Source of the DNA: Symbiodinium natans
Taxonomy: Eukaryota; Sar; Dinophyceae; Suessiales; Symbiodiniaceae
DNA length: 64,000 nt
Direction of reading: 5' to 3'
Assembly: GCA_905221605.1 (NCBI GenBank)
Contig: CAJNDS010000198.1
Span: 2,501-66,500, forward strand
Below are positions 1-64,000 of the stretch, one piece after another. The notes below the pieces were generated by a model. It did no database searches. It saw only the letters and a program-made list of their open reading frames with translations, and was not told the DNA's origin. Both the position numbers and the translations under genes were made by a program. Each line of letters begins with the position of its first letter. Within the stretch, counting starts at the first letter, position 1.

Positions 1-40
1 TTTATAGGGGCTGCTTGGGAATTGGGAAGGCAGGATGAGG

Positions 41-175
41 GTTAGGGTTTAGGGTTTAGGGTTTAGGGTTTAGGGTTTACGGTTTAGGGTTTAGGGTTTA
101 GGGTTTAGGGTTTAGGGTTTAGGGTTTAGGGTTTAGGGTTTAGGGTTTAGGGTTTAGGGTTTAGGGTTTAGGGTT
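41..175 (+). repeat. Interstitial TTTAGGG block
   Basis: About nineteen near-perfect TTTAGGG heptamers occur here with one A substitution (TTTACGG). The block has unique DNA on both sides, so it is interstitial and not a chromosome end, although the window starts only 40 bases before it. Confidence 0.95.
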
Positions 176-370
176 GGTCAGGGACTGCCATCCCTTCCCA
201 AGGTCACCACCGACACGCAAAGCCGAACTAAAGCCCCCGAACTGTCCCAAACCCTCCGAGACCCCACCCCCACTGGTTGAGGAACCCTCAACCCGCCACA
301 ACACACCGCGCACCCCACCGCCAGATGAACACCCATAAGCCACCCTCACCCCACACAAGCCCAAGGCGAT

Positions 371-470
371 ACTATAGGAGCCTGACGAATCAGAATAGGG
401 TTTTGCGGGGTCACAAAAGCATAATGATAAAGGGACCATGAGAGAACACCATTAGCAATAATTCCGACTT
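371..470 (+). mobile_element. Family C MITE-like element, copy 1
   Basis: This copy opens with CTATAGGAGCCTGA, has a GAATAGGGTTTTG core and ends AATAATTCCGACTT. It is clearly related to 4676-4786 and 5451-5554, and in inverted orientation to 8583-8702 and 14989-15098. It has no coding capacity. Confidence 0.7.
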
Positions 471-572
471 CCCCCTTGTACTCACAGTCCTTAGTAGGAA
501 TTCTAGAACCCCCAATAATCATCCCTAGTGAGGACTGTTAGTATAAGGGGAAAACATCCCAACTTCAGCTAC
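469..572 (+). mobile_element. Family B hairpin element, copy 1
   Basis: Arms CCCCTTGTACTCACAGTCC and GGACTGTTAGTATAAGGGG are inverted repeats; the element ends AACATCCCAA. It directly follows a family C copy. Confidence 0.75.
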
Positions 573-588
573 TATTTGCTACTACTTC

Positions 589-662
589 CTTTAACCCGAA
601 TAATTTTGTTACCCCCAATTATAATCCCTAATAAGGACTTCTAGTATAAGGGAAGCATCCCA
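589..662 (+). mobile_element. Family B hairpin element, copy 2 (partial)
   Basis: It shares the AATCCCTAATAAGGACT and TAGTATAAGGG...CATCCCA segments with the adjacent copy. The left arm is eroded. Confidence 0.6.
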
Positions 663-757
663 GACGATACCTTTTGTTGGCCATTTGCTGTCATGCGCCT
701 TCTCGACGGGTAGCACCGGGTCGGGGGGAGTCTCCTTGGAGTTCAAGCTTTCAGTGG

Positions 758-830
758 TTTAGGGTTTAGGGTTTAGGGTTTAGGGTTTAGGGTTTAGGGT
801 TTAGGGTTTAGGGTTTAGGGTTTAGGGTTC
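758..830 (+). repeat. Interstitial TTTAGGG block
   Basis: About ten TTTAGGG heptamers, decaying into TTCAGTGCTTAGGGTTTCGG toward the U6 relic. Confidence 0.95.
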
Positions 831-860
831 AGTGCTTAGGGTTTCGGATTGGTTTCGGGG

Positions 861-938
861 TTTTTTGCCATGGTACACTTCTCGATGTGTGCGCGTCATC
901 CTGGGGCCATGCTAATCTCCGTCTCGTTCCCATTTAAT
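861..938 (-). pseudogene. U6 snRNA retropseudogene with A-tail
   Basis: Read on the minus strand, this stretch holds the U6 core AGATTAGCATGGCCCC followed by AGGATGAC and a GCGCACACATCGAGAAG segment, preceded by a TTAAATGGGAACGAGAC segment like the U6 stem before the ACAGAGA box. Known U6 has ACAGAGA; here it reads ACGGAGA, and the TGCGCA between GGCCCC and AGGATGAC is deleted. The 3' end runs into ATGGCAAAAAA, an A-run where a pol III gene would have a T-run. TTTAGGG-type DNA flanks both sides (758-830 and 951-971). I infer a retroposed, non-functional U6 copy; its identity as U6 is strong. Confidence 0.85.
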
Positions 939-1061
939 CGGATGATCCACGGGTTTAGGGTTTAGGGTTTGGGGTCATGCTCAGGCAAGCCAGGCGAGGC
1001 ACACACCAGGCGAGGAACCAACCAGTCTCAGTCACACTCCAGGCAACATGGTACCCATCCA

Positions 1062-1115
1062 CAACCCTAAACCCTAAACCCTAAACCCCAAACCCTAAAC
1101 CCTAAACCCTAAACC
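1062..1115 (-). repeat. Interstitial CCCTAAA block
   Basis: About seven heptamers in C-rich orientation with one CCCCAAA variant, opposite to the neighbouring G-rich blocks. Confidence 0.9.
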
Positions 1116-1279
1116 CCCTCAACTTCATTGCTGAAGTCTTTCTCTAGGCCTCTTTTGCTGGAGCCCCCGGACTCCGGCCACGACTATGCAAGCCTTCCCC
1201 TGAAACCTCTTTAGACCTCTTTCAGGCCTCTTGAAGTTGGGGAAGACACTGACAGGAGCTCAAGGACATGTGCTTAGAA

Positions 1280-1386
1280 GGGGTTTCGGGTTTAGGGTTT
1301 CGGGTTTCGGGTTTAGGGTTTAAGGTTTAAGGTTTAAGGTTTAAGGTTAGGGTTTAGGGTCTAGGGTCTAGGGCTTAGGGTTTAGG
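1280..1386 (+). repeat. Degenerate TTTAGGG-type block
   Basis: It contains runs of TTTCGGG, TTTAAGG and TCTAGGG variants, each repeated several times before changing to the next. Confidence 0.8.
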
Positions 1387-1504
1387 AAGCCTCCAGTGCG
1401 ACTCTTGCACAGGCTCTTGGGTTGGGACTTCGAGAGGAACGATAAGGAACTCGCTTAGCGAGGTGGAGACGCTTTGGAATGATGGATAAATAGAACAATC
1501 CAAC

Positions 1505-1630
1505 GAAGTTTGAAACTAGGGCCTAGGGCCTAGGGCTTAGGGCCTAGGGTCTAGGGTTTTGGATTCAGGGCCTAGGGCCTAGGGCCAAGGGTCGAGGGTC
1601 TAGGGTTTAGGATTTAGGGTTTAGGGTTTG
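1505..1630 (+). repeat. Degenerate GGGCCTA / GGGTCTA block
   Basis: Heptamer spacing is kept but the unit is mostly CTAGGGC or CTAGGGT, ending in normal TTTAGGG. Confidence 0.8.
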
Positions 1631-1706
1631 AAACAGTGCTGCTGCGTCGCTGTGCGGGGAGTGCTCGCACCGAAAGCCTTAGTGCGACCAGCCCTCCCTT
1701 GGCCCA

Positions 1707-1840
1707 TGGGTTTAGGTTTAGGGTTTAGGGTTTAGGGTTCAGGGTTCGGGGTTTAGGGTTTAGGGTTTAGGGTTTAGGGTTTAGGGTTTAGGGTTTAGGG
1801 TTTAGGGTTTAGGCACGGTTTAGGGTTTAGGGTTTAGGGT
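1707..1840 (+). repeat. Interstitial TTTAGGG block
   Basis: About sixteen heptamers, interrupted once by GCACGG near 1814. Confidence 0.95.
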
Positions 1841-2084
1841 GTTGAGGAGGTTTAGGGGCTTTCGAGGGCTTTGAGGGCCAACTCGGCGCTGTCTCTGATA
1901 TAGGGGCTTCTGATAATAGGCGTACACTCCTAGGGGTCCGTTTGAAAGGGGGGTTCTACGATATTTGGGGGTAAAAACGTACCACAATTCTAGGAAACCC
2001 CATATCAGAGCAACCGGGCTTTTGGGGGACTGGGGTTTTGTGTGGGTAGGCTCTATTAAACGGAGAAGCCTCGCCTCAATCGGC

Positions 2085-3345
2085 ACGATACTTGGGCTCT
2101 CAAGCAGTGTTCCTTGCAGCAGTCGTGGATGTTCGACTGCTCAAAATGATTGAGGCACCCCTTCAACTTGCTGGCAACTCCTACAACCTGAATACCCCAC
2201 ACCACCAAATACAAGGAGTTTTAAACGGTGACCCTCATCTTTGAACAACGTACATGTGAACCGAGATAAACGGCTATAGGCGGAAACGGCGTTGCTCATC
2301 ACTGGGTCACTGGGCAGCTTGAGGGAACCGCTGTTTCAGAGCTGGGCCACAAAAAACCTCCGTGAGGCTGGGCACTTGGTCGACGGCTTTCGGGGTTCTT
2401 GGGTGCAGGGCTCCGATCATGACCCACCCATTCATCCAAGCTTGAAGAGGCTCCCCCGCAATGCCCTGCCAGCCAAGCCACTCGGCCAAACACTGCCTCA
2501 AGATCAGAGCGTGCAAAGTATCAAGGACCCTTGCACGTGCATTGGATTTGGTCACGGTGTTTCGAGAACTGCTGCATGTTCAACACCTATCGACACTGCA
2601 TTGCAACGATTCAGGGGGGGTAAGCAAATAGGGAGATTGGAAGGTATCTGCGTGCTATGCACGGCCATCCACCGTGCTGGCATGCGTGGACACGCTACAC
2701 AGGCATGCGTTTGTCAAAATGCTCCCAGCCCTTCGACTGCTGAAGCATGTTCCCAACACATGAAGTGAAGAAGCCTCGTGTGAAGAGCAAGCAGAAGTGG
2801 CTCTGTGTGCGCTGCTTGCCCACGGCATGCCACACATCAACTCTGACGGCCTTTCATCTCCCTTAAAAAAACCCGAAAGATAGGCCAAGGCCCGCACCCG
2901 CGTCAGTGACGACCTAAGCTGGGGACATTTCAACTTCCGGGATTCAGGGGGCCCAGAGTCGAGGTCCACACGAGCTCAGGGTAGAGGGCAGATGGCTTCA
3001 TCTCAACGGTCAACGGATGCAATCTAAGCAGAGGAGGCCGAAACTCAGCATTCATGTTGCTGACGGAACAGAGACCTGCATGTATGCGGGAAACACACAT
3101 ACACACAGACTTATCTACTGACAATGCCTTAATCGACACTGGGCTTTGTATAGCGCTGCTTGCAACTGCCGAGTACAGGCACAATAATTCTGCACAACCC
3201 CTCAAACCCCCGCGAGTTACAGCAGTTCGAACCTCGAAGCCCCGAACCTCACACCGAGCCACCTCACATCGAAACCCACAAGCCCGACGGCCCCTAAGCT
3301 CCCAGCATGATACCGTGATGAGGTTCCGATCTGCTGCCGCCTACG
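2085..3345. other. Gene-free unique region, nothing recognised
   Basis: There is no TTTAGGG block for over 1 kb. A plus-strand open frame of 158 codons at 2292-2768 overlaps open frames on the minus strand. None shows a family motif, so I do not call a gene. Confidence 0.5.
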
Positions 3346-3346
3346 C

Positions 3347-3538
3347 CGCGGTCTCTCTCTCTCTCTCTCTCTCATTCGCACCCCTCCCCCCTTCCGTCGT
3401 CGGATTCGTCTTCATCTTAGCAGTGGTCGTTGTTTTTCTGCTCCTCCTCCTCCTCCTCCTCCTCCTCCTCCTCCTCCTCCTCCTCCTCCTCCTCCTCCGC
3501 CTCCTCCTCCTCCTCCTCCTCCTCCTCCTCCTCCTCCT
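3347..3538. repeat. CT and CTC microsatellites
   Basis: A (TC)n run at 3351-3373 is followed by about 33 CTC triplets at 3440-3538 with one CGC interruption. The array gives poly-Leu, poly-Ser and poly-Glu frames, which are artefacts. Confidence 0.95.
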
Positions 3539-3539
3539 G

Positions 3540-3892
3540 CCGCCGTCGCTGCTGCAACGGTGTCGTCACCGCCGTCGTCGTCATCACGACTTCGTCGTCA
3601 TGGTCATCGTGTTGCTCGTTGTACTTGCTCTTCCGCAGGCTCATGTCTCAAATTGGCTGAAGGAGGCAAGGATACTTTGAGGAATGATGAAGGGTCTGGA
3701 GGAGTTTCGTGGCTTATAGGTGGTTGAACAAAAAACACTGCATGGCGATGAGCAGTGGCCCAAATACTTCGCACAGCTTCTGCCCACCAGAGTCAGACAG
3801 ATGCATATCAGCGCAGACGCCAAGCCAAGGGAAGGACTGTACCACAGTGTAATCTACAACCCGCATGCACTTTCCGCCGGTAGGTGAACGTA
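3540..3892. other. Unique DNA, nothing recognised
   Basis: Only short open frames without recognisable domains are present. Confidence 0.5.
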
Positions 3893-3952
3893 CAAACCCT
3901 AAGCCCTAAGCCCTAAGCCCTAAACCCTAAACCCTAAACCCTAAACCCTACC
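3893..3952 (-). repeat. CCCTAAG/CCCTAAA block
   Basis: Three or so CCCTAAG units change into CCCTAAA units. Confidence 0.9.
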
Positions 3953-4072
3953 TAGGCTACACCTGACTGCACATCTAACTTTGACCCGAGTGTGACAACT
4001 TGGCCCGAATTCCCCCGCGCTTAAGTGCAGAGCGCCAAAACCTGAAAACCCGGGAGTCAAGCTCCCCCCCCT

Positions 4073-4175
4073 AAGGTTTAGGGTTTAAGGTTTCTGCTGC
4101 AGGGTTTAGGGTTTAGGGTTTAGGGTTTAGGGTTCAGGGTTCAGGGTTTAGGTTTTAGGGTTTAGGGTTTAGGGT
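4073..4175 (+). repeat. Interstitial TTTAGGG block
   Basis: It starts with TTTAAGG variants and includes TTCAGGG and TTTTAGGG units. Confidence 0.9.
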
Positions 4176-4319
4176 TCAATGCCGTGAAACCCTAATACAC
4201 TAGGGCGCTGAGTGCCCGAGCCGGAGCGGGTGCTCAGTGTCCTTCCGACGTTCGGCGTCGGCTCAAGAGCCTATAGCGCTGGCTAAGTTTCGTTTGCTCT
4301 CAGGCTTTCAGGGTTCACG

Positions 4320-4376
4320 ACCCTAAACCCTAAACCCTAAACCCTATACCCTAAACCCTAAACCCTAAACCCTAAA
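4320..4376 (-). repeat. Interstitial CCCTAAA block
   Basis: Eight heptamers with one CCCTATA variant. Confidence 0.95.
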
Positions 4377-4675
4377 GAAGGGTCTTGTCACAGTGGCTTT
4401 GGGCAAGCCCATGGATTGAAATCGAACTGCACAAGTTGCGGACGAAGGAAGGCAGTCTGTTGCCTGTTGTTGCTTGCCCGACGTGGGGCAACATTTCCCC
4501 AGTCTCTCCAGCAGGCCCCTCCAATAAAGCCCTTAAGAAGCTTGAAGCATGCATTGATACTAGGCGGGTCCTCTTAAGTCTGCGACCCTCCATAACCTAA
4601 CCGTAACCGGCATGGGCTTTCAGGGCTCTGTAAGCCTCAGCCCTTACGCAAAGCTTCTTTCCACCTTCTTGGCTG

Positions 4676-4786
4676 TCTAATATAGGAGCCTGAATAATTA
4701 GAATAAGGTTTTGGGGGTTATTATAGTATTATAAAGGGACCCAACGGGAATACTATAAGTAATTATTCCGACCCTATATTAAAGTT
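4676..4786 (+). mobile_element. Family C MITE-like element, copy 2
   Basis: It runs from CTAATATAGGAGCCTGAAT through GAATAAGGTTTTGGGGGTTA to TTCCGACCCTATATTA. The ends TAATATAGG and CCTATATTA form a short terminal inverted repeat, which supports a MITE-like identity for the family. Confidence 0.75.
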
Positions 4787-4883
4787 TTGGGTTTGGCACT
4801 TGCGCCAAATTCCGTGAGCAACCGTGCTCGCAGGTGGCGGCTGGTTGCCAAATGTCTTGGGGAGGCTCTCCTCTGAGCACTTA

Positions 4884-4970
4884 TCACCCCATATAGAAGG
4901 GGTATGTATAGGGCCTTATATACTCCCTTAAAGGGTATATCGGGTACTTTGAACCCCAATTCTCATTGTA
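4884..4970 (+). mobile_element. Family E-like hairpin fragment
   Basis: TATACTCCCTTAAAGGGTATA is a local palindrome, as at the centre of the copy at 59211-59334. The outer arms are not well matched. Confidence 0.45.
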
Positions 4971-5100
4971 CTTGTAGTGCTTCGGAAGGGAAGCTCGTTA
5001 GGGACTTTTTGGGTCATGAAAAGCCACCCTGCACTGCCCAAGCCACTTGCATTTGCCGGTCAGAGGAGGAGTTTCCGCGCCACGTCTGTAAACCCTACAC

Positions 5101-5244
5101 CTTTAGGGTTTAGGGTTTAGGGTTTAGGGTCTAGGGTCTAGGGTTTAGGGTTTAGGGTTTAGGGTTTAGGGTTTAGGGTTTAGGGTTTAGGGTTTAGGGT
5201 TTAGGGTTTAGGGTTTAGGGTTTAGGGTTTAGGGTTTAGGGTTC
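5101..5244 (+). repeat. Interstitial TTTAGGG block
   Basis: About twenty heptamers, nearly uniform, with two TCTAGGG variants near the left end. Confidence 0.95.
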
Positions 5245-5450
5245 AAGCAGCCTTTCCCTGAGGCCCGGAAGCCTGAAACTCGAAAGCATCAACGTCCAAA
5301 GCATCCCGAACCCTGCATATGAATGCCCTCAACCCAGCCCTAAAGCCCTTAGGCCCTGAAACCCGCAAACCTGAAAGTCCGTTCTCCAGACTACGGCTCC
5401 TTGCGCCTCCTAAATCCCTCCTCTTGTTGAGCCCTAGAACCTTGTACGAT

Positions 5451-5554
5451 ACGGGCCTCACTACTTAGAAAAGGGTTCTGGGGGGTTATTGTAGTATACT
5501 CATAGAAAGGCACCATAATGGAATACTCTTAGTAGTTCTTCCGACCCCTATATA
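5451..5554 (+). mobile_element. Family C MITE-like element, copy 3
   Basis: It contains AAAGGGTTCTGGGGGGTTATT and TTCTTCCGACCCCTATATA, matching 4676-4786 along its length with many substitutions. Confidence 0.65.
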
Positions 5555-5744
5555 CTTCAGGGCCTCCTAAACCCTAAACCCTAAACACTATATATAATTC
5601 AGGGCATCCAGAAACAGGATCTTTCTTGGTCCATGGCTCGCTCACCCGCCCGGCGTCGGCGGATCTGCTCAACGCCCGGCATGGCCTGAGAGCAGAATCA
5701 TGGGATGGTTGCCCCCATTTTTTAAACAGTCCTTTTAAGGGGGA

Positions 5745-5860
5745 GTAGGGTTTAGGGTTTAGGGTTTAGGGTTTAGGGTTTAGGGTTTAGGGTTTCGGGC
5801 TTAGGGCTTAGGGCTTAGGGCTTAGGGCTTAGGGCTTAGGGTTTAGGGTTTAGGGTTTAG
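5745..5860 (+). repeat. TTTAGGG block with CTTAGGG core
   Basis: TTTAGGG units flank about seven consecutive CTTAGGG units, a locally homogenised variant. Confidence 0.95.
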
Positions 5861-5862
5861 GT

Positions 5863-6030
5863 GGTACCCCCTATAGAGCATCCCTAGTAGGGACTGCGAG
5901 TATAAGGGGGGAACATCCCAATTCATGGGTACTTGTAGGTAGGGTTAAGTAGGGCAACCATGGCTACAACCATGCTTAAATCCTATTGTCATCCCTATTC
6001 AGGACTCTTAGTAAAAGCGGAACATCCCAA
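5863..6030 (+). mobile_element. Two family B fragments in tandem
   Basis: Both 5863-5925 and 5979-6030 contain ATCCCTA...AGGGACTG or AGGACTCTTAGT, then a ...GGAACATCCCAA end. Only right halves remain. Confidence 0.6.
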
Positions 6031-6498
6031 GTTTAGGGTTGAAGTCCTGAACCCAACAGCAGAAGGCTTGTGGCGGGAGGGGGGGCCCAACAAAATCCTG
6101 ATCCGGAACTCAGGGCTTAAAGCTGAGATTCAACACTCGGACAACAGCTTTCGGGTTTAGGGCTTCGGGTCAGAACAGTTGTCGCTCTTCCTATTGTTTG
6201 TTGATATGGGGATTACTCTTCCTGTTTCGATTATAGGGCCTTATTATTACGACTTCTATCATTACTACTATTGCTGATTGATGTATATGTATGCATATAT
6301 AATGTCAATGTTACTATAACTCTTTCACTGTTTCTATTATAGGGCTTTATTAGAACCATTGATTATGAATATATACATATACTTTTTGGGCACATCTGCA
6401 ATCAGCCTCACGAGCCTCCTGCTAAGTCGACAAGTGCCAGTCAGCACTGGTCAAATCATGCAAAGGGAAAGGGGAAAAGTTGCTGTTGGGACATCACG

Positions 6499-6950
6499 TC
6501 ACAGGCCAGGAGATATGCCATCCCAGCATGGAACAATAGAAGCGAGCGGCTTAACTTTGACACAGCGGTCTAAGGAAGCTATGTCACCAGAGACCCGAAG
6601 AACCCAAACCAAGACCTTAGAATGATTGTTAAACTGTCTCGAACAAGTGAGTCCGGACTGATTTCCGAACCCGAATGACTTCATGTGTCTAATACCTACA
6701 ATGTGTTCAGCAGCGACACCATGTTTGGCCAAAATTTGTAGAAAGACATCTTTGAATCTGCGAACAAATACTCCAACAGTCATCTCGTGATCACATATCC
6801 CTGCAAACAGGCCATATGTCGCCACAAATTCAACTGCGAGGGCCACCCACGTGGTCCTATCCATTGTATGCTTAGTCCCCCACTTCCATCGGCCATCAGT
6901 AATAAAGGCGGAAAAAGCCGAAAGCATTAACATATACATATATATATGTA
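6499..6950 (-). CDS. Unrecognised protein-coding fragment, possible single exon
   Basis: A minus-strand frame of about 150 codons has mixed, non-repetitive composition, unlike the low-complexity frames elsewhere. Its most protein-like part lies in the upstream two thirds, with aromatic and charged residues (DGRWKWGTKHTMDRTTW, then FVRRFKDVFLQIL and VGIRHMKSFGFG). An in-frame ATG near 6930 is a plausible start, but an exon start is equally possible. AT-rich DNA with ATATAT runs and repeated TTTCTATTATAGGGC-like motifs flanks it on both sides. I do not recognise the family. It could be an exon of a host gene or a fragment of a mobile element gene. Confidence 0.35.
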
Positions 6951-7135
6951 TTACTATTTCTATTCTTGGGGGCTTTCTTCCTACCATTTCTATTAGGGCG
7001 TTTTAGGACACCAAACGACTAGGGTCTCCATGCCCTTCTGCGCGCTACACCCTAAAGCCGAAACCCTAAACTCTAAACCCTGACCGCCCGGCCCTTGCTG
7101 TAAGCTCAAAACTGCCTGGAAAGTGCTATGTGTGT

Positions 7136-7285
7136 TTGGGGTTTAGGGTTTAGGGTTTAGGGTTTGGGGTTTAGGGTTTAGGGCTTGGGCTCTCACACTC
7201 GCACAAGGCAGGCAAGGGTTTAGGGTTTGGGGTTTAGGGTTTAGGATTTAGGGTTTAGGGTTTAGGGTTTGGGGTTTAGGGTTTG
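7136..7285 (+). repeat. Broken TTTAGGG block
   Basis: Two sub-blocks with several TTTGGGG units are split by the recurrent motif CTCTCACACTCGCACAAGGC at about 7190-7210. Confidence 0.9.
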
Positions 7286-7414
7286 GAGGCCCCCCTCGTG
7301 ACACGAACGTCGAAAGAAGCCACGTGGGAGCCTCAAAGTAGGCTGGCATCCTGTGACCAACCTGAGGGAGCTGGGTCTTCAGAACGGGACGACTTCGACT
7401 TCCAAGCAGGTAGC

Positions 7415-7490
7415 CCTAAAGCCTAAACCCTAAACCCTAAACCCTAAACCCTAAACCCTAGATGAACCCTAATCCCCTAAACCCTAAACC
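7415..7490 (-). repeat. Interstitial CCCTAAA block
   Basis: Heptamers are interrupted by AGATGAACCCTAATCC. Confidence 0.9.
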
Positions 7491-7573
7491 CTCTCTAGTC
7501 TACGTTCATTTAACGGCTAATGGATTCGCGGTCTAGCTTAAACAACAATTCGTCGCGGCCAAGCACCCAAAAA

Positions 7574-7686
7574 ATAGCACCAACACTTCGCGGACAAGCA
7601 CCAACAACTCGCGGACAGGCCCCAACCATTCGCGCACAAGCACCAACAATTCACGGACAAGCACCAACACTTCGTGGACAACCTTA
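7574..7686 (+). repeat. 21-bp tandem repeat, five units
   Basis: The unit resembles ACTCGCGGACAAGCACCAAC. In one plus-strand frame it reads as the heptapeptide APT(L/T/I)RGQ repeated five times, inside an open frame from 7520 to 7804. A repeat-peptide gene is possible but unsupported by any other evidence. Confidence 0.6.
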
Positions 7687-8167
7687 CAACGAGAAAAAAA
7701 AATATGTTCATCATTTTATGGGATCCTATGGGTGGGTGGGCCGATATTCGATAACGGAGTACGTAAGGAGCTTCACTAGTGAATGCTTGGACTTGAAATG
7801 CTGAACACCCTAAACCCTGAAACCTAGACCTTAAAACCCTTCAATTCAGGACTGCCTTTCTCTATAGTTCATTCATATTTATGGGTCAAGCTGGCAAACC
7901 AAACATCCGAATTGTCGGCCCCGTGCATCTTCCTAGCTGTCAGGCGCCGTCGCATCTCCGTGGTTTAGGGATTTGCGACGCTCACTCTCACACTAGGCGC
8001 TCACTCTCGCACAAGGCTGGTTTAGGGTTTAGGGTTAAGTTCGGAATGTCGGGGTACCATGGAGGAGCCAGCATTAATATCCCCCGCAAGATCCCACCCG
8101 CCCCCCTCCCTCTGCCTTGGAATATGTACGCCCGTTTGTCGAACCCAGGTTCTGAGCGTGTACGCCC

Positions 8168-8275
8168 TCAACCTTAAAGCCTAACCCTAAACCCCTAAAC
8201 CCAAAAAAAAACCCCTAAACCCCTAAACCCCTAAACCCCTAAACCCCTAAACCCAAAAAAACCTAAACCCTAAAC
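8168..8275 (-). repeat. CCCCTAAA octamer block
   Basis: Eight-base CCCCTAAA units dominate, broken by two A-runs (AAAAAAAA and AAAAAA). Confidence 0.9.
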
Positions 8276-8459
8276 CCGTGTGCTGAACAAAACTGGCCGT
8301 ACTATCGCTCTTTCTGGTACATAGCTCGGCCTATGCCGAAACACGAAACACCCACGCTTCCCCACACCCCGCCTCCCCCCAGACTGGGCTCTTGTGAAGG
8401 AGATCTGAAGAAGCCTCAAGTAAGCTACCCAATAAATAACATGGTATCCTTGTTCTGGT

Positions 8460-8546
8460 AGCTAACCCTAAACCCTAGACCCTAGACCCTAGACCCTAAC
8501 CCCTAACCCCTAACCCCTAAACCCTAAACCCTAAACCCTAAACCCC
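8460..8546 (-). repeat. CCCTAAA block with CCCTAGA and CCCCTAA runs
   Basis: Three variant runs follow each other: CCCTAGA, then CCCCTAA, then CCCTAAA. Confidence 0.9.
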
Positions 8547-8582
8547 ACAGTTCCTTAGACAAGGACCAGGCCGAAAGGGACC

Positions 8583-8702
8583 CCCATCTAGAACTACCAT
8601 AGGGCCGGAAGAATCACGAATAATCGTCCCTTATGATCCCTGTATAATTACACGAAAATGACCCCCAAAAGCCTGTTCTAACTATTAAGGCCCTATAGTA
8701 CC
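8583..8702 (-). mobile_element. Family C MITE-like element, copy 4 (inverted)
   Basis: In the opposite orientation to copies 1-3 it contains CCATAGGGCCGGAAGAAT, CCTGTTCTAACTATTAAGG and ends CCCTATAGT. Confidence 0.65.
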
Positions 8703-8899
8703 CCTAAACCCTAAACCCTTAAAGTCTGTGCTTCAGACACCCGCCTCGGGCCTCTCCAGGGCCGTCAGAGACGGGGGCCGGCCCCTAGATGAGGGGGGTG
8801 GTGGTGCGGGTTTAGGGTTCCACCCCCGCCCCGCACACGCACACGTAGGAGTTAGGGTTTTGGGTTCAGGGTCAAAGCTTTTAGGATATAGGTCTTAAG

Positions 8900-9145
8900 G
8901 TTTGAGACTCTGTGAGACTTTGTGAGACTTTGTGATACTTTGTGAGCGCTTGGGTACTTGTGCTGGTGGACTGTAGAGGTGGCACGAGGACTTTTCCAAC
9001 CTTTGAACCTTTGAAGAGTCTGAAACACTAAAAAGACGGTTGAGAATTTTGAGACTTTGTCGAATGAAAAACACGAACGACCTGGGGCTCGACAGTTCGG
9101 AGGTTGAAGGTTCGACAGATTTCGGAGTTCGAAAGTTTGAAGAGA
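8900..9145 (+). repeat. GAGACTTTGT phased repeat and TTCGAAG-rich DNA
   Basis: GAGACTTTGT recurs about every 11 bp at 8907-8945. It is followed by DNA rich in TTGAAG, TTCGA and GTTTGA words. No gene is seen. Confidence 0.6.
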
Positions 9146-9149
9146 GGGA

Positions 9150-9355
9150 AGTTTAGGGTTTAGGGGTTTAGGGGTTTAGGGGTTGAGGGGTTTAGGGGTT
9201 TAGGGGCTTAGGGGCTTAGGGGTTTAGGGGTTTAGGGGTTTAGGGGTTTAGGGGTTTAGGGGTTTAGGGGTTTAGGGGTTTAGGGGTGTAGGGGTTTAGG
9301 GGTTTAAGGGTTTCGGGGTTTAAGGGTTTAGGGTTTCGGGTTTAGAGTTTAGGGT
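9150..9355 (+). repeat. TTTAGGGG octamer array
   Basis: About twenty-two TTTAGGGG units with few CTTAGGGG, TTGAGGGG and TGTAGGGG variants grade into TTTAAGGG and TTTAGGG at the right end. Confidence 0.95.
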
Positions 9356-9429
9356 TAATTGCTTAATGTGACAAGATCAACTACACGCTCATGAGAGCAA
9401 ACAGGGCGGGGACGGCTTTCCAGCTCGAA

Positions 9430-9880
9430 AGCTTCAAGGGCTTCTCAAGCCTGGAGTTCGAGAACTTAGAAGAGTGCGAAGCTTGAACCTTTGAAGTACC
9501 AAAGGAGGTTTGGGTTTAGGGTTTTTGGGGTTTTGGGGGTTTTGGGTTTTGGGGTTTAGGGTTTTAGGGTTTAAAGGTTTAGTGCTTGTTGTTTGAGATT
9601 TTGAGAAATCGAGAGATTGAAGCTTCGACAAGTTTTCAGACCCTTGGGAGTTTGAAAGTTTCAAGCTTCAAGCCTTGACGTTTGACGACGCCCGAGCACG
9701 AAAAGTGTGAGTTTTTGTACATTTCGGAGATTCGCAGATGCAAAAAATCGAACAGCACGAGTTGGAAGTTTAAAGGTTCGACATCGGTCTCGAAACGACG
9801 GATCTTGAGTGTCGCGCAACTCACACTGCACGGGAACGCGAAAGCGGGACGAAGATGGCATCGCAAAGAGAGGGATCGAA
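9430..9880 (+). other. TTCGAAG/TTGAAG-rich low-order repeat DNA
   Basis: Words such as GAAGCTT, TTGAAG, TTCGAC and GTTTGAAAG recur at irregular short spacing. Open frames exist on both strands but look like shadows of this composition. Confidence 0.45.
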
Positions 9881-9890
9881 AACCCCCTGA

Positions 9891-9999
9891 CCCAAAGAGC
9901 CCAATCTTGCTTATTTAAGGAATATACCTTAAATCATATAGGGATCCTGAATATGATTTAAGGTATATTCCTTACTTAAGCAATATTGGGCTCATTGGG
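9891..9999. mobile_element. Family A palindromic element, copy 1
   Basis: A near-perfect palindrome starts CCCAAAGAGCCCAAT, ends ATTGGGCTCATTGGG and centres on GGATCC. The arms carry TTAAGGAATATACCTTAAAT. Confidence 0.9.
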
Positions 10000-10249
10000 G
10001 AGCGGGCCTGGTGCTCTAAACGCGAAGCCCCAGTTCCTGAAGCAGGAAAACCCCAACTGTGAAATCTTGCTCCGAAGGCCGGTGAGCTCTCGAACTCGTA
10101 CGGGCGTCAAACTATCAATTGAGTCCATGGAAGATTCAAACATTCAAGCTCACGCGGGCTTCGAACTCTCCAGATCTTTCAAACTTTCAATTGTCGCGGC
10201 GTCGGCACCGCCCTCTCCGAAGTACGAATGAGCACAAACAGCAAGCTCG

Positions 10250-10318
10250 TACCCTAAACCCTAAACCCTAAGCCCTAAAGCCTAAACCCTAAACATTAAG
10301 CCCTAAACCCTAAACCCC
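10250..10318 (-). repeat. CCCTAAA/CCCTAAG block
   Basis: About nine heptamers with CCCTAAG and CATTAAG variants. Confidence 0.85.
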
Positions 10319-10549
10319 GGAACTCTCAAGCACAGCCGCGGCTCAGGCTTTCGAGTTCTTCTTATACACCCCTGATACCCTCGCTCTAACTCTCTTATAA
10401 TTCCCCTTCTTCGCCTCTTATACTCCCTATACCACCCTCTTGTGCCGTAACCTCCAACCTGTCAAACTTGGCCTCGGCTTCTTCACGTGGGAACTCCGAC
10501 TTGGGTATTTTAGGGCTTTACGGGTGACTGAGGTAGGGAATTCGGGTGT

Positions 10550-10950
10550 AGCGCTTAGGGTTTTAAGGGTTTAGGGCTTAGGGCCCTTGAAAACCCTTGG
10601 GGTCCCTTTTAATGGTACCGAAGTCACCGACTTCCCTACGAAGAAGGACCCATAAGGGTGCTGAGGTTGACTTAACAGGGTTGAGCGTTTAGGGTTTAGG
10701 GTTTCGGGTTTAGGGTTCAGGGTTTCGGGTTTCGGGTTTAGGGTCTAGGGGATTCAAGGGGGGGTCAGGTACCTAAGGAACCTTAGGGAATCTTGGGGAG
10801 CCTTGGGGAGTTGTAGGGAGTATTAGGGGGCCTTGGGTTACATACCCCCCTTGAACCCCCCTGCCCTAAGAACCCTAAACCCGACCTGAACCCTGAACCC
10901 TAAACCCTAAACCCTAAACCCTAAACCCTAAACCCTAAACCTAAGAACCC
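10550..10950. repeat. Paired TTTAGGG (10683-10745) and CCCTAAA (10868-10945) blocks
   Basis: Oppositely oriented blocks lie about 120 bp apart. The DNA between them has a repeated CCTTGGGGAG or CCTTAGGGAA pattern and a palindromic GGGGTCAGG...CCCCCCTTGAACC pair. Confidence 0.8.
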
Positions 10951-11044
10951 TATAACTTAACCACCAGCACCTCGACCGGCTGGCTGGATCCATCTCATCG
11001 TCCTCACCTCGGTTTTGACGACCCGGGGTCAAAGGTCTTAAGGA

Positions 11045-11125
11045 AGTTTAGGGTTTAGGGTTTAGGGTTTAGTGTTTAGGGTTTTTTTGCCACCCGCTTA
11101 GCTGACCTCTAGGACACCTGCAGGG
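11045..11125 (+). repeat. TTTAGGG block joined to T-run/GCCACCCG junction motif
   Basis: TTTAGGG units end in seven T at 11092-11098, followed by GCCACCCGCTTAGCTGACC. The same junction occurs at 15286, 30351, 41651, 42277 and 56556. Confidence 0.8.
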
Positions 11126-11139
11126 GAAAGTCTGTTTAG

Positions 11140-11205
11140 GGTTTAGGGTTTAGGCTTGAGGCTTTAGGCTTTAGGCTTTAGGGTTTAGGGTTTAGGGTCT
11201 AATGG
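11140..11205 (+). repeat. TTTAGGG/TTTAGGC block
   Basis: TTTAGGC units (three) are embedded in TTTAGGG units. Confidence 0.85.
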
Positions 11206-11659
11206 GCTGGACTGGGCATTTACACCGTGTGAGCGCGTCGTCCCCCTCCCCCACAACCTGGAGCCACGCCCTACCCCCGAACCCTGAACCGCAAACACTA
11301 CAGTAGCACCCAAACCCACCCCAACGATACGATTGGAGGGGGTGCATTGACGTTTTCTTGTGATTATAACAATATACATTCGCATCCTGGGGAGTGCCTA
11401 ACATTGGATGACCCAAGGGCTTTCACCTTTCCGAGGGAGGGGAGTGGGCAGTTTAGGGTCCCAAGGGTTTAGGGTTTAGGGAGAACACCTCAGGCCATCG
11501 GAAACCAAACAAAGCGGCCGGGCTACCACAAAAACCGCCAGGCCCTTTTCAAAACGGGCTCCCTAAACCCTAAACCCTAAGCCCTCATCATGCTGTGGGG
11601 ACGCTGAAGTCGGACGCTTCGCTCAAGCTGGGACAGAGAGTTGCAAGTCTACTTGCCGG

Positions 11660-12175
11660 TCTGCTTGGAGGTTCATGGGTAGTTCTAAGTATGGTTACAA
11701 AGTATGGTAAATATACTTATAACACCTGATAACCCTACCTATGACTACCGATGAACCTCCAAGTAGGGTTTGGATCTTCCGCTCGCTCCCGCATAGGGGT
11801 GTAGGCCCCCCCGACACCCCTATGCTCCCGCATAGGGGTGTAGGCTCCCCCCGAAGATTAGAACTTACTACCCTCTCAGTGCGAGTGGCTGAAGGCGGGT
11901 TCAAGATCATCGCTCTCCGCGTCCGGCATGGACTGCTCAGAGGACCTCCTGCGCACGTCAAAGACTGTGGGGCCACGCCGCAGCACGCGGACTTTGCGAA
12001 GCTTACAAGGCTTGCTCCTACTTGAAGGTTCAAGGTACTTATTTACCAATTATGACTGTACTTATAACTGTACTTATAACCATATCAGGGCACTTAAGGG
12101 GCTTAGAAGTGGGTTATAAGTACAGTTGTACTTTGGTTAATAAGTACCATGAACCTCTAAGTAGGTTCATGAATA
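11660..12175. mobile_element. Family D inverted-repeat element pair
   Basis: GAGGTTCATGGGTAGTTCTA at the left and ACCATGAACCTCTAAGTAGG at the right face each other. Between them TATGGTTA, ACTTATAACTGTACTTATAA and GGGTTATAAGTACAGT repeat in both orientations. The locus is related to 29630-29860. The central 11770-12000 has unique DNA with two copies of CCGCATAGGGGTGTAGGC. Confidence 0.65.
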
Positions 12176-12179
12176 CGAC

Positions 12180-12790
12180 AGCGCGGCTTCGACTCTCACG
12201 ACTCCAGCAGCCCGCTAGTCGGGATCCGAACTTCACGACGCTCCGGCGGGCCATCCAATTTGGGCGCCAATTTATGGGGTGGGCTGTCTATGCGCCCTCT
12301 GAATATCCTTTGCGGGGCACCCGCGCTTCTGCGAGGCAGCGGGCGGTTCTGCGAACTTCTCCACAAGGCTATTGTAGTCTTCCCTATAGGTTCTGCGTGG
12401 CTATGCGGGGCTCGTCGGGTTCTGCGGGGGTGTCATGGGGTGTCTGTAATCTGTAGTTCTGCGGGGGTCATTCAGGGGGTCGGGTAGGGCGGCCCACCCC
12501 ATGAATTGGCACCCGACAATTCCTCGCACCTACTCAAAAAGAATTTTTATTTTGGGGGGGGGGGGGTTGTTTACATTAATAACTCGCACGGATGTTTTAC
12601 AGGCATGTTCATCATCAACATTTTGGCTCCTTATTCACCCAATATAGAAGCTCCAAGTAGAGTCTGCCAAAAAGAGACGCCACTGGCTGCTCCGTCCTTC
12701 TGGCCCTGCGCCCGCCCTTCCTGCCCACCTTGACACCTCGTGCCTAAAAAAAACAGAAAGCCGGAGGACCGGAGAGCCACATGAAGTACT
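12180..12790. other. Unique DNA, nothing recognised
   Basis: The word TTCTGCGGGG recurs at 12418-12465. A G-run lies at 12555-12566. Open frames on the plus strand overlap each other and lack recognisable domains. Confidence 0.45.
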
Positions 12791-12944
12791 GCTGTGGGGT
12801 TTGTTTAGGGTGCAGGGTCTAAACCCTAGACCCTAGACCCTTTTTGTTTAGGGTTTACGGTTTGGGGTTTAGGGTGGAGCTCCTGGCTGAAGGAGATGTC
12901 CGCTTTCGCCTGGGATGCTGCAGAAAGCTTGTACAGCCCCAGAG

Positions 12945-13092
12945 GGTTTAGGGTTTAGGGTTTAGGGTTTGGGGTTTAGGGTTTAGGGTTTAGGGTTTAG
13001 GGTTTAGGGTTTAGGGTTTAGGGTTTAGGGTTTAGGGCTTAGGGCTTAGGGCTTAGGGCTTAGGGCTTAGGGCTTAGGGTTTAGGGTTTAGG
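12945..13092 (+). repeat. TTTAGGG block with CTTAGGG run
   Basis: About thirteen TTTAGGG units lead into six CTTAGGG units and back to TTTAGGG, as at 5745-5860. Confidence 0.95.
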
Positions 13093-13175
13093 ACATCGGA
13101 AGTTGGGGGGGTTGGGGGGGGAGGGGGCGGAAGCGGATCCCACTGAAGGCTCAGGGTCTTGGAGGATTTAGGCAA

Positions 13176-13333
13176 GAAGAGCCCCTAAGATTGCTTAATC
13201 AAAGAATATACCGTAAATCATATTAAGGATCCTTAATATTCCTTAATTAAGGGATATACCTTAAATCATATAGGTATCCTGAATATGACTTAAGGAATAT
13301 TCCTTAATTAAGCAATATATGGGGCTCTTTGGG
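13176..13333. mobile_element. Family A palindromic element, copy 2 (dimeric)
   Basis: It begins AAGAGCCCCTAAGATTGCTTAA and ends AAGCAATATATGGGGCTCTTT, but the middle holds two GGATCC-type centres (AAGGATCC and AGGTATCC), so it looks like two overlapping copies or an internal duplication, about 158 bp. Confidence 0.85.
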
Positions 13334-13457
13334 AACGGGGTTCGGGAGGTGAGTGCGATCTTTCAAGGCACAGCGACAACTCAAGCTCCCGCCCTCTCTT
13401 TTGCTTGATGGGAACCTCGAAGCTTAGAGGTGCTTCCAGTTCAGCTTCTTGGGACCC

Positions 13458-13534
13458 TCAACCCTCAACCCTCAACCCTAAACCCTAAACCCTAAACCCC
13501 AAACCCTAAACCCTAAACCCCCTAAACCCTCAAC
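13458..13534 (-). repeat. CCCTCAA/CCCTAAA block
   Basis: CCCTCAA units turn into CCCTAAA, then CCCCAAA and CCCTAAA. Confidence 0.9.
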
Positions 13535-13697
13535 GCTAACTAAGCCCCAGGTGTGGGGCTAGGACTGGGTGATGCTGCGGAAACTCCCCCGCAGGAGCCC
13601 CTGGAATTGAAGTCAAGGCACCCACGGCCCTTGCTCCCGACACGCCCGACTTCCAGGGACTGTGACCCTGAAGCAGCCTGGCACGGGCACGGGAGTG

Positions 13698-13790
13698 CTT
13701 TAGGGTTTGGGGTTTAGGGTTTCAGGGTTCAGGGTTCTGGGTTTAGGGTTTTAGGGTTTGGGGTTTAGGCCTTCACCCGCCTAGCCGACA
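13698..13790 (+). repeat. Degenerate TTTAGGG block ending in CACCCGCCTAGCC
   Basis: Variant heptamers are followed by TTCACCCGCCTAGCCGACA, a relative of the GCCACCCGYCTAGC junction motif but without a T-run. Confidence 0.7.
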
Positions 13791-13829
13791 CAAAGGCGCA
13801 CTGCCGGGAGTAAAACACGTGCTGGTCCG

Positions 13830-13895
13830 TCATTATAAGGGGAATCCTGCTATTTGGGGACTAAAAAACGGGGTCCTTTATTTTCGTAAACCCCC
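13830..13895 (+). mobile_element. Family F element, copy 1
   Basis: CATTATAAGGGGAATCCTGC and TATTTGGGGACTAAAAA are shared with 23727-23830 and 60981-61042. Confidence 0.6.
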
Positions 13896-13899
13896 ACAT

Positions 13900-14760
13900 C
13901 AAGCACAGACAAAGTAGCAAAGTCCATCACCTGCAGCGGGCTTTGAAGTCGGAGATTCGATCATGTTTTTGCTCCATGGTTCCAGAAAGGCGCATAGACT
14001 AGGACATAACAGTGTGCAGACTATCCGAACCATTCCGTCCTCCCAACGAGCTTTATACACGACATAACGACAACTGCACCTACGCGGCTGTAAAGAGTGC
14101 AAGCAGCCATTCACCACACTGCAAACTTGCACTAGCTTAGTCTAGGACAGCTGTACTGGCTTGGCCCCTTTCAAGTTCATCCCAAAGCAACCAATACCAC
14201 CGATTGCATAAATCCAACAGATCCAAAACCCACAAGGAGAAGCTGCGAACCAACTCCGACTCAAGCGGGGAATGACAAAGTTGAAGATGATCCAATTTCG
14301 CTCCATGAGTCCGTTGTGGAATCAACAAGGCCAACTTAACCATCAATCCCCATCCCATGCGGATCAGAGAGCGCTCGAGCCCTTGGGCTTAGGGTTTCGG
14401 GCGAAGGGCACACGGCCAAAACCTATCATCTCAGCAAGCAGAAAAAGCTTGAAACTAAACTTCCCATGCAAGCGGCCATCTACTCGTGGATCCACCATGC
14501 CTAAACGACATGTGGTTCATCACGACAACGGCCACGCAACTTCCCTGCCCAACTAACGGGTCGGCTTTCAGCAAGCTTCCATCCAGGCATGGCCTTGGAC
14601 TTTGTCGAAGCTTCCCAACCGACGAAATCGGCCTTGCAGAGCACAAAACTCGTGTTTTCGTGAAATGCTGCAAGACCTTTACTCCACTCGGCATGTTTCC
14701 GCAGCCCAACAGTCAGTGTCAAAGACTGCTTGTCTGTGGCTTTCTTCAGCAACAAGGCTG
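13900..14760. other. Unique region without a recognised gene
   Basis: Open frames of 60-95 codons occur on both strands (for example minus 13899-14132 and 14137-14358). They have no motif I recognise and may be decayed coding DNA. Confidence 0.4.
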
Positions 14761-14988
14761 AACTGAGAACTGGGGCCGGCGCACGGACGCAAGTGCAAGA
14801 CGCACTCTTTGGGTTTTAGGGCGCACTCTTTGGGTTTTAGGGCCTAATTAGGGCCTGAAACCCTATACCCGAAACCCGAAACCCGGACACACGCCTCGGA
14901 GAAGTCTGTTTCTTCGCTGTCCTGGATGGGGCCCACATGGGACCTGGAACCCTCACCGCACAGCACTTAGGGCTTGGGTTTCGTGTTT

Positions 14989-15098
14989 CAATATAGGGGG
15001 TCGGAAGAAGTACTAATATTATTCCTTATGGTCCCTATGTAATTGTGCTATAATAAGCCCGAAACTCTATTCTAGTTATTAAGGCCCCGGTATTGGGT
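14989..15098 (-). mobile_element. Family C MITE-like element, copy 5 (inverted)
   Basis: AATATAGGGGGTCGGAAGAA at the left and CTATTCTAGTTATTAAGGCC at the right match copy 4 in order and orientation. Confidence 0.7.
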
Positions 15099-15285
15099 CT
15101 GACTCTTTAACGGCTTTGCGGCGTCCTTGTTGCAGAGTTCAGAGGACATGAAAAACTCGTCGATCGGCATGCCCGGTTCCACTTCCTGCTGCCCGGGTTT
15201 GGGGTTTGGGTAAGGTTAATAAGGGCTTAGGGTTTCGAATCCTAACCATCGCATTCGGTGTGGCAAGGGTTCAGGTTTGGGGTTG

Positions 15286-15312
15286 TTTTTTTGCCATCCG
15301 ACTAGCCAGAGC
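15286..15312 (-). other. 3' end of the retrocopy: A-run after GCTAGTCGGATGGC
   Basis: On the minus strand CTGGCTAGTCGGATGGC is followed by seven A and then CAACCCCAAACC. The T-run/GCCAYCCG motif recurs at other TTTAGGG-flanked loci, so the 3' module may not be viral. Confidence 0.6.
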
Positions 15313-16040
15313 ACCGCGGGGCCCTACGGTCCGACTGACGAGAACTGGAGAACTTCCCTTGGCGTTACGCCTTGATGGGATCGCCTTCAGGCAGTCAGAC
15401 TAGGACATCTATGGGGCTAAGTCCAACTAGTCATTACCAATACTGGTGCAAAAGCCCTCCCCGCCGTGGAAGCCACCGTGGCTTCCACCGTGACGGTCGT
15501 TTGTAAATCCACCCCTCGTCTTAGCTCCAGCCATTCTGCCGAGTTCACCTCCAGTTACGCCCGCCTGTGGCACCTCACTAGCTTGAACATTCCGTTCGGA
15601 GCTAAGCGTTTGCCCTAGGGCGGCTTTGGCCCCTGGCTGATGCAAGGTTCTCGACTGCTATGTACACGGTCGCCGTCCCTAGGATTTAGCGACTCGAGCC
15701 TGCTGACTGAAAGTTGGACATTGGCTTCGTCAGTGTAAATCGGGTCAGCCGCGGTTTGCCGGGACCGCCTATACTTAGAAGAAAAGATTCCATCGCTACC
15801 CACAGCGCCCAAAGAAAGTATTCATCGTCTGGGTGACCTGAACTGTCACGCACTCGAACTGCGCTGCCGGCGGTTTGGGCTAGGGATTCGCTTCACATAC
15901 CTATACCTGCCACTTCAAACATCACTGGCCCGTCCAGGTTACACAGTAATTAGGGGGCCACAAGTGTTTGAATTCTGAATTCGAGACGAACAGAGGTCAT
16001 CACGGGGAGTACATCTGGGCACGCCTTTGGTCAGTTGCTA
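15313..16040 (-). pseudogene. Region downstream of the RdRp in the viral copy
   Basis: Two short minus-strand frames follow each other with a frame change near 15640. The upstream one (15812-15615) contains YTDEANVQLSVSRLESLN, the downstream one (15645-15427) ends in a Gly/His-rich stretch (GGSHGGFHGGEG). This is where an alpha-like virus would carry its 3' genes or untranslated region. I see no capsid or movement protein signature. It could be viral, or host 3' sequence co-transcribed with the copy. Confidence 0.4.
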
Positions 16041-16059
16041 AGTGACCATCCTTGACTCC

Positions 16060-16860
16060 GCCCACCTTAATGTGTTCGGACTAACTCGCACGCCCTCCCC
16101 ACGAGACGTGATACTCACAGAAGTGCTCATAGTCTTTGAAGGCATGGTTCTCGATTGTCACGAGCAGCCCAAAGACGTCAGGCGCGAAAAGACCACCGCT
16201 GACGCAGACACCGCAGAAGCTGGCGCGCTCCCAGTTCTGTCGAAGGCAGATGGAGGAGCGGTACATCATGGCCTCCAACTTCGCAAAGTGACTGCGCGCG
16301 TTGAGTAGGCGTGCGTAAACATCGTCGCCTTTTGATGACCAGAGCTGCGACGGCGTAGTCGAACGCATAGTCCGACATCACGGCAGCGAGCGAGGTGTTG
16401 CCAGCAAGCGTCAGAGGCTCGCCCGAGGTTTTGGCGTACTTAACGATTGCCTTAAAGAATCGGCTCACAAGCTTCCTGCGCACTTTGTTGGAGAAATAGA
16501 GGTCGAGATACTTGCTGGGGATGCCAAGTCTCTCCCAGAAGATGCGTTCAACGCACTGCGTCCACAGGTTCTGGTTCGCGTCAAACTCATCTGACGTAGG
16601 CTTCTCGAGGTCAAAAACCACACGCAGGCGGCAATTACTGACTCATCACGCGAGTTGCGGTCATCACGGAGACCATCATGCTGGCAGACCAGAGAAGTGA
16701 AGAGAGCTTTGTGCGTGAAGAAATTTTACACCGCACACGCACAAACGCTGGCCTGCAGCGTCTGACCTGGCACCTAGTCGGAAGCACAGGTTTGGTTAAA
16801 GATTCGCACCTTGCGTCTGCCTGTGAAGGCCTCACACTGGACACTCCACCATAGGTACGG
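16060..16860 (-). pseudogene. RNA-dependent RNA polymerase palm and thumb region of the viral copy
   Basis: Motif A is DEFDANQN (16591-16568), motif B SGEPLTLAGNTS (about 16426-16391), motif C KGDD (16332-16321) and a downstream FCGVCVSGGLFAPD resembles motif E of alpha-like polymerases. Motifs A and B are in one frame, motif C in another, so a frameshift lies between about 16345 and 16332. Upstream of motif A the frame also breaks: coherent sequence (FFTHKALFTSLVCQHDG) is seen in yet another frame around 16730-16670. The catalytic aspartates of motifs A and C are retained, but the gene cannot make a continuous protein. The fold family is confident; closest relatives cannot be chosen by eye. 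Confidence 0.85.
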
Positions 16861-17023
16861 CTGGGACGTCACCGCGGGTAGGGGATCAAAAAAATTATTT
16901 GGGGTCAAAAATTATTTATGTATAGGCGGATCAAAAAAAACCTTATTTGGGATCAAAAAAATAACTTACTCAAGGCTTCGAAGGCCTATCGCAAGCGGAG
17001 CGGAGGCTGTAAATGCTCAGAAA

Positions 17024-17300
17024 TGCAGCATTTCTGGCCGTTTGCAATCTCTAAATACCGAAACAAAACAGCATTTGTGCGGGAACTACTGAAAATAGCA
17101 GCATTTCTGAGTTTCCAGAGAGGCTGCAGATACTGTATATAGCAGCAGTTCTGCGCTTTCAGAGGCTGGAAATACTGTACCCTGCGGCATTTCTGAATGT
17201 CCAACAGCTGCAAATACTCTAAATAGCAGCATTTTCTGCGCTTTCAGAGGCTGGAAATACTGTAAATAACAGCATTTCTGAGTTTCCAGAGGCTGCAAAT
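17024..17300. repeat. About 42-bp tandem repeat inside the transposon
   Basis: AGCAGCATTTCTG is followed by AGTTTCCAGAGGCTG or CGCTTTCAGAGGCTGG and AAATACTGTAAAT. Starts recur near 17029, 17071, 17101, 17145, 17187, 17229 and 17271. Confidence 0.85.
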
Positions 17301-17329
17301 CAATGCTGGCATCTTGGCATTAGAAGCTT

Positions 17330-17565
17330 CCAAAAAATGCGTGTACTCTGAAGCAAGCCAGAACGATTTAAGAAAAAGAGCGGGGGGTTGGGGGGGGCGC
17401 GCCCCCCCCCCCCCCCCATGCGCAAACACAATGCTCGCATCGTGGGTTTCGAAAGTATGCTGAAGCACCTGGCACGACTCAAAATATAGCGGGGGGGTTG
17501 GGGGGCGGGGGGGGGGTGCAGCCCCCCCACCCCCTCCCATTTGCAAACACAATGCTCGCATAATG
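17330..17565. repeat. Duplicated unit with G-run/C-run hairpin
   Basis: Two copies of a roughly 125-bp unit each contain GCGGGGGGTTGGGGGG facing a C-run, then CAAACACAATGCTCGCAT. Each copy can fold as a long G/C hairpin. Confidence 0.8.
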
Positions 17566-17574
17566 GGTTTTGGC

Positions 17575-17790
17575 ACGACTTCTTCCTTGCTTTCTTTCCT
17601 GTGTTATTTCTTTCTTTGTCTTTCCTTCCTTCTTTGCTTCCTTGCTTCCTTGCTTGCTTCCTTGCTTGCTTGCTTCCTTCCTTCCTTCCTTCCTTCATTC
17701 CTTCATTCCTGCCGTCCTTCCCCCTTCCTTCCTCCCCTCCTTCCCTCCTTCCTTCTCTCCCTCCCTCCCTCCTCTCTCCCAATCCCTCTC
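17575..17790 (+). repeat. TTCC-rich polypyrimidine tract
   Basis: Nearly uninterrupted CTTCC, CTTGC and CCTCC words form a 210-bp pyrimidine strand. Open frames through it are artefacts. Confidence 0.95.
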
Positions 17791-17906
17791 TCCGTCAGAA
17801 AAACAGAATAAATTATTTCTCGATCCTAGATAAATTATTTGTTAATCCTAAATAAAGTTTTTCTTGATCCTAAATGAATTTTTTCTTGATCCGCATCCCG
17901 TCACGG

Positions 17907-18400
17907 CCGCCCAAGAGCACGACCATGCAAGACAGATTGTCTGTGGATCCACATGCCAGCGCCTGTAAATCCAAACAAAAGGACTAGAAGGGGCAAAGTC
18001 TGCAAAGGGCAGGGAGGGAAGTCTCCTCTCAACCAACATCTCTGGCCTGGTGACAGACGGCGGTCGCGGCCTGCCAGCTGGCTGCACTTGTCGCAAAGCA
18101 GGAACGACACAGGGGGAATCTCTACAAGATGGCACGCTCTAGCCATGCGTACCTGGCCTAAGCTGGATCAACAGGCCGGCGCCTTCGAGGCGCAGAGCGT
18201 AGTGCTCGGGCTTAAAGTGACGCCTGGTGAACTGCTCGACCCATGTCAATCATGTCAACCGCGAGTTTCTCGGGGTCGGGCGTCGCTGGCGCGTCGAGCT
18301 TAGTTGCCGGGTCAATAAGCACGCCACATCTGCACCGGTCATGCGGCTAAGGGTGGCGCACCAGGTTCCGAGCGAGCGCAGCGCGTTCACAAGCGTCTCA
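17907..18400 (-). pseudogene. Helicase-RdRp linker and RdRp N-terminal part of the viral copy
   Basis: Minus-strand segments of protein-like sequence occur in different frames, for example KLDAPATPDPEKLAVDMIDM around 18300-18230 ending in a stop, and a segment around 18480-18370 with AENRVRKRALSVRLVNALRS. Their position between helicase motif VI and RdRp motif A fits this region, but individual motifs are not decisive. Confidence 0.5.
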
Positions 18401-18819
18401 CAGAAAGCGCGCGCTTGCGCACACGGTTTTCTGCAGTGTAGAACTCCCGGGAAAAGTCGGCAGGATGGCCGCGCTGGTTGAATGGGTCGAGAAAGTTGCC
18501 GACATTGAGCTGCGCCTAGGGTCGAAATTGCCAACGATGCCAAATTTAAGGGCGCTAAGTCCTGCGGACCTGAAGCGCGCGTCTTCAACGTCGCCGTCCT
18601 TCACAAGGCAAGTCGTCAGGCGCGAATCGCTACCAGGTTGGACGACCTTTTGAACGGGCGGTTCAGTGAGGCGCAAGAAGTCTGGATCAGGGACAACGCT
18701 AGCCGCGGGCCCCCTCGGCGCCTCGATACGCGTGTCCGTTACCAAGGCGAAATTCTCAGTCGGCCGCAGCGACTTCACCCACATCTGAAACTCTGCGCTC
18801 CCATCATCGACGATGGTGA

Positions 18820-19600
18820 GTGTTTTCGTGCGTCGCGACAAGGCCATGTTGTGCTGGCTGGGCGCCGCTTTCGTGAGCTGATAGGCCTTGGCCGTAAAGA
18901 ACACAATGACATGCTCCGCTGTGACACTTTGGATTGAGGCAACGGTCTTGGACCGGTTGGAGTTCGCGGCGTCATCATGAGTGAAGGCAAGCAAGAGCGT
19001 GTCGTTCCCTCCCGGCTTGACACCCGTCCCAAGCGAAGCCTTCACACTCGCCAAAAACCCGCGCGCCGCTCGGCGTACGGTGATACGGGATCATGTTCTA
19101 ACCGAGCGCGTAGAGCCGCATCACGTCCCCACCGGGACACCGGAAGCAAATCTTGAAGAAAGCCCCGGGCAAGTTAACGATGAGCACGTTTTCGCCGGTC
19201 TCGGCAACGCTGATGTGACCGTCAGCGTACCAACCGTGCTCCGGTCGCAGCAGGTTCTGTTTCGGGTCCCCCGCAAGCACGATCTTGCGGACCCCTCGTT
19301 GACGGCGAGTGCAACTCCTGCGCGGAAATCGAACATCGTGAACTCAAGGGTGTCGAACAACCCGACGACGGAGAATAGCACACGATGGGCGGCGACATAG
19401 TCGTAAGCTGGTGGTGGGTACATCGAATTAGGGGCACGGAACGGTTTCACAATGATGTCTTTGTGCTTGCGAAACATCTTTTTGATCATGTAGCTTTTGC
19501 TGGTCCCGGGGCCTGCGTTCCAAAGCTCGATCTGCAGACGTGCAGCTGGTCGACCTCGTAGAGCGTTGGTCGGTTCATATGGCGACACTCCAACCTTTGC
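18820..19600 (-). pseudogene. Superfamily 1 helicase of the viral copy
   Basis: Walker A is GPGTSKS (19513-19493), with the usual Gly before Lys replaced by Ser but Lys and Ser kept. A motif II-like stretch is FTMFDFRAG. Motif III is GDPKQN (about 19271-19254), followed by FRCPGGDVMRL (about 19145-19113), like motif IV of alpha-like helicases. The motif V region includes KTVASIQSVT (about 18949-18920) and motif VI is MALSRRTKTL (about 18847-18818). Frames change between motifs II and III and between IV and V, and a stop follows motif IV. In the viral family this domain unwinds RNA and caps with the methyltransferase; here it is a broken relic. Confidence 0.85.
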
Positions 19601-19604
19601 TGAG

Positions 19605-20300
19605 GCTTGAACTCCTGGACGACCGGCCCGTTGGCGGTCGAGACCTGCACACTAACGCCAGCCTCGGTGTCGTGAGTCACGACAGCACCGAAATCTGCAC
19701 CCACTTTGCACGCTCACGCCGCAGCACGGGCCAGCAACTCTCTGCTCTTGCGTGCGACGACGTTGGCGGCGTCGGATTGGTGGGCGATCTCGCACGCAGC
19801 CGCACCACCAACCCCACCAGGGTGGTATGACTCGACCTGGCGCCGCGCGTAGTTTGGCAAGACGACGAGGTCGCACAGTCGCACAGGATGCCTTCCGTGG
19901 TCAAGTGCTCGACGAGACTCCAAACAACAGACAAGCTTGCCCACGACACCACGCGGTCAACCTGCACAGAGGCGCTCTCGTTGAGCGAGGCGAGTCCTTT
20001 CGGCCGGGACCTCGTCAAAGCTCCGATAATTTCGGAGTTCGCCCACGCGTCCTGCATAACGCTCACGTGCACGGCTAGCGATAGCAGCTCAGCATGCTCC
20101 GGTTTCAGCATCCATGGCGCGACCAATTTCTTCGTGACCAGTCTGATGCCGCCCGCAGCCTTGCGCATGAAATTGCGCCAATTGCTGTGGGTCTGCGACG
20201 AAGGGGCCAACGAACAAAGGTAAAGATAGCAGGTGTCGTACACCGACTCGGAAACGCGGATGTACTTGCGAGGCCCGCTAAAGGACTTGTGCGTCAACGG
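19605..20300 (-). pseudogene. Methyltransferase C-terminal part and Mtr-Hel linker of the viral copy
   Basis: One minus-strand frame is open from the SL junction to about 19850 and holds an alpha-helical stretch (YIRVSESVYDTCYLYLCSL, then NWRNFMRKAAGGIRLVTKKL and HAELLSLAVHVSVMQDAW). This resembles the C-terminal part of alphavirus-like capping methyltransferases, mainly by position and composition. The catalytic N-terminal half is absent because the copy begins at the SL. A frameshift near 19860 moves the line to another frame (LVVLPNYARRQVESYHPGG). Confidence 0.55.
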
Positions 20301-20323
20301 CTTGAGCCAAAATGGCTGCCGGA
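20301..20323 (-). other. Dinoflagellate spliced-leader relic at the 5' end of the viral copy
   Basis: Minus strand TCCGGC followed by AGCCATTTTGGCTCAAG. The last 17 nt equal the 3' 17 nt of the known 22-nt dinoflagellate SL, and the preceding CCG-G-C differs from canonical CCG-T by a small change. The SL is fused to the open frame with no gap. Upstream on the minus strand the sequence is CCCTAGACCCGAAACTCCGG, that is, CCCTAAA-like. Confidence 0.88.
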
Positions 20324-20514
20324 GTTTCGGGTCTAGGGTTTCGACTCTCGCACTCACTGAAGCAGGCGAGGATTCTGTTTAGGGTTTAGGGTTCAGGGTG
20401 CCTCTTGCAAAGGGTTTAGTTGTGGGGCTGCCGGGTGTCAAAACTGCTCGAGCCCAAGCCCCTGCACGCAATCCTTTTCGAGGTCCCAACCCAAGATGTG
20501 GGGACCAAAACCCT

Positions 20515-20540
20515 AAACCCTAAACCCTAAACCCTACACC
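20515..20540 (-). repeat. Short CCCTAAA block
   Basis: Four heptamers. Confidence 0.9.
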
Positions 20541-20699
20541 CAGGAAGCAGCTTGGCTGCCAAAGCCACAGGTGTGGGCGTCAACGTAGCTGCATCGGAGT
20601 TTGGGACTCGAGCGGATGTGAACTGACGCCCTTTGTGTCCTAACCCAGACCGCTTACCCAAGCCTCCTAGGAATGGAACTCCACACCCTAAAACCTAAA

Positions 20700-20832
20700 A
20701 CCCGAGAGAGAGAAAGAGAGAGACAGAGGGGAAGAGAAAGGGAGAGAGAGAGACCGACTGGCCGCGTGAAAGACAGAGAGAGAGAGAGCGACTGTGAGAG
20801 AGAGAGAGAGAGAGCGAGAGAGCGAAAGAGAC
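20700..20832 (+). repeat. GA-rich microsatellite
   Basis: Imperfect (GA)n with GAAA and GCGA interruptions; purine-rich on the plus strand. Confidence 0.95.
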
Positions 20833-20887
20833 TTGAAGCCACGAGACCGAAAGAGTGTCGAAACCTCCGGTGCTTGTGCTGACCTCC

Positions 20888-21090
20888 AGGACCCTAAACC
20901 CTAAACCCTAAACCCTAAACCCTAAATGTGCTGACCTCCAGGACATCCACCTCCATCTCTGGCGAGGGTGCCTGGCTCTGTTTAGGCTCTATTCAGGCAC
21001 ATGGCAAAGGGGCTGGCGCGTCATCTTTCGCCTGGACTAGTTTAGGGTTTAGGGTTTGAGGTTTGGCGTTTAGGGTTTAGGGTTTGGGGT
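20888..21090. repeat. CCCTAAA (20890-20927) and TTTAGGG (21041-21090) blocks
   Basis: Two short blocks face each other across about 115 bp. The intervening TGCTGACCTCCAGGACATCC repeats a phrase from 20879-20892. Confidence 0.85.
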
Positions 21091-21419
21091 TTAAGGCTTA
21101 GTAGCAAGCCAGCCCCTTTGTAGCCAAGCCAGCCCCTTTGTAGAAAGACCTTGCTGCTAAACAGAAACTTCTGCAGAGGCGATTCTGGGGCGGTGTGAAG
21201 ATTTGAAGTCCGCGCATCAATCGCACTGCAAGGAACAAGCTTCAGGCGGTGTGTGGTTTTGGGATTTAGGGTAGGGCTTGTCGGGATTGCGGGGCTCATG
21301 GGGTCAGGCGAGCGTTGTTTTAGTAATTCAGGGTGGGTGAGGAAATCCTCATTTAGGGCTTATAGGCTGCGCTTTAGGGGGCGGGCTTCTATCGGTTTCG
21401 GGTTTTGCGTTTCGGGTGT

Positions 21420-21472
21420 CGAGTTTAGGGTTTAGGGTTCAGGGTTTAGGGTTTAGGGTTTAGGGTTCAGGG
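21420..21472 (+). repeat. TTTAGGG/TTCAGGG block
   Basis: Seven heptamers with two TTCAGGG variants. Confidence 0.9.
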
Positions 21473-21559
21473 CTATCACACTCGCTTGCCGAGCCTGGAC
21501 GCTTGGCTCGACGATGCCTGTGCTGGTTTGAACAGCGCAAGGCGTGTCAAGTCGGTGCT

Positions 21560-22905
21560 TTGTCTATGACCTGCTTAATAAGCCCCAAAAAAATATGAAT
21601 AAAAACACAAATCTTCCTTAAGGGCAATAAAGGGATGATGATGTTTTTCTTTTGGGGTTCTTAAGCTAATAGTAGTTGTTCTGGAAGACGAAATGTGTTC
21701 TGACATGTGAGGGCAGTTATAGATCAACCCCACATTCAGTGCCAGGAGCCCGCCATAGGGCATGTTCTAGCCGCTGGGCTTCTTGCACCCACGGAAGCTG
21801 TTGCGCACCCCCAACACGCAGCCCGGAGTTTTCCCGCCAAGAAGGCCCCCGAGGCTGGAGGGATTTAACCCTTGAGCCTCCCCCATCTGCTGTTGTAAGG
21901 GGAACGGGTGGGGGGCGGGGGGCCTCGACCCTTTCGGGCACCTTGTTTGCGGGCGTTTGGCTGCCAGACGCTCAAACCTCGTCCCCCACAACCCCGAACC
22001 CTGTCAAGGCCCACACCTTCATCGGGTTCGAGCGGCGGTGGAACCACCTCCTGCACGAAGCTTCGAGCAATTCCGGGTGCAGTTTCGCATAGCCGTAGGC
22101 CCGATTGTGTGGACCCTCGGGCACTCGAAGCCATGCTCTATTATTTTTTGGACTTTCTTTCCCCCTAAACCTCCTAAGCCCCCAAACCCCGTAAACCCCC
22201 CAGCCCCCGAAAACCTCCTCAGCGGACCTTCGTTTCGGAGTTGGGAGACTTGCTGGGGGTGAAATCGAGGGCCAGGCTCTAAAGCTTGGGCACTTTGGGA
22301 TGAAATGCCACATAGGGCCACCTCCAGGTGTCTTTCGGCAGCATGAGGTGTGCAAAGTCAGAGAATGTGAGCCTTGAATATGTACGGCTACTCTTGGGCT
22401 GGGCAAGTTCAAGATGCCCCCATATGCCGTGCACTCAAGGTAAGGATTTCGAGCTGAGTGTTTCGGGTCTCCCTCCCCACGACACAGCGACCCTGAGCCC
22501 GGTGTCTGCATCAGGGTCCTCAGATCTGCCTCGGCGCAGTGTCAGACAGCCGAAAAACCGTGAGCCAGCTACTGCCATAAGGATTGAGAGCACCCTCTTG
22601 AACTGCCCCAAGAGCTACACGCATCACGGTCGAGATGACAGAAATGCGGGGGGGATGAAGGCTTCAAGCGCGTGAGCCTGCGAACTCCCGCATGTACCCT
22701 ACAATCCATGACCTCTGTCTCCGCAGGCATGATTCTCACCGGGTCTTGAATTTGTCTGAAGCATGCTGCCAGTTCTTAAAACCGGAATTAGGGCTCCCAG
22801 GTTCAGACTCTCATCAATTCTGCAATCAGCCCCTTTTTGAAGAGGAGCCCATAAAAAATCGAATGAGGTGATTCCCTAATGTTCCCCCTAATACTGTGAT
22901 TCCCC
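21560..22905. other. Unique region, no supported gene
   Basis: Many overlapping open frames on both strands at 21700-22500 reflect high GC and Pro/Gly-rich composition (CCCCC and GGGGG words), not recognisable domains. Confidence 0.45.
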
Positions 22906-22909
22906 GATG

Positions 22910-23001
22910 TTTCCCCATATACGAGCCGTCCGGAATAGGGATTTTCGTACCCTCTAGGATAATCCTTATGAAGAACTGTAGTCTAAGGGGGATCATCCCA
23001 A
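22910..23001 (+). mobile_element. Family B hairpin element, copy 5
   Basis: CCCCATATACGAGCCGTCC, GGATAATCCTTATGAAG and AGTCTAAGGGGGATCATCCC align with the copies at 49455 and 57108. This copy has no telomeric heptamers inside. Confidence 0.7.
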
Positions 23002-23149
23002 TAACTCATTCCCCCATTTCCTACAAGTAGCAAGAATCAGCAACCCCCCTCTCGGAAACACTCTTGCAGCACGGATCGCTGAAGCTGGGCTGGTGGTCCT
23101 CACCGTGGCAGGCTCGACCTTACAGCTGCCAGCGCGAAACAAAAATGCA

Positions 23150-23285
23150 GGTAGAGAGAGAGAGAGAGGGAGAGAGAAAGAGATTGGGTTTAGGGTTTAG
23201 GGTTTAGGGTTTAGGGTTTAGGGTTTAGGGTTTAGGGTTTAGGGTTTAGGGTTTAGGGTTTAGGGTTTAGGGTTTAAGGTTTAGT
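23150..23285 (+). repeat. AG microsatellite joined to TTTAGGG block
   Basis: (AG)n at 23152-23183 runs directly into about fourteen TTTAGGG units ending in TTTAAGG. Confidence 0.95.
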
Positions 23286-23726
23286 GTTTACTTAATTATT
23301 CCCCAGCCTGGGTGTGGGGTTGTTAGGTTTTAAACTCAACTCTTCTCGTCGCCCGGTCTACTCGCCCACCACCCACCCGTCCCGCCAGAGTAGTCCCTGG
23401 AGTGCCCAATCTCAGCGTACACCCAGAGTGTCCCTGGAGTGCCCAACCAACCCCAGTCCCCGGAGTGCCCAACCCCGGAGTCTGCAGGGTGGGGATGTTC
23501 GAAGTAAAATGGTGCATAGTTGCTTAATACTTAGAATGAATAAAAATAATTCATAGTTGTGTAATGATACTTAGACATAACATCGATCATGTCCTATTCT
23601 CACGGGCATTCGGAGTCGTTCAGGTGTGGAGCTTGGGGCTTGGGGTGTGCCAAAGCACAAGAGCCGCTCCTTCACCTGACAAAGCTTAACCAGAAGCTGA
23701 CGGACCTAAACCCACTTGGGGGGGCG

Positions 23727-23830
23727 TCCGAAATTCGGGCTACCCTTTTGGGGGGGGGGGGGGGTCCTTCTTTATAAGGGAATCCTACTATTCGGGTGGC
23801 CTAGGGGTCCCTCATTCTCGCAAACTTCCA
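23727..23830 (+). mobile_element. Family F element, copy 2
   Basis: CCGAAATTCGGGCTACCC and TATAAGGGAATCCTACTATT match 60981-61042. A G-run of 15 lies inside at 23750-23764. Confidence 0.6.
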
Positions 23831-23834
23831 ATTT

Positions 23835-25020
23835 GGCACTAGCGGCTCTTGCGGCTCTTCCTGTCCTTTGAAGATCGCCTCCTTGGCGCCTCCTGTTTCC
23901 GTTGGCAAGGGATGGGGGCCTCCGTTCTTGCCCAAGCCCGTACACTAGTCAGGGCTCAGCCCTACGTCCCTAAGGACAGGCAGAAGCTCAATTCCTGAAT
24001 ATGATCCTCTTTAACCCAAGAAGGGAAAGAGATGAAATGTCCCCCAAGAAACCTACCGAGTCAAAGCACCACTTCCCAAACACGCGATTTCCCTGAGCCC
24101 GGCATGGCGTCCTCCTCTATGGGCTCCATGCTTCCGCTGCTCAGCGGTCCAATAGCCTGCCCAGGGGAGGGGGGAGGGGGGTGAGAGGGGAGGGTTTAGG
24201 GTTTAGGGTTTAGGGTTTAGGGCTGGGTTGAGAGGCAGTAGGGTTGAGGTTTCGGTGTTGGGGCGATAGGAGGAAGACATCCAGCACCGTGCTTGTGGTC
24301 CGGCTTGCGTCTTCGGACACGCTTCAGATCCGCTCTCCAGGGACACAGTTATTGTCATGGGCGCTCAGGAACTCAGCCTGGAAGTTTCCCTTTTGCAACT
24401 GGACTGCGGACAACTGCCAGGAAAGGATACGACCCCCACTGCAAGTTTCCCTAACCCTAAACCCTTCGCGGGACCCTACGGCGCATAACATCCTGCGACC
24501 CTCCGCAATGTTCGAGGCTGCGGCCGCTCGTGGTGAGCGTTCCCGCTGTTGGCGGGGTGGCTCTGCGCGCGCTTGCCTCAGGTGCAGTCGGGAATCACAC
24601 GGGAGACCCGAAAGCAGAAAGCCGAAATCCGAAACCCGAACCGTTCAAGTGTAGTGGAAGTCTTCTTAGCTTTCTAATACGAGGCGTTGGCCAGCTGCCG
24701 GAATGCTTGATGAAGGTTCATTGCTGATCGGGCCTGAAAGCAACTCAACATTGCGTTCTTCAGGGTGCGCACAAGAGAATGAAACATCTTGGGGGGCCTC
24801 AGGCCATAAACCCTAAACCATTTTTCCTAAAACCCTAAACCCTAAACCCTAATCCCTAGACCAAAAGGAACCACGAAACCACAATTGCGGACTTCGCGGC
24901 TGCGCTTCTTGTGCTTCCGTGGGCTCCAGCGGAATGCGCGGACTCTTGGAGGCATCCCCATGTCGCCTCGGCATCGGGGCAGCTTCGGAACCAAAATGTT
25001 TGGCGGAGGGCCCCTGAAAT
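23835..25020. other. Mostly unique DNA with a short TTTAGGG block
   Basis: Five TTTAGGG heptamers lie at 24190-24223. The frame 24244-24654 (plus) has no recognised domain and ends in a GAAACCCGAA phrase. A small CCCTAAA block is at 24827-24852. Confidence 0.45.
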
Positions 25021-25029
25021 TCGCCCGGG

Positions 25030-25090
25030 TTTAGGGTTTCGGGTTTCGGGTTTGGGGTTTAGGGTTTAGGGTTTAGGGTTTATTTAGGGT
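25030..25090 (+). repeat. TTTAGGG/TTTCGGG block
   Basis: TTTCGGG and TTTGGGG variants precede TTTAGGG units. Confidence 0.9.
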
Positions 25091-25419
25091 TTTCCCACAC
25101 GTTTCGCAAGCGTTTACGGGGAAAGGTCAGAAACACACTAAGCCCAACCAACCAAAGAGACCCTTCGACCCCACCCCCATTGCCCACCTGCCTGTCATGG
25201 CGTGCTCGAGGGAAGCTAGCGTTACAGGGGGTAGGGATTGCGCAGGCTGGCTGCTGAGACCCCTGGCGTGGCCCGCGCAGGGAGTGTGAAATTTTCAGAA
25301 CCGTCGGTCACCAGTCCCGCTTGGTGATTGAAAGCACTGCACAGCAGATACGAGCTACGGGCTCATACCCCGTGACAGGACTTGCGGGGATCTACCGGCA
25401 TTACGTCTCAGCCAAAGGT

Positions 25420-25500
25420 ACTAGGGTTTAGGGTTTAGGGTTTAGGGCTTAGGGTTTAGGGTTTAAGGTTTAGGGTTTAAGGTTTAGGGTTTAGGGTTAC
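25420..25500 (+). repeat. TTTAGGG/TTTAAGG block
   Basis: Eleven heptamers with alternating TTTAAGG variants. Confidence 0.9.
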
Positions 25501-25714
25501 CTTGAGAACCAAGAATCTCGGTGTGCTGCTAGAAAGCTTCTGCGAGTTTGCAGGCGTGATGCCTTCTCTAGCTGCCTGTTGGGGTGATGGCCTTACCACG
25601 CTTTCGGATTGGAGGTCGCTGCCGGCAGCGCTGTGTCTCGAAATTAAAGGGCTCGAGGTCTGGAGGGCTTAGGGTTTTGGGTTTTGGGTTTCGGGGAAAA
25701 GGGATGCAATTTGA

Positions 25715-25795
25715 TACGAAGTGATCTGAGATGGTCTGAGATGGTCTGATGTGGCATGACGTGGCATGATGTGGCGTGGTATGGCATTGACATGG
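25715..25795 (+). repeat. ATGGTCTGAG / ATGTGGCATG short tandem repeat
   Basis: Ten- to eleven-base words TGGTCTGAGA and GTGGCATGAT repeat five to six times. Confidence 0.75.
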
Positions 25796-25874
25796 GGGGT
25801 GTGGAGCTTATATGCTGCATGGGTCCGTGGACACCAAAGCCAAAGCCGGTTTCCAACCTCTGGCATCCTCTCAA

Positions 25875-25984
25875 CCCAAAGAGCCCAATATTGCCTACTT
25901 AAGGAATATACCTTAAATCAGATTGAGGATCCCTAATATGATCTAAGCACTACTCCTTAGTTAAGCCATATTGGGCTCTTTGGG
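25875..25984. mobile_element. Family A palindromic element, copy 3
   Basis: Ends CCCAAAGAGCCCAATATTGC and ATATTGGGCTCTTTGGG with an AGGATCCCT centre. Confidence 0.9.
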
Positions 25985-25989
25985 AAGAA

Positions 25990-26860
25990 AGGGCTTCTCG
26001 GGCGCCCAGCTCAACCATGGACTGGAACGTCGAGTTGGCCGCGAGGGTGCGTGCGCACTCGAGGGCCTCAGATTCGCTCGGGGCGCGGCTCGGCTCTGCT
26101 CGGCTTTCTTCTGCAGGGCCAAGCAGCGTTCAGGGTGCCAAAGTAGACTTTTAACCCTTAACCCTAATCAGCCCTAAAGGTTTTCGGGAGCCGCGCTTGC
26201 ACCGCAAGTCAAAGCCCTCTTTGCGTCTCCTGAATCCTTTACCTCAGGCCCATGGCTTCTCCCTCTGGGTCTTTGTCCGCGCTGAAACCGAGCTGTAGAC
26301 CCAAAACTCCGGTCTAGGCCGAAGCCGACAGAATCCCACGCCAAACGGGATCGTAGCCCTGCAGCCCTAAACCCCGAAAGAGCCGCCCGACATATCCCCC
26401 AAACCCTTCTCACTAAGAAGAGGCCCGGCTCAGCCGCGGACCCTCTTGAACTGGAGACGCTGTTCGGGGACGCAGATGGCTGCATGGTGTGCCTCCTGCA
26501 GCCGGAGATTGAAACCCCAAAACTGTGCCCCTTAAGAACCCCCAAAAAAACACTCTCTTCCTTCTCTTCCTTATGAGGGCAATATCCGTTGTCATTCTGC
26601 CAGATAGAACGACCTCGATGCAGTTACAAGCAAAGGGGGTAGCCGCAGTTGCAAGAGCACACGCGCACACCATCATCAACAGCGCAAACCATCGTCCCAG
26701 TAAATGTGACGCCCTTTGCTTTTACACCTCGCTGCACCAGGTCACAGAATGAGTGCCTCCATTTGCCCGCACAAGGAAGCACAAATAGTAGTTAAGAAAC
26801 AGAGTCGAACACCAAGAAGCCCCCAGAGCCTTTCGGCCCGAAGCCCCAGATAGTTGAGGG
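25990..26860. other. Unique DNA, no supported gene
   Basis: Open frames on both strands at 26174-26752 lack motifs. A CGGCTCTGCTCGGCT repeat lies near 26090. From 26865 to 26955 a degenerate GGGTTCA/GGGTTGA block begins. Confidence 0.4.
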
Positions 26861-27039
26861 TTCAGGGTTGCGGGTTTAGGGTTGAGGGCTCAGGGTTGAG
26901 GGCTTTCGGTTTAGGCTGAGAGCTCAGGGTTCAGGCTTGAGGGTTGGGGGCCTTTACTGCGTGGGGTAAGGCAACACGACCGAACATCCCAGCGCAGGGT
27001 GAGACGATGGAGGGTGGAGGCAGGCTTGACTCATCAGGG

Positions 27040-27146
27040 CTTTACAAAATCCAAAAAGTTGGAACATCCTTATCCCCAAACTAAAGGGAATCCCAGCTCT
27101 AATCATCCTTAAACCATGTTCCAACTTTCTGGAGTTTACTGTATAG
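27040..27146. mobile_element. Family H inverted-repeat element
   Basis: TCCAAAAAGTTGGAACATCC and ATGTTCCAACTTTCTGGAG are inverted arms about 50 bp apart, the outer side reading TTTACTGTA. A half copy lies at 62090-62136. It lies about 100 bp downstream of the stop of the gene at 27249. Confidence 0.7.
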
Positions 27147-27248
27147 GTCTTAGACCTTAACCAGGAGTTTGGGGCAATGAGGGCTTGTAGGCTTTCGATT
27201 TCAGGGGTTGCCTCCACAAAAACAAAAGAACAGCTGTGCCTCATTTCT

Positions 27249-28152
27249 TCATGTCTGATGGCCAATGAAGGCTTTGAGGACAACACCGAGGCGCCATGAC
27301 AAGATTTTGTAGACCAACATACCGCCGCAAAAAGCTGCAGCACGTTCCAGTGGAGAAAGCAGATCAAGGGATTGAAGGGTGACAAAGCACCCCATCGTGC
27401 ACACGATCGGAATGCTGGCTGAAAGTACTGCTAGCAAGTTTTTCATGACCTCGAGGTACTGGTTGCTCGGCCTCGCCCGCGCAACCTTGCAAACGTCAAG
27501 GAGCCAGTCCTTCAACGTAGGCATGCCCACGAGCCAGATGCATAAACCCTGGAGCAGGAAGGCCAATGCATCCGGGGATTCGAGCTGTCCTGCAACCGAC
27601 CACTGGACGGCAGCCCCATCCATGGAAAGCCACATGATGGGGGCAAATACTGCAATGGTAGACTTTGTGGTCAAAACTCGCTCGAGGTCACGTGTCAAAA
27701 CCGCCAGAACCTCTGCCCGTATGGTGTTCTCAAAGGATTCGAGGTCACCGAACCACGTCATCACACATTCCTTCAAAATTATGCGGTCGCATAGCACAGG
27801 TTCGCCAGACAGTGTGACGTGGTTCCTGGCACAGCAGGCACACTCAGCAGTATCGAATGAGATCAGCAGCAATTGCTGCCTCATAGTGTCTAACTCTCGA
27901 AAATACTTGCGCAAATGGCTCACTAGTGTGAAGCCAACGACCATTGCTGCAACCAGGGAGATAGGACCAGGGTTGAGAATCATGAGCTCTCTTTGTAGAG
28001 GCACCATTGCGAGGGTAATCGTGCCAGCGCTGGTGCACAAGAAGACTCCAAAGCAAACTGGCCCCAGCAGGGTGGGTGTGATGATCCGCTTCGCTTCCTT
28101 GCCCTGCTCCCTGCTTCGCAAGAAGGCTGCAAGCTCGAACAAACACCACAAC
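27249..28152 (-). CDS. Multi-pass membrane protein with TIR-like motif, exon 2
   Basis: The exon begins at an AG|G acceptor and reads LWCLFELAAFLRSREQGKEA at once, the expected continuation of exon 1 ...DPTWTRR. About 300 codons follow to a TGA at 27251-27249. Hydrophobic segments lie near residues 25-50, 58-78, 190-212, 238-260 and 270-290, so at least four or five membrane spans are likely. The pattern RLWCxFELAxF after an ILWDPTW phrase recurs in a lineage-specific family of uncharacterised dinoflagellate membrane proteins, as I recall; it looks like the end of a TIR-like domain. Function unknown. The 3' end could continue in another exon, but the stop is in a good position. Confidence 0.72.
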
Positions 28153-28349
28153 CTTCAAGTGTCCAGATTGAAAGAGTCAGCGCGACTAAAACGTTCGTAG
28201 TAGGTAGGTAATTTAGGTGTGTCTACTCTGCTGTCCCAGTCCAAAGGGCACTTGTAAGGTTTACCCGAGTTCCCCCCCCCCCCACTTTTCCCCTAAACCC
28301 TAAACCCTAAACCCTAAATCCTAAACCCTAAACCGTTCCCACTCTTTGC
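28153..28349 (-). other. Intron (197 bp) with GC donor, containing CCCTAAA repeats
   Basis: On the minus strand exon 1 ends CGAAG, the intron starts GCAAAGAGTG and ends CACTTGAAG, and exon 2 starts GTTGTGG. Joining keeps the frame and restores the WTRRLWC phrase. The AG|G at both sides and the GC donor are typical of dinoflagellate introns. On the plus strand 28292-28334 it holds six CCCTAAA-type units, next to a C-run of 12 at 28272-28284. Confidence 0.75.
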
Positions 28350-28987
28350 CTTCGGGTCCAAGTTGGGTCCCAAAGAATGAGCATCGAGTCCGACCTTCGC
28401 AGCAGCCCTGCCAGACTAACGATGGCTTGACTTTTCAAACGCCTGTCTTCACTGATGCAGATTCGATCGAAGAAGATACGAGTCTGAGACCTCCAAAAGA
28501 TCATCACCAGCGAAGTGATCAGAAAGCCAGACCACACAGACCAGATCGAGCTATAAGGCCTATTGCGAAATAAGCCCTCGTCCCCACGGATGAATTCCGG
28601 GAGAACCTGGAAAGAGAACAGGAACATCATCGCAACAGCAACGAGTGTGCCCGAAATTATAGCTGGCGGGCCGTTGTACATGGCGAGAAGCGTCAAGACC
28701 TTTCTCCAGCACTGTCCATGCCAGGAATGGCTCCAGAAGGTTTGTATCCAGTCGCTTCTCTGACTTTTTGAATAAAGGTCAGCGCCGGGTGCACCGCGCC
28801 AAGCCCGAAAAGAGTTCTCGAAGGCCTGAAACACAAACGTCACCCTCAAAATCTCTGAGTTTGCGAGATCCATGCTTGCAACCTGTTGGGAAATGTAGGC
28901 CAGTGCTTCGGTTCGATCCTGGCAGGGGTTGCCAACCACAACAGCCCTCTCGCCAGGAACCGGACTCTGTAGGCCGTCGCCTTGCAT
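28350..28987 (-). CDS. Multi-pass membrane protein with TIR-like motif, exon 1
   Basis: About 213 codons start at the ATG at 28987-28985; an in-frame stop lies just upstream, so this ATG is usable, but an upstream exon joined at an AG nearby is also possible. Motifs in order: FWSHSWHG near residue 84, hydrophobic segments at about 108-130 and 147-166, FFDRICISED near 172 and SMLILWDPTW near 201. The D-x-x-CI...LKxxAI...LxxSDxxLxLW pattern is TIR-like and typical of this family. With exon 2 the protein is about 514 residues. No neighbour suggests its role. The reading frame is intact, unlike the viral copy. Confidence 0.72.
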
Positions 28988-29039
28988 TTTTTGCTGTCAC
29001 TTTGAGGCGGGCCCTCCACGTGAAACATTAAGAAACTGA

Positions 29040-29620
29040 GCCAAAGGACTACAGTACTATAGGCATACATCATGTAGCAACGGAGTCATGGACCAACAAT
29101 CATGGAACATCAGGATGTCTAGCTACCTACCTCGGAAACAACAGCCCTTTAGTCAGCGCCCTTGCTTGCAACTAAGTCCAGCTGCACGTGCTTGAGAGCC
29201 TAGGCGGCTTACAGTGTAGCCTTCGCCGGCCATACAGTAGCCTCACAAACATGTTGCTACCCTTTACCGGACACACCTGATATCGACCCCGACGCTAATT
29301 ATACGCTCCACGTCTTGAGGGGTGGGGGCCCTAAGGCCCTAAGCCCATAATAAACCTACACTAAGAAGGGCCCAGAAACGTGTCAGTCGCTCCCCAGATG
29401 CTGGCACGCCAAGTATTTGTGCTTATTTTTCTACACTCAAAGAGATTTTGCAGGTTCTTGGCTTGCTTGAGGTTCGGAGGTCGTTCTGACAGGCTCGTTT
29501 TGGCACCCGTGAAGCAAAGCAAGTGGCCCTCGTCTGCAAAACTTTGTCGAGACACTTCATTAAGAACCGCAACAACACATCAAAATCGACTAAATATGCC
29601 AGACACCCCAAAGTACACCC
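29040..29620. other. Upstream region of the membrane protein gene, nothing recognised
   Basis: It is free of TTTAGGG blocks and holds no clear promoter element. Open frames at 29361-29727 on both strands are not supported. Confidence 0.45.
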
Positions 29621-29629
29621 TGGCACCGT

Positions 29630-29860
29630 GGAGGTTCATGGGCAGTTACAAGCAGGGCCTCAATAGGGTTGAAAGTCTAGTTACCATACTTATAGCCCCA
29701 CATATAACTACCCATATAAGGATATAAGGATGCTAAATAGGGTTAGTAGTATAGTTACCATACTTCTAACTTTACTTATAACCACCCATATCAGGACCCT
29801 ACTTAGGGTTATAAGTATAGATACCATACTTATATCCCTACTCACAACTACTAGCAATTC
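29630..29860. mobile_element. Family D element, second locus
   Basis: GGAGGTTCATGGGCAGTTAC opens the element as at 11670. AGTTACCATACTTATA, AACTACCCATATAAGG and GGTTATAAGTATAG repeat in both orientations. Confidence 0.65.
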
Positions 29861-29861
29861 A

Positions 29862-29904
29862 GACCCCCCCCCCCCAAAAAAAAAAAAATAATAAACTAAA
29901 AACA

Positions 29905-29935
<31 letters not shown>
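29862..29935 (+). repeat. C-run, A-run and AT microsatellite
   Basis: CCCCCCCCCC is followed by about 13 A and (AT)n to 29929. Confidence 0.9.
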
Positions 29936-30142
29936 CTTCCTTATAAGGGTAATACAAGGATAATTATATCTGATCTTTTAGGGGGTTCTTAAGCACCCTG
30001 AACCCTAAACCCTAAACCGGTGAGTCTCCAAGCAGACCCTGCACACACGGTCTCCTCCACCATCTCGCCCAAGAGCTTCAAGAATTTTATCTGCCTCAGT
30101 GGGCCCATCGGGTGTGCGCCTACACGTGTGCATGGTGAGGGT

Positions 30143-30400
30143 GTAGGGTTTGGGGTTTAGGGTTTAGGGTTTAGGGGTTAGGGGTTAGGGTTTAGGGTTT
30201 AGGGGTTAGGGTTTAGGGTTTAGGGTTGAAGGTTTAGGGTTTAGGGTTTAGGGTTTAGGGTTTAGGGCTTAGGGTTTAGGGTTTAGGGTTTAGGGTTTAG
30301 GGTTTAGGGTTTAGGGTTCAGGGTTTAGGGTTTAGGGTTTAGGGTTTAGAGTTTTGTTGCCACCCGTCTAGCAATGCTCCACGGGGCAACTGAAGAGGGG
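30143..30400 (+). repeat. Long TTTAGGG block ending in the T-run/GCCACCCG junction
   Basis: About twenty-eight heptamers, several of them GGGGTTA, end at GAGTTTTGTTGCCACCCGTC, then TAGCAATGCTCCACGGGGCA. The 45 bp after the junction match 42284-42330 closely. Confidence 0.9.
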
Positions 30401-30585
30401 ATGCTGTTTAGGGTTTAGGGTTTCGAGCTTAGGGTTTAGGGTGTAGGGGGCTTGTCCGCACGCAACCGGCCTGTTTTGCATCCGGGCTATGATGTCCTGG
30501 CCGGAAAGTCTCAGCAACACTCTCAGACCCGAGCAAAAAACCGGCTTTAAGCCCTGGATCCTAAACCGAGCGGTAGTTCCAGGGT

Positions 30586-30705
30586 TTAAGTTTAGGGTTT
30601 AGGGTTTAGGGTTTAGGGTTTAGGGTTTAGGGTTTAGGGTTTAGGGTTTAGGGTTTAGGGTTTAGGGTTTAGGGTTTAGGGTTTAGGGTTTAGGGTTTAC
30701 GGCTC
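30586..30705 (+). repeat. Interstitial TTTAGGG block
   Basis: About sixteen uniform heptamers, ending TTTACGG. Confidence 0.95.
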
Positions 30706-30861
30706 AGCCCAGTGACAGTGGTGGCGTCGGAATGGTCAATGGAAGCATCACGGCATGTAGCATTGGTGCCTGGGCACACAGGCTGACGGGACGGGACTTC
30801 GACACGGGCTTCGTGAGGGTCATGTTGGCCACCTGACTCTCAGGAGAGATCTTCGTGATCC

Positions 30862-30987
30862 CCAAACCCCAAACCCCAAACCCAAGACCCCAAACCCCAA
30901 ACCCCAAACCCCCAAACCCCCAAACCCCAAACCCGCAAACCCCAAACCCCCAAACCCCAAACCCCCAAATCCCCAAACCCTAAACCC
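30862..30987 (-). repeat. CCCCAAA variant array
   Basis: About fifteen units, almost all CCCCAAA or CCCCCAAA, end in two CCCTAAA. The frame through it reads as repeated GFGVWG and is an artefact. Confidence 0.95.
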
Positions 30988-31099
30988 GAAGCCAAAGCAC
31001 CATGTCAATGGAGACGGCGATGTTCAACGGCAAGTCCCGTCCGCGGGGCATCGCACCTTGGCGAAGCCAAGGCCAAGGCCTGGCGCCAGCCGCAGCTCG

Positions 31100-31210
31100 G
31101 GCTTAGGGTTCAGGGTTCAGGGTTCAGGGTTTAGGGTTTAGGGTTTAGGGTTTAGGGTTTAGGGTTTAGGGTTCAGGGTTCAGGGTTCAGGGTTCAGGGT
31201 TTAGGGTTCA
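31100..31210 (+). repeat. TTCAGGG/TTTAGGG/TTCAGGG block
   Basis: A TTTAGGG core is flanked on both sides by runs of TTCAGGG. Confidence 0.95.
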
Positions 31211-31640
31211 TGGGTTGCCCCCACAGCTACCCCCAGGACCCAGGGTAGGCCCTTGTTCCCATTTTTTAGGGTCTAGGTTCCCTCATAAGCGGCTTTAAAC
31301 CAAAACGGGTACCCTTCTTCTTCCTGGGTTCCTCTTGGGTCTAGAAGTATTCACGGATTCCCCTACTACCCCGCCGGGTATAATACCCCCCCCTAGGTTC
31401 GCCCCGTAAATAAACTGAATTAGCTATCCCTAACTAGCCCATTTTGCACGCTCCACTATCTACTATACTATATACAGTATATGAACATACTATGCGTACC
31501 CATAGAACGGGTATGCAGTGTCAATGGGTTCCCCTTCTCTAACACGCACATGAAACTTCCCAGAACTTGCAACAAAAACTTGCACGTAGCCATTCGGGTG
31601 ACTACATTGAGTCCCGAAAGCGAGCACGGGGCCTTTGACT
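31210..31640. other. Unique DNA, nothing recognised
   Basis: ACTATATACAGTATAT palindrome near 31466-31481. No gene. Confidence 0.45.
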
Positions 31641-31837
31641 CAACAGAGCCCCAAAAACCCTAAACCATAAACCCAAACCCTAAACCCTAAACCCTGAACC
31701 CTCTGACCAGCACAGGCCCTGCCTCGCTGCGGAGAGATGCTAGCACGCGTTTACAGCGCGCAGGCCATGGGAGCTACTAGAGAACCGGAGCAGGATCGAA
31801 GCCCCGCACGTGTGCTCGTCTGACATATGCATAGGCG

Positions 31838-31892
31838 TTTAGGGTTTAGGGTTTAGGGTTTAGGGTTTAGGGTTTAGGGTTTAGGGTTCAGG
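31838..31892 (+). repeat. Interstitial TTTAGGG block
   Basis: Seven heptamers, the last TTCAGGG. Confidence 0.95.
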
Positions 31893-32017
31893 GTCCCATC
31901 TCATCCTACGCCCTTGTGCTGTCATGGGCATGTCAATGCTGCCACCAGTCTCTTGAGCCTGCGGCAAGGTTGAGGCAATGCCATCCGATAAGACGTCCCC
32001 TCCGACGCAAGAGTCAG

Positions 32018-32126
32018 CCCAAGAGCCCAATATTGCTTAAATAAGGAATATTCCTTAAATCATATTAGGGATCCTTAATATAATTTAAGGTAGATTCCTT
32101 AATTGAGCAATATTGGGCTCTTTGGG
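32018..32126. mobile_element. Family A palindromic element, copy 4
   Basis: The arms CCCAAGAGCCCAATATTGCT and AGCAATATTGGGCTCTTTGGG are almost perfect inverted repeats; the centre is AGGGATCCTT. It is one of the best-preserved copies. Confidence 0.92.
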
Positions 32127-32224
32127 AGCGTGGCTCCCCGGTACCTTTTCTATGAATCCGAATCTAGAAGGTATCGATGAGGGCCCTCCGCATACTCAAT
32201 CGGCGACTTCCACCACGATCTGTC

Positions 32225-32260
32225 ATATACACATATATATATATATGTATATATGCTATC
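32225..32260 (+). repeat. AT microsatellite palindrome
   Basis: CATATATATATATATGTATATATG; a similar one lies at 32777-32800. Confidence 0.9.
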
Positions 32261-32515
32261 CCCCCCCCCCGAACCCACCGTAAGCACAGTGTAAGGGGGC
32301 GGGGTGTTTCCCCGGAGGCTGCGATATAATAAGAGAACTTATGACTTTGCTGTATAGCGAACAACAAACCAAGACAGCTGCCCTGAATCAGACAGAATGA
32401 CATGACTCAAGCTTGCCCCCCCCACCCCCAAGAACTCATGGCGATGAGTTTCTTCCTTGCGGTGGTTTTGGGGGCAATCCAACTCGGGGGGTTTTTGGCT
32501 CCCATAGTCTGGGCA

Positions 32516-32702
32516 CCGTGCTAATTAGCACGGGTTCCGTGTTAATTGACACGACCGGAACCAAGAACCAAGAACCAAGATTGAAGAAGAGTTCTGAGAA
32601 ACCACTGCCTACTGCTACTCATGAGGGCGGCATAGTCTTGGTTCTTGGTTCTTGGTTCCGGCCGTGTTAATTAACACTGGGCCAGTGTTAGTTAACACTG
32701 TT
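32516..32702. repeat. Nested inverted repeat able to form a cruciform
   Basis: The inner arms CCGGAACCAAGAACCAAGAA and TTCTTGGTTCTTGGTTCCGG are perfect inverted repeats separated by about 73 bp. Each outer arm carries two small palindromes built on TTAATT or TAATTAG, for example GTGCTAATTAGCAC and GTGTTAATTAACAC. Confidence 0.9.
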
Positions 32703-33303
32703 CCAGGCTCAGAAGCCAAATTATGAAGCTTTATTTCTTTGAGGGTGGGTTCTCTGAGGAGGGGAGGGGGGCACCATATACATATATATATATATATGTG
32801 GCATGGACCTTTGTGTATTATTTGGCAACCCCTTTTGTTTTATATTTTAAACAGAATAAAAACTTAAGAAACAACCCTTCAAAAAAGAACCCGGCGGCGT
32901 GGTTGAACTTCTCCTGCCCAGGTTTGGGTTGGGCAGAGGCATCGAATGTTTTATAGGGATTTGAGTTTAGCATTTAGTACTTAGGACTTAAGGGTTTAAG
33001 GGTTCGTTGTCGGTTTTCGGGTTAACCTAGAGATGAATGGGTAGGGTTTGTCTGCTTAAGGTTTAATTAGCCTCTTGAGCTCGGGATTTTCATCATGGGG
33101 TTTAGGGTTTAGGCTTAGGGTTTATGCGAACAAGAGGCCACTCTTCTTGCCCTGGTCTTCCCTAGTCTATTCGTTCCACTGCACGAAATTCATATCCTTT
33201 CGAACATCAGCGAAAAGGACACCAAGGAGGTGCCAAGAAGCGTGAAGTGCAGTCATTGGATGCATGATGTCATCTAATTACTTTTTATCCACATGGTCCG
33301 TCT

Positions 33304-36300
33304 CTCAAAAGGGAGAGCGGAGAAAGGAGGAGAACGAACATGGGAAGAGTAAGGAAGGAGAGCTAGAGAGAGGATAGAAAGATAGAGAGGAGAAATGAAG
33401 GACAAAGACCGTGGAAGAAAGGAGTGAGCGATGCTCGGGAGAAAAGTGTAAGGGGAAAGGAAAAGGAACAGTGGATAACAAAAACAAGTGTCCTGCCCGA
33501 ACCTATTCTCTTTTCTTCTTGATCTTCTCTCACCCCTTTTTGTTCTCCAAGCGGCCCTCTTTTCACCATCGCTTTATTCTTTTGCCTTCACCCTGTTTCC
33601 CTATCTGTCGCTCTTCCACTGTCTCCCTTCTTCCTTTTTTCATGACTACTGTCTCCTTCTCTTTGCTTCTCCATCTGTCTCCATCTCTTTCACTCCGGAG
33701 CCCCCCGGTGTTTTCTGTTCATTGCTCATCCTTTCTGACTATACGAGGCAGACCCTGTACAAACGATGGGCCCTGTTCTGGACCTGGCCCTGCACTGCCT
33801 CTTTCCACACACTCCAAACCCCTCTAAGCCTCCACAAGAGTTTCAAGCAGCCTTCAGGGAGGGTTCGCAAGGGGCCTCCAAGAGTGAAGGAGAGGTGTGA
33901 GAGGAGGACCCTTTCCCCACATTGCTAAGAAGAAAAACAAGAGAAAAGAACAAAGACTCAGAGACATGTAGAGAGGTGTGGAAGGTAGTTAGAAGGAGCA
34001 GGACAAGTCCTCCTTCCATCTTATCATTCCTTCATTCTCCTTGCTTAACCTTGCCCGTGCCCTATCCCCCTACGTAATGACAAAAGGAACAGAGGAGGAA
34101 AGGCTCATGGAATGGAGGCGATAAAAGGGAGAGCGGAGAAAGGAGGAGAACGAACATGGGAAGAGTAAGGAAGGAGAGCTAGAGAGAGGATAGAAAGATA
34201 GAGAGGAGAAATGAAGGACAAAGACCGTGGAAGAAAGGAGTGAGCGATGCTCGGGAAATAAGCGTAAGGGTGAGGAAAATGAACAGTGGATAACAAAAAC
34301 AAGTGTCCTGCCCGAACCTATTCTCTTTTCTTCTTGATCTTCTCTCACCCCTTTTTGTTCTCCAAGCGGCCCTCTTTTCACCATCGCTTTATTATTTTGC
34401 CTTCACCCTGTTTCCCTATCTGTCGCTCTTCCACTGTCTCCCTTCTTCCTTTTTTCATGACTACTCTGTCTCCTTCTCTTTGCTTCTCCATCTGTCTCCA
34501 TCTCTTTCACTCCGGAGCCCCCCGGTGTTTTCTGTTCATTGCTCATCCTTTCTGACTATACGAGGCAGACCCTGTACAAACGATGGGCCCTGTTCTGGAC
34601 CTGGCCCTGCACTACCTCTTTCCACACACTCCAAACCCCTCTAAGCCTCCACAAGAGTTTCAAGCAGCCTTCAGGGAGGGTTCGCAAGGGGCCTCCAAGA
34701 GTGAAGGAGAGGTGTGAGAGGAGGACCCTTTCCCCACATTGCTAAGAAGAAAAACAAGAGAAAAGAACAAAGACTCAGAGACATGTAGAGAGGTGTGGAA
34801 GGTAGTTAGAAGGAGCAGGACAAGTCCTCCTTCCATCTTATCATTCCTTCATTCTCCTTGCTTAACCTTGCCCGTGTTCTATCCCCCTACGTAATGACAA
34901 AAGGAACAGAGGAGGAAAGGCTCATGGAATGGAGGCGATAAAAGGGAGAGCGGAGAAAGGAGGAGAACGAACATGGGAAGAGTAAGGAAGGAGAGCTAGA
35001 GAGAGGATAGAAAGATAGAGAGGAGAAATGAAGGACGAAGACCGTGGAAGAAAGGAGTGAGCGATGCTCGGGAAATAAGCGTAAGGGTGAGGAAAATGAA
35101 CAGTGGATAACAAAAACAAGTGTCCTGCCCTACCTGTTCTCTTTTCTTCTTGATCTTCTCTGTCTCCTTTTTGTTCTCCAAGTGGTCCTGTTTCCACCAT
35201 CGCTTCCTGCTTCTCCTGCTTCATTGTTTCTGTTTCCTTCACCCCGTTGCCACGCTGTCCCTCTTCCGCTGTCTTCCTTCTTCCTCTTCTCCCTGATCTC
35301 TATCTGTCTCCATCTCTCTCTCTCTCTCTCTCCGGCGCCCCCCGGCGTTTTCCGTTCATTGCTCATCCTTTCTGTTTTACGAGGCACTGATCTGGACATG
35401 GCCCTGCACTGCCTTTTTCCACACACTCCAAACCCTCTGAGCCTTCCCCAAAGTTGTCAGGCAGCTTTCAGGGAGCGTCCCCAAGGGGTCTCCAAGAGTG
35501 AAGGAGAGGTGTGAGAGGAGGGACCCTTTCCAAACATTGCTAAGAAGAAAAACAAGAGAAAAGAACAAAGACTCAGAGACATGTAGAGAGGTGTGGAAGG
35601 TATTTAGAAGGAGCAGCACAAGTCCTCCTTCCATCTTATCATTCCCTTCATTCTCCTTGCTGAACCTTGCCCATGTTCTATCCTCCTACTTTATGACTAC
35701 TTTATGACAAAAGGAACAGAGGAGGAAAGGCTCATGGCATGGACGCGAGAAAAGGGAGAGCGGAGAAAGGATGAGAACGAACATGGGAAAAGAAAGGAAG
35801 GAGAGCTAGAGAAAGGATAGAAAGATAGAGAGGGGGAATGAAGGACGAAGACCGTGGAAGAAAGGAGTGAGCGATGCTCGGGAAAAAAGTGTAAGGGATG
35901 AGGAAAAGGAACAGTGGATAACAAAGACAAGTGTCCTGCCCTACTTGTCCTCTTTTCTTCTTGATCTTCTCTGTCTCCTTTTTGTTCTCCAAGCGGCCCT
36001 CTTTTCACCGTCGCTTCCTCCTTCCTCTTCTTCATTGTTTCTGTTTCCTTCACCCTGTTTCCCGATCTGTCGCTCTTCCACTGTCTTCCTTCTTCCTCTT
36101 CTCCCTGATTACTGTCTCCTTCTCTTTGCTTCTCTATCTGTCTCCATCTCTCTCACTCCGGTGCCCCCTGGTGCTTTCTGTTCATCCCTCTGATCCCCCA
36201 AGAGTTTCAGGCGGCCTTCAGAGAGTGTCATCCAGGGGCCTCCAAGAGTGAAAGAGAGGCGTGAGAGGAGGACCCTTTCCCCGTGTTGCTAAGAAGAAAA

Positions 36301-36490
36301 ATAAGGGAAAAGATCATGTAGACATGTAGAGAAGTGTGGAAGGTAGTTACAAGGAGCAGCAGAAGTCCTCTTTCCATCATGTCATTCTCTTCATTCTCCT
36401 TGCTTAACCTTGCCCTTCGTCTAATTATGCCCCCTACGCAATGACGAAAGGAACAGAGGAAGAAAGGGCCCGCAGAAGGGACGCAAGAAA
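33304..36490. repeat. Tandem repeat of an approximately 816-bp unit, four copies
   Basis: GGGAGAGCGGAGAAAGG recurs at 33311, 34128, 34944 and 35754, and diverged at 36491 (spacing 817, 816, 810, 737). Copies 1 and 2 are nearly identical, later ones diverge. Each unit has about 170 bp of purine-rich strand followed by about 230 bp of pyrimidine-rich strand. Long frames on both strands are composition artefacts. Confidence 0.92.
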
Positions 36491-37665
36491 GGGAGAGTGC
36501 AGAAAGCGGGCGCACGAAGAGGGAGAACGAAAGGAAGGAGAAAGAGAGCTTGTTAAAGACAATAGCATTCCTGAGAACAGCGAAATCCTGTCGTCTATTG
36601 AAATGCTGGAGGGGCTCTTTGATTCCTTTTCAAATGAAGGCTTCTATCATTCATGGTGTTCCTTAGAACAGGAGAGCCTTTCAGGACAACGCCCTTATCT
36701 GTATTCAACATAGGCCGGGCTACCTCTGATTTAAGAATGCACGGAAGGGCTCATTCTAAGAAAATATACTCTCCCACCCCGAAAGAAGAGGACGGACCCA
36801 CTCATCTATCAAGGAAAAGAGCCGAAAGCATCTGGGAGGAATTAAAATACGAATGAGGGGCTATCGCAGTATCCTTTTTTCTTCTGACACGGATTCTTTG
36901 AAAGAAGGGGTTCCTGCCTTTTGCTTGTTTCAAGAAGGGGAGGCTTTCGAGTGGCAAGGGGCGAGCTCACGCCCACCCCGGTCTTTGGGGTCACTCTGAA
37001 AACAGCTTGGAGAGGATAGTTGCTTCTCTCTCCTTTTTCCGTTTCTCTATCCCTTGCTCCGTATCTGTCGTTCTCGAGCCTTCCCTTCTTCTGTGAATCT
37101 GCTTCTTTCAATATCCACCAGGAGCCTGCAGTTTTCGCAAGGGGGCTTCCCTGAGGGGCTCCCTGAAAGGGCCTCCCAGGGGTTTGAGAGAAGACTGCGA
37201 GAGGGGAAAAGAGGACAGTAAGATCCTGTCCCCCGTTTCCAACAAGAGAAAAAATTGACAGAGAGATGTAGGTAGATAGAGGGTAGTGAGAAGGATCAAG
37301 CAGAACTCCTCCTCTTCCCCCTCTCTTGTCTGTACCTTCACACTTCTTTCTCACCCTTGACTTTCTGTGGTTCTATTTCCTTCTTGAAGGAGAATTCCAG
37401 CTCCTCTGTTGTCAGTACCTTCTCTTTCTTATCCTTGACTTTCTTCTTTCATTCCCTGTTGAATGGCAAGTAGAAAACGGGAGGGGCGGGAAAGAGGAAA
37501 GAACAAGCAGAAGGAAGAGAAGAATAGAAAGGGATGAAGGAAGGAAGGAAGGAGGGAGGGAGAGAGAGAGAGAGAGCGACAGAGACAAAGGCAAGAGAGA
37601 GAGAGAGAGAAAGAGACAAAGCGAGAGCGAAAGAGAAAGAAAGAGGGAGAGATCAAAATTTGGTT
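36491..37665. repeat. Degenerate edge of the 816-bp array
   Basis: Purine-rich (36470-36560) and pyrimidine-rich (37020-37060, 37330-37450) stretches continue, ending in a (GA)n tract at 37530-37650. Frames at 36441-36856 and 36842-37354 are not supported as genes. Confidence 0.6.
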
Positions 37666-37669
37666 AAAT

Positions 37670-38505
37670 CGGGCTGCTCTTTGTATGTGATGAGAAAGGC
37701 GCGGCTCGATTTGGCCAAATTTTGCCATCAGAAAAGCGCGGCTCGATTTGGCCAAATTTTGCCGGGCAGCTTTCGGGCAAAATTTGGCCAAATCGGGCTG
37801 CTCCTTGTATGCGATCAGAAAGGCGCGGCTCGATTTGGCCAAATTTTGCCGGGCAGCTTTCGGGCAAAATTTGGCCAAATCGGGCTGCTCCTTGTATGCG
37901 ATCAGAAAGGCGCGGCTCGATTTGGCCAAATTTTGCCGGGCAGCTTTCGGGCAAAATTTGGCCAAATCGGGCTGCTCCTTGCATGCGATCAGAAAAGCGC
38001 GGCTCGATTTGGCCAAATTTTGCCGGGCAGCTTTCGGGCAAAATTTGGCCAAATCGGGCTCTTTGTGTGCGATCAGAAAGGCGCGGCTCGATTTGGCCAA
38101 ATTTTGCCGGGCAGCTTTCGGGCAAAATTTGGCCAAATCGGGCTGCTCCTTGTATGCGATCAGAAAGGCGCGGCTCGATTTGGCCAAATTTTGCCGGGCA
38201 GCTTTCGGGCAAAATTTGGCCAAATCGGGCTGCTCCTTGCATGCGATCAGAAAGGCGCGGCTCGATTTGGCCAAATTTTGCCGGGCAGCTTTCGGGCAAA
38301 ATTTGGCCAAATCGGGCTGCTCCTTGTATGCGATCAGAAAGGGCGCGGCTCGATTTGGCCAAATTTTGCCGGGCAGCTTTCGGGCAAAATTTGGCCAAAT
38401 CGGGCTGCTCCTTGCATGCAATCAGAAAGGCGCGGCTCGATTTGGCCAAAATTTGCCGGGCAGCTTTCGGGCAAAATTTGGCCAAATCGGGCTGCTCTTC
38501 CTATG
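37670..38505. repeat. 87-bp satellite, about nine units
   Basis: GCGGCTCGAT starts at 37701, 37738, 37825, 37912, 37999, 38083, 38170, 38257, 38345 and 38432, spacing 87 except the first (37) and one each of 84 and 88. Each unit carries the inverted pair TTTGGCCAAATTTTGCC and GGCAAAATTTGGCCAAA. Because 87 is divisible by three, frames stay open on both strands. Confidence 0.95.
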
Positions 38506-38514
38506 TGATGATAT

Positions 38515-40860
38515 TTAAACTTTTAAACGTTTAAAACTTATAAAACGCCTTAGACCACCAAAGCTTCTAAAACTTGTAAAAATTTTAAACCCTTAAAAAT
38601 GTTAAAACTTTTAAACCTTTAAAGGGTGTTTTAAAGTATTTAAAATTTTTAAATTCCTTAAACTCCTTAAATTCCTTAAATTCCTAACTTAGCCCTAATT
38701 TAGGAATTTAAGGAATTTAAAGAATTTAGGCCTCTTTAAATTCTTTAAATTCCTTAAATTCCTAAATTAAATTAAATTGGTTCTGGGCCCTAATTTGAAT
38801 TTTTTTTACATTCCTTAAGTTCCTAAATTAGCCCTAATTTAGGAATTTAAGGAATTTAAAGAATTTAGGCCTCTTTGAATTCTTTAAATTCCTTAAATTC
38901 CTAAATTAGCCCTAATTTAGGAATTTAAGGAATTTAAGGAATTTAAGGAATTTACAAATTTAAATTACGGCCCAGAACCTCTTTAAATTCTTTAAATTCC
39001 TGAAATTCCTAAATTAGCCCTAATTTAGGAATTTAAGGAATTTAAGGAATTTAAGGAATTTATAAAATTTTAAATTACGGCCCAGAACCAATTTAATTTA
39101 ATTTAGGAATTTAAGGAATTTAAAGAATTTCGGCCTCTTTAAATTCTTTAAATTCCTTAAATTCCTAAATTAGGGCTAATTTAGGAATTTAAGGAATTTA
39201 AAGAATTTAGGCCTCTTTAAATTCTTTAAATTCCTTAAATTCCTAAATTAAATTAAATTGGTTCTGGGCCCTAATTTAAAATTTTTTAAATTCCTTAAAT
39301 TCCTTAAATTCCTTAAATTCCTAAATTAGGGCTAATTTAGGAATTTAAGGAATTTAAAGAATTTAGGCCTCTTTAAATTCTTTAAATTCCTTAAATTCCT
39401 AAATTAGCCCTAATTTAGGAATTTAAGGAATTTAAGGAATTTAAGGAATTTATAAAATTTTAAATTACGGCCCAGAACCAATTTAATTTAATTTAGGAAT
39501 TTAAGGAATTTAAGGAATTTCGGCCTCTTTAAATTCCTTAAATTCCTTAAATTCCTAAATTAGGGCTAATTTAGGAATTTAAGGAATTTAAAGAATTTAG
39601 GCCTCTTTAAATTCTTTAAATTCCTTAAATTCCTAAATTAAATTAAATTGGTTCTGGGCCGTAAATTGAAATTTTTTAAATTCCTTAAATTCCTTAAATT
39701 CCTTAAATTCCTAAATTAGGGCTAATTTAGGAATTTAAGGAATTTAAAGAATTTAGGCCTCTTTAAATTCTTTAAATTCCTTAAATTCCTAAATTAGCCC
39801 TAATTTAGGAATTTAAGGAATTTAAGGAATTTAAGGAATTTATAAAATTTTAAATTACGGCCCAGAACCAATTTAATTTAATTTAGGAATTTAAGGAATT
39901 TAAGGAATTTCGGCCTCTTTAAATTCCCTAAACTCCTTAAATTCCTAAATTAGGGCTAATTTAGGAATTTAAGGAATTTAAAGAATTTAGGCCTCTTTAA
40001 ATTCTTTAAATTCCTTAAATTCCTAAATTAAATTAAATTGGTTCTGGGCCGTAATTTAAAATTTTTTAAATTCCTTAAATTCCTTAAATTCCTTAAATTC
40101 CTTAAATTCCTAAATTAGGGCTAATTTAGGAATTTAAGGAATTTAAAGAATTTAGGCCTCTTTAAATTCTTTAAATTCCTTAAATTCCTAAATTAGCCCT
40201 AATTTAGGAATTTAAGGAATTTCAAGGAATTTAAGGAATTTATAAAATTTTAAATTACGGCCCAGAACCAATTTAATTTAATTTAGGAATTTAAGGAATT
40301 TAAAGAATTTCGGCCTCTTTAAATTCTTTAAATTCCTTAAATTCCTAAATAGCCCTAATTTAGGAATTTAAGGAATTTAAAGAATTTAGGCCTCTTTAAA
40401 TTCTTTAAATTCCTTAAATTCCTAAATTAGCCCTAATTTAGGAATTTAAGGAATTTAAGGAATTTAAGGAATTTAAGGAATTTAGGGAATTTATAAAATT
40501 TTAAATTACGGCCCAGAACCAATTTAATTTAATTTAGGAATTTAAGAAATTTAAAGAATTTCGGCCTCTTTAAATTCTTTAAATTCCTTAAATTCCTAAA
40601 TTAGCCCTAATTTAGGAATTTATGGAATTTTAAGAATTTCGGCCTCTTTAAATTCTTTAAATTCCTTAAATTCCTAAATTAGGGCTAATTTAGGAATTTA
40701 AGGAATTTAACGCATTTAGGCCTCTTTAAATTCTTTAAATTCCTTAAATTCCTAAATTAGCCCTAATTTAGGAATTTAAGGATTTAAAAAAAATTAAATT
40801 AAGGCCCGGCCTCCTTAAATTCTTTAAATTCCTTAACTTCCTAAGTTCTGCCTGAAGAAG
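38515..40860. repeat. AT-rich palindromic higher-order satellite, about 390-bp unit
   Basis: AATTCCTTAAATTCCTAAATT and its reverse complement alternate throughout. The landmark CGGCCCAGAACCAATTTAAT recurs at 39081, 39471, 39861 and 40261, then 40512, giving 390, 390, 400 and 251 bp. Each unit includes AATTTAGGCCTCTTTAAATT and AATTAGCCCTAATT or AATTAGGGCTAATT as internal palindrome centres. Confidence 0.95.
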
Positions 40861-40884
40861 CCAAGCCACACGCCAAATAGTACA

Positions 40885-41225
40885 TAAAGGTCCTTCGTAC
40901 ATATATATATATATATCTTCCTATATATATCTCTCTCTCTCCCGTGCCATCCCCGAGGGTCTCGCCACATAAGAAAAAAATAAATGAATACATGAATAAA
41001 TAAATAAATAAAATAAATAAATATTATATATATATACATATATATATATATCTAAATTTTATTAATATATATATATATGTATGTATGTTCTATGATATTT
41101 ATATGTTTATTTGTATTATTTGTATTTGTATTTATATTTGTATTTATATTTGTATTTATATTTACATTTATATGGACATATACATACACATATACATATA
41201 TATATATATATGTGTAACATATAGC
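40885..41225. repeat. AT-rich microsatellites
   Basis: (AT)n, (AATA)n, TTTGTATT and ATATAC runs; no gene. Confidence 0.95.
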
Positions 41226-41556
41226 ACTTTAACTATTTGTTTCTTAATCTAGTATATGTCATACTAACTTCGGGAGCTGAACGCAACACGATACCGCATT
41301 TTTTGACTGTCGTGACAGAACTGCGTAGCTTTGTCCTGAACTTTCTGCGGCTAGGCACAATCGCGACTTGTCTGGGACAGAGACCCCAATTCAACGGCGG
41401 CCAAAACCATTAGGCCATTAGGCCAAATACCCCGGATAGTAGACCCTACACCCTGGACCGCGCCCTCTCTACGGCGGGAGGTATTCAGGGGGTGACACTT
41501 TCCAAGCCCCTCCTCCGATCTCCTCTGCGTGGCTGGCCTTGTCAAAGTCTAGAGGA

Positions 41557-41672
41557 CTTAGGACTTAGGACTTAGGGCTTAGGGCTTAGGGCTTAGGGTT
41601 TAGGGTTTAGGGTTTAGGGTTTAGGGTTTAGGGTTTAGGGTTTAGGGGTGCTTTTTCTTGCCACCCCCAAGC
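41557..41672 (+). repeat. TTTAGGG block with CTTAGG variants and T-run junction
   Basis: CTTAGGA then CTTAGGG then TTTAGGG units lead to GGGGTGCTTTTTCTTGCCACC at 41645-41665, a variant of the recurrent junction. Confidence 0.85.
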
Positions 41673-41689
41673 TCACACTCGGCCACATT

Positions 41690-42236
41690 GTAGGAAAGAA
41701 TCTGTCCATGTCTCAAGAAGTCATCCGGGAAGGGTTTTGGGTCTAGTGCCACGGCACTAAATCCCAAACCTAAACCCCATTGTATGTTTGGGCAGGGGGG
41801 GGGGGGGGCGGGCTCAGGGGTAAGAGAGGAAGGACTATTTGGATTTTTTGCATCTCAACCAGGCACGAGGTAACTACTTGGGCTTTACCTCCCAGAAACC
41901 TGTAAGTTTTGGAACGAGAAAAGTATTAAATATCCCCAACATGTCAGTACTTCTCCAATTTTTACGTGCACTTCCAAGGCACGAACGCCCAATTGACGCC
42001 GTCGAGGCTCACGGGCTCTACCTGCTCTGCACCACAGAAAACAACCTCTTGCATCAGGCTTGCGTGGTCTCGCCCCGAAATGCTGTCCCGTTCGTGTTCG
42101 CTAGGAAACAACCCCTAAGCCGGAAAACTCTATCTGGAGTTCAGTCCAACCCTGAAGACTTAACCCGTGAACCCTGAAAACGGAAATCTCCATGCTTCGG
42201 GCCTTCAGGGACAAGGTGAGGCCCAGCCCTTACACC
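41690..42236. other. Unique region with an unsupported 112-codon plus frame
   Basis: The frame 41839-42177 has fairly normal composition (LRALPRHERPIDAVEAHGLY) but no family motif; G-run at 41797-41808. It may be an exon remnant. Confidence 0.3.
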
Positions 42237-42332
42237 AACAAGGGTTTAGGGTTTGGGGTTTAGGGATTAGAGTTTCTTTTTTTGCCACCCGTCTAGCCAT
42301 GCTCCACGGGGCAGCTGGAGAGGGAATGCTGT
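42237..42332 (+). repeat. Short TTTAGGG block and T-run/GCCACCCG junction
   Basis: T7 at 42277-42283 is followed by GCCACCCGTCTAGCCATGC and TCCACGGGGCAGCTGGAGA, 45 bp in common with 30359-30405. Confidence 0.85.
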
Positions 42333-42639
42333 GTACAAACTTCAGTTCGATCTGCCAAGATGTTGCACCTTCCCCTGACCTCTTGCATATCAAACATCCA
42401 CTCACACAAGTTACCCAACGTTCACTTACACAATCCAAAGCAGGAGGGGAGGGCACAAGTGCGCTGTGCCATTAGTGGGCCAGGACAGCCAACCTGATAA
42501 AACAAGTAACACAGCGACAACAACCGCGATGCCCTGGCTCTTACTAGGAGCGCCCTCCAAAAGGAACCCTTGAATCCATGCCCAGGGCAGGAGTATGGCA
42601 AAGTTGGTAGGGGGGAGCAGACATGCCAAAGCTGGTACG

Positions 42640-42705
42640 GGTTTAGGGTTTAGGGTTTAGGGTTTAGGGGTTAGGGGTTAGGGGTTAGGGGTTAGGGTTT
42701 AGGGG
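42640..42705 (+). repeat. TTTAGGG to TTAGGGG block
   Basis: Four TTTAGGG units change to four TTAGGGG units. Confidence 0.95.
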
Positions 42706-42901
42706 CCGGATTTATTTCAATGAGGACTTCTCGGACTCTGTAAGGGCCCCAGACTAGTATGGGATGTCCCAGAATGGGAAAAACCTTTTGACACCCCCAT
42801 ATTGTCACGCCCTAAAAAAAAAGAGATGCTTTAAATCGGACACCCTGATTCCAAACCCTACGGGGCCTTGTATTCTAGCATACCCAAGAATTGTGAGCCT
42901 G

Positions 42902-42946
42902 TCCCTAAACCCTGAACCCTGAACCCTAAACCCTAAACCCCAAAAC
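42902..42946 (-). repeat. CCCTGAA/CCCTAAA block
   Basis: Five heptamers followed by CCCCAAAACTTTTTGG. Confidence 0.9.
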
Positions 42947-43049
42947 TTTTTGGAACTGCTCGCCTGTTCCATCTCCGCATCCTCGTCGGCATCGAAGAGG
43001 TCGCCCTTTCCGGGCAGAAGGGGCTGCAGGTAAATCCAGCCTTGGCAGA

Positions 43050-43203
43050 GGTTTAGGGTTTAGGGTTTAGGGGTTAGGGTTTAGGGTTTAGGGTTTGGGG
43101 CTTAGGGTTTAGGGTTTAGGGTTTGGGGCTTAGGGTTTAAGGTTTAGGGTTTAGGGTTTAGGGTTTAGGGTTTAGGGTTTAGGGTTTAGGGTTTAGGGTT
43201 TAG
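43050..43203 (+). repeat. Interstitial TTTAGGG block
   Basis: About twenty-one heptamers with two GGGGCTTA interruptions. Confidence 0.95.
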
Positions 43204-43284
43204 ACTTCGACCCTCTGTCAGTTGCCCAAGCTTTACCCCTTCGAGGGGGGTCTTTCGGGAGCTGTGCAAGACATGGGCCCCACT

Positions 43285-43340
43285 AAACCCTACACCCTTC
43301 CCCCTACACCCTAAACCCTACACCCTAAACCCTAAACCCT
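43285..43340 (-). repeat. CCCTACA/CCCTAAA block
   Basis: CCCTACA variants alternate with CCCTAAA. Confidence 0.9.
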
Positions 43341-43449
43341 ATGCGCCAAGACAAGCCTCACTCATGGACTCATGCCACGTCACCATGCGGCCCGCTGGAG
43401 GGCTCGTACAAGACTTGGACAGCCAGGACCAGTGCCTGGGTTGGGCTTC

Positions 43450-43560
43450 CCCAAAGAGCCCAATATTGCTTAACTAAGGAATATACCGTACATCACATTA
43501 AGGATCCCTATGATAATTTAAGGGTATGTTCCTTAATTAAGCAATATTGGGCTCTTTGGG
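43450..43560. mobile_element. Family A palindromic element, copy 5
   Basis: Ends CCCAAAGAGCCCAATATTGC and GCAATATTGGGCTCTTTGGG, centre AAGGATCCCT. It interrupts sequence downstream of the second SL relic. Confidence 0.92.
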
Positions 43561-43619
43561 TCCCAGGGTCTTCTAGCTCAGAGGCTTCTTACATCGGAAC
43601 TGGCGATGACTTCACGACT

Positions 43620-43685
43620 CGTTTCCAGACCCCCGGGAGGATCCAAAAAGTCGAACCGCAAAATAGCACTCTGTACTACTAGTAA
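43620..43685 (-). mobile_element. Family G fragment
   Basis: CCAGACCCCCGGGAGGATCC then AAAAAGTCGAACC matches one arm of the element at 47897-48017. Confidence 0.55.
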
Positions 43686-43700
43686 GTCATTCTTTTGCAT

Positions 43701-43720
43701 CTTGAGCCAACATGGCTACC
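43701..43720 (-). other. Second spliced-leader relic
   Basis: Minus strand GGTAGCCATGTTGGCTCAAG differs from the known SL 3' part at one position within 19 nt (T to G). It is followed at once by ATGCAAAAGAATGA. Upstream (plus 43721-43740) is GGGTATTCGGGTTTAGGG, so this relic also abuts a TTTAGGG block. Confidence 0.75.
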
Positions 43721-43726
43721 CTGGGT

Positions 43727-43892
43727 ATTCGGGTTTAGGGTTGAGGGCTTAGGGTCTAGGGTCTAGGGTCTAGGGTCTGGGGTCTGGGGTCTAGGTTTAG
43801 GGTCTAGGGTCTAGGGTCTAGGGTCTAGGGTTCTCTGGTTTAGGGTTTAGGGTTTAGGGTTTAGGGTTTAGGGTTTAGGGTTTAGGGTATAG
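43727..43892 (+). repeat. TCTAGGG and TTTAGGG block
   Basis: About ten TCTAGGG or TCTGGGG units, then GGTTCTCTGG, then eight TTTAGGG units. Confidence 0.95.
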
Positions 43893-44071
43893 GCAAAGCC
43901 CAGGCACTGTGGACCAGCCGTCGTCACGGCTTGGCCTCCAGTAGACCACGTCACCCTCCTCGTGGGCTTGGGGTTCAAGTGCTTAAAGCTGGTAAGGCCC
44001 AGGGCCCCGGTGCTTACAGCCGGCGACCAGCTTTAGAAATCAAGCGGCCTGCCACAGGGTTCATGGGCATG

Positions 44072-44135
44072 AGTTGGGATGTTCCCCCTGATGCTACCAG
44101 TCCATAGCAGGGGGGTACCATGATCCCTATAAATC
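44072..44135 (-). mobile_element. Family B fragment (inverted)
   Basis: TTGGGATGTTCCCCCTGATGC is the reverse complement of the family B right end. Confidence 0.55.
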
Positions 44136-44139
44136 TTTT

Positions 44140-44760
44140 TGCACACAGCCTTCGTCGCCTCATGGCACATTCGAAGCTAATTCATGCCTTAATTAGCCAG
44201 GGCACCTGCCGGACAGCAAGCAAGCTGAGTATCGGAAAGTGGTCCAGGAAAAAGCATGTTTAATCAACAACCCAGGGCCAAGAACTCCTGCAGGATACCC
44301 GGCTCTGATGTTGGCTGACCAGAGCCAATCAATTTGGGGCTTCGGGCGGGGTATACCTTTGTGAAGCAGCCCTGTTGCTCGACTTCAGCAAAGGCCTGGG
44401 GTTCAACCCGAAATTACGCGTTTGTGCAGTCTGACCCTCCAAGCCCCATAGCAGGGTTTAAGAAAAAAATGGGGCCTTCTAGGCATACTCTTTTTTCGGG
44501 GCGCCAAGATAAGGGGAAGGAACTAACCATCTCATCGACTGCGACCCTCACGACGATCTCATGGTTTGGAGTTCGAGGTGTAGCATAGGATTTAGGGCTC
44601 AGGGCCATCAGCGCGCGAATCTTCATGAAGAGAGGTTGGTGCCTTAGCTGGTAGGGGTGTCATGTGCCGCACTGCATGGATGCCAGGGTTGAGGGTTCTG
44701 GTGCTTAGGGCTTCCCAACTCAGCGAAACGCACCCACCCCACCATGCAAAGGTAAACGCA
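44140..44760. other. Unique DNA, nothing recognised
   Basis: The plus frame 44334-44588 is not supported by any motif. Confidence 0.4.
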
Positions 44761-44762
44761 AC

Positions 44763-44850
44763 CCCCTAAACCCTAAACCCTAAACCCTCAACCCTAAACC
44801 CTAAACCCCTAGACCCCTAGACCCCTAAACCCTTAAACCCCAAACCCGAA
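44763..44850 (-). repeat. CCCTAAA to CCCCTAGA block
   Basis: CCCTAAA, CCCTCAA, CCCCTAGA and CCCCTAAA runs follow each other. Confidence 0.9.
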
Positions 44851-45057
44851 ACCAGCCAGAAGCTACAGGCAAGACAGGCTTCGCCATGGGAGGTGACTGC
44901 GAACCCCATCGTCCGCACTGCGGCTCTTTACTCAAGTACCGGGCCCTCTATTGGGGTCCCTTGCTATATAAACCCTTATATACACTACACACCATAAGAG
45001 GCCCCATACTTTGGACCCCTCTGGACAAGGGTAAGGGACCATACGAAGGCCTCATGC

Positions 45058-45110
45058 TACCCTAAACCCTAAACCCTAAACCCTAAACCCTAAACCCTAA
45101 ACCTTAGACT
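45058..45110 (-). repeat. Interstitial CCCTAAA block
   Basis: Seven heptamers, the last CCTTAGA. Confidence 0.95.
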
Positions 45111-45484
45111 GTCCGGCCTCCTCATCCGGCGAGCTGTGGCTCGTTCGCGATCTCGATGGTCCGACGGCCGACTCTTCCTCGGTGGGCAGCAGCAGCTTTC
45201 AGGGCGGCGGCTCTACATCAGGGCCCACTGCTCCAGGGAGTGCATGCAAGGCCAAGGCAAGGGACTGAGGCACGCGCCGGGCATGTTCGTGGGCTTAGGG
45301 TTTAGCGCGTTCGCGCAACAGCGCCGGCGACCAACAAGCAGACGGGAGCGGACCAGACCCTGGATCCGTAGCCTGCGGCCTAGGGCGGCAACTCCGAAAT
45401 TCACCCCAACACCCTCTAAGTCATCTAACAGCCTTCACAGCAACGCCGAATTCTCCCAGCCCTCAGCTCTTAACCCCCCCGGTT

Positions 45485-45575
45485 GTCAGGTAGGGAATGA
45501 GGGAATGAGGGCCCTACATAATCCCTTGAAGGGTAAAAAGGGCCCTCATTCCTTCATCCCCTACTAAGAACCTGC
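45485..45575. mobile_element. Family E hairpin element, copy 1
   Basis: The arms GGAATGAGGGAATGAGGGCCC and GGGCCCTCATTCCTTCATCC are inverted repeats around ATCCCTTGAAGGGTA. Confidence 0.85.
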
Positions 45576-45647
45576 CAATGCAAAGCTAAGGCTCCGGGAA
45601 TTGCCAGAATTTCTTCACAGCCCTCCGAATCCCTGTCCAAGGCTCGC

Positions 45648-45745
45648 AGGTTTAGGGTTTTGGGTTTAGGGTTTAGGGTTTAGGGTTTGGGGTTTAGGGT
45701 TTAGGGTTTAGGGTTTAGGGTTTAGGGTTTAGGGTTCAGTGTTTA
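45648..45745 (+). repeat. Interstitial TTTAGGG block
   Basis: About twelve heptamers, decaying rightward into TTTAGGGTGTTTAGGGAGG. Confidence 0.95.
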
Positions 45746-45779
45746 GGGCTTGAGGTGATTTAGGGTGTTTAGGGAGGAT

Positions 45780-47225
45780 TGAATCGAGACAGGCTTGAGA
45801 TTAGGTGTCGAGATATTGAAACAATGGTTTGAGTGCTTCAATGGGGTTTTTACTGGATGTGCATTCGCTTACTGTGTGATTGCGTAGGAGTGTCTGAATA
45901 TTTTGAAGATTAAGAGAAGAAGCCATGCGTGAACAAACAAGAAGTTCCCTCGGTGCCAAAAAAAAGGTAGGGTTTAAGGAGTTTGCCCCAAAACAGAAGG
46001 GCTTTCTTTTTCTGCGAATGATGGTTGTGGTTGGCATTAGCTAATGTTTTGGGGCGATAGCTTGATGATGGCTCGACAGTCTGTCATGGACCTCTACTTT
46101 TGAAGCGATCACGACAACTCTTCAAGCAAGGCACGATCCCCACAATCCCAACAGCCCGAACATGTCAAAAAGCAAATTGTGGGGAGCGCCCGATGGAAGG
46201 GAATGGCCTAGCAAACCCAGACATCCTGTTCATTTCTTTGGGCTGAACCCCCAAACCCCGCGCCCTGACTCCCGGCCTCAAACACGAGCGATGGATCATG
46301 TACACTCCGAGCACCTCATCCGGAACTGCTATAAATTCGGATGGGAAGTATGGATGGGGGGGTTCCTTCCAATGCTCCCAAGCACATGCAGATGTCAAAA
46401 ACTGGCAATCTTGCATCTTCGCCCAGCTTGGGCCTTAGGCCCAGGACGCCCCAAGACCCTGAACCGCCACAAAAACTCTGCACGGTTTTTCGGCCGCCTG
46501 CTAGGGCAAACATAGGGGCGACTCTGCTGCCGCCCAAGGCACGTGCGTGAGCGCCAGCACCGTGTGCAGAGTCTCTGCCGGAAACGCCTCCCAGATGATG
46601 GCGCCCTGAAGGATCACGAAGGTAGTTGGGGAGTTTACGAAAATTGGGGACCCCTAGCATAGACCTCCCAAATAGTAAGATTCCCTTCTGATCAGGGCCC
46701 CACTCAGGTACCCTAATCTCGGAAACCGCTGTTTAGAGGGGTATAGAGTCCAGGGACTTATCCGTTAGGGACGTTGAAGGAACACTTGGGGCGCTACACA
46801 TCTTGTCTCATAGAACTTCGGTTCACAGCGTGTTCCTGCTAGGTTCGTGAGAGGCTGGAGGATTGGCCTTCAGAAAGAGGGGATGGGCAGCACATGGCAG
46901 TACTTTCAACTGGCCCTCTGAGGGCTTCTTGGGGCCCTTGAGTGACGTTCACCATTTGTTGATTGACTCCGTCGAATCACTCGTTCAAGTGGCTCACTTA
47001 GAGGTGACGCAGAATGTGGTTCGTGATCTCACTCTTTCCATCAGTAACCCAAATTGAATGTTAGTATCATGTGCTAGGGGTTTCAGGGTGTAAACGGGTC
47101 CAAACCATCCGGGATACTACTACGGTTTTCGCAATGGAAGTTATGTTTCTCATGTGCCAATGCAAACGCACCTGCGAGCAAGACAAAGATTTGTCAAGAG
47201 AGAAGAGCGGGGGCAAGACAAGGCA
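45780..47225. other. 1.4-kb region without telomeric repeats, no supported gene
   Basis: Frames at 45801-46037 (minus) and 46162-46660 (both strands) overlap without motifs. A family C- or F-like ATAGTAAGATTCCCTTCTGAT phrase is near 46673. Confidence 0.4.
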
Positions 47226-47231
47226 ACAAAG

Positions 47232-47640
47232 AAACCCTAAACCCTAAACCCTAAACCCTGGGGGCGAAGAGGTGGGATGCTTCTCTCCTCTTCTTCTTGA
47301 CAGGCCCCCCAAAAAAAACCGCCAACGATTCCACTGAGTTTTCAAGGGCCTTTTTGAAACCATCATAATCAAAAACCACCATATGTCGGTGATTCTCTAC
47401 ACTGGGCCACCTTTGGGGCTACAAAACAAGCATATTTAGGGGTACCCCAGAAAGGAACCCGAACTTGAAAAACTGACCATTCATATTCCTTTGCAAGGCA
47501 GCGGCTTGCAAAACCTAAACCCTAAACCCGGCTGACCCGCCCTTCAGAAGCCAACCTCCCCGCTACGCCCGAGCGAAAGCTTCCCTCCCAAGGCCCTAAA
47601 CCCTAAACCCTAAACCCTAAACCCTAAACCCTAAACAAAT
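47232..47640 (-). repeat. Two short CCCTAAA blocks (47234-47258, 47593-47636)
   Basis: Four and seven heptamers respectively, with unique DNA between them. Confidence 0.9.
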
Positions 47641-47734
47641 TCTCTCCGACCCCGGCCTGGGCCCAGGCCATGACGGCGATGACAGTGCTCAGCTGGTAGC
47701 TACCCAGTTGCACGATGTCATGTTGCCTGACAGC

Positions 47735-47870
47735 GGTTTAGGGTTTAGGGTTTAGGGTTTAGGGTTTAGGGTTTAGGGTTTAGGGTTTAGGGTTTAGGGT
47801 TTAGGGTTTAGGGTTTAGGGTTTAGGGTTTAGGGTTTAGGGTTTAGGGTTTAGGGTTTAGGGTTTAGGAA
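47735..47870 (+). repeat. Interstitial TTTAGGG block
   Basis: About nineteen perfect heptamers, one of the most uniform blocks in the window and thus probably young. Confidence 0.95.
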
Positions 47871-47896
47871 AGCCCCGAACTTGATGGGTTCCCCCC

Positions 47897-48017
47897 AGAC
47901 CCCTGGAAGGATCCAAAAAGCAGATCCCTTTAAGGATTTCCGAAGAATGACCCAATAGTAGAAGTATAGGGTACAATTTGGGGGGCTCTACTTCTTGGAT
48001 CCTGCCAGGGGTCTGGG
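47897..48017. mobile_element. Family G hairpin element
   Basis: CCAGACCCCTGGAAGGATCC and GGATCCTGCCAGGGGTCTGG are inverted arms; between them are AAAAAGCAGATCC and GGGCTCTACTTCTT. Confidence 0.85.
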
Positions 48018-48129
48018 TTGTGGTGCGGGGGGTTGCGCCAGCAATACGCAGAGACAGGATGGCTATCGTGTTTGGTCACCCTGGCACGTCCTCAGTCCAC
48101 TCGCCGTCTGCATCCCCTTTTAAGGTAAG

Positions 48130-48262
48130 GCCCTTGACCCAGGACCCCTGGGATGATCGAAAAAAGTAGAACCCCCAAAGAGTGCCCTCCGCGTACCACG
48201 CTCGGGTCATTCTTAGGAAAACCCTTAAAGGAATCAATTTTCTGGTAGGGGCGCTTCCCCCC
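48130..48262 (+). mobile_element. Family G relative, diverged
   Basis: CCCAGGACCCCTGGGATGAT and CGAAAAAAGTAGAACCCCC match one arm; GGGTCATTCTTAGGAAAACC corresponds to the middle of 47897-48017. Confidence 0.55.
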
Positions 48263-48269
48263 ATAGAAG

Positions 48270-49450
48270 CACTCTAATAGTTGTAAGAATTAAAATGCTC
48301 ATAATACCAATAGTGATTATGATTGTTATCACAATCATGACAATCACGACAAAAAGAAGATTCCACTGAAGGCACCTCTGCATGCTCGCATGCCACGCCC
48401 GCAGAGTCGCCCTCTCTGCCTGCCTGAGCTCCTTCCAAAGCGACTGGGGGCGAGTTTGGGGTGCCCTGTAAACATACCGTTTTTCATGTCTTCATGGGGG
48501 TTTTATGGGGGATTCAGGGTGGAAAAACTTCAACAAAGTACCCCTGGCATGGGCCGAGGCTACTCCAGATTCAAAGGAGTGCCCCTTGGGCTTCTTGAAG
48601 GGACCACTGCCGTACTGCTGGACGTTCCTTGCCACCCCCCCCCCGCCTCCTGCAAGGAATTGAGAGAACATAAACTCCAAAAAAACCCTAGAACTGGAAG
48701 CGAGGGTTCTTTGCTGGGCCCCGGCCGGGAGAGGTTCTTTCCATGCTTCCCCACCTCTTATCCCCCTCTCCTTGTTTGGGATGTTTTTGGATCTTTCTGA
48801 AGGAAGCGGAATCTCATGTGCTGGGACATGCTCTTGCTTTTGGGTTCGACCCCTCCCGACAGCAACACTCAGGCTTTCATAAAGCTGAAGTCGAAGAGCC
48901 CACGCTGTTTTTTCACCACACAAAACGACCATGGCCGTCCAACCCCCAAGATCCCACAGAACCGCCGCCAAAGTGTCGTCAACCAGTGCCACTGGGCAAG
49001 GTCATACGTTCTAAAACATACACGATGACAATTGACTACAACAAACACCACCTGCGCCCGCTTTGTCTTCACCAATGGGCCATCACATTTCGAGCACCCG
49101 AAGTCACAAAAAGAGGCTTCATGATGTTCAGCAGGTTGGTGATCTGTGTGTGCCTCCCTGGTTGACGTCCAGCTTTCTTGAAAACGCGCCTTTCGACACG
49201 GTGATGCAGCTCAAAGCACTTGTGGTCGCAGGCGGCACAAGAAAGGCCACGAAACGACGGAAATGCCAAAGAACGGCTTCCGGAGAGTAGAAAACGTTCC
49301 CTCCTGCCTACGTTCCGCCCACTCCCAGACCCAAGCCACCCGTCCTTGGATTCTTGAAAGCACCACATTGCCGCCACCAGCACGCTCGCAGCCCAAACCT
49401 CCGACAAGAGGGCAGGCGAAAGGCAGGCTTCCTAAGGACTCCACCACATC
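48270..49450. other. Unique region, no supported gene
   Basis: Overlapping frames of 60-166 codons on both strands (48390-49447) lack motifs. ATGATTGTTATCACAATCAT at 48318-48337 is a short palindrome. Confidence 0.4.
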
Positions 49451-49454
49451 TGTT

Positions 49455-49575
49455 TTCCCCTTATACTAACAGTCCTTAACAGGGATTCCAGCACCCCCTA
49501 TAAGAATCTAAACCCTAAACCCTTAACCCTAAACCCTATGAAGCACTGCTAGAGTATAAGGGGGAACATCCCAAA
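49455..49575 (+). mobile_element. Family B hairpin element with four telomeric heptamers inside
   Basis: The left part CCCCTTATACTAACAGTCC and right part AGAGTATAAGGGGGAACATC are standard. Between ATC and TATGAAG sit 28 bases, TAAACCC twice, TTAACCC once and TAAACCC once. The sister copy at 22910 reads ATCC-TTATGAAG there. Confidence 0.85.
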
Positions 49576-50009
49576 GTACAATGGGGCGGGGGCTTGGGAT
49601 GCCTCCCAAGAGGGCCTCTGCTCCTGTGCTGGTTGCTCCTACACGGTTTACACTCCACATCACTCCAGGGCCGGGTCAAGGAGAACCCCAAAAAGTAGCA
49701 AGAAATTGAATATAGTATGATTCAGAAGAACAATAGCAATTATAAGAATGATAATACTAATGGTACTTACAAAGAGATGATGAACCAATAACACTACTGA
49801 CAATACTGATGGAGCTAGTGGCACATCATTTCAGTCATAACTAAGACACGACGGCCTCCACTCGACTCTAGGCAGTGCGAATCCTGATCCCGCGAAGATG
49901 TAGTACTTGCAGAGATACGAAGCTGCTGGCAAAGTGGGCTGCGCAACGCCGAGCGTCCCACAAGAAACCTCAAGCCAAACCCTCCACTTGTCATCGCGCG
50001 CCCACGATC

Positions 50010-50135
50010 CCAACCCTAAACCTTAAACTTTAACCCCTAACCCCTAACCCCTAACCCCTAACCCCTAAACCCTAAACCCTAAACCCTAAACCCTAAACCC
50101 TAAACCCTAAACCCTAAACCCTAACCCTAAACCCG
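50010..50135 (-). repeat. CCCCTAA to CCCTAAA block
   Basis: About five CCCCTAA units then about eleven CCCTAAA units. Confidence 0.95.
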
Positions 50136-50267
50136 AAAACCCCCAAAGCCCCCGTAAACTGGCTCATACTGGCTGCAAGGGCGCGGTCTTCTCCCACGGG
50201 CCCGGTGCAATGAAGCAGTAGGTGGCGGCAGCTGCATACAGCAAAGGGGTGCCCTGTGTGTACCTCA

Positions 50268-50330
50268 GGGTTTAGGGTTTAGGGTTTAGGTTTTAGGGTT
50301 TAGGGTTTAGGGTTTAGGGCTTAGGGTTTC
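50268..50330 (+). repeat. Interstitial TTTAGGG block
   Basis: About nine heptamers, with one TTTTAGG and one CTTAGGG. Confidence 0.95.
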
Positions 50331-50349
50331 GGAAGGGGTTCGGGCATGT

Positions 50350-51490
50350 ATCTGCATAAGGTTTAGGACCCAATGCGCTTGCACTTTTTGCTTCGAGTGG
50401 GCCATAAGCTAACTGATGCTCCAGCTCAGGTGCGCTCAAGACACAGCCAAGAGACGCAGCTATACCCCGAAATGAAGCGGGCATGAATTTTGAGACCTGA
50501 ACACATATAGGAACAACGACCTACACAATTGAAAGCCCCAGCTTGGCTTCATCATCCCTTCAAAAGCGACTGTCGAGCCTCTACTCTTCAAAGCATGCTG
50601 GTTCATTTTTGGAATGTCGCGCTGCTCGCTTCTTGCCGCCTCTTGCGTGTGTTGCACGACATGGGCAATTCACGGGTGCCTTTAATACACCCCCCCAGAT
50701 ACGATCATTATCCTTCCTCTGCCCGCCTGGCCATGTTAAGGTCAGCCTTTTATCATTACGAAAATAGCACACAATAGATGAAAAATGCTTAGTACATGGA
50801 TGACAAGAATCAGTAAACAATACATGAACACCATGAACGATACACAAAACAATAAAAAACACACAATAAACAATACCCAATAAACAAAAAACAAGCAAAA
50901 CAACAAGCGAACGTAACAATGCACGTTCCTGTTGACAACCTACCGTGGCTCCTGCCAGGGCCTGTATACATACAGTATTTTCTTCAGCCTGAGGACTACC
51001 TGCCATAATGCACGACCCCAAAGTAAGCTTCTCAAATCTTTGAGACGGGAGCCTTCAACACACTGGCCGCATATTTCTGCAGGAGAGAAGCAAATCCAGA
51101 AGCCCACGGACAAAGCCCACCCCTGAACTCTTAACGGGAGCATCAGCCAGCGTGCGCATCAAATCTGGCCATTTCGGCGAGGGCAGTCGCAGTCAAAGGT
51201 AAGGTCACCTGAGAATGGGAGCTCACAAAGCGCACCAAGCACCCGAGCAAAAGCCGAAGCATGTAACAAGGACCTGCTAAAACAAAAACCAAGCACGGCT
51301 GAACTCTTGCGCCAGGGGTAGGTCCCAAGGAGGGATTGACGACCTTTCCTTGACGACCCTGTGCGTGAGGGGAATGAAGTGAGGTGAACGAGCTCTCTCT
51401 CTCTCTCTCTGTGAACGAGTAAGACAGACGAGTGCTTGAGGGGGTGGGTGAGCATGTACAAGGACTGCGGGTAGAGAGCGAGTGAGAAGA

Positions 51491-51531
<41 letters not shown>

Positions 51532-52130
51532 AGAGAGAGAGAGAGAAAGAGAGGGAAAGGGAGGGAAAGGAAGAGCCGAGAAAGAAGAGAGAGAAGAGAG
51601 TGTCGTGAGTGGCTGAGTTTGGGGACTCCAGGCCACTCCAATGAAGTAGTCTTGCCTGCCAAAGGCTTCCTAGATGATCTCCTCCAAGCCCATGGGCTCA
51701 CAACACAAAGCCATGGAACATGCTGCAAACTTTCGAGATAATACTGTGGGCATCTCAGCAACGAAGCCGGCAAAAGCCGCAAAACGTGTCCTACACCCAA
51801 GTCGAAAGCTCAATCTACAAACTCATGTCTGAGCACGGAATCGGAATTCCAGGCTGCGGGCGTGTTTTCCCGACAATAAAGCCCTTGCCGGGCTACGACC
51901 CCGATCGCGTAGTAGGGGGCAAAGACCAGCTGCGTGCCCACATACCTTGATCTCGCACAAGCATGTCTTGCTGAAAAAATTACTGTTTTGCTGTTTTGTA
52001 ATATATATATATATATATGTTATTGATATTTGGTTACCTTGATCTTGCACCAAAAGCATGTCTTGCTGGAAAGGGCATTGGGCGTAGGGCCCGGCCAATG
52101 TCTTCCAGATGCACAGGATGCGCTCGGACC
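50350..52130. other. 1.8-kb region without telomeric repeats; GA microsatellite
   Basis: (CT/GA)n tracts lie at 51392-51410 and 51485-51600. ATACACAAT and AAACAATA words fill 50815-50905. (AT)n at 52002-52019. TTGATCTTGCACCAAAAGCATGT repeats a phrase seen at 51950-51970. No supported gene. Confidence 0.45.
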
Positions 52131-52131
52131 A

Positions 52132-52190
52132 GTTTAGGGTTTAGGGTTTAGGGTTTAGGGTTTAGGGTTTGGGGTTTAGGGTTTAGGGTG
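52132..52190 (+). repeat. Interstitial TTTAGGG block
   Basis: Eight heptamers with one TTTGGGG. Confidence 0.95.
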
Positions 52191-52299
52191 AAACTCTTCA
52201 CACGTTACAGGACGCGCTGCGCCGAAAACTCCTGTGTATAGAGACATCGCCAGACAGGCAGATGTAGATGTAGATGCCAGTAGATGAAAATTGCGACCT

Positions 52300-52395
52300 A
52301 CCCTAAACCCTAAACTCTAAGCCCTAAACCCTAAACCCTTTTTGAACCAGGACCCTAAACCCTAAACCCTGAACCCTAAACCCTAAACCCTAATG
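52300..52395 (-). repeat. CCCTAAA block split by TTTTTGAACCAGG
   Basis: Two sub-blocks; the insertion after CCCTAAACCC begins with five T. Confidence 0.9.
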
Positions 52396-52504
52396 AAAGT
52401 TGACTGAGAAAAAATGTCGCAGGTACGATTGGAGAAGCTCCATCAAGCTCGGAGGCAGTGGGGACCAAAGACCCAAGCCACCTCACATGCCAGGGACTTC
52501 CCTA

Positions 52505-52590
52505 AACCCGGGCTTAGGGCTTGGGGCTTGGGGCTTAGGGCTTAGGGTTTAGGGTTTAGGGTTTAGGGTTTGGGGTTTAGGGCTTAGGGC
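52505..52590 (+). repeat. CTTGGGG/CTTAGGG/TTTAGGG block
   Basis: Variant units change stepwise from CTTGGGG to TTTAGGG and back. Confidence 0.9.
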
Positions 52591-52745
52591 ACAAGAGGTG
52601 GCTGCCCACTTGTAGGGAAGAGTCCCCAGCTACAAGCTTGGAGTTGGAATCGCACTGAGTTGGCCGCTGGCCAAAACTGCACCCATCCCGAGGTGGAAGA
52701 GGGCGCCGATCGCCAGGTTCGCACTGCACAGCCTGGGCTTAGCGT

Positions 52746-52848
52746 TGTTTTTTTTTAGGGTTTAGGGTTTAGGGTTTAGGGTTTAGGGTTTAGGGTTTAG
52801 GGTTTAGGGTTTAGGGTTTAGGGTTTAGGGTTTAGGGTTTAGGGTAAG
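52746..52848 (+). repeat. T-run followed by TTTAGGG block
   Basis: GTTGTTTTTTTTTAGGG leads into about thirteen uniform heptamers. Confidence 0.95.
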
Positions 52849-52859
52849 TTATGGCTTCG

Positions 52860-53345
52860 GGCTTTGCAGTCGCAGTAACACCTCGTGCAAGATTCCTGGT
52901 GCCCAGAGACTCCAATAACATATTTGAGGTAGCTGTGATAGGAAGCCTGCTACGACTAAGGAATACTCCTTAAGGGACCTTTGGGTCTCCCAAGTGCCCC
53001 AAACCAGCCTACCGCCACTTGCGTCCTCCCCTCATCTCCCACTCCTCCGACATACTGGTCCAGCGGATCATATCATCCTAGATATGAGTATTTCCCAAAA
53101 TTGTGCCCAAAATGCAATGATCCGGACCTCAAAAGGGGCACCTCTATTTTTGGGCACCCCCCTTTTGCCCCGAACCCCAAACCCTCCATTAAAACCGATT
53201 CACAAAATAGTAAAGTCCCTATCCAAAACCTATTCGAACAAACTCCATTTAAACCCCTTTCTAAGCCTATTGGCACCCCATATGTGCGCCCTGCCTAGGC
53301 CCTATCAAAAACCCCAACAAACCCAAAACCCTTGTTGAACCCCAA
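52860..53345. other. Unique DNA, nothing recognised
   Basis: Overlapping plus frames at 52981-53338 are Pro-rich and unsupported. Confidence 0.4.
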
Positions 53346-53504
53346 ACTCTGAACCCTGTTCCCTAAACCCTGATTTTGAGCACGGATAGAAGCTTTCCTA
53401 AACCCTAAGCCTTAAACCCTGAACCCCAAACCTTCTAAACCCTTTTCAACCTGGAAACAGCTTCATACCAGGACTCAGCACCCTTGCAAAGGCGTCATCA
53501 AACC

Positions 53505-53645
53505 TAAACCCTAAACCCTAAACCTGCTTGTGCTAGTGCGAGAGTCGAAACCCTAAACTCTAAACCCGAAACTCTAAACCCGAAACCCTAAACCCTAAAC
53601 CCTAAACCCTAAACCCTAAACCCTAAACCCTAAACCCTAAACCCC
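53505..53645 (-). repeat. CCCTAAA block carrying the TGCGAGAGTCGAAACCC motif
   Basis: The motif at 53525-53552 splits the block and is followed by CCCTAAA, CTCTAAA and CCCGAAA variants, then about nine perfect units. Confidence 0.9.
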
Positions 53646-53727
53646 TCGTGTTTTGGATGTCGGGCGGCTGGACGAACCACCGAGGGATCCTGGCTAATCG
53701 CGGCTCGGTTAGCCTTGGAAGAAGGTG

Positions 53728-53992
53728 TGGGGTTTAGGGTTTGGGGTTTAGGGTTTGGGTTTTTTTTTTCCCCTCCTGCACAGCTGGGGCGAATCCGCGT
53801 CGCAGGGCTGCTTCTGAGTACGAGTTGGCTCATTAGATCATTCCCCTCGAGCGACTGCCTCTTCTCTCTCAACAGCAAGTCTGTCACAACAAAGTCATAT
53901 ACCCACAACCCAACCTTGCAAGACAGTCGTCCAGGTTTGGGGTTTAGGGTTTAGGGTTTAGGGTAAAGTTTAGGGTTTAGGGTTTAGGGGAA
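53728..53992 (+). repeat. Two TTTAGGG blocks (53728-53758, 53937-53990)
   Basis: The first ends in ten T then CCCCTCCTGCACAGCTGGGG, again a T-run at the block border. Confidence 0.85.
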
Positions 53993-53999
53993 GCAGGTT

Positions 54000-55040
54000 T
54001 GGAAGTTCGGTTCAGGGCTTTAGGGGTGGGGGAGGGGGTTTTAGGGTGGCGCAGGGTCGGTAGCGTCCCGCGAAAGCAACGACCGCACATGAAAAAAGGG
54101 CCTCCGGGGCAAGCGGGTTGGAGGCGGGGGCCACCTCTCCTCGCGAATACTTCACGCGCACAAACGCTGCATTGGGTTATAAGTTTAACCCTGCCAACGG
54201 CATGCAAAGTTTACAAGGGCCTTGGGCGGTTTCAGGCTCCAGCCTTAGGGGCACATGCGAAGGCAAGAAGCGACCTGCCAAGCAGCACAAAACACCCATC
54301 ACCGAACCCTAACACCCTTATCTCTAACCTAAAACTTGAAAAAAGGTGGCGATCCCAAACTAGGTGAGCATCTACACTTATTCCCTTTAAACCATCATAG
54401 TTTCGTTGAATATCCCCTTGAGTGTTAATGAACATAACAGAGAAGAGCATCATTCTTAAGGAGACTGCAGCTGCATCCAGGCAGCCACTTTGCAGCATTG
54501 TACATGAAAACGCTGCCACCCAGCAAGTGCACCGCCACAGGGAAGTTTTGGTATGTGAGCAGCGTCCCGACCTAACTTGCTGATTCAAGGATACAGAACC
54601 AGAAAAAGGCCGGTCGCAAAGTTCCTCCGTCACTTAGCTCCCTGCTACGATCGGCAATCAACTTGAGTTCTTTTCGGTACCAGTCTAGCGGGCTCAGGGT
54701 TCAGGAGGTCCGACTCTGTGTGCAGAGCTAAGAGCGTGGGGACACCCTCTCCGATGCCCTCGAACCTCAGCATCCCTGTCACTTTGCTGCCCAGACCACC
54801 CACGAAGGCGCCAAGGAAGCGAGTGCCAGCGGTGGCCCCCCAGCAGAGGTGGCCGCACCACACAGGAGCAAGAGCCTTTGCTGAGTTTTCTCTAGGGGTC
54901 TGCTCAGAACCCTAAAGCCTAAACCCTAAACTTTAAAAAGAATCTTACAAGTAGTGAACAACCACAAGCGAGTGCTGCAAAGGACCCTGCGCGCCACAAA
55001 ATGGCCCTTAGACCTCTGCACTACAGCCGCAATCTAAACT
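54000..55040. other. Unique region, no supported gene
   Basis: A minus frame of 133 codons at 54232-54633 and shorter ones at 54645-54915 show no motif I recognise. Confidence 0.4.
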
Positions 55041-55044
55041 CTAT

Positions 55045-55142
55045 CATCTAGAGGCCTTAACAAGTAGAATAGGGTCTTGCGGGGGGGGGGGGGGGGGTCT
55101 TATCATAATATAAATTCTATAGGGACCACAAGGGCAAACCAT
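55045..55142 (+). mobile_element. Family C MITE-like element, copy 6
   Basis: CTAGAGGCCTTAACAAGTAG then AATAGGGTCTTGCGG, a G-run of 17, TTATCATAATAT and TATAGGGACCACAAGGG. Confidence 0.6.
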
Positions 55143-55244
55143 GCTCTCTGGACCAGTGCAAGCTGCCCGATGGTTGCCAGACCGCTGCTCTCGCCCAGCA
55201 AGCCTGAGCTCAAGCCAGCTGCGCCATCTAGAAGCGACAGGGTA

Positions 55245-55320
55245 TCCTAAACCCTAAACCTTAAACCCTGAACCCCAAGCCCTAAATCCTAAACCCTAAA
55301 CCTTAAACCCTAAACCCTCT
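55245..55320 (-). repeat. CCCTAAA/CCTTAAA block
   Basis: About ten heptamers with CCTTAAA, CCCTGAA and CCCCAAG variants. Confidence 0.9.
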
Positions 55321-55452
55321 GGCAGACCAACCACTGCCGGCTTCAGTAGAGTTTATGAGGTCGAGTCGGCAACCTGCGACACGCAGAGGAAGAACGCGCA
55401 AAAGCTTTCGACCAGCGTACCAGGGTACGGAGTAAAGTTGTCCAGTACCTAG

Positions 55453-55530
55453 GGGTTTTAAAGGTTAACCTTTGGGATTATAAGGGGAATATATTAACCC
55501 AAAAAGGTTAAAGGTTACCTACTCTACTAC
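55453..55530. repeat. Hairpin AAAGGTTAACCTTTGGG
   Basis: TTTTAAAGGTTAACCTTTGGG faces CCCAAAAAGGTTAAAGGTTA about 25 bp away. Single copy in this window. Confidence 0.7.
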
Positions 55531-55923
55531 TAAGGTAATTACATAAGAGGGCCCAACTGCCCTAAACCCTGTGGCAACACGCTTGCAGGGACCCTCGCCT
55601 GGAAAAGGCATCACTGAGCTCCGGTCAAGTTTTGTCCCTCAACCCCATAAAACTTTCGAGGAGATTCGGGGAGTTCAGCGGAGTTTAAGGGGTTCAGGCC
55701 AGCCCCCCACCCACCAGGGGCTCTGAGGTTTAGGACCCCTCCACTCGCTCCCTTGGACCCCTAAGGCGGTACTCTTGGGTTTGGGGTTTAGGGCTTAGGG
55801 TTTAGGATTTAGGGTTTGGGAACCCCTTTTAAAGGGCATACAAGGGCCATGTTCGAAGTGCATTCAGGGAACCTCTTAGGGACAGATCCTTAGGGGTCCG
55901 AGTATGCTTCCCTTGACTGCACG

Positions 55924-56034
55924 CCCAAAGAGCCCAGTACCCCTTAACTAAGCAATATACCCCTTAAATCAGATTCAGGGCCCCTATATAGTTTAGGGCA
56001 TATTCCTTGTTTAAGGGGCATTGGGCTCTCTGGG
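55924..56034. mobile_element. Family A palindromic element, copy 6
   Basis: A diverged copy: ends CCCAAAGAGCCCAGTACCCC and GGGGCATTGGGCTCTCTGGG; the centre has become AGGGCCCCTA instead of AGGATCCCT. Confidence 0.85.
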
Positions 56035-56039
56035 TGGCT

Positions 56040-56540
56040 CCTAGACCAGCCGAGCGGCAGGAAATACTCCTGGGGATGGAGAGCCTGGGCTGTTCACCGG
56101 GATTGCCACCAAAGATTGCGCCTGTGACAACAGAACTCAGAAAGGATTCTCAAAGTACATCCCAGGAGCTTTCCATCGTCCTCCTCCTCCTCTCCAGCTC
56201 CTGGACACAAGTAGACGCTGGCCACTTTGGGGTTTGGCATCTTTTTTGCTTGGGGAAGGATGGTTGGACATGGGCTTTGGCTGCCACCAGCCCGCCTGCC
56301 GCAGCAGCGCGTGCCGGTGAGAGAACAAAAAATTCAAGTAGGGGAAGCCTCTTGCTAAACTGAGGGGCGAATGCTGGGGATGTGCAGGCCTGTGTGCAAG
56401 ACAAGCCTGCACGGATGTTGCTGCACGCTTTCTCTGGCATCTACTGCTAGCGGCTTCGGGCTTCAGCTGCCAAAGCGACACCCCAACACGACGCGCTCAA
56501 CCGAAAGAACCTTCAGCTTCAACATCCCAAACCCTAGGGT
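56040..56540. other. Unique DNA, no supported gene
   Basis: Frames on both strands between 56007 and 56481 overlap; the plus one begins inside the hairpin, so it is not a credible gene. Confidence 0.4.
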
Positions 56541-56600
56541 TTAGGGCTTTGGGTGTTTTTTGGCACCCGCGTAGCTGGACGAACTGCTCAGCAGGTCTCT
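56541..56600 (+). other. T-run/GGCACCCG junction motif
   Basis: TTTAGGGCTTTGGGTG is followed by T6 and GGCACCCGCGTAGCTGGAC, another member of the recurrent junction. Confidence 0.7.
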
Positions 56601-56642
56601 GTCTGTGCTCCCTCTCAAATCGCCTCACAGCCCCCTGTTTTG

Positions 56643-56775
56643 GGTTTATGGTTTATGGTTTATGGTTTATGGTTTATGGTTTATGGTTTATGGTTTATGG
56701 TTTATGGTTTATGGTTTTTGGTTTTTGGTTTGTGGTTTGTGGTTTGTGGTTTGTGGTTTGTGGTTTGTGGTTTAA
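56643..56775 (+). repeat. TTTATGG and TTTGTGG heptamer arrays
   Basis: About ten TTTATGG, two TTTTTGG and six TTTGTGG units, ending TTTAAGG. Heptamer phase is unbroken across the changes. Confidence 0.95.
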
Positions 56776-57107
56776 GGTTCTGTCGGACAGCTTCACAACC
56801 TGGACAGCCAAGCCACCGAAAACAGTCGCCAGCCTTATCTCAAAATCACACACGCCAAAGCCTTTCCTTCAAAACCCTTACATTCGACTGAGCACCTTAA
56901 GTGAAGCCACCAAAACCCAAACCAAAAGAAACATCTAAATGTCCCCCCCCCTCCACCCCGGACCCACAGAACCAAACAACAAAAGTTGCAGAAAAGGAGG
57001 TCCGCCGTGGCTCAGCGTGCTCTGCTCGCCCGCCAGATCAATGCCCAGAAGCCTTGTGTCGTAAGCCGGATTCAGGGGGGGAGAGGCTTGACTGGTTCAG
57101 GTTCTTC

Positions 57108-57201
57108 GCCCCCTTAAACTAACAGTTCCTTTCTAGGGATTCTCGTACCCGCTATGATAATCCCGATTAGGGACTGTTAGTATAAGAGGGAACATCCCAA
57201 G
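57108..57201 (+). mobile_element. Family B hairpin element, copy 7
   Basis: CCCCTTAAACTAACAGTTCC and GGGACTGTTAGTATAAGAGG are inverted arms; ends GGAACATCCCAAGG. Confidence 0.75.
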
Positions 57202-57232
57202 GCTTAGGGTCCAGGGACTTCTCTTGTTGGGT

Positions 57233-57546
57233 TTAGTGGGCTTGGGGCTTGGGTTGGAGTTGACATCCGGGTGTCAAGGGGGCCCGGTTGAGGAGCCGCC
57301 GCAATCTGCGGGGGACGCGAAGGATGAAGAACATCAGACACCACCGCTGCGCACATGCTTCCTCCAAAATGTTGAGAGCCTGAGGGTGCTTGCGAGATGA
57401 AGCGGGGTCAGCACGCCAAATCCCTCGACTCTCTTGCGCACCAGCCGCCAGCGGGCAAAGTCCACGGTGTCGAGGGTCAGCACGACGAGTGGCCGCAACC
57501 TGAAGCACTGGCCCAACCAGAACATGGTGGCATGTGGACTACTCAC
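57233..57546 (-). CDS. Possible decayed coding fragment, unrecognised
   Basis: Two overlapping minus frames look complementary: the upstream one contains QCFRLRPLVVLTLDTVDF, the downstream one LNILEEACAQRWCLMFFILR. A frameshift near 57400 would join them in one line. I do not recognise a family and the call is weak. Confidence 0.2.
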
Positions 57547-57587
57547 TGACCCTTCATCACCACAAAGCCGAACAAAACCCCCTAAAC

Positions 57588-57695
57588 CCTAAGAGCCCAA
57601 TATTGCTCAATTAAGGAATATTCCTTAAATCATATTAAGGATCCCTATATGATTTCAGGAATATTCCTTAATTAAGCTGTATTGGGCTCTTTGGG
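57588..57695. mobile_element. Family A palindromic element, copy 7
   Basis: It sits directly between CCCCTAAACCCT on the left and CAAACCCTAAACCC on the right, so it is flanked by CCCTAAA-type DNA on both sides. Centre AAGGATCCCT. Confidence 0.92.
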
Positions 57696-57834
57696 CAAAC
57701 CCTAAACCCTTTAAGCCCTAAACCCCCCTAACACCGTCTCAAGGCGAGCGTCGGTCGATGGAGCTCCACTGGCCGAACGTGGCGAAGCAAAGACGCGGCC
57801 TGGCCGAGGCGTTCGGGTTTGGGTTGCAGGGTGC

Positions 57835-57905
57835 GTTTAGGGTTCAGGGTTTAGGGTTTAGGGTTTAGGGTTTAGGGTTCAGGGTTCAGGGTTTAGGGTT
57901 CAGGA
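57835..57905 (+). repeat. TTTAGGG/TTCAGGG block
   Basis: About nine heptamers. Confidence 0.9.
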
Positions 57906-58254
57906 TGGTTTAGGGAGATGCCTTGGAGATTTAGTGACTACAGGGGCCCTTTAGGGGCTTCTTTTCCAGAAGGCTCTGGTTTGAATGGGTTGGGGGTGGC
58001 AAAGGGACTTTGGCCGCTTCTCTGACGCCTGCTGCTCACAGTCGAGCCAGAGCAGGTCCTCTTTCCTCCCAGCAAATCGAAGCAAACCCTAAACCTAAAC
58101 CCTGCAAATGGAAGCACGGCTCATGGATGTTCACGGTTTTGGGGTTGGTTCACAGCCGACCACTACCGCCGAAGGCTGCGAATGGGGTTTGAGGCTTTCG
58201 GGAGCAGGCTTCCATCTTTAGGAGGGCGCCCCCCCAAGCTGGGGGCCGCAATTT

Positions 58255-58385
58255 CTAAGCCCCACCCTAAACCCTTTTTGCAGGACTTGTGCAAACGCAC
58301 CCTAAACCCTAAACCCTAAACCCTAAACCCCGAACTTAAACCCTAAACCTCAACCCTGAACCCTTAACTCTGAACCCTAAGAGGC
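58255..58385 (-). repeat. CCCTAAA block with T-run side motif
   Basis: CCCTAAACCC is followed by five T and GCAGGACTTGTGCAAACGC at 58264-58298, then CCCTAAA units resume with CCTGAAC variants. Confidence 0.85.
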
Positions 58386-58399
58386 ACTGTCCTGCCGGC

Positions 58400-59210
58400 C
58401 ATCTTCGACCTTAGGTAAGGGCATACCCTCGACTCAGCTCACGCCACTGCCGGAGTTTCGGGGTTTAGGGTTTAGGGTGAAGGGTTTAGGGTCTTGGGTC
58501 TGGGGGGGGGCTGCAGGGCTTATGGGCTCCTGTGGGCCTTTAAAAACTGCAGCTCCAGAAGGTAACATGCAGCATCTGCCCTTCAAGCCCCAAGGTTCAA
58601 CCTTGCGCCCTCAACCGCAAACAAAGCCCAAGCCCTAAACCCTCCAAAGCTTTCGGGGGGGGGGGGGGGGGGGCCTGCGCGTTGCTTTTTCATACCCTGA
58701 AAGCTCCGAGGATTGCTTCAGGCTTCACGTTTTTTCGGTTTGGGCTTGGGGCTTAGGGGTTGAAGGCGCCGAGGAGCATCGCCATTCCTGCGGACCTGAC
58801 CAGCAATTTCACTTAACAGACTCTTGGAAGGGGCTCCCAGGAGCAGGATTTAGGGTTTAGGGTATAGTGGAGAGTATATCTGCCAGGGTCCTTGTAGTCC
58901 CATCATATTCCTACTCTCTTCGCTGGGTTGATGTAAGGTCAAGGTGCCTCCACCCGTTCTATCCGAATGATGAGAGCATCTGTTTGCAAGGAAGGGATGA
59001 AAGGCCTTGGCACACAATGGGTCCCATGATGCCATCCTCGAGCCGGGGCAAAACCCTCTCGCCGCGGTTTTACAGCCCGCACCCCCTTCAACCAGTAGAA
59101 CATGCTATACGGCTACACAGCAAGATCTACAGTTCAATAACCTTAGGGCAGCGAGGGGGTTCTCATCTTAAGGGTGAGGGAAGCAAAGGGCTCAGGGTGC
59201 TGTGACCCAG
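58400..59210. other. Mixed unique DNA, no supported gene
   Basis: A small TTTAGGG block at 58458-58495, a G-run at 58656-58673, and a plus frame 58867-59205 without motifs. Confidence 0.4.
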
Positions 59211-59334
59211 CTTACTGTTGGTTAGTAGGGAAATGGGGGAATGAGGTACCCTATATAATCCCTTAAAGGGTATATATATATATATATATATAACGGGTAC
59301 CTCATTCCCTCATTCCCTGCTAACCATCAGTAAG
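59211..59334. mobile_element. Family E hairpin element, copy 2
   Basis: The outer arms CTTACTGTTGGTTAGTAGGG and TGCTAACCATCAGTAAG and the inner arms GGGGGAATGAGGTACC and GGTACCTCATTCCCTC match; the centre holds CCCTTAAAGGG and (TA)n. Confidence 0.9.
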
Positions 59335-59439
59335 CAAGGACTGCCAGGGCCGAGCCTCTGCTGGCGGAGAGGCGCGTTCCGGCTGCGGAAGGCTTTGGAT
59401 GCTGGGAACCGCAAGGCTTGGACCGATGCGGAGAGGTTT

Positions 59440-59610
59440 GTCAACCCTAAACCCTAAACCCTAAACCCTAAACCCTAGACCCTAGACCCTAAAACCTTTT
59501 TTGCAACTGGGCTTGAGGACCAGCCAGATTCATCTCCAAGCATCAGCATCTCACCCCTAAAACCTGAACCCTAAATCCTAAACCCTAACCCTGATTCTCC
59601 GACACTTCGG
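59440..59610 (-). repeat. CCCTAAA blocks with T-run side motif
   Basis: 59440-59490 carries CCCTAAA and CCCTAGA units, then CCTTTTTTGCAACTGGGC; a second small block lies at 59556-59592. Confidence 0.85.
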
Positions 59611-59764
59611 ATCAGCTTCCAAACGCAGTCCAAACTTTAACAAGGATCCGAGGGATTGTGCAGGGAAGACGGTTGCAAGGGGGGGAGGGGGTCCTCTGTG
59701 TGAGGGACCCTTCCGGGACTCCTTTGTTGTACGAGAACCACGCTGTGCATGTAAATGTATCTGT

Positions 59765-59970
59765 ACGGGTTTAGGGGTTTAGGGGTTAGGGGTTTGGGGT
59801 TTAGGGGTTTAGGGGTTTAGGGGTTTAGGGGTTTAGGGGTTTAGGGGTTTAGGGGTTTAGGGGTTTAGGGGTTTAGGGGTTTAGGGGTTTAGGGGTCTAG
59901 GGGTTTCGGGGTTTAGGGGTTTTAGGGGTTTAGGGGTCTAGGGGTTTAGGGGTTTAGGGGTTTAGGGCAT
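59765..59970 (+). repeat. TTTAGGGG octamer array
   Basis: About twenty-four TTTAGGGG units with rare TCTAGGGG and TTTCGGGG, the second such array after 9150-9355. Confidence 0.95.
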
Positions 59971-60371
59971 GAGAGCACCCATTGCACACGTTGATGTATC
60001 CGTTGGGGGCAAGGGAGGGGGCAGGGCGCAGATTTAGAACAACCCCCGTTTGTGCTCAGGGTCCTGTGCCAGTTCTTGTCCTCGCTCCACCTCGCAGACC
60101 GGAGAACGAAAGTAGAATTATACCCCTCCACCCAGGTTTAGGGTTTAGGGTTTAAGGGAAAGGGATGCAATGACCCCTTTTCTAGCTTAACCCCAGAAAG
60201 CCTCACATCTCGCCTGTGCATAGTTTGCCCTAAACCCTAAACCTCAAACCCAAAACCCAACCCTAAACCCTTTGCTAGAGCATGTCTTGCGCACTTCTTT
60301 CTGTCGTTAACACCCCTTCCATGCCTGAAACCACCTAGACCAAGGCCCATGTGACTTTTACAACACTCAAA

Positions 60372-60430
60372 ATTTATATATGTGCATATGTATACATATA
60401 CATATATATATATATATATCTATATATCCT
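60372..60430 (+). repeat. AT/CATA microsatellite
   Basis: ATATGTGCATATGTATACATA and (AT)n. Confidence 0.95.
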
Positions 60431-60780
60431 TTGAGAAATGAGATGTACAATTAAGTTCATCGCCACGTTCTCTAAACGGTAGTTCTTTATCTGAGCTTCT
60501 CGAAACAAGCCCTGAATCTGAGCCCTGGGTCTGCGAGGTTTCGGCTCTTGAGGTTCTGATGCCAAGGGCTTCGGGGTGTTCAGGGACGTTTGATCGCTTA
60601 GGAATGCTGCCGCTTTCGCACTTGCACGCTACAAGTACCGACTTGCCTGAATACCCAGCATCTGCAAGCACAGACAAAGGACAAGCAGTTCTAACTGGCA
60701 AAATCACACAGCACGCCGGAATACAAACGCCCTTTTAGGCACGCTCTACTGTCCACACAAGCAGATCAATCCCTTTTAAA
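60430..60780. other. Unique DNA, nothing recognised
   Basis: A minus frame at 60420-60707 starts inside the microsatellite flank and has no motif. Confidence 0.4.
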
Positions 60781-60783
60781 TTG

Positions 60784-60858
60784 GGTTTGGGGCTTAGGGT
60801 TTAGAGTTTAGGATTTAGGATTTAGGGTTTCGGGTTTCGGGTTTATTTAGGGTTTAAC
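60784..60858 (+). repeat. Degenerate TTTAGGG block
   Basis: TTTAGAG, TTTAGGA and TTTCGGG variants. Confidence 0.85.
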
Positions 60859-60980
60859 CCAAAATCCCAGATCACAAGCCCATTCGGCACCTCATCCTCC
60901 CACCGCTCCCAACGTTCTTGGTCCCGTTTCCGGTCTGCTTCTGCAGGCGGGCTAGCGATGAACTTGGGCTGATTTGGGGG

Positions 60981-61042
60981 TTTCCGAAATTAGGGTACCT
61001 TACTGGGGTCCTCATTATAAAGGAATCCTACTATTTGGGGGG
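60981..61042 (+). mobile_element. Family F element, copy 3
   Basis: TTCCGAAATTAGGGTACC and TATAAAGGAATCCTACTATT, as at 23727. Confidence 0.6.
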
Positions 61043-61044
61043 GT

Positions 61045-62085
61045 CTATGTTAAAGCCCCATTTGGTGGCGTGCTCGTGAAGACATGCAGGGTCGGTGTCT
61101 ATACGCCCTGCGATCGGGGGACGCGCTTGACAGTCTTGTTAAAGGTGCCTCGTGAACATGTTGACGTTGTGCCAGCTTTCTTTCCCCAAACACCCCTCAA
61201 CAAGTGTGTGCCTGGGCGGTGTGGTTGGGCCTGGGGCCTAGGTTTCTGCGAGCTGACCTTTTGTGTAGAGCCCACCCTGAGCAGTGACCAGACTGACACG
61301 TACAGCGGCGCAAAGCCGGATGCCTTTTGGATGGCTTTGTTGGGGTTTAGGGTTTGGGGGTTTACTCGCTCACGCTTGGGTGGCGTTCAGGCTCACTCTA
61401 TGCGTCAGAGCTCTGCCAGCTTAAGGTTTAGGACTCTACACGGCCTGCTTCTTGAAGCCCTCCCTGTCGGACGGCTTTCCGCAACAGCCTCAACAGGCGA
61501 GACTGAGAGGTTTGCGGGAACCTGACGCCTTTCCATTAGGGTTCAGGGCTAGACTCTCATGTCTGCGACAAGCTAGGCGAGGTCAGAAGCCTCCTGACCC
61601 AACCCTCCGAGACTACCCGAAACTCTCTCACCTCTCTCCCTTCATGTGCTTTGGGCTTTGGGGGGCCAAAGGCGAAGATCCTGTAAACCCGTAAGCCAGC
61701 CATGGCCCAAAACCAGAATACCGAAAACCCTACTGCCCACATAGACCTTAAACCCTGAACCCGAATCCCGTTCTTCCTAAGCCCCCTTTCGGCATGCCGG
61801 AAGAGGCCGCAAGCTCAAAATGTGCAAGGGGCCCATGGGCTATCGCTGCGACCTAAGCCTCAGAACCAAAAAAACCCTCTGCCTGACCTGGGAAACCCGC
61901 GGAACAACACACTCCGAGCGCAGGGATTTCCCACAACATCTTATCCCAACCGTGAAGCCAGTAAGACGGGCCACGCATACGCCGCCCGGAGCTGCTGGAA
62001 GTCCTGGCATCGTGCTTTCTGGAGCAGGGATCAGGGCCCGGGCCTAGCTACACGACAGGTGCAAAGCTGCGTGAGCCCTTTTGGG
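61045..62085. other. 1-kb region without long telomeric blocks, no supported gene
   Basis: The plus frame 60974-61525 (183 codons) starts inside the family F element and runs through a TTTAGGG-like stretch, so it is not accepted although RLTVLLKVPREHVDVVPAFF looks protein-like. Confidence 0.35.
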
Positions 62086-62089
62086 GTAG

Positions 62090-62136
62090 GGACAAGGATG
62101 TTCCAACTTTTTGGAGCTTACTGTAAAGCCCCAAAA
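62090..62136 (+). mobile_element. Family H half element
   Basis: AAGGATGTTCCAACTTTTTGG then AGCTTACTGTAAAGCCCC equals one arm of 27040-27146. Confidence 0.65.
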
Positions 62137-62309
62137 GGGGACCTTGACCTCCAGATCTGAGCCGGCATGGCATCTAGCACCAAGCAGCACAAGCCCCGGA
62201 AAGAAGCCTGGAAGAACTTGGCACTAACGGCGCCCGAGCTGCCAAGAGACTGCACTACATATGCTTCGCAAAGGCAAACCTGCCCCTAAACCCTGAACCC
62301 TTTTTACGG

Positions 62310-62355
62310 CTAGGACTACCCTAAGCCCTAAACCCTAAACCCTAAACCCTAAACC
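62310..62355 (-). repeat. Interstitial CCCTAAA block
   Basis: Five heptamers after CCCTAAG. Confidence 0.9.
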
Positions 62356-62454
62356 CACGTCCCATGGCCCAAAACCGAAGGCCCGAACATCCGAACATCG
62401 CATCCAAGATGCATCCCTTTGCCTGGGACCAAGGGATCTGAGCCCCCTGTTCTA

Positions 62455-62578
62455 AACTCTAAACCCTCAACCCTAAACCCTAAACCCTAAACCCTAAACC
62501 CTAAACCCTAAACCCTAAACCCTAAACCCTAAACCCTAAACCCTAAACCCTAAACCCTAAACCCTAACTAACCCTAGA
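62455..62578 (-). repeat. Interstitial CCCTAAA block
   Basis: About sixteen uniform heptamers. Confidence 0.95.
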
Positions 62579-62687
62579 GGGAAAACACACGCAGCCTCCT
62601 GCGGGCCTCTTTGCTTCCTCCAGCATCTGGGTGCGCCGTCTTCGCCTTGCCGGGCTTAAGGCTCAGGGCCTCGTGCTTTGTGGCGCC

Positions 62688-62772
62688 CGAAACCCTAAAC
62701 CCTAAACCCTGCAACAGGCTTGCTACCTCGCCCTAAACCCTAAACCCTAAACCCTAAACCCTAAACCCAACC
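62688..62772 (-). repeat. Two short CCCTAAA blocks
   Basis: Split by GCAACAGGCTTGCTACCTCG. Confidence 0.9.
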
Positions 62773-63029
62773 TATCAACACCTGCTTGCTTACAAGCCCT
62801 GCAGCAGAGATCCAAGAAGGCCTTGGCCCGCCACGGGCTTCAGGGTTCTCGAGCATCGATCCCGATCATCTACGAGGCATATGGCAAGTTTAGGGTTTAA
62901 CCCCTGAATTCACCCTGAAAACCCGGTTGCATCCTAAAGGAATCCTAAACCCTCGGATCCTTCTCAACAGTTCGCCCTACAGGGCTTTGGGTTTAGGGCT
63001 CTCCTGGGATCCTTCGGACACCCCTAAAC

Positions 63030-63155
63030 CCTGACCCGAAACCCTTTTGAATAAGCCCTAAACCCAAACCCTAAACCCTAAACCCCAAACCCTAAACCCT
63101 TAACCCTAAACCCTAAACCCTAGCCCTAAACCCCAAACCCAAAACCCTAAACCCC
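63030..63155 (-). repeat. CCCTAAA/CCCCAAA block
   Basis: About fourteen units with CCCCAAA, CCCTTAA and CCCTAGC variants. Confidence 0.9.
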
Positions 63156-63284
63156 CTCGACACAGCGCTCGAAGCCCTCCAAAACCTTGGCGCGAAAAGA
63201 CCGGCGCAGGGCTTGCGTGTCGACCTCGGCGCGAGCGATGCTTTGCTTACTTTGTGTTGGTTTCTCGTTTTTGCTTTTTCCTTT

Positions 63285-63480
63285 TTCTTTTCTTTTTTTT
63301 TTTTTGGGGAGGGGGGAGGGTGGGGGGGGGGGAGGGGGGGGGAGGGTGGGGGGGGGGAGGGTGGGGGTCGGGGGGCTTCGGGTTTAGGGTTTAGGGTTTC
63401 GATTTTCTTGCTTTTTTTTTTTGGGGGGGGTTTCAGGGTTTGGGGCTCTTCGGTTCGGGGGGGGGGGGGTCTTGGGATTT
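63285..63480 (+). repeat. T-run and G-run low-complexity tract
   Basis: (T)n, then (GGGGGGA/T)n to 63378, a short TTTAGGG block, then T10 G8. The Gly-rich frames across it are artefacts. Confidence 0.9.
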
Positions 63481-63656
63481 GGGGCTTAATTTCCTTTGTT
63501 TTGGTTTTAATCGCTCAGACTCGGGTTTAGGGCTTTGGGTTTTGGGCGGGGGGAAGGGGTTTGGAGCTCTTTGGGGGACTTTGGGGTTCCAGGGTTTGGG
63601 GCTTGGGGCTTTGGGGTTGTGGGCTCAGGGCTTTGGGGTTGTCAGGGTTTAGGCTT

Positions 63657-63785
63657 TCGGTTTTGGGACTTTTGGGACTTTTGGGACGTTTGGGACTTTT
63701 GGGACTTTTGCGACTTTTGGGACTTTTGGAAATTTCGGGACTTTCGGGACTTTTGGGACTTTTGGGATTTTCGGGACTTTTGCGT
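63657..63785 (+). repeat. 10-bp phased GGGACTTTTG repeat
   Basis: GGGACTTTTG recurs about eleven times at 9-10-bp spacing, with GGGACGTTTG, GCGACTTTTG and GGGACTTTCG variants. Confidence 0.9.
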
Positions 63786-64000
63786 TTTGGATGGTTTTGC
63801 AGGGTTTTGCGGGCTTGGAGGCGGGGTGGTGAGGGGCTTAGGAGCTTTGAGGGTTATGGGTTTGAGTTTCGGGTGACATGCTTTTGGCGCCTTAAGCAGC
63901 TTAAGGTTTAGAGGCTCAGGCTTTGTGATTTTGAGCTTGGAGCTTGGGGTTTCTAAGCTTCGTGGGGCTTGAGGAAAATTGGGGCTGACGGTCTTAGAGC

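Follow-up and report, generated by a model that had tools for sequence, protein, structure and literature searches.

A host spliced leader relic at the likely 5′ edge of a decayed alphavirus-like replicase copy in the genome of Symbiodinium natans

How does the leader of host messenger RNAs come to lie at the front of what appears to be the broken gene of an RNA virus? The question is raised by a 64,000-nt stretch of the genome of the dinoflagellate Symbiodinium natans, analyzed as a whole and called the window below. On its minus strand, a relic of the spliced leader (SL) adjoins an open, coding-like frame, and remnants of a helicase and an RNA polymerase follow. SL addition takes place in the nucleus. 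A junction of SL and viral sequence would thus record the presence of viral-sequence RNA in host mRNA processing. The host SL is likely the 5′ edge of the viral copy, and a broken viral gene just behind a host leader means that the viral RNA was likely processed by the host and then likely copied into DNA. The reading that we prefer, with a probability of about 0.6, is that a decayed alphavirus-like replicase is present, that viral-sequence RNA was trans-spliced in the nucleus at an internal AG, and that it was reverse-transcribed by the enzymes of host retroelements.

The leader itself is readily recognized. Minus-strand positions 20317-20301 read AGCCATTTTGGCTCAAG, the last 17 nt of the host SL with no mismatch, as the initial annotation had reported. 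The dinoflagellate SL as published is DCCGUAGCCAUUUUGGCUCAAG (PMC6050394). When the window is compared with the SL consensus and with the context of the leader on contig C479, the 5′ part (20323-20318, minus strand) is TCCGGC where DCCGT is expected, i.e., one insertion and one T-to-C substitution. With only these two changes, the full SL, slightly decayed, is taken to extend from 20323 to 20301. Under equal base frequencies, the exact 17-mer is expected by chance ~7e-6 times in the window and ~0.09 times in the 759-Mb genome. The genome holds 504 copies (249 forward, 255 reverse), a count that includes tandem copies and SL-RNA-gene-like units, and a reversed-pattern control gives 0 and 0. On contig C479, the 17-mer repeats, mostly at a spacing of 3.8 kb, and one unit reads CACCGTAGCCATTTTGGCTCAAG then GTACAAATC, an SL with a GT donor behind it; the units of this array are presumably SL RNA genes. 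The 504 genomic copies against none in the control, together with the SL and GT donor on C479, indicate that the leader is the host's own, and the expectation that it would match the SL of the species is thereby confirmed. The site at 20301-20317 is one relic of the host SL. Elsewhere in the window, a second SL relic, GTAGCCATGTTGGCTCAAG, lies at 43701-43719 on the minus strand, with one mismatch and with a CCCTAAA-type tract before it.

Downstream of the leader, a helicase is followed by a polymerase, both on the minus strand. A helicase of the PF01443 family followed by a polymerase of the PF00978 family is the replicase order of alphavirus-like viruses. The helicase part opens with GPGTSKS at 19493-19513, which we take to be the Walker A P-loop, and continues in a different frame with GDPKQ at 19257-19271, presumably a further helicase motif. 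Its C-terminal part (18401-19090) matches Viral_helicase1 (PF01443) with an E value of 6e-4 and a score of 20.1 bits, slightly short of the cut-off of 21, and includes ALSRRT at 18844-18827; in longer frames, the PF01443 match was missed. The P-loop, GDPKQ, and ALSRRT occur in order, with alternating frames. Third-position GC is 0.68 in the C-terminal piece. In the pieces at 19560-19350 and 19345-19105, it is 0.56 and 0.66, and because second-position GC there is as high or higher, no third-position excess is seen around the P-loop and GDPKQ. The helicase piece found no relatives in viral contigs and none elsewhere in its own genome, and the sole return from the protein database was a gene model, 'Parg, partial [Symbiodinium natans]'.

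The polymerase fragment extends over 16102-16594, with SGEPLTLAGNT at 16426-16394, GDD at 16329, and a frame change near 16332. The window piece matches RdRP_2 (PF00978) with an E value of 9e-5 and 22 bits, where the cut-off is 27. A relative on another, 90-kb contig (P0007) matches PF00978 above the cut-off, with an E value of 7e-10 and 38.8 bits. In a tblastn search of the window alone, P0007 aligned in two adjoining frames, with identities of 73% and 56% and a joint E value of 2e-58. On these scores, the polymerase of the replicase copy belongs to RdRP_2. Third-position GC in the polymerase is 0.73. For P0007, no relatives were found in viral contigs, nor in bacterial and archaeal genomes. 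One viral contig (L001) was considered as a polymerase relative and rejected: most of its match (residues 76-148) falls in the out-of-frame portion of the piece, it is not matched by P0007 (E 4.2), and the helicase piece hits it weakly and on the opposite strand (identity of 30%, E 0.001-0.002 in a search of a few dozen loci). The one sister polymerase fragment found in the genome (L123, G000:C53:173128-173418) is internally deleted and has telomere-like tracts in its flank. The 3.1 kb read at that site gave no significant match to any helicase piece and contained none of four SL strings. Between helicase and polymerase in the window lies an insert of ~1 kb (16926-17894) with inverted arms of 36 nt, 83% complementary; at its right end are four tandem 22-nt units (17808-17895).

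At least four frame changes interrupt the copy, namely two inside the helicase, one in the polymerase, and one before the P-loop, the last of which counts only if the piece next to the leader belongs to the reading line. Judged from sequence, then, the DNA downstream of the leader is a decayed, frameshifted alphavirus-like replicase. The viral match ends at 16102, and inspection by eye for a poly-A tail, a target-site duplication, and a 3′ edge found nothing convincing. Searches of the PDB returned nothing relevant, and those of NCBIfam returned nothing.

Between the leader and the helicase, the minus strand is open from 20300 down to 19680. In the 200 codons after the SL, third-position GC is 0.745, against 0.525 and 0.55 at the other positions. 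In blocks of 15 codons, it is 0.40, 0.47, and 0.60 upstream of the SL and 0.67-0.87 downstream. Coding periodicity thus begins at or near the SL. When the first 212 amino acids after the SL were searched against the protein database, nothing was matched except the window's own protein; no relatives were found in viral contigs, and no second match in the genome itself. No other copy displays an AG at the presumed acceptor. An AlphaFold model of the piece has a mean pLDDT of 34 and is uninformative. Because these 212 residues are without a known relative, we infer the viral identity of the piece beside the leader, and the whole 788 nt (~263 codons) between the leader and the P-loop is likewise presumed to be viral. 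The proposal that leader and viral reading line are directly fused accordingly holds as regards coding periodicity, which runs from the SL, and finds no backing in homology.

Alphavirus-like replicases normally carry a capping domain before the helicase. The leader had been placed inside the methyltransferase region, and this placement is not borne out: the 212-residue piece has no Pfam methyltransferase match, and the P-loop is as far as 788 nt downstream. The capping methyltransferase family PF01660 was matched neither in the 212-residue piece nor in entire frames in which X replaced the stops, the latter scan being a weak test that also missed the helicase. The capping methyltransferase may have been lost through 5′ truncation.

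On the other side of the leader is host DNA. The adjoining segment (20324-20399, minus strand) consists of a dispersed short element and a degenerate CCCTAAA-type tail, and at least 39 other genomic places match it, a count based on the scoring of 40 out of 125 candidates. The element is ~40 bp long and is followed by CCCTAAA-type repeats in the majority of the 29 other copies that were read. In the window, it occupies 20329-20378, from CAGAATCCTCGCCTGCTTCAG to GAGAGTCGAAACCC. Telomere-like tracts are common in the window (58 C-rich, 70 G-rich), and, as tracts were defined for that count, none is found in the 5.5 kb from 14842 to 20334, a tract-free stretch that ends 11 bases before the leader. 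With telomere-like repeat before it and tract-free DNA after it, the leader marks the boundary between host repeat and coding-like DNA. Two other repeat regions were noted in the window. Positions 38520-40840 form an AT-rich array (GC 0.32-0.34 in 2-kb bins) with palindromic AATTTAAGGAATTT-type units, and positions 37690-38510 hold tandem GCGCGGCTCGATTTGGCCAAATTTTGCCGGGCAGC-type units in which several frames are open on both strands.

Is this arrangement seen at other leaders? In work on retrogenes, SL relics serve as a mark of retroposition (PMC6050394). The initial annotation had used them in the same way, and the flanks of other relics support that use. From the first 100 of the 504 places, 84 sites were retained after removal of those resembling SL RNA genes, the window's own site being included. 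Telomere-like octamers occur within 60 nt upstream at 20 of the 84 sites and within 60 nt downstream at 1, as would be expected of the 5′ edges of copied transcripts. Specifically, the upstream 60 nt contain CCCTAAA octamers at 16 sites, TTTAGGG octamers at 4, GA runs at 21, and a CT run at 1; the downstream counts, in the same order, are 0, 1, 0, and 0. In control segments 500-560 nt away, the counts are 7, 4, 0, and 0 upstream and 2, 1, 0, and 0 downstream. The upstream control is itself rich in octamers, so that some of the excess upstream reflects ordinary intergenic repeats, and TTTAGGG is no more frequent near the leader than 500-560 nt upstream of it (4 of 84 in both). After repeat families were collapsed to 71 sites, the near-upstream counts were 16, 4, 12, and 1. 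Pfam searches with the longest ORF behind 20 of the 84 other relics gave PUF and PP2C above the cut-off and 17 ORFs without a match; PUF_NOP9 (on the PUF protein) and IFT57 were sub-threshold matches, and no viral family was matched behind these 20 relics.

For the genome as a whole, CCCTAAAC was found no more than 14 nt before the SL 17-mer in 97 pattern matches (77 distinct sites of the 504) and GTTTAGGG in 43 (35 distinct sites by hand count). In all, 112 of the 504 SL 17-mers, roughly a fifth, adjoin telomere-like repeats at their 5′ end, with an orientation bias of 77 C-rich to 35 G-rich (p 9e-5). The degenerate tract of the window is in neither list. Strict capping of cDNA ends by telomerase was considered as a cause and is weakened by the occurrence of octamers before the SL in both orientations, though biased; the tract before the leader in the window forms the tail of a dispersed element. 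The available portions of PMC11453091 and PMC6050394 make no mention of SL relics abutting telomere tracts.

How might these elements have come together? We infer the following order of events. RNA with viral sequence would receive the SL in the nucleus at an internal AG, and trans-splicing would remove everything 5′ of that AG. The SL-headed RNA would be reverse-transcribed by host retroelement enzymes of the LINE type, the cDNA would be joined to a pre-existing telomere-like tail, and the joined copy would then decay. A plus-strand RNA virus of the alphavirus-like type normally replicates in the cytoplasm, so that an unusual step would be required for incoming viral RNA to be trans-spliced in the nucleus. 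The main rival starts instead from a viral copy that was already genomic: a read-through host transcript was trans-spliced in its viral part and then retroposed, which would make the leader a second-generation mark. Host transcripts are the normal substrate of the leader, and in Alexandrium multiple leaders are reported for 61 of the 238 transcripts with full leaders (PMC6050394). An older leader behind the SL would mean two rounds of retroposition, and the 15 nt after the leader (20286-20300, minus strand) fit a decayed second leader in tandem register at 10 of 15 positions. A match of at least 10/15 in the next 15 nt is found at 8 of 51 SL occurrences in the genome, the present site included; the background is 0.3% when the register is shifted, and within the viral copy 2 of 1865 positions reach that score. 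These 15 nt could be an older leader, and they may equally be coding sequence; the older leader is doubtful because the decay of one-third of its bases fits poorly with a 233-codon frame that is still open. No parent of the helicase or of the junction piece was found in the genome, which also tells against a transcript of an older genomic copy, and we regard such an origin as possible but less likely. Viral RNA may have passed through the host's mRNA recycling loop, being trans-spliced, retroposed perhaps twice, and joined to a telomere-like tract. We think this somewhat unlikely; were it true, leader addition and joining to telomere tracts would be a general route of entry for RNA viruses into dinoflagellate genomes.

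Next after the older genomic copy as a rival is a template-switch chimera, in which a reverse transcriptase changed templates, one being an SL-headed host mRNA and the other a viral RNA that had never been trans-spliced. The 788 nt without homology to viruses would suit a chimera, as would the pieces at 19560-19350 and 19345-19105, where the excess of third-position GC seen in the junction piece is absent. Against it, the junction piece, the helicase C-terminal part, and the polymerase have similar third-position GC (0.74, 0.68, and 0.73, respectively), and the pieces show no edge between them, though frame changes would hide one; we consider it rather improbable. A virus that itself bore a 5′ leader, by capture or mimicry, would leave a copy with a plain viral 5′ end. 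PMC10235124 credits Levin 2017 with a dinoRNAV assembly that carries a 5′ leader, yet the same source describes that virus as having no genes besides those for a capsid and an RdRp, and the capping domain to be expected before the helicase was not detected here, so that this origin seems very improbable. Finally, an unrelated SL relic may have landed next to a viral copy, given the 504 SL 17-mers in the genome. The probability that any same-strand SL 17-mer falls within 100 nt of a particular edge is ~7e-5, a figure that is a guide only because the site was chosen after the SL was seen, and coding periodicity reaches the leader. Chance neighbors are the least credible of these accounts. Nuclear trans-splicing of viral-sequence RNA, followed by retroposition, is the reading that we retain.

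If confirmed, this reading would give one route by which RNA viruses without a reverse transcriptase enter algal genomes, and it would extend the fossils of RNA viruses from dinoRNAV to alphavirus-like viruses in the Symbiodiniaceae, the family of algae on which corals depend. The abutment of SL relics on telomere-like tracts provides a testable hint about the mode of insertion of the copies. SL-tagged RNA-virus fossils as such are already published in dinoflagellates, in the form of dinoRNAV. Within the literature searched (titles and the openings of abstracts), no dinoflagellate was described as having an alphavirus-like fossil that bears a leader. As far as that search goes, what is new is the group to which the virus belongs, the almost direct junction, and how often SL relics abut telomere-like tracts in this genome.

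Martellivirales is an order of alphavirus-like viruses. Endorna-like members of this order have been reported from Gambierdiscus, a dinoflagellate (PMC9599419); like the present copy, they are alphavirus-like and have a dinoflagellate host, and unlike it, they are described as exogenous viruses. The SL-tagged retrogenes of dinoflagellates resemble the copy in having the leader at the 5′ edge of the copied transcript, and an older one sometimes follows the first; they are host genes, not viral ones (PMC6050394). The closest parallel is with the endogenous dinoRNAV elements of Symbiodiniaceae genomes, in which relict dinoSL sequences nearby were read as signs of retroposition; an SL lies within 500 bp of 6 of 26 dinoRNAV RdRp copies in S. 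microadriaticum, and S. natans was among the genomes scanned (PMC10235124). Both are RNA-virus sequence with an SL relic in a Symbiodiniaceae genome. The dinoRNAV genome, ~5 kb, is described as capsid plus RdRp (PMC10235124), whereas the present copy has a PF00978-type polymerase and a Viral_helicase1-like helicase. The PF00978 match argues against membership in dinoRNAV, and unlike the dinoRNAV elements as described (PMC10235124), the present copy has the leader as its likely edge.
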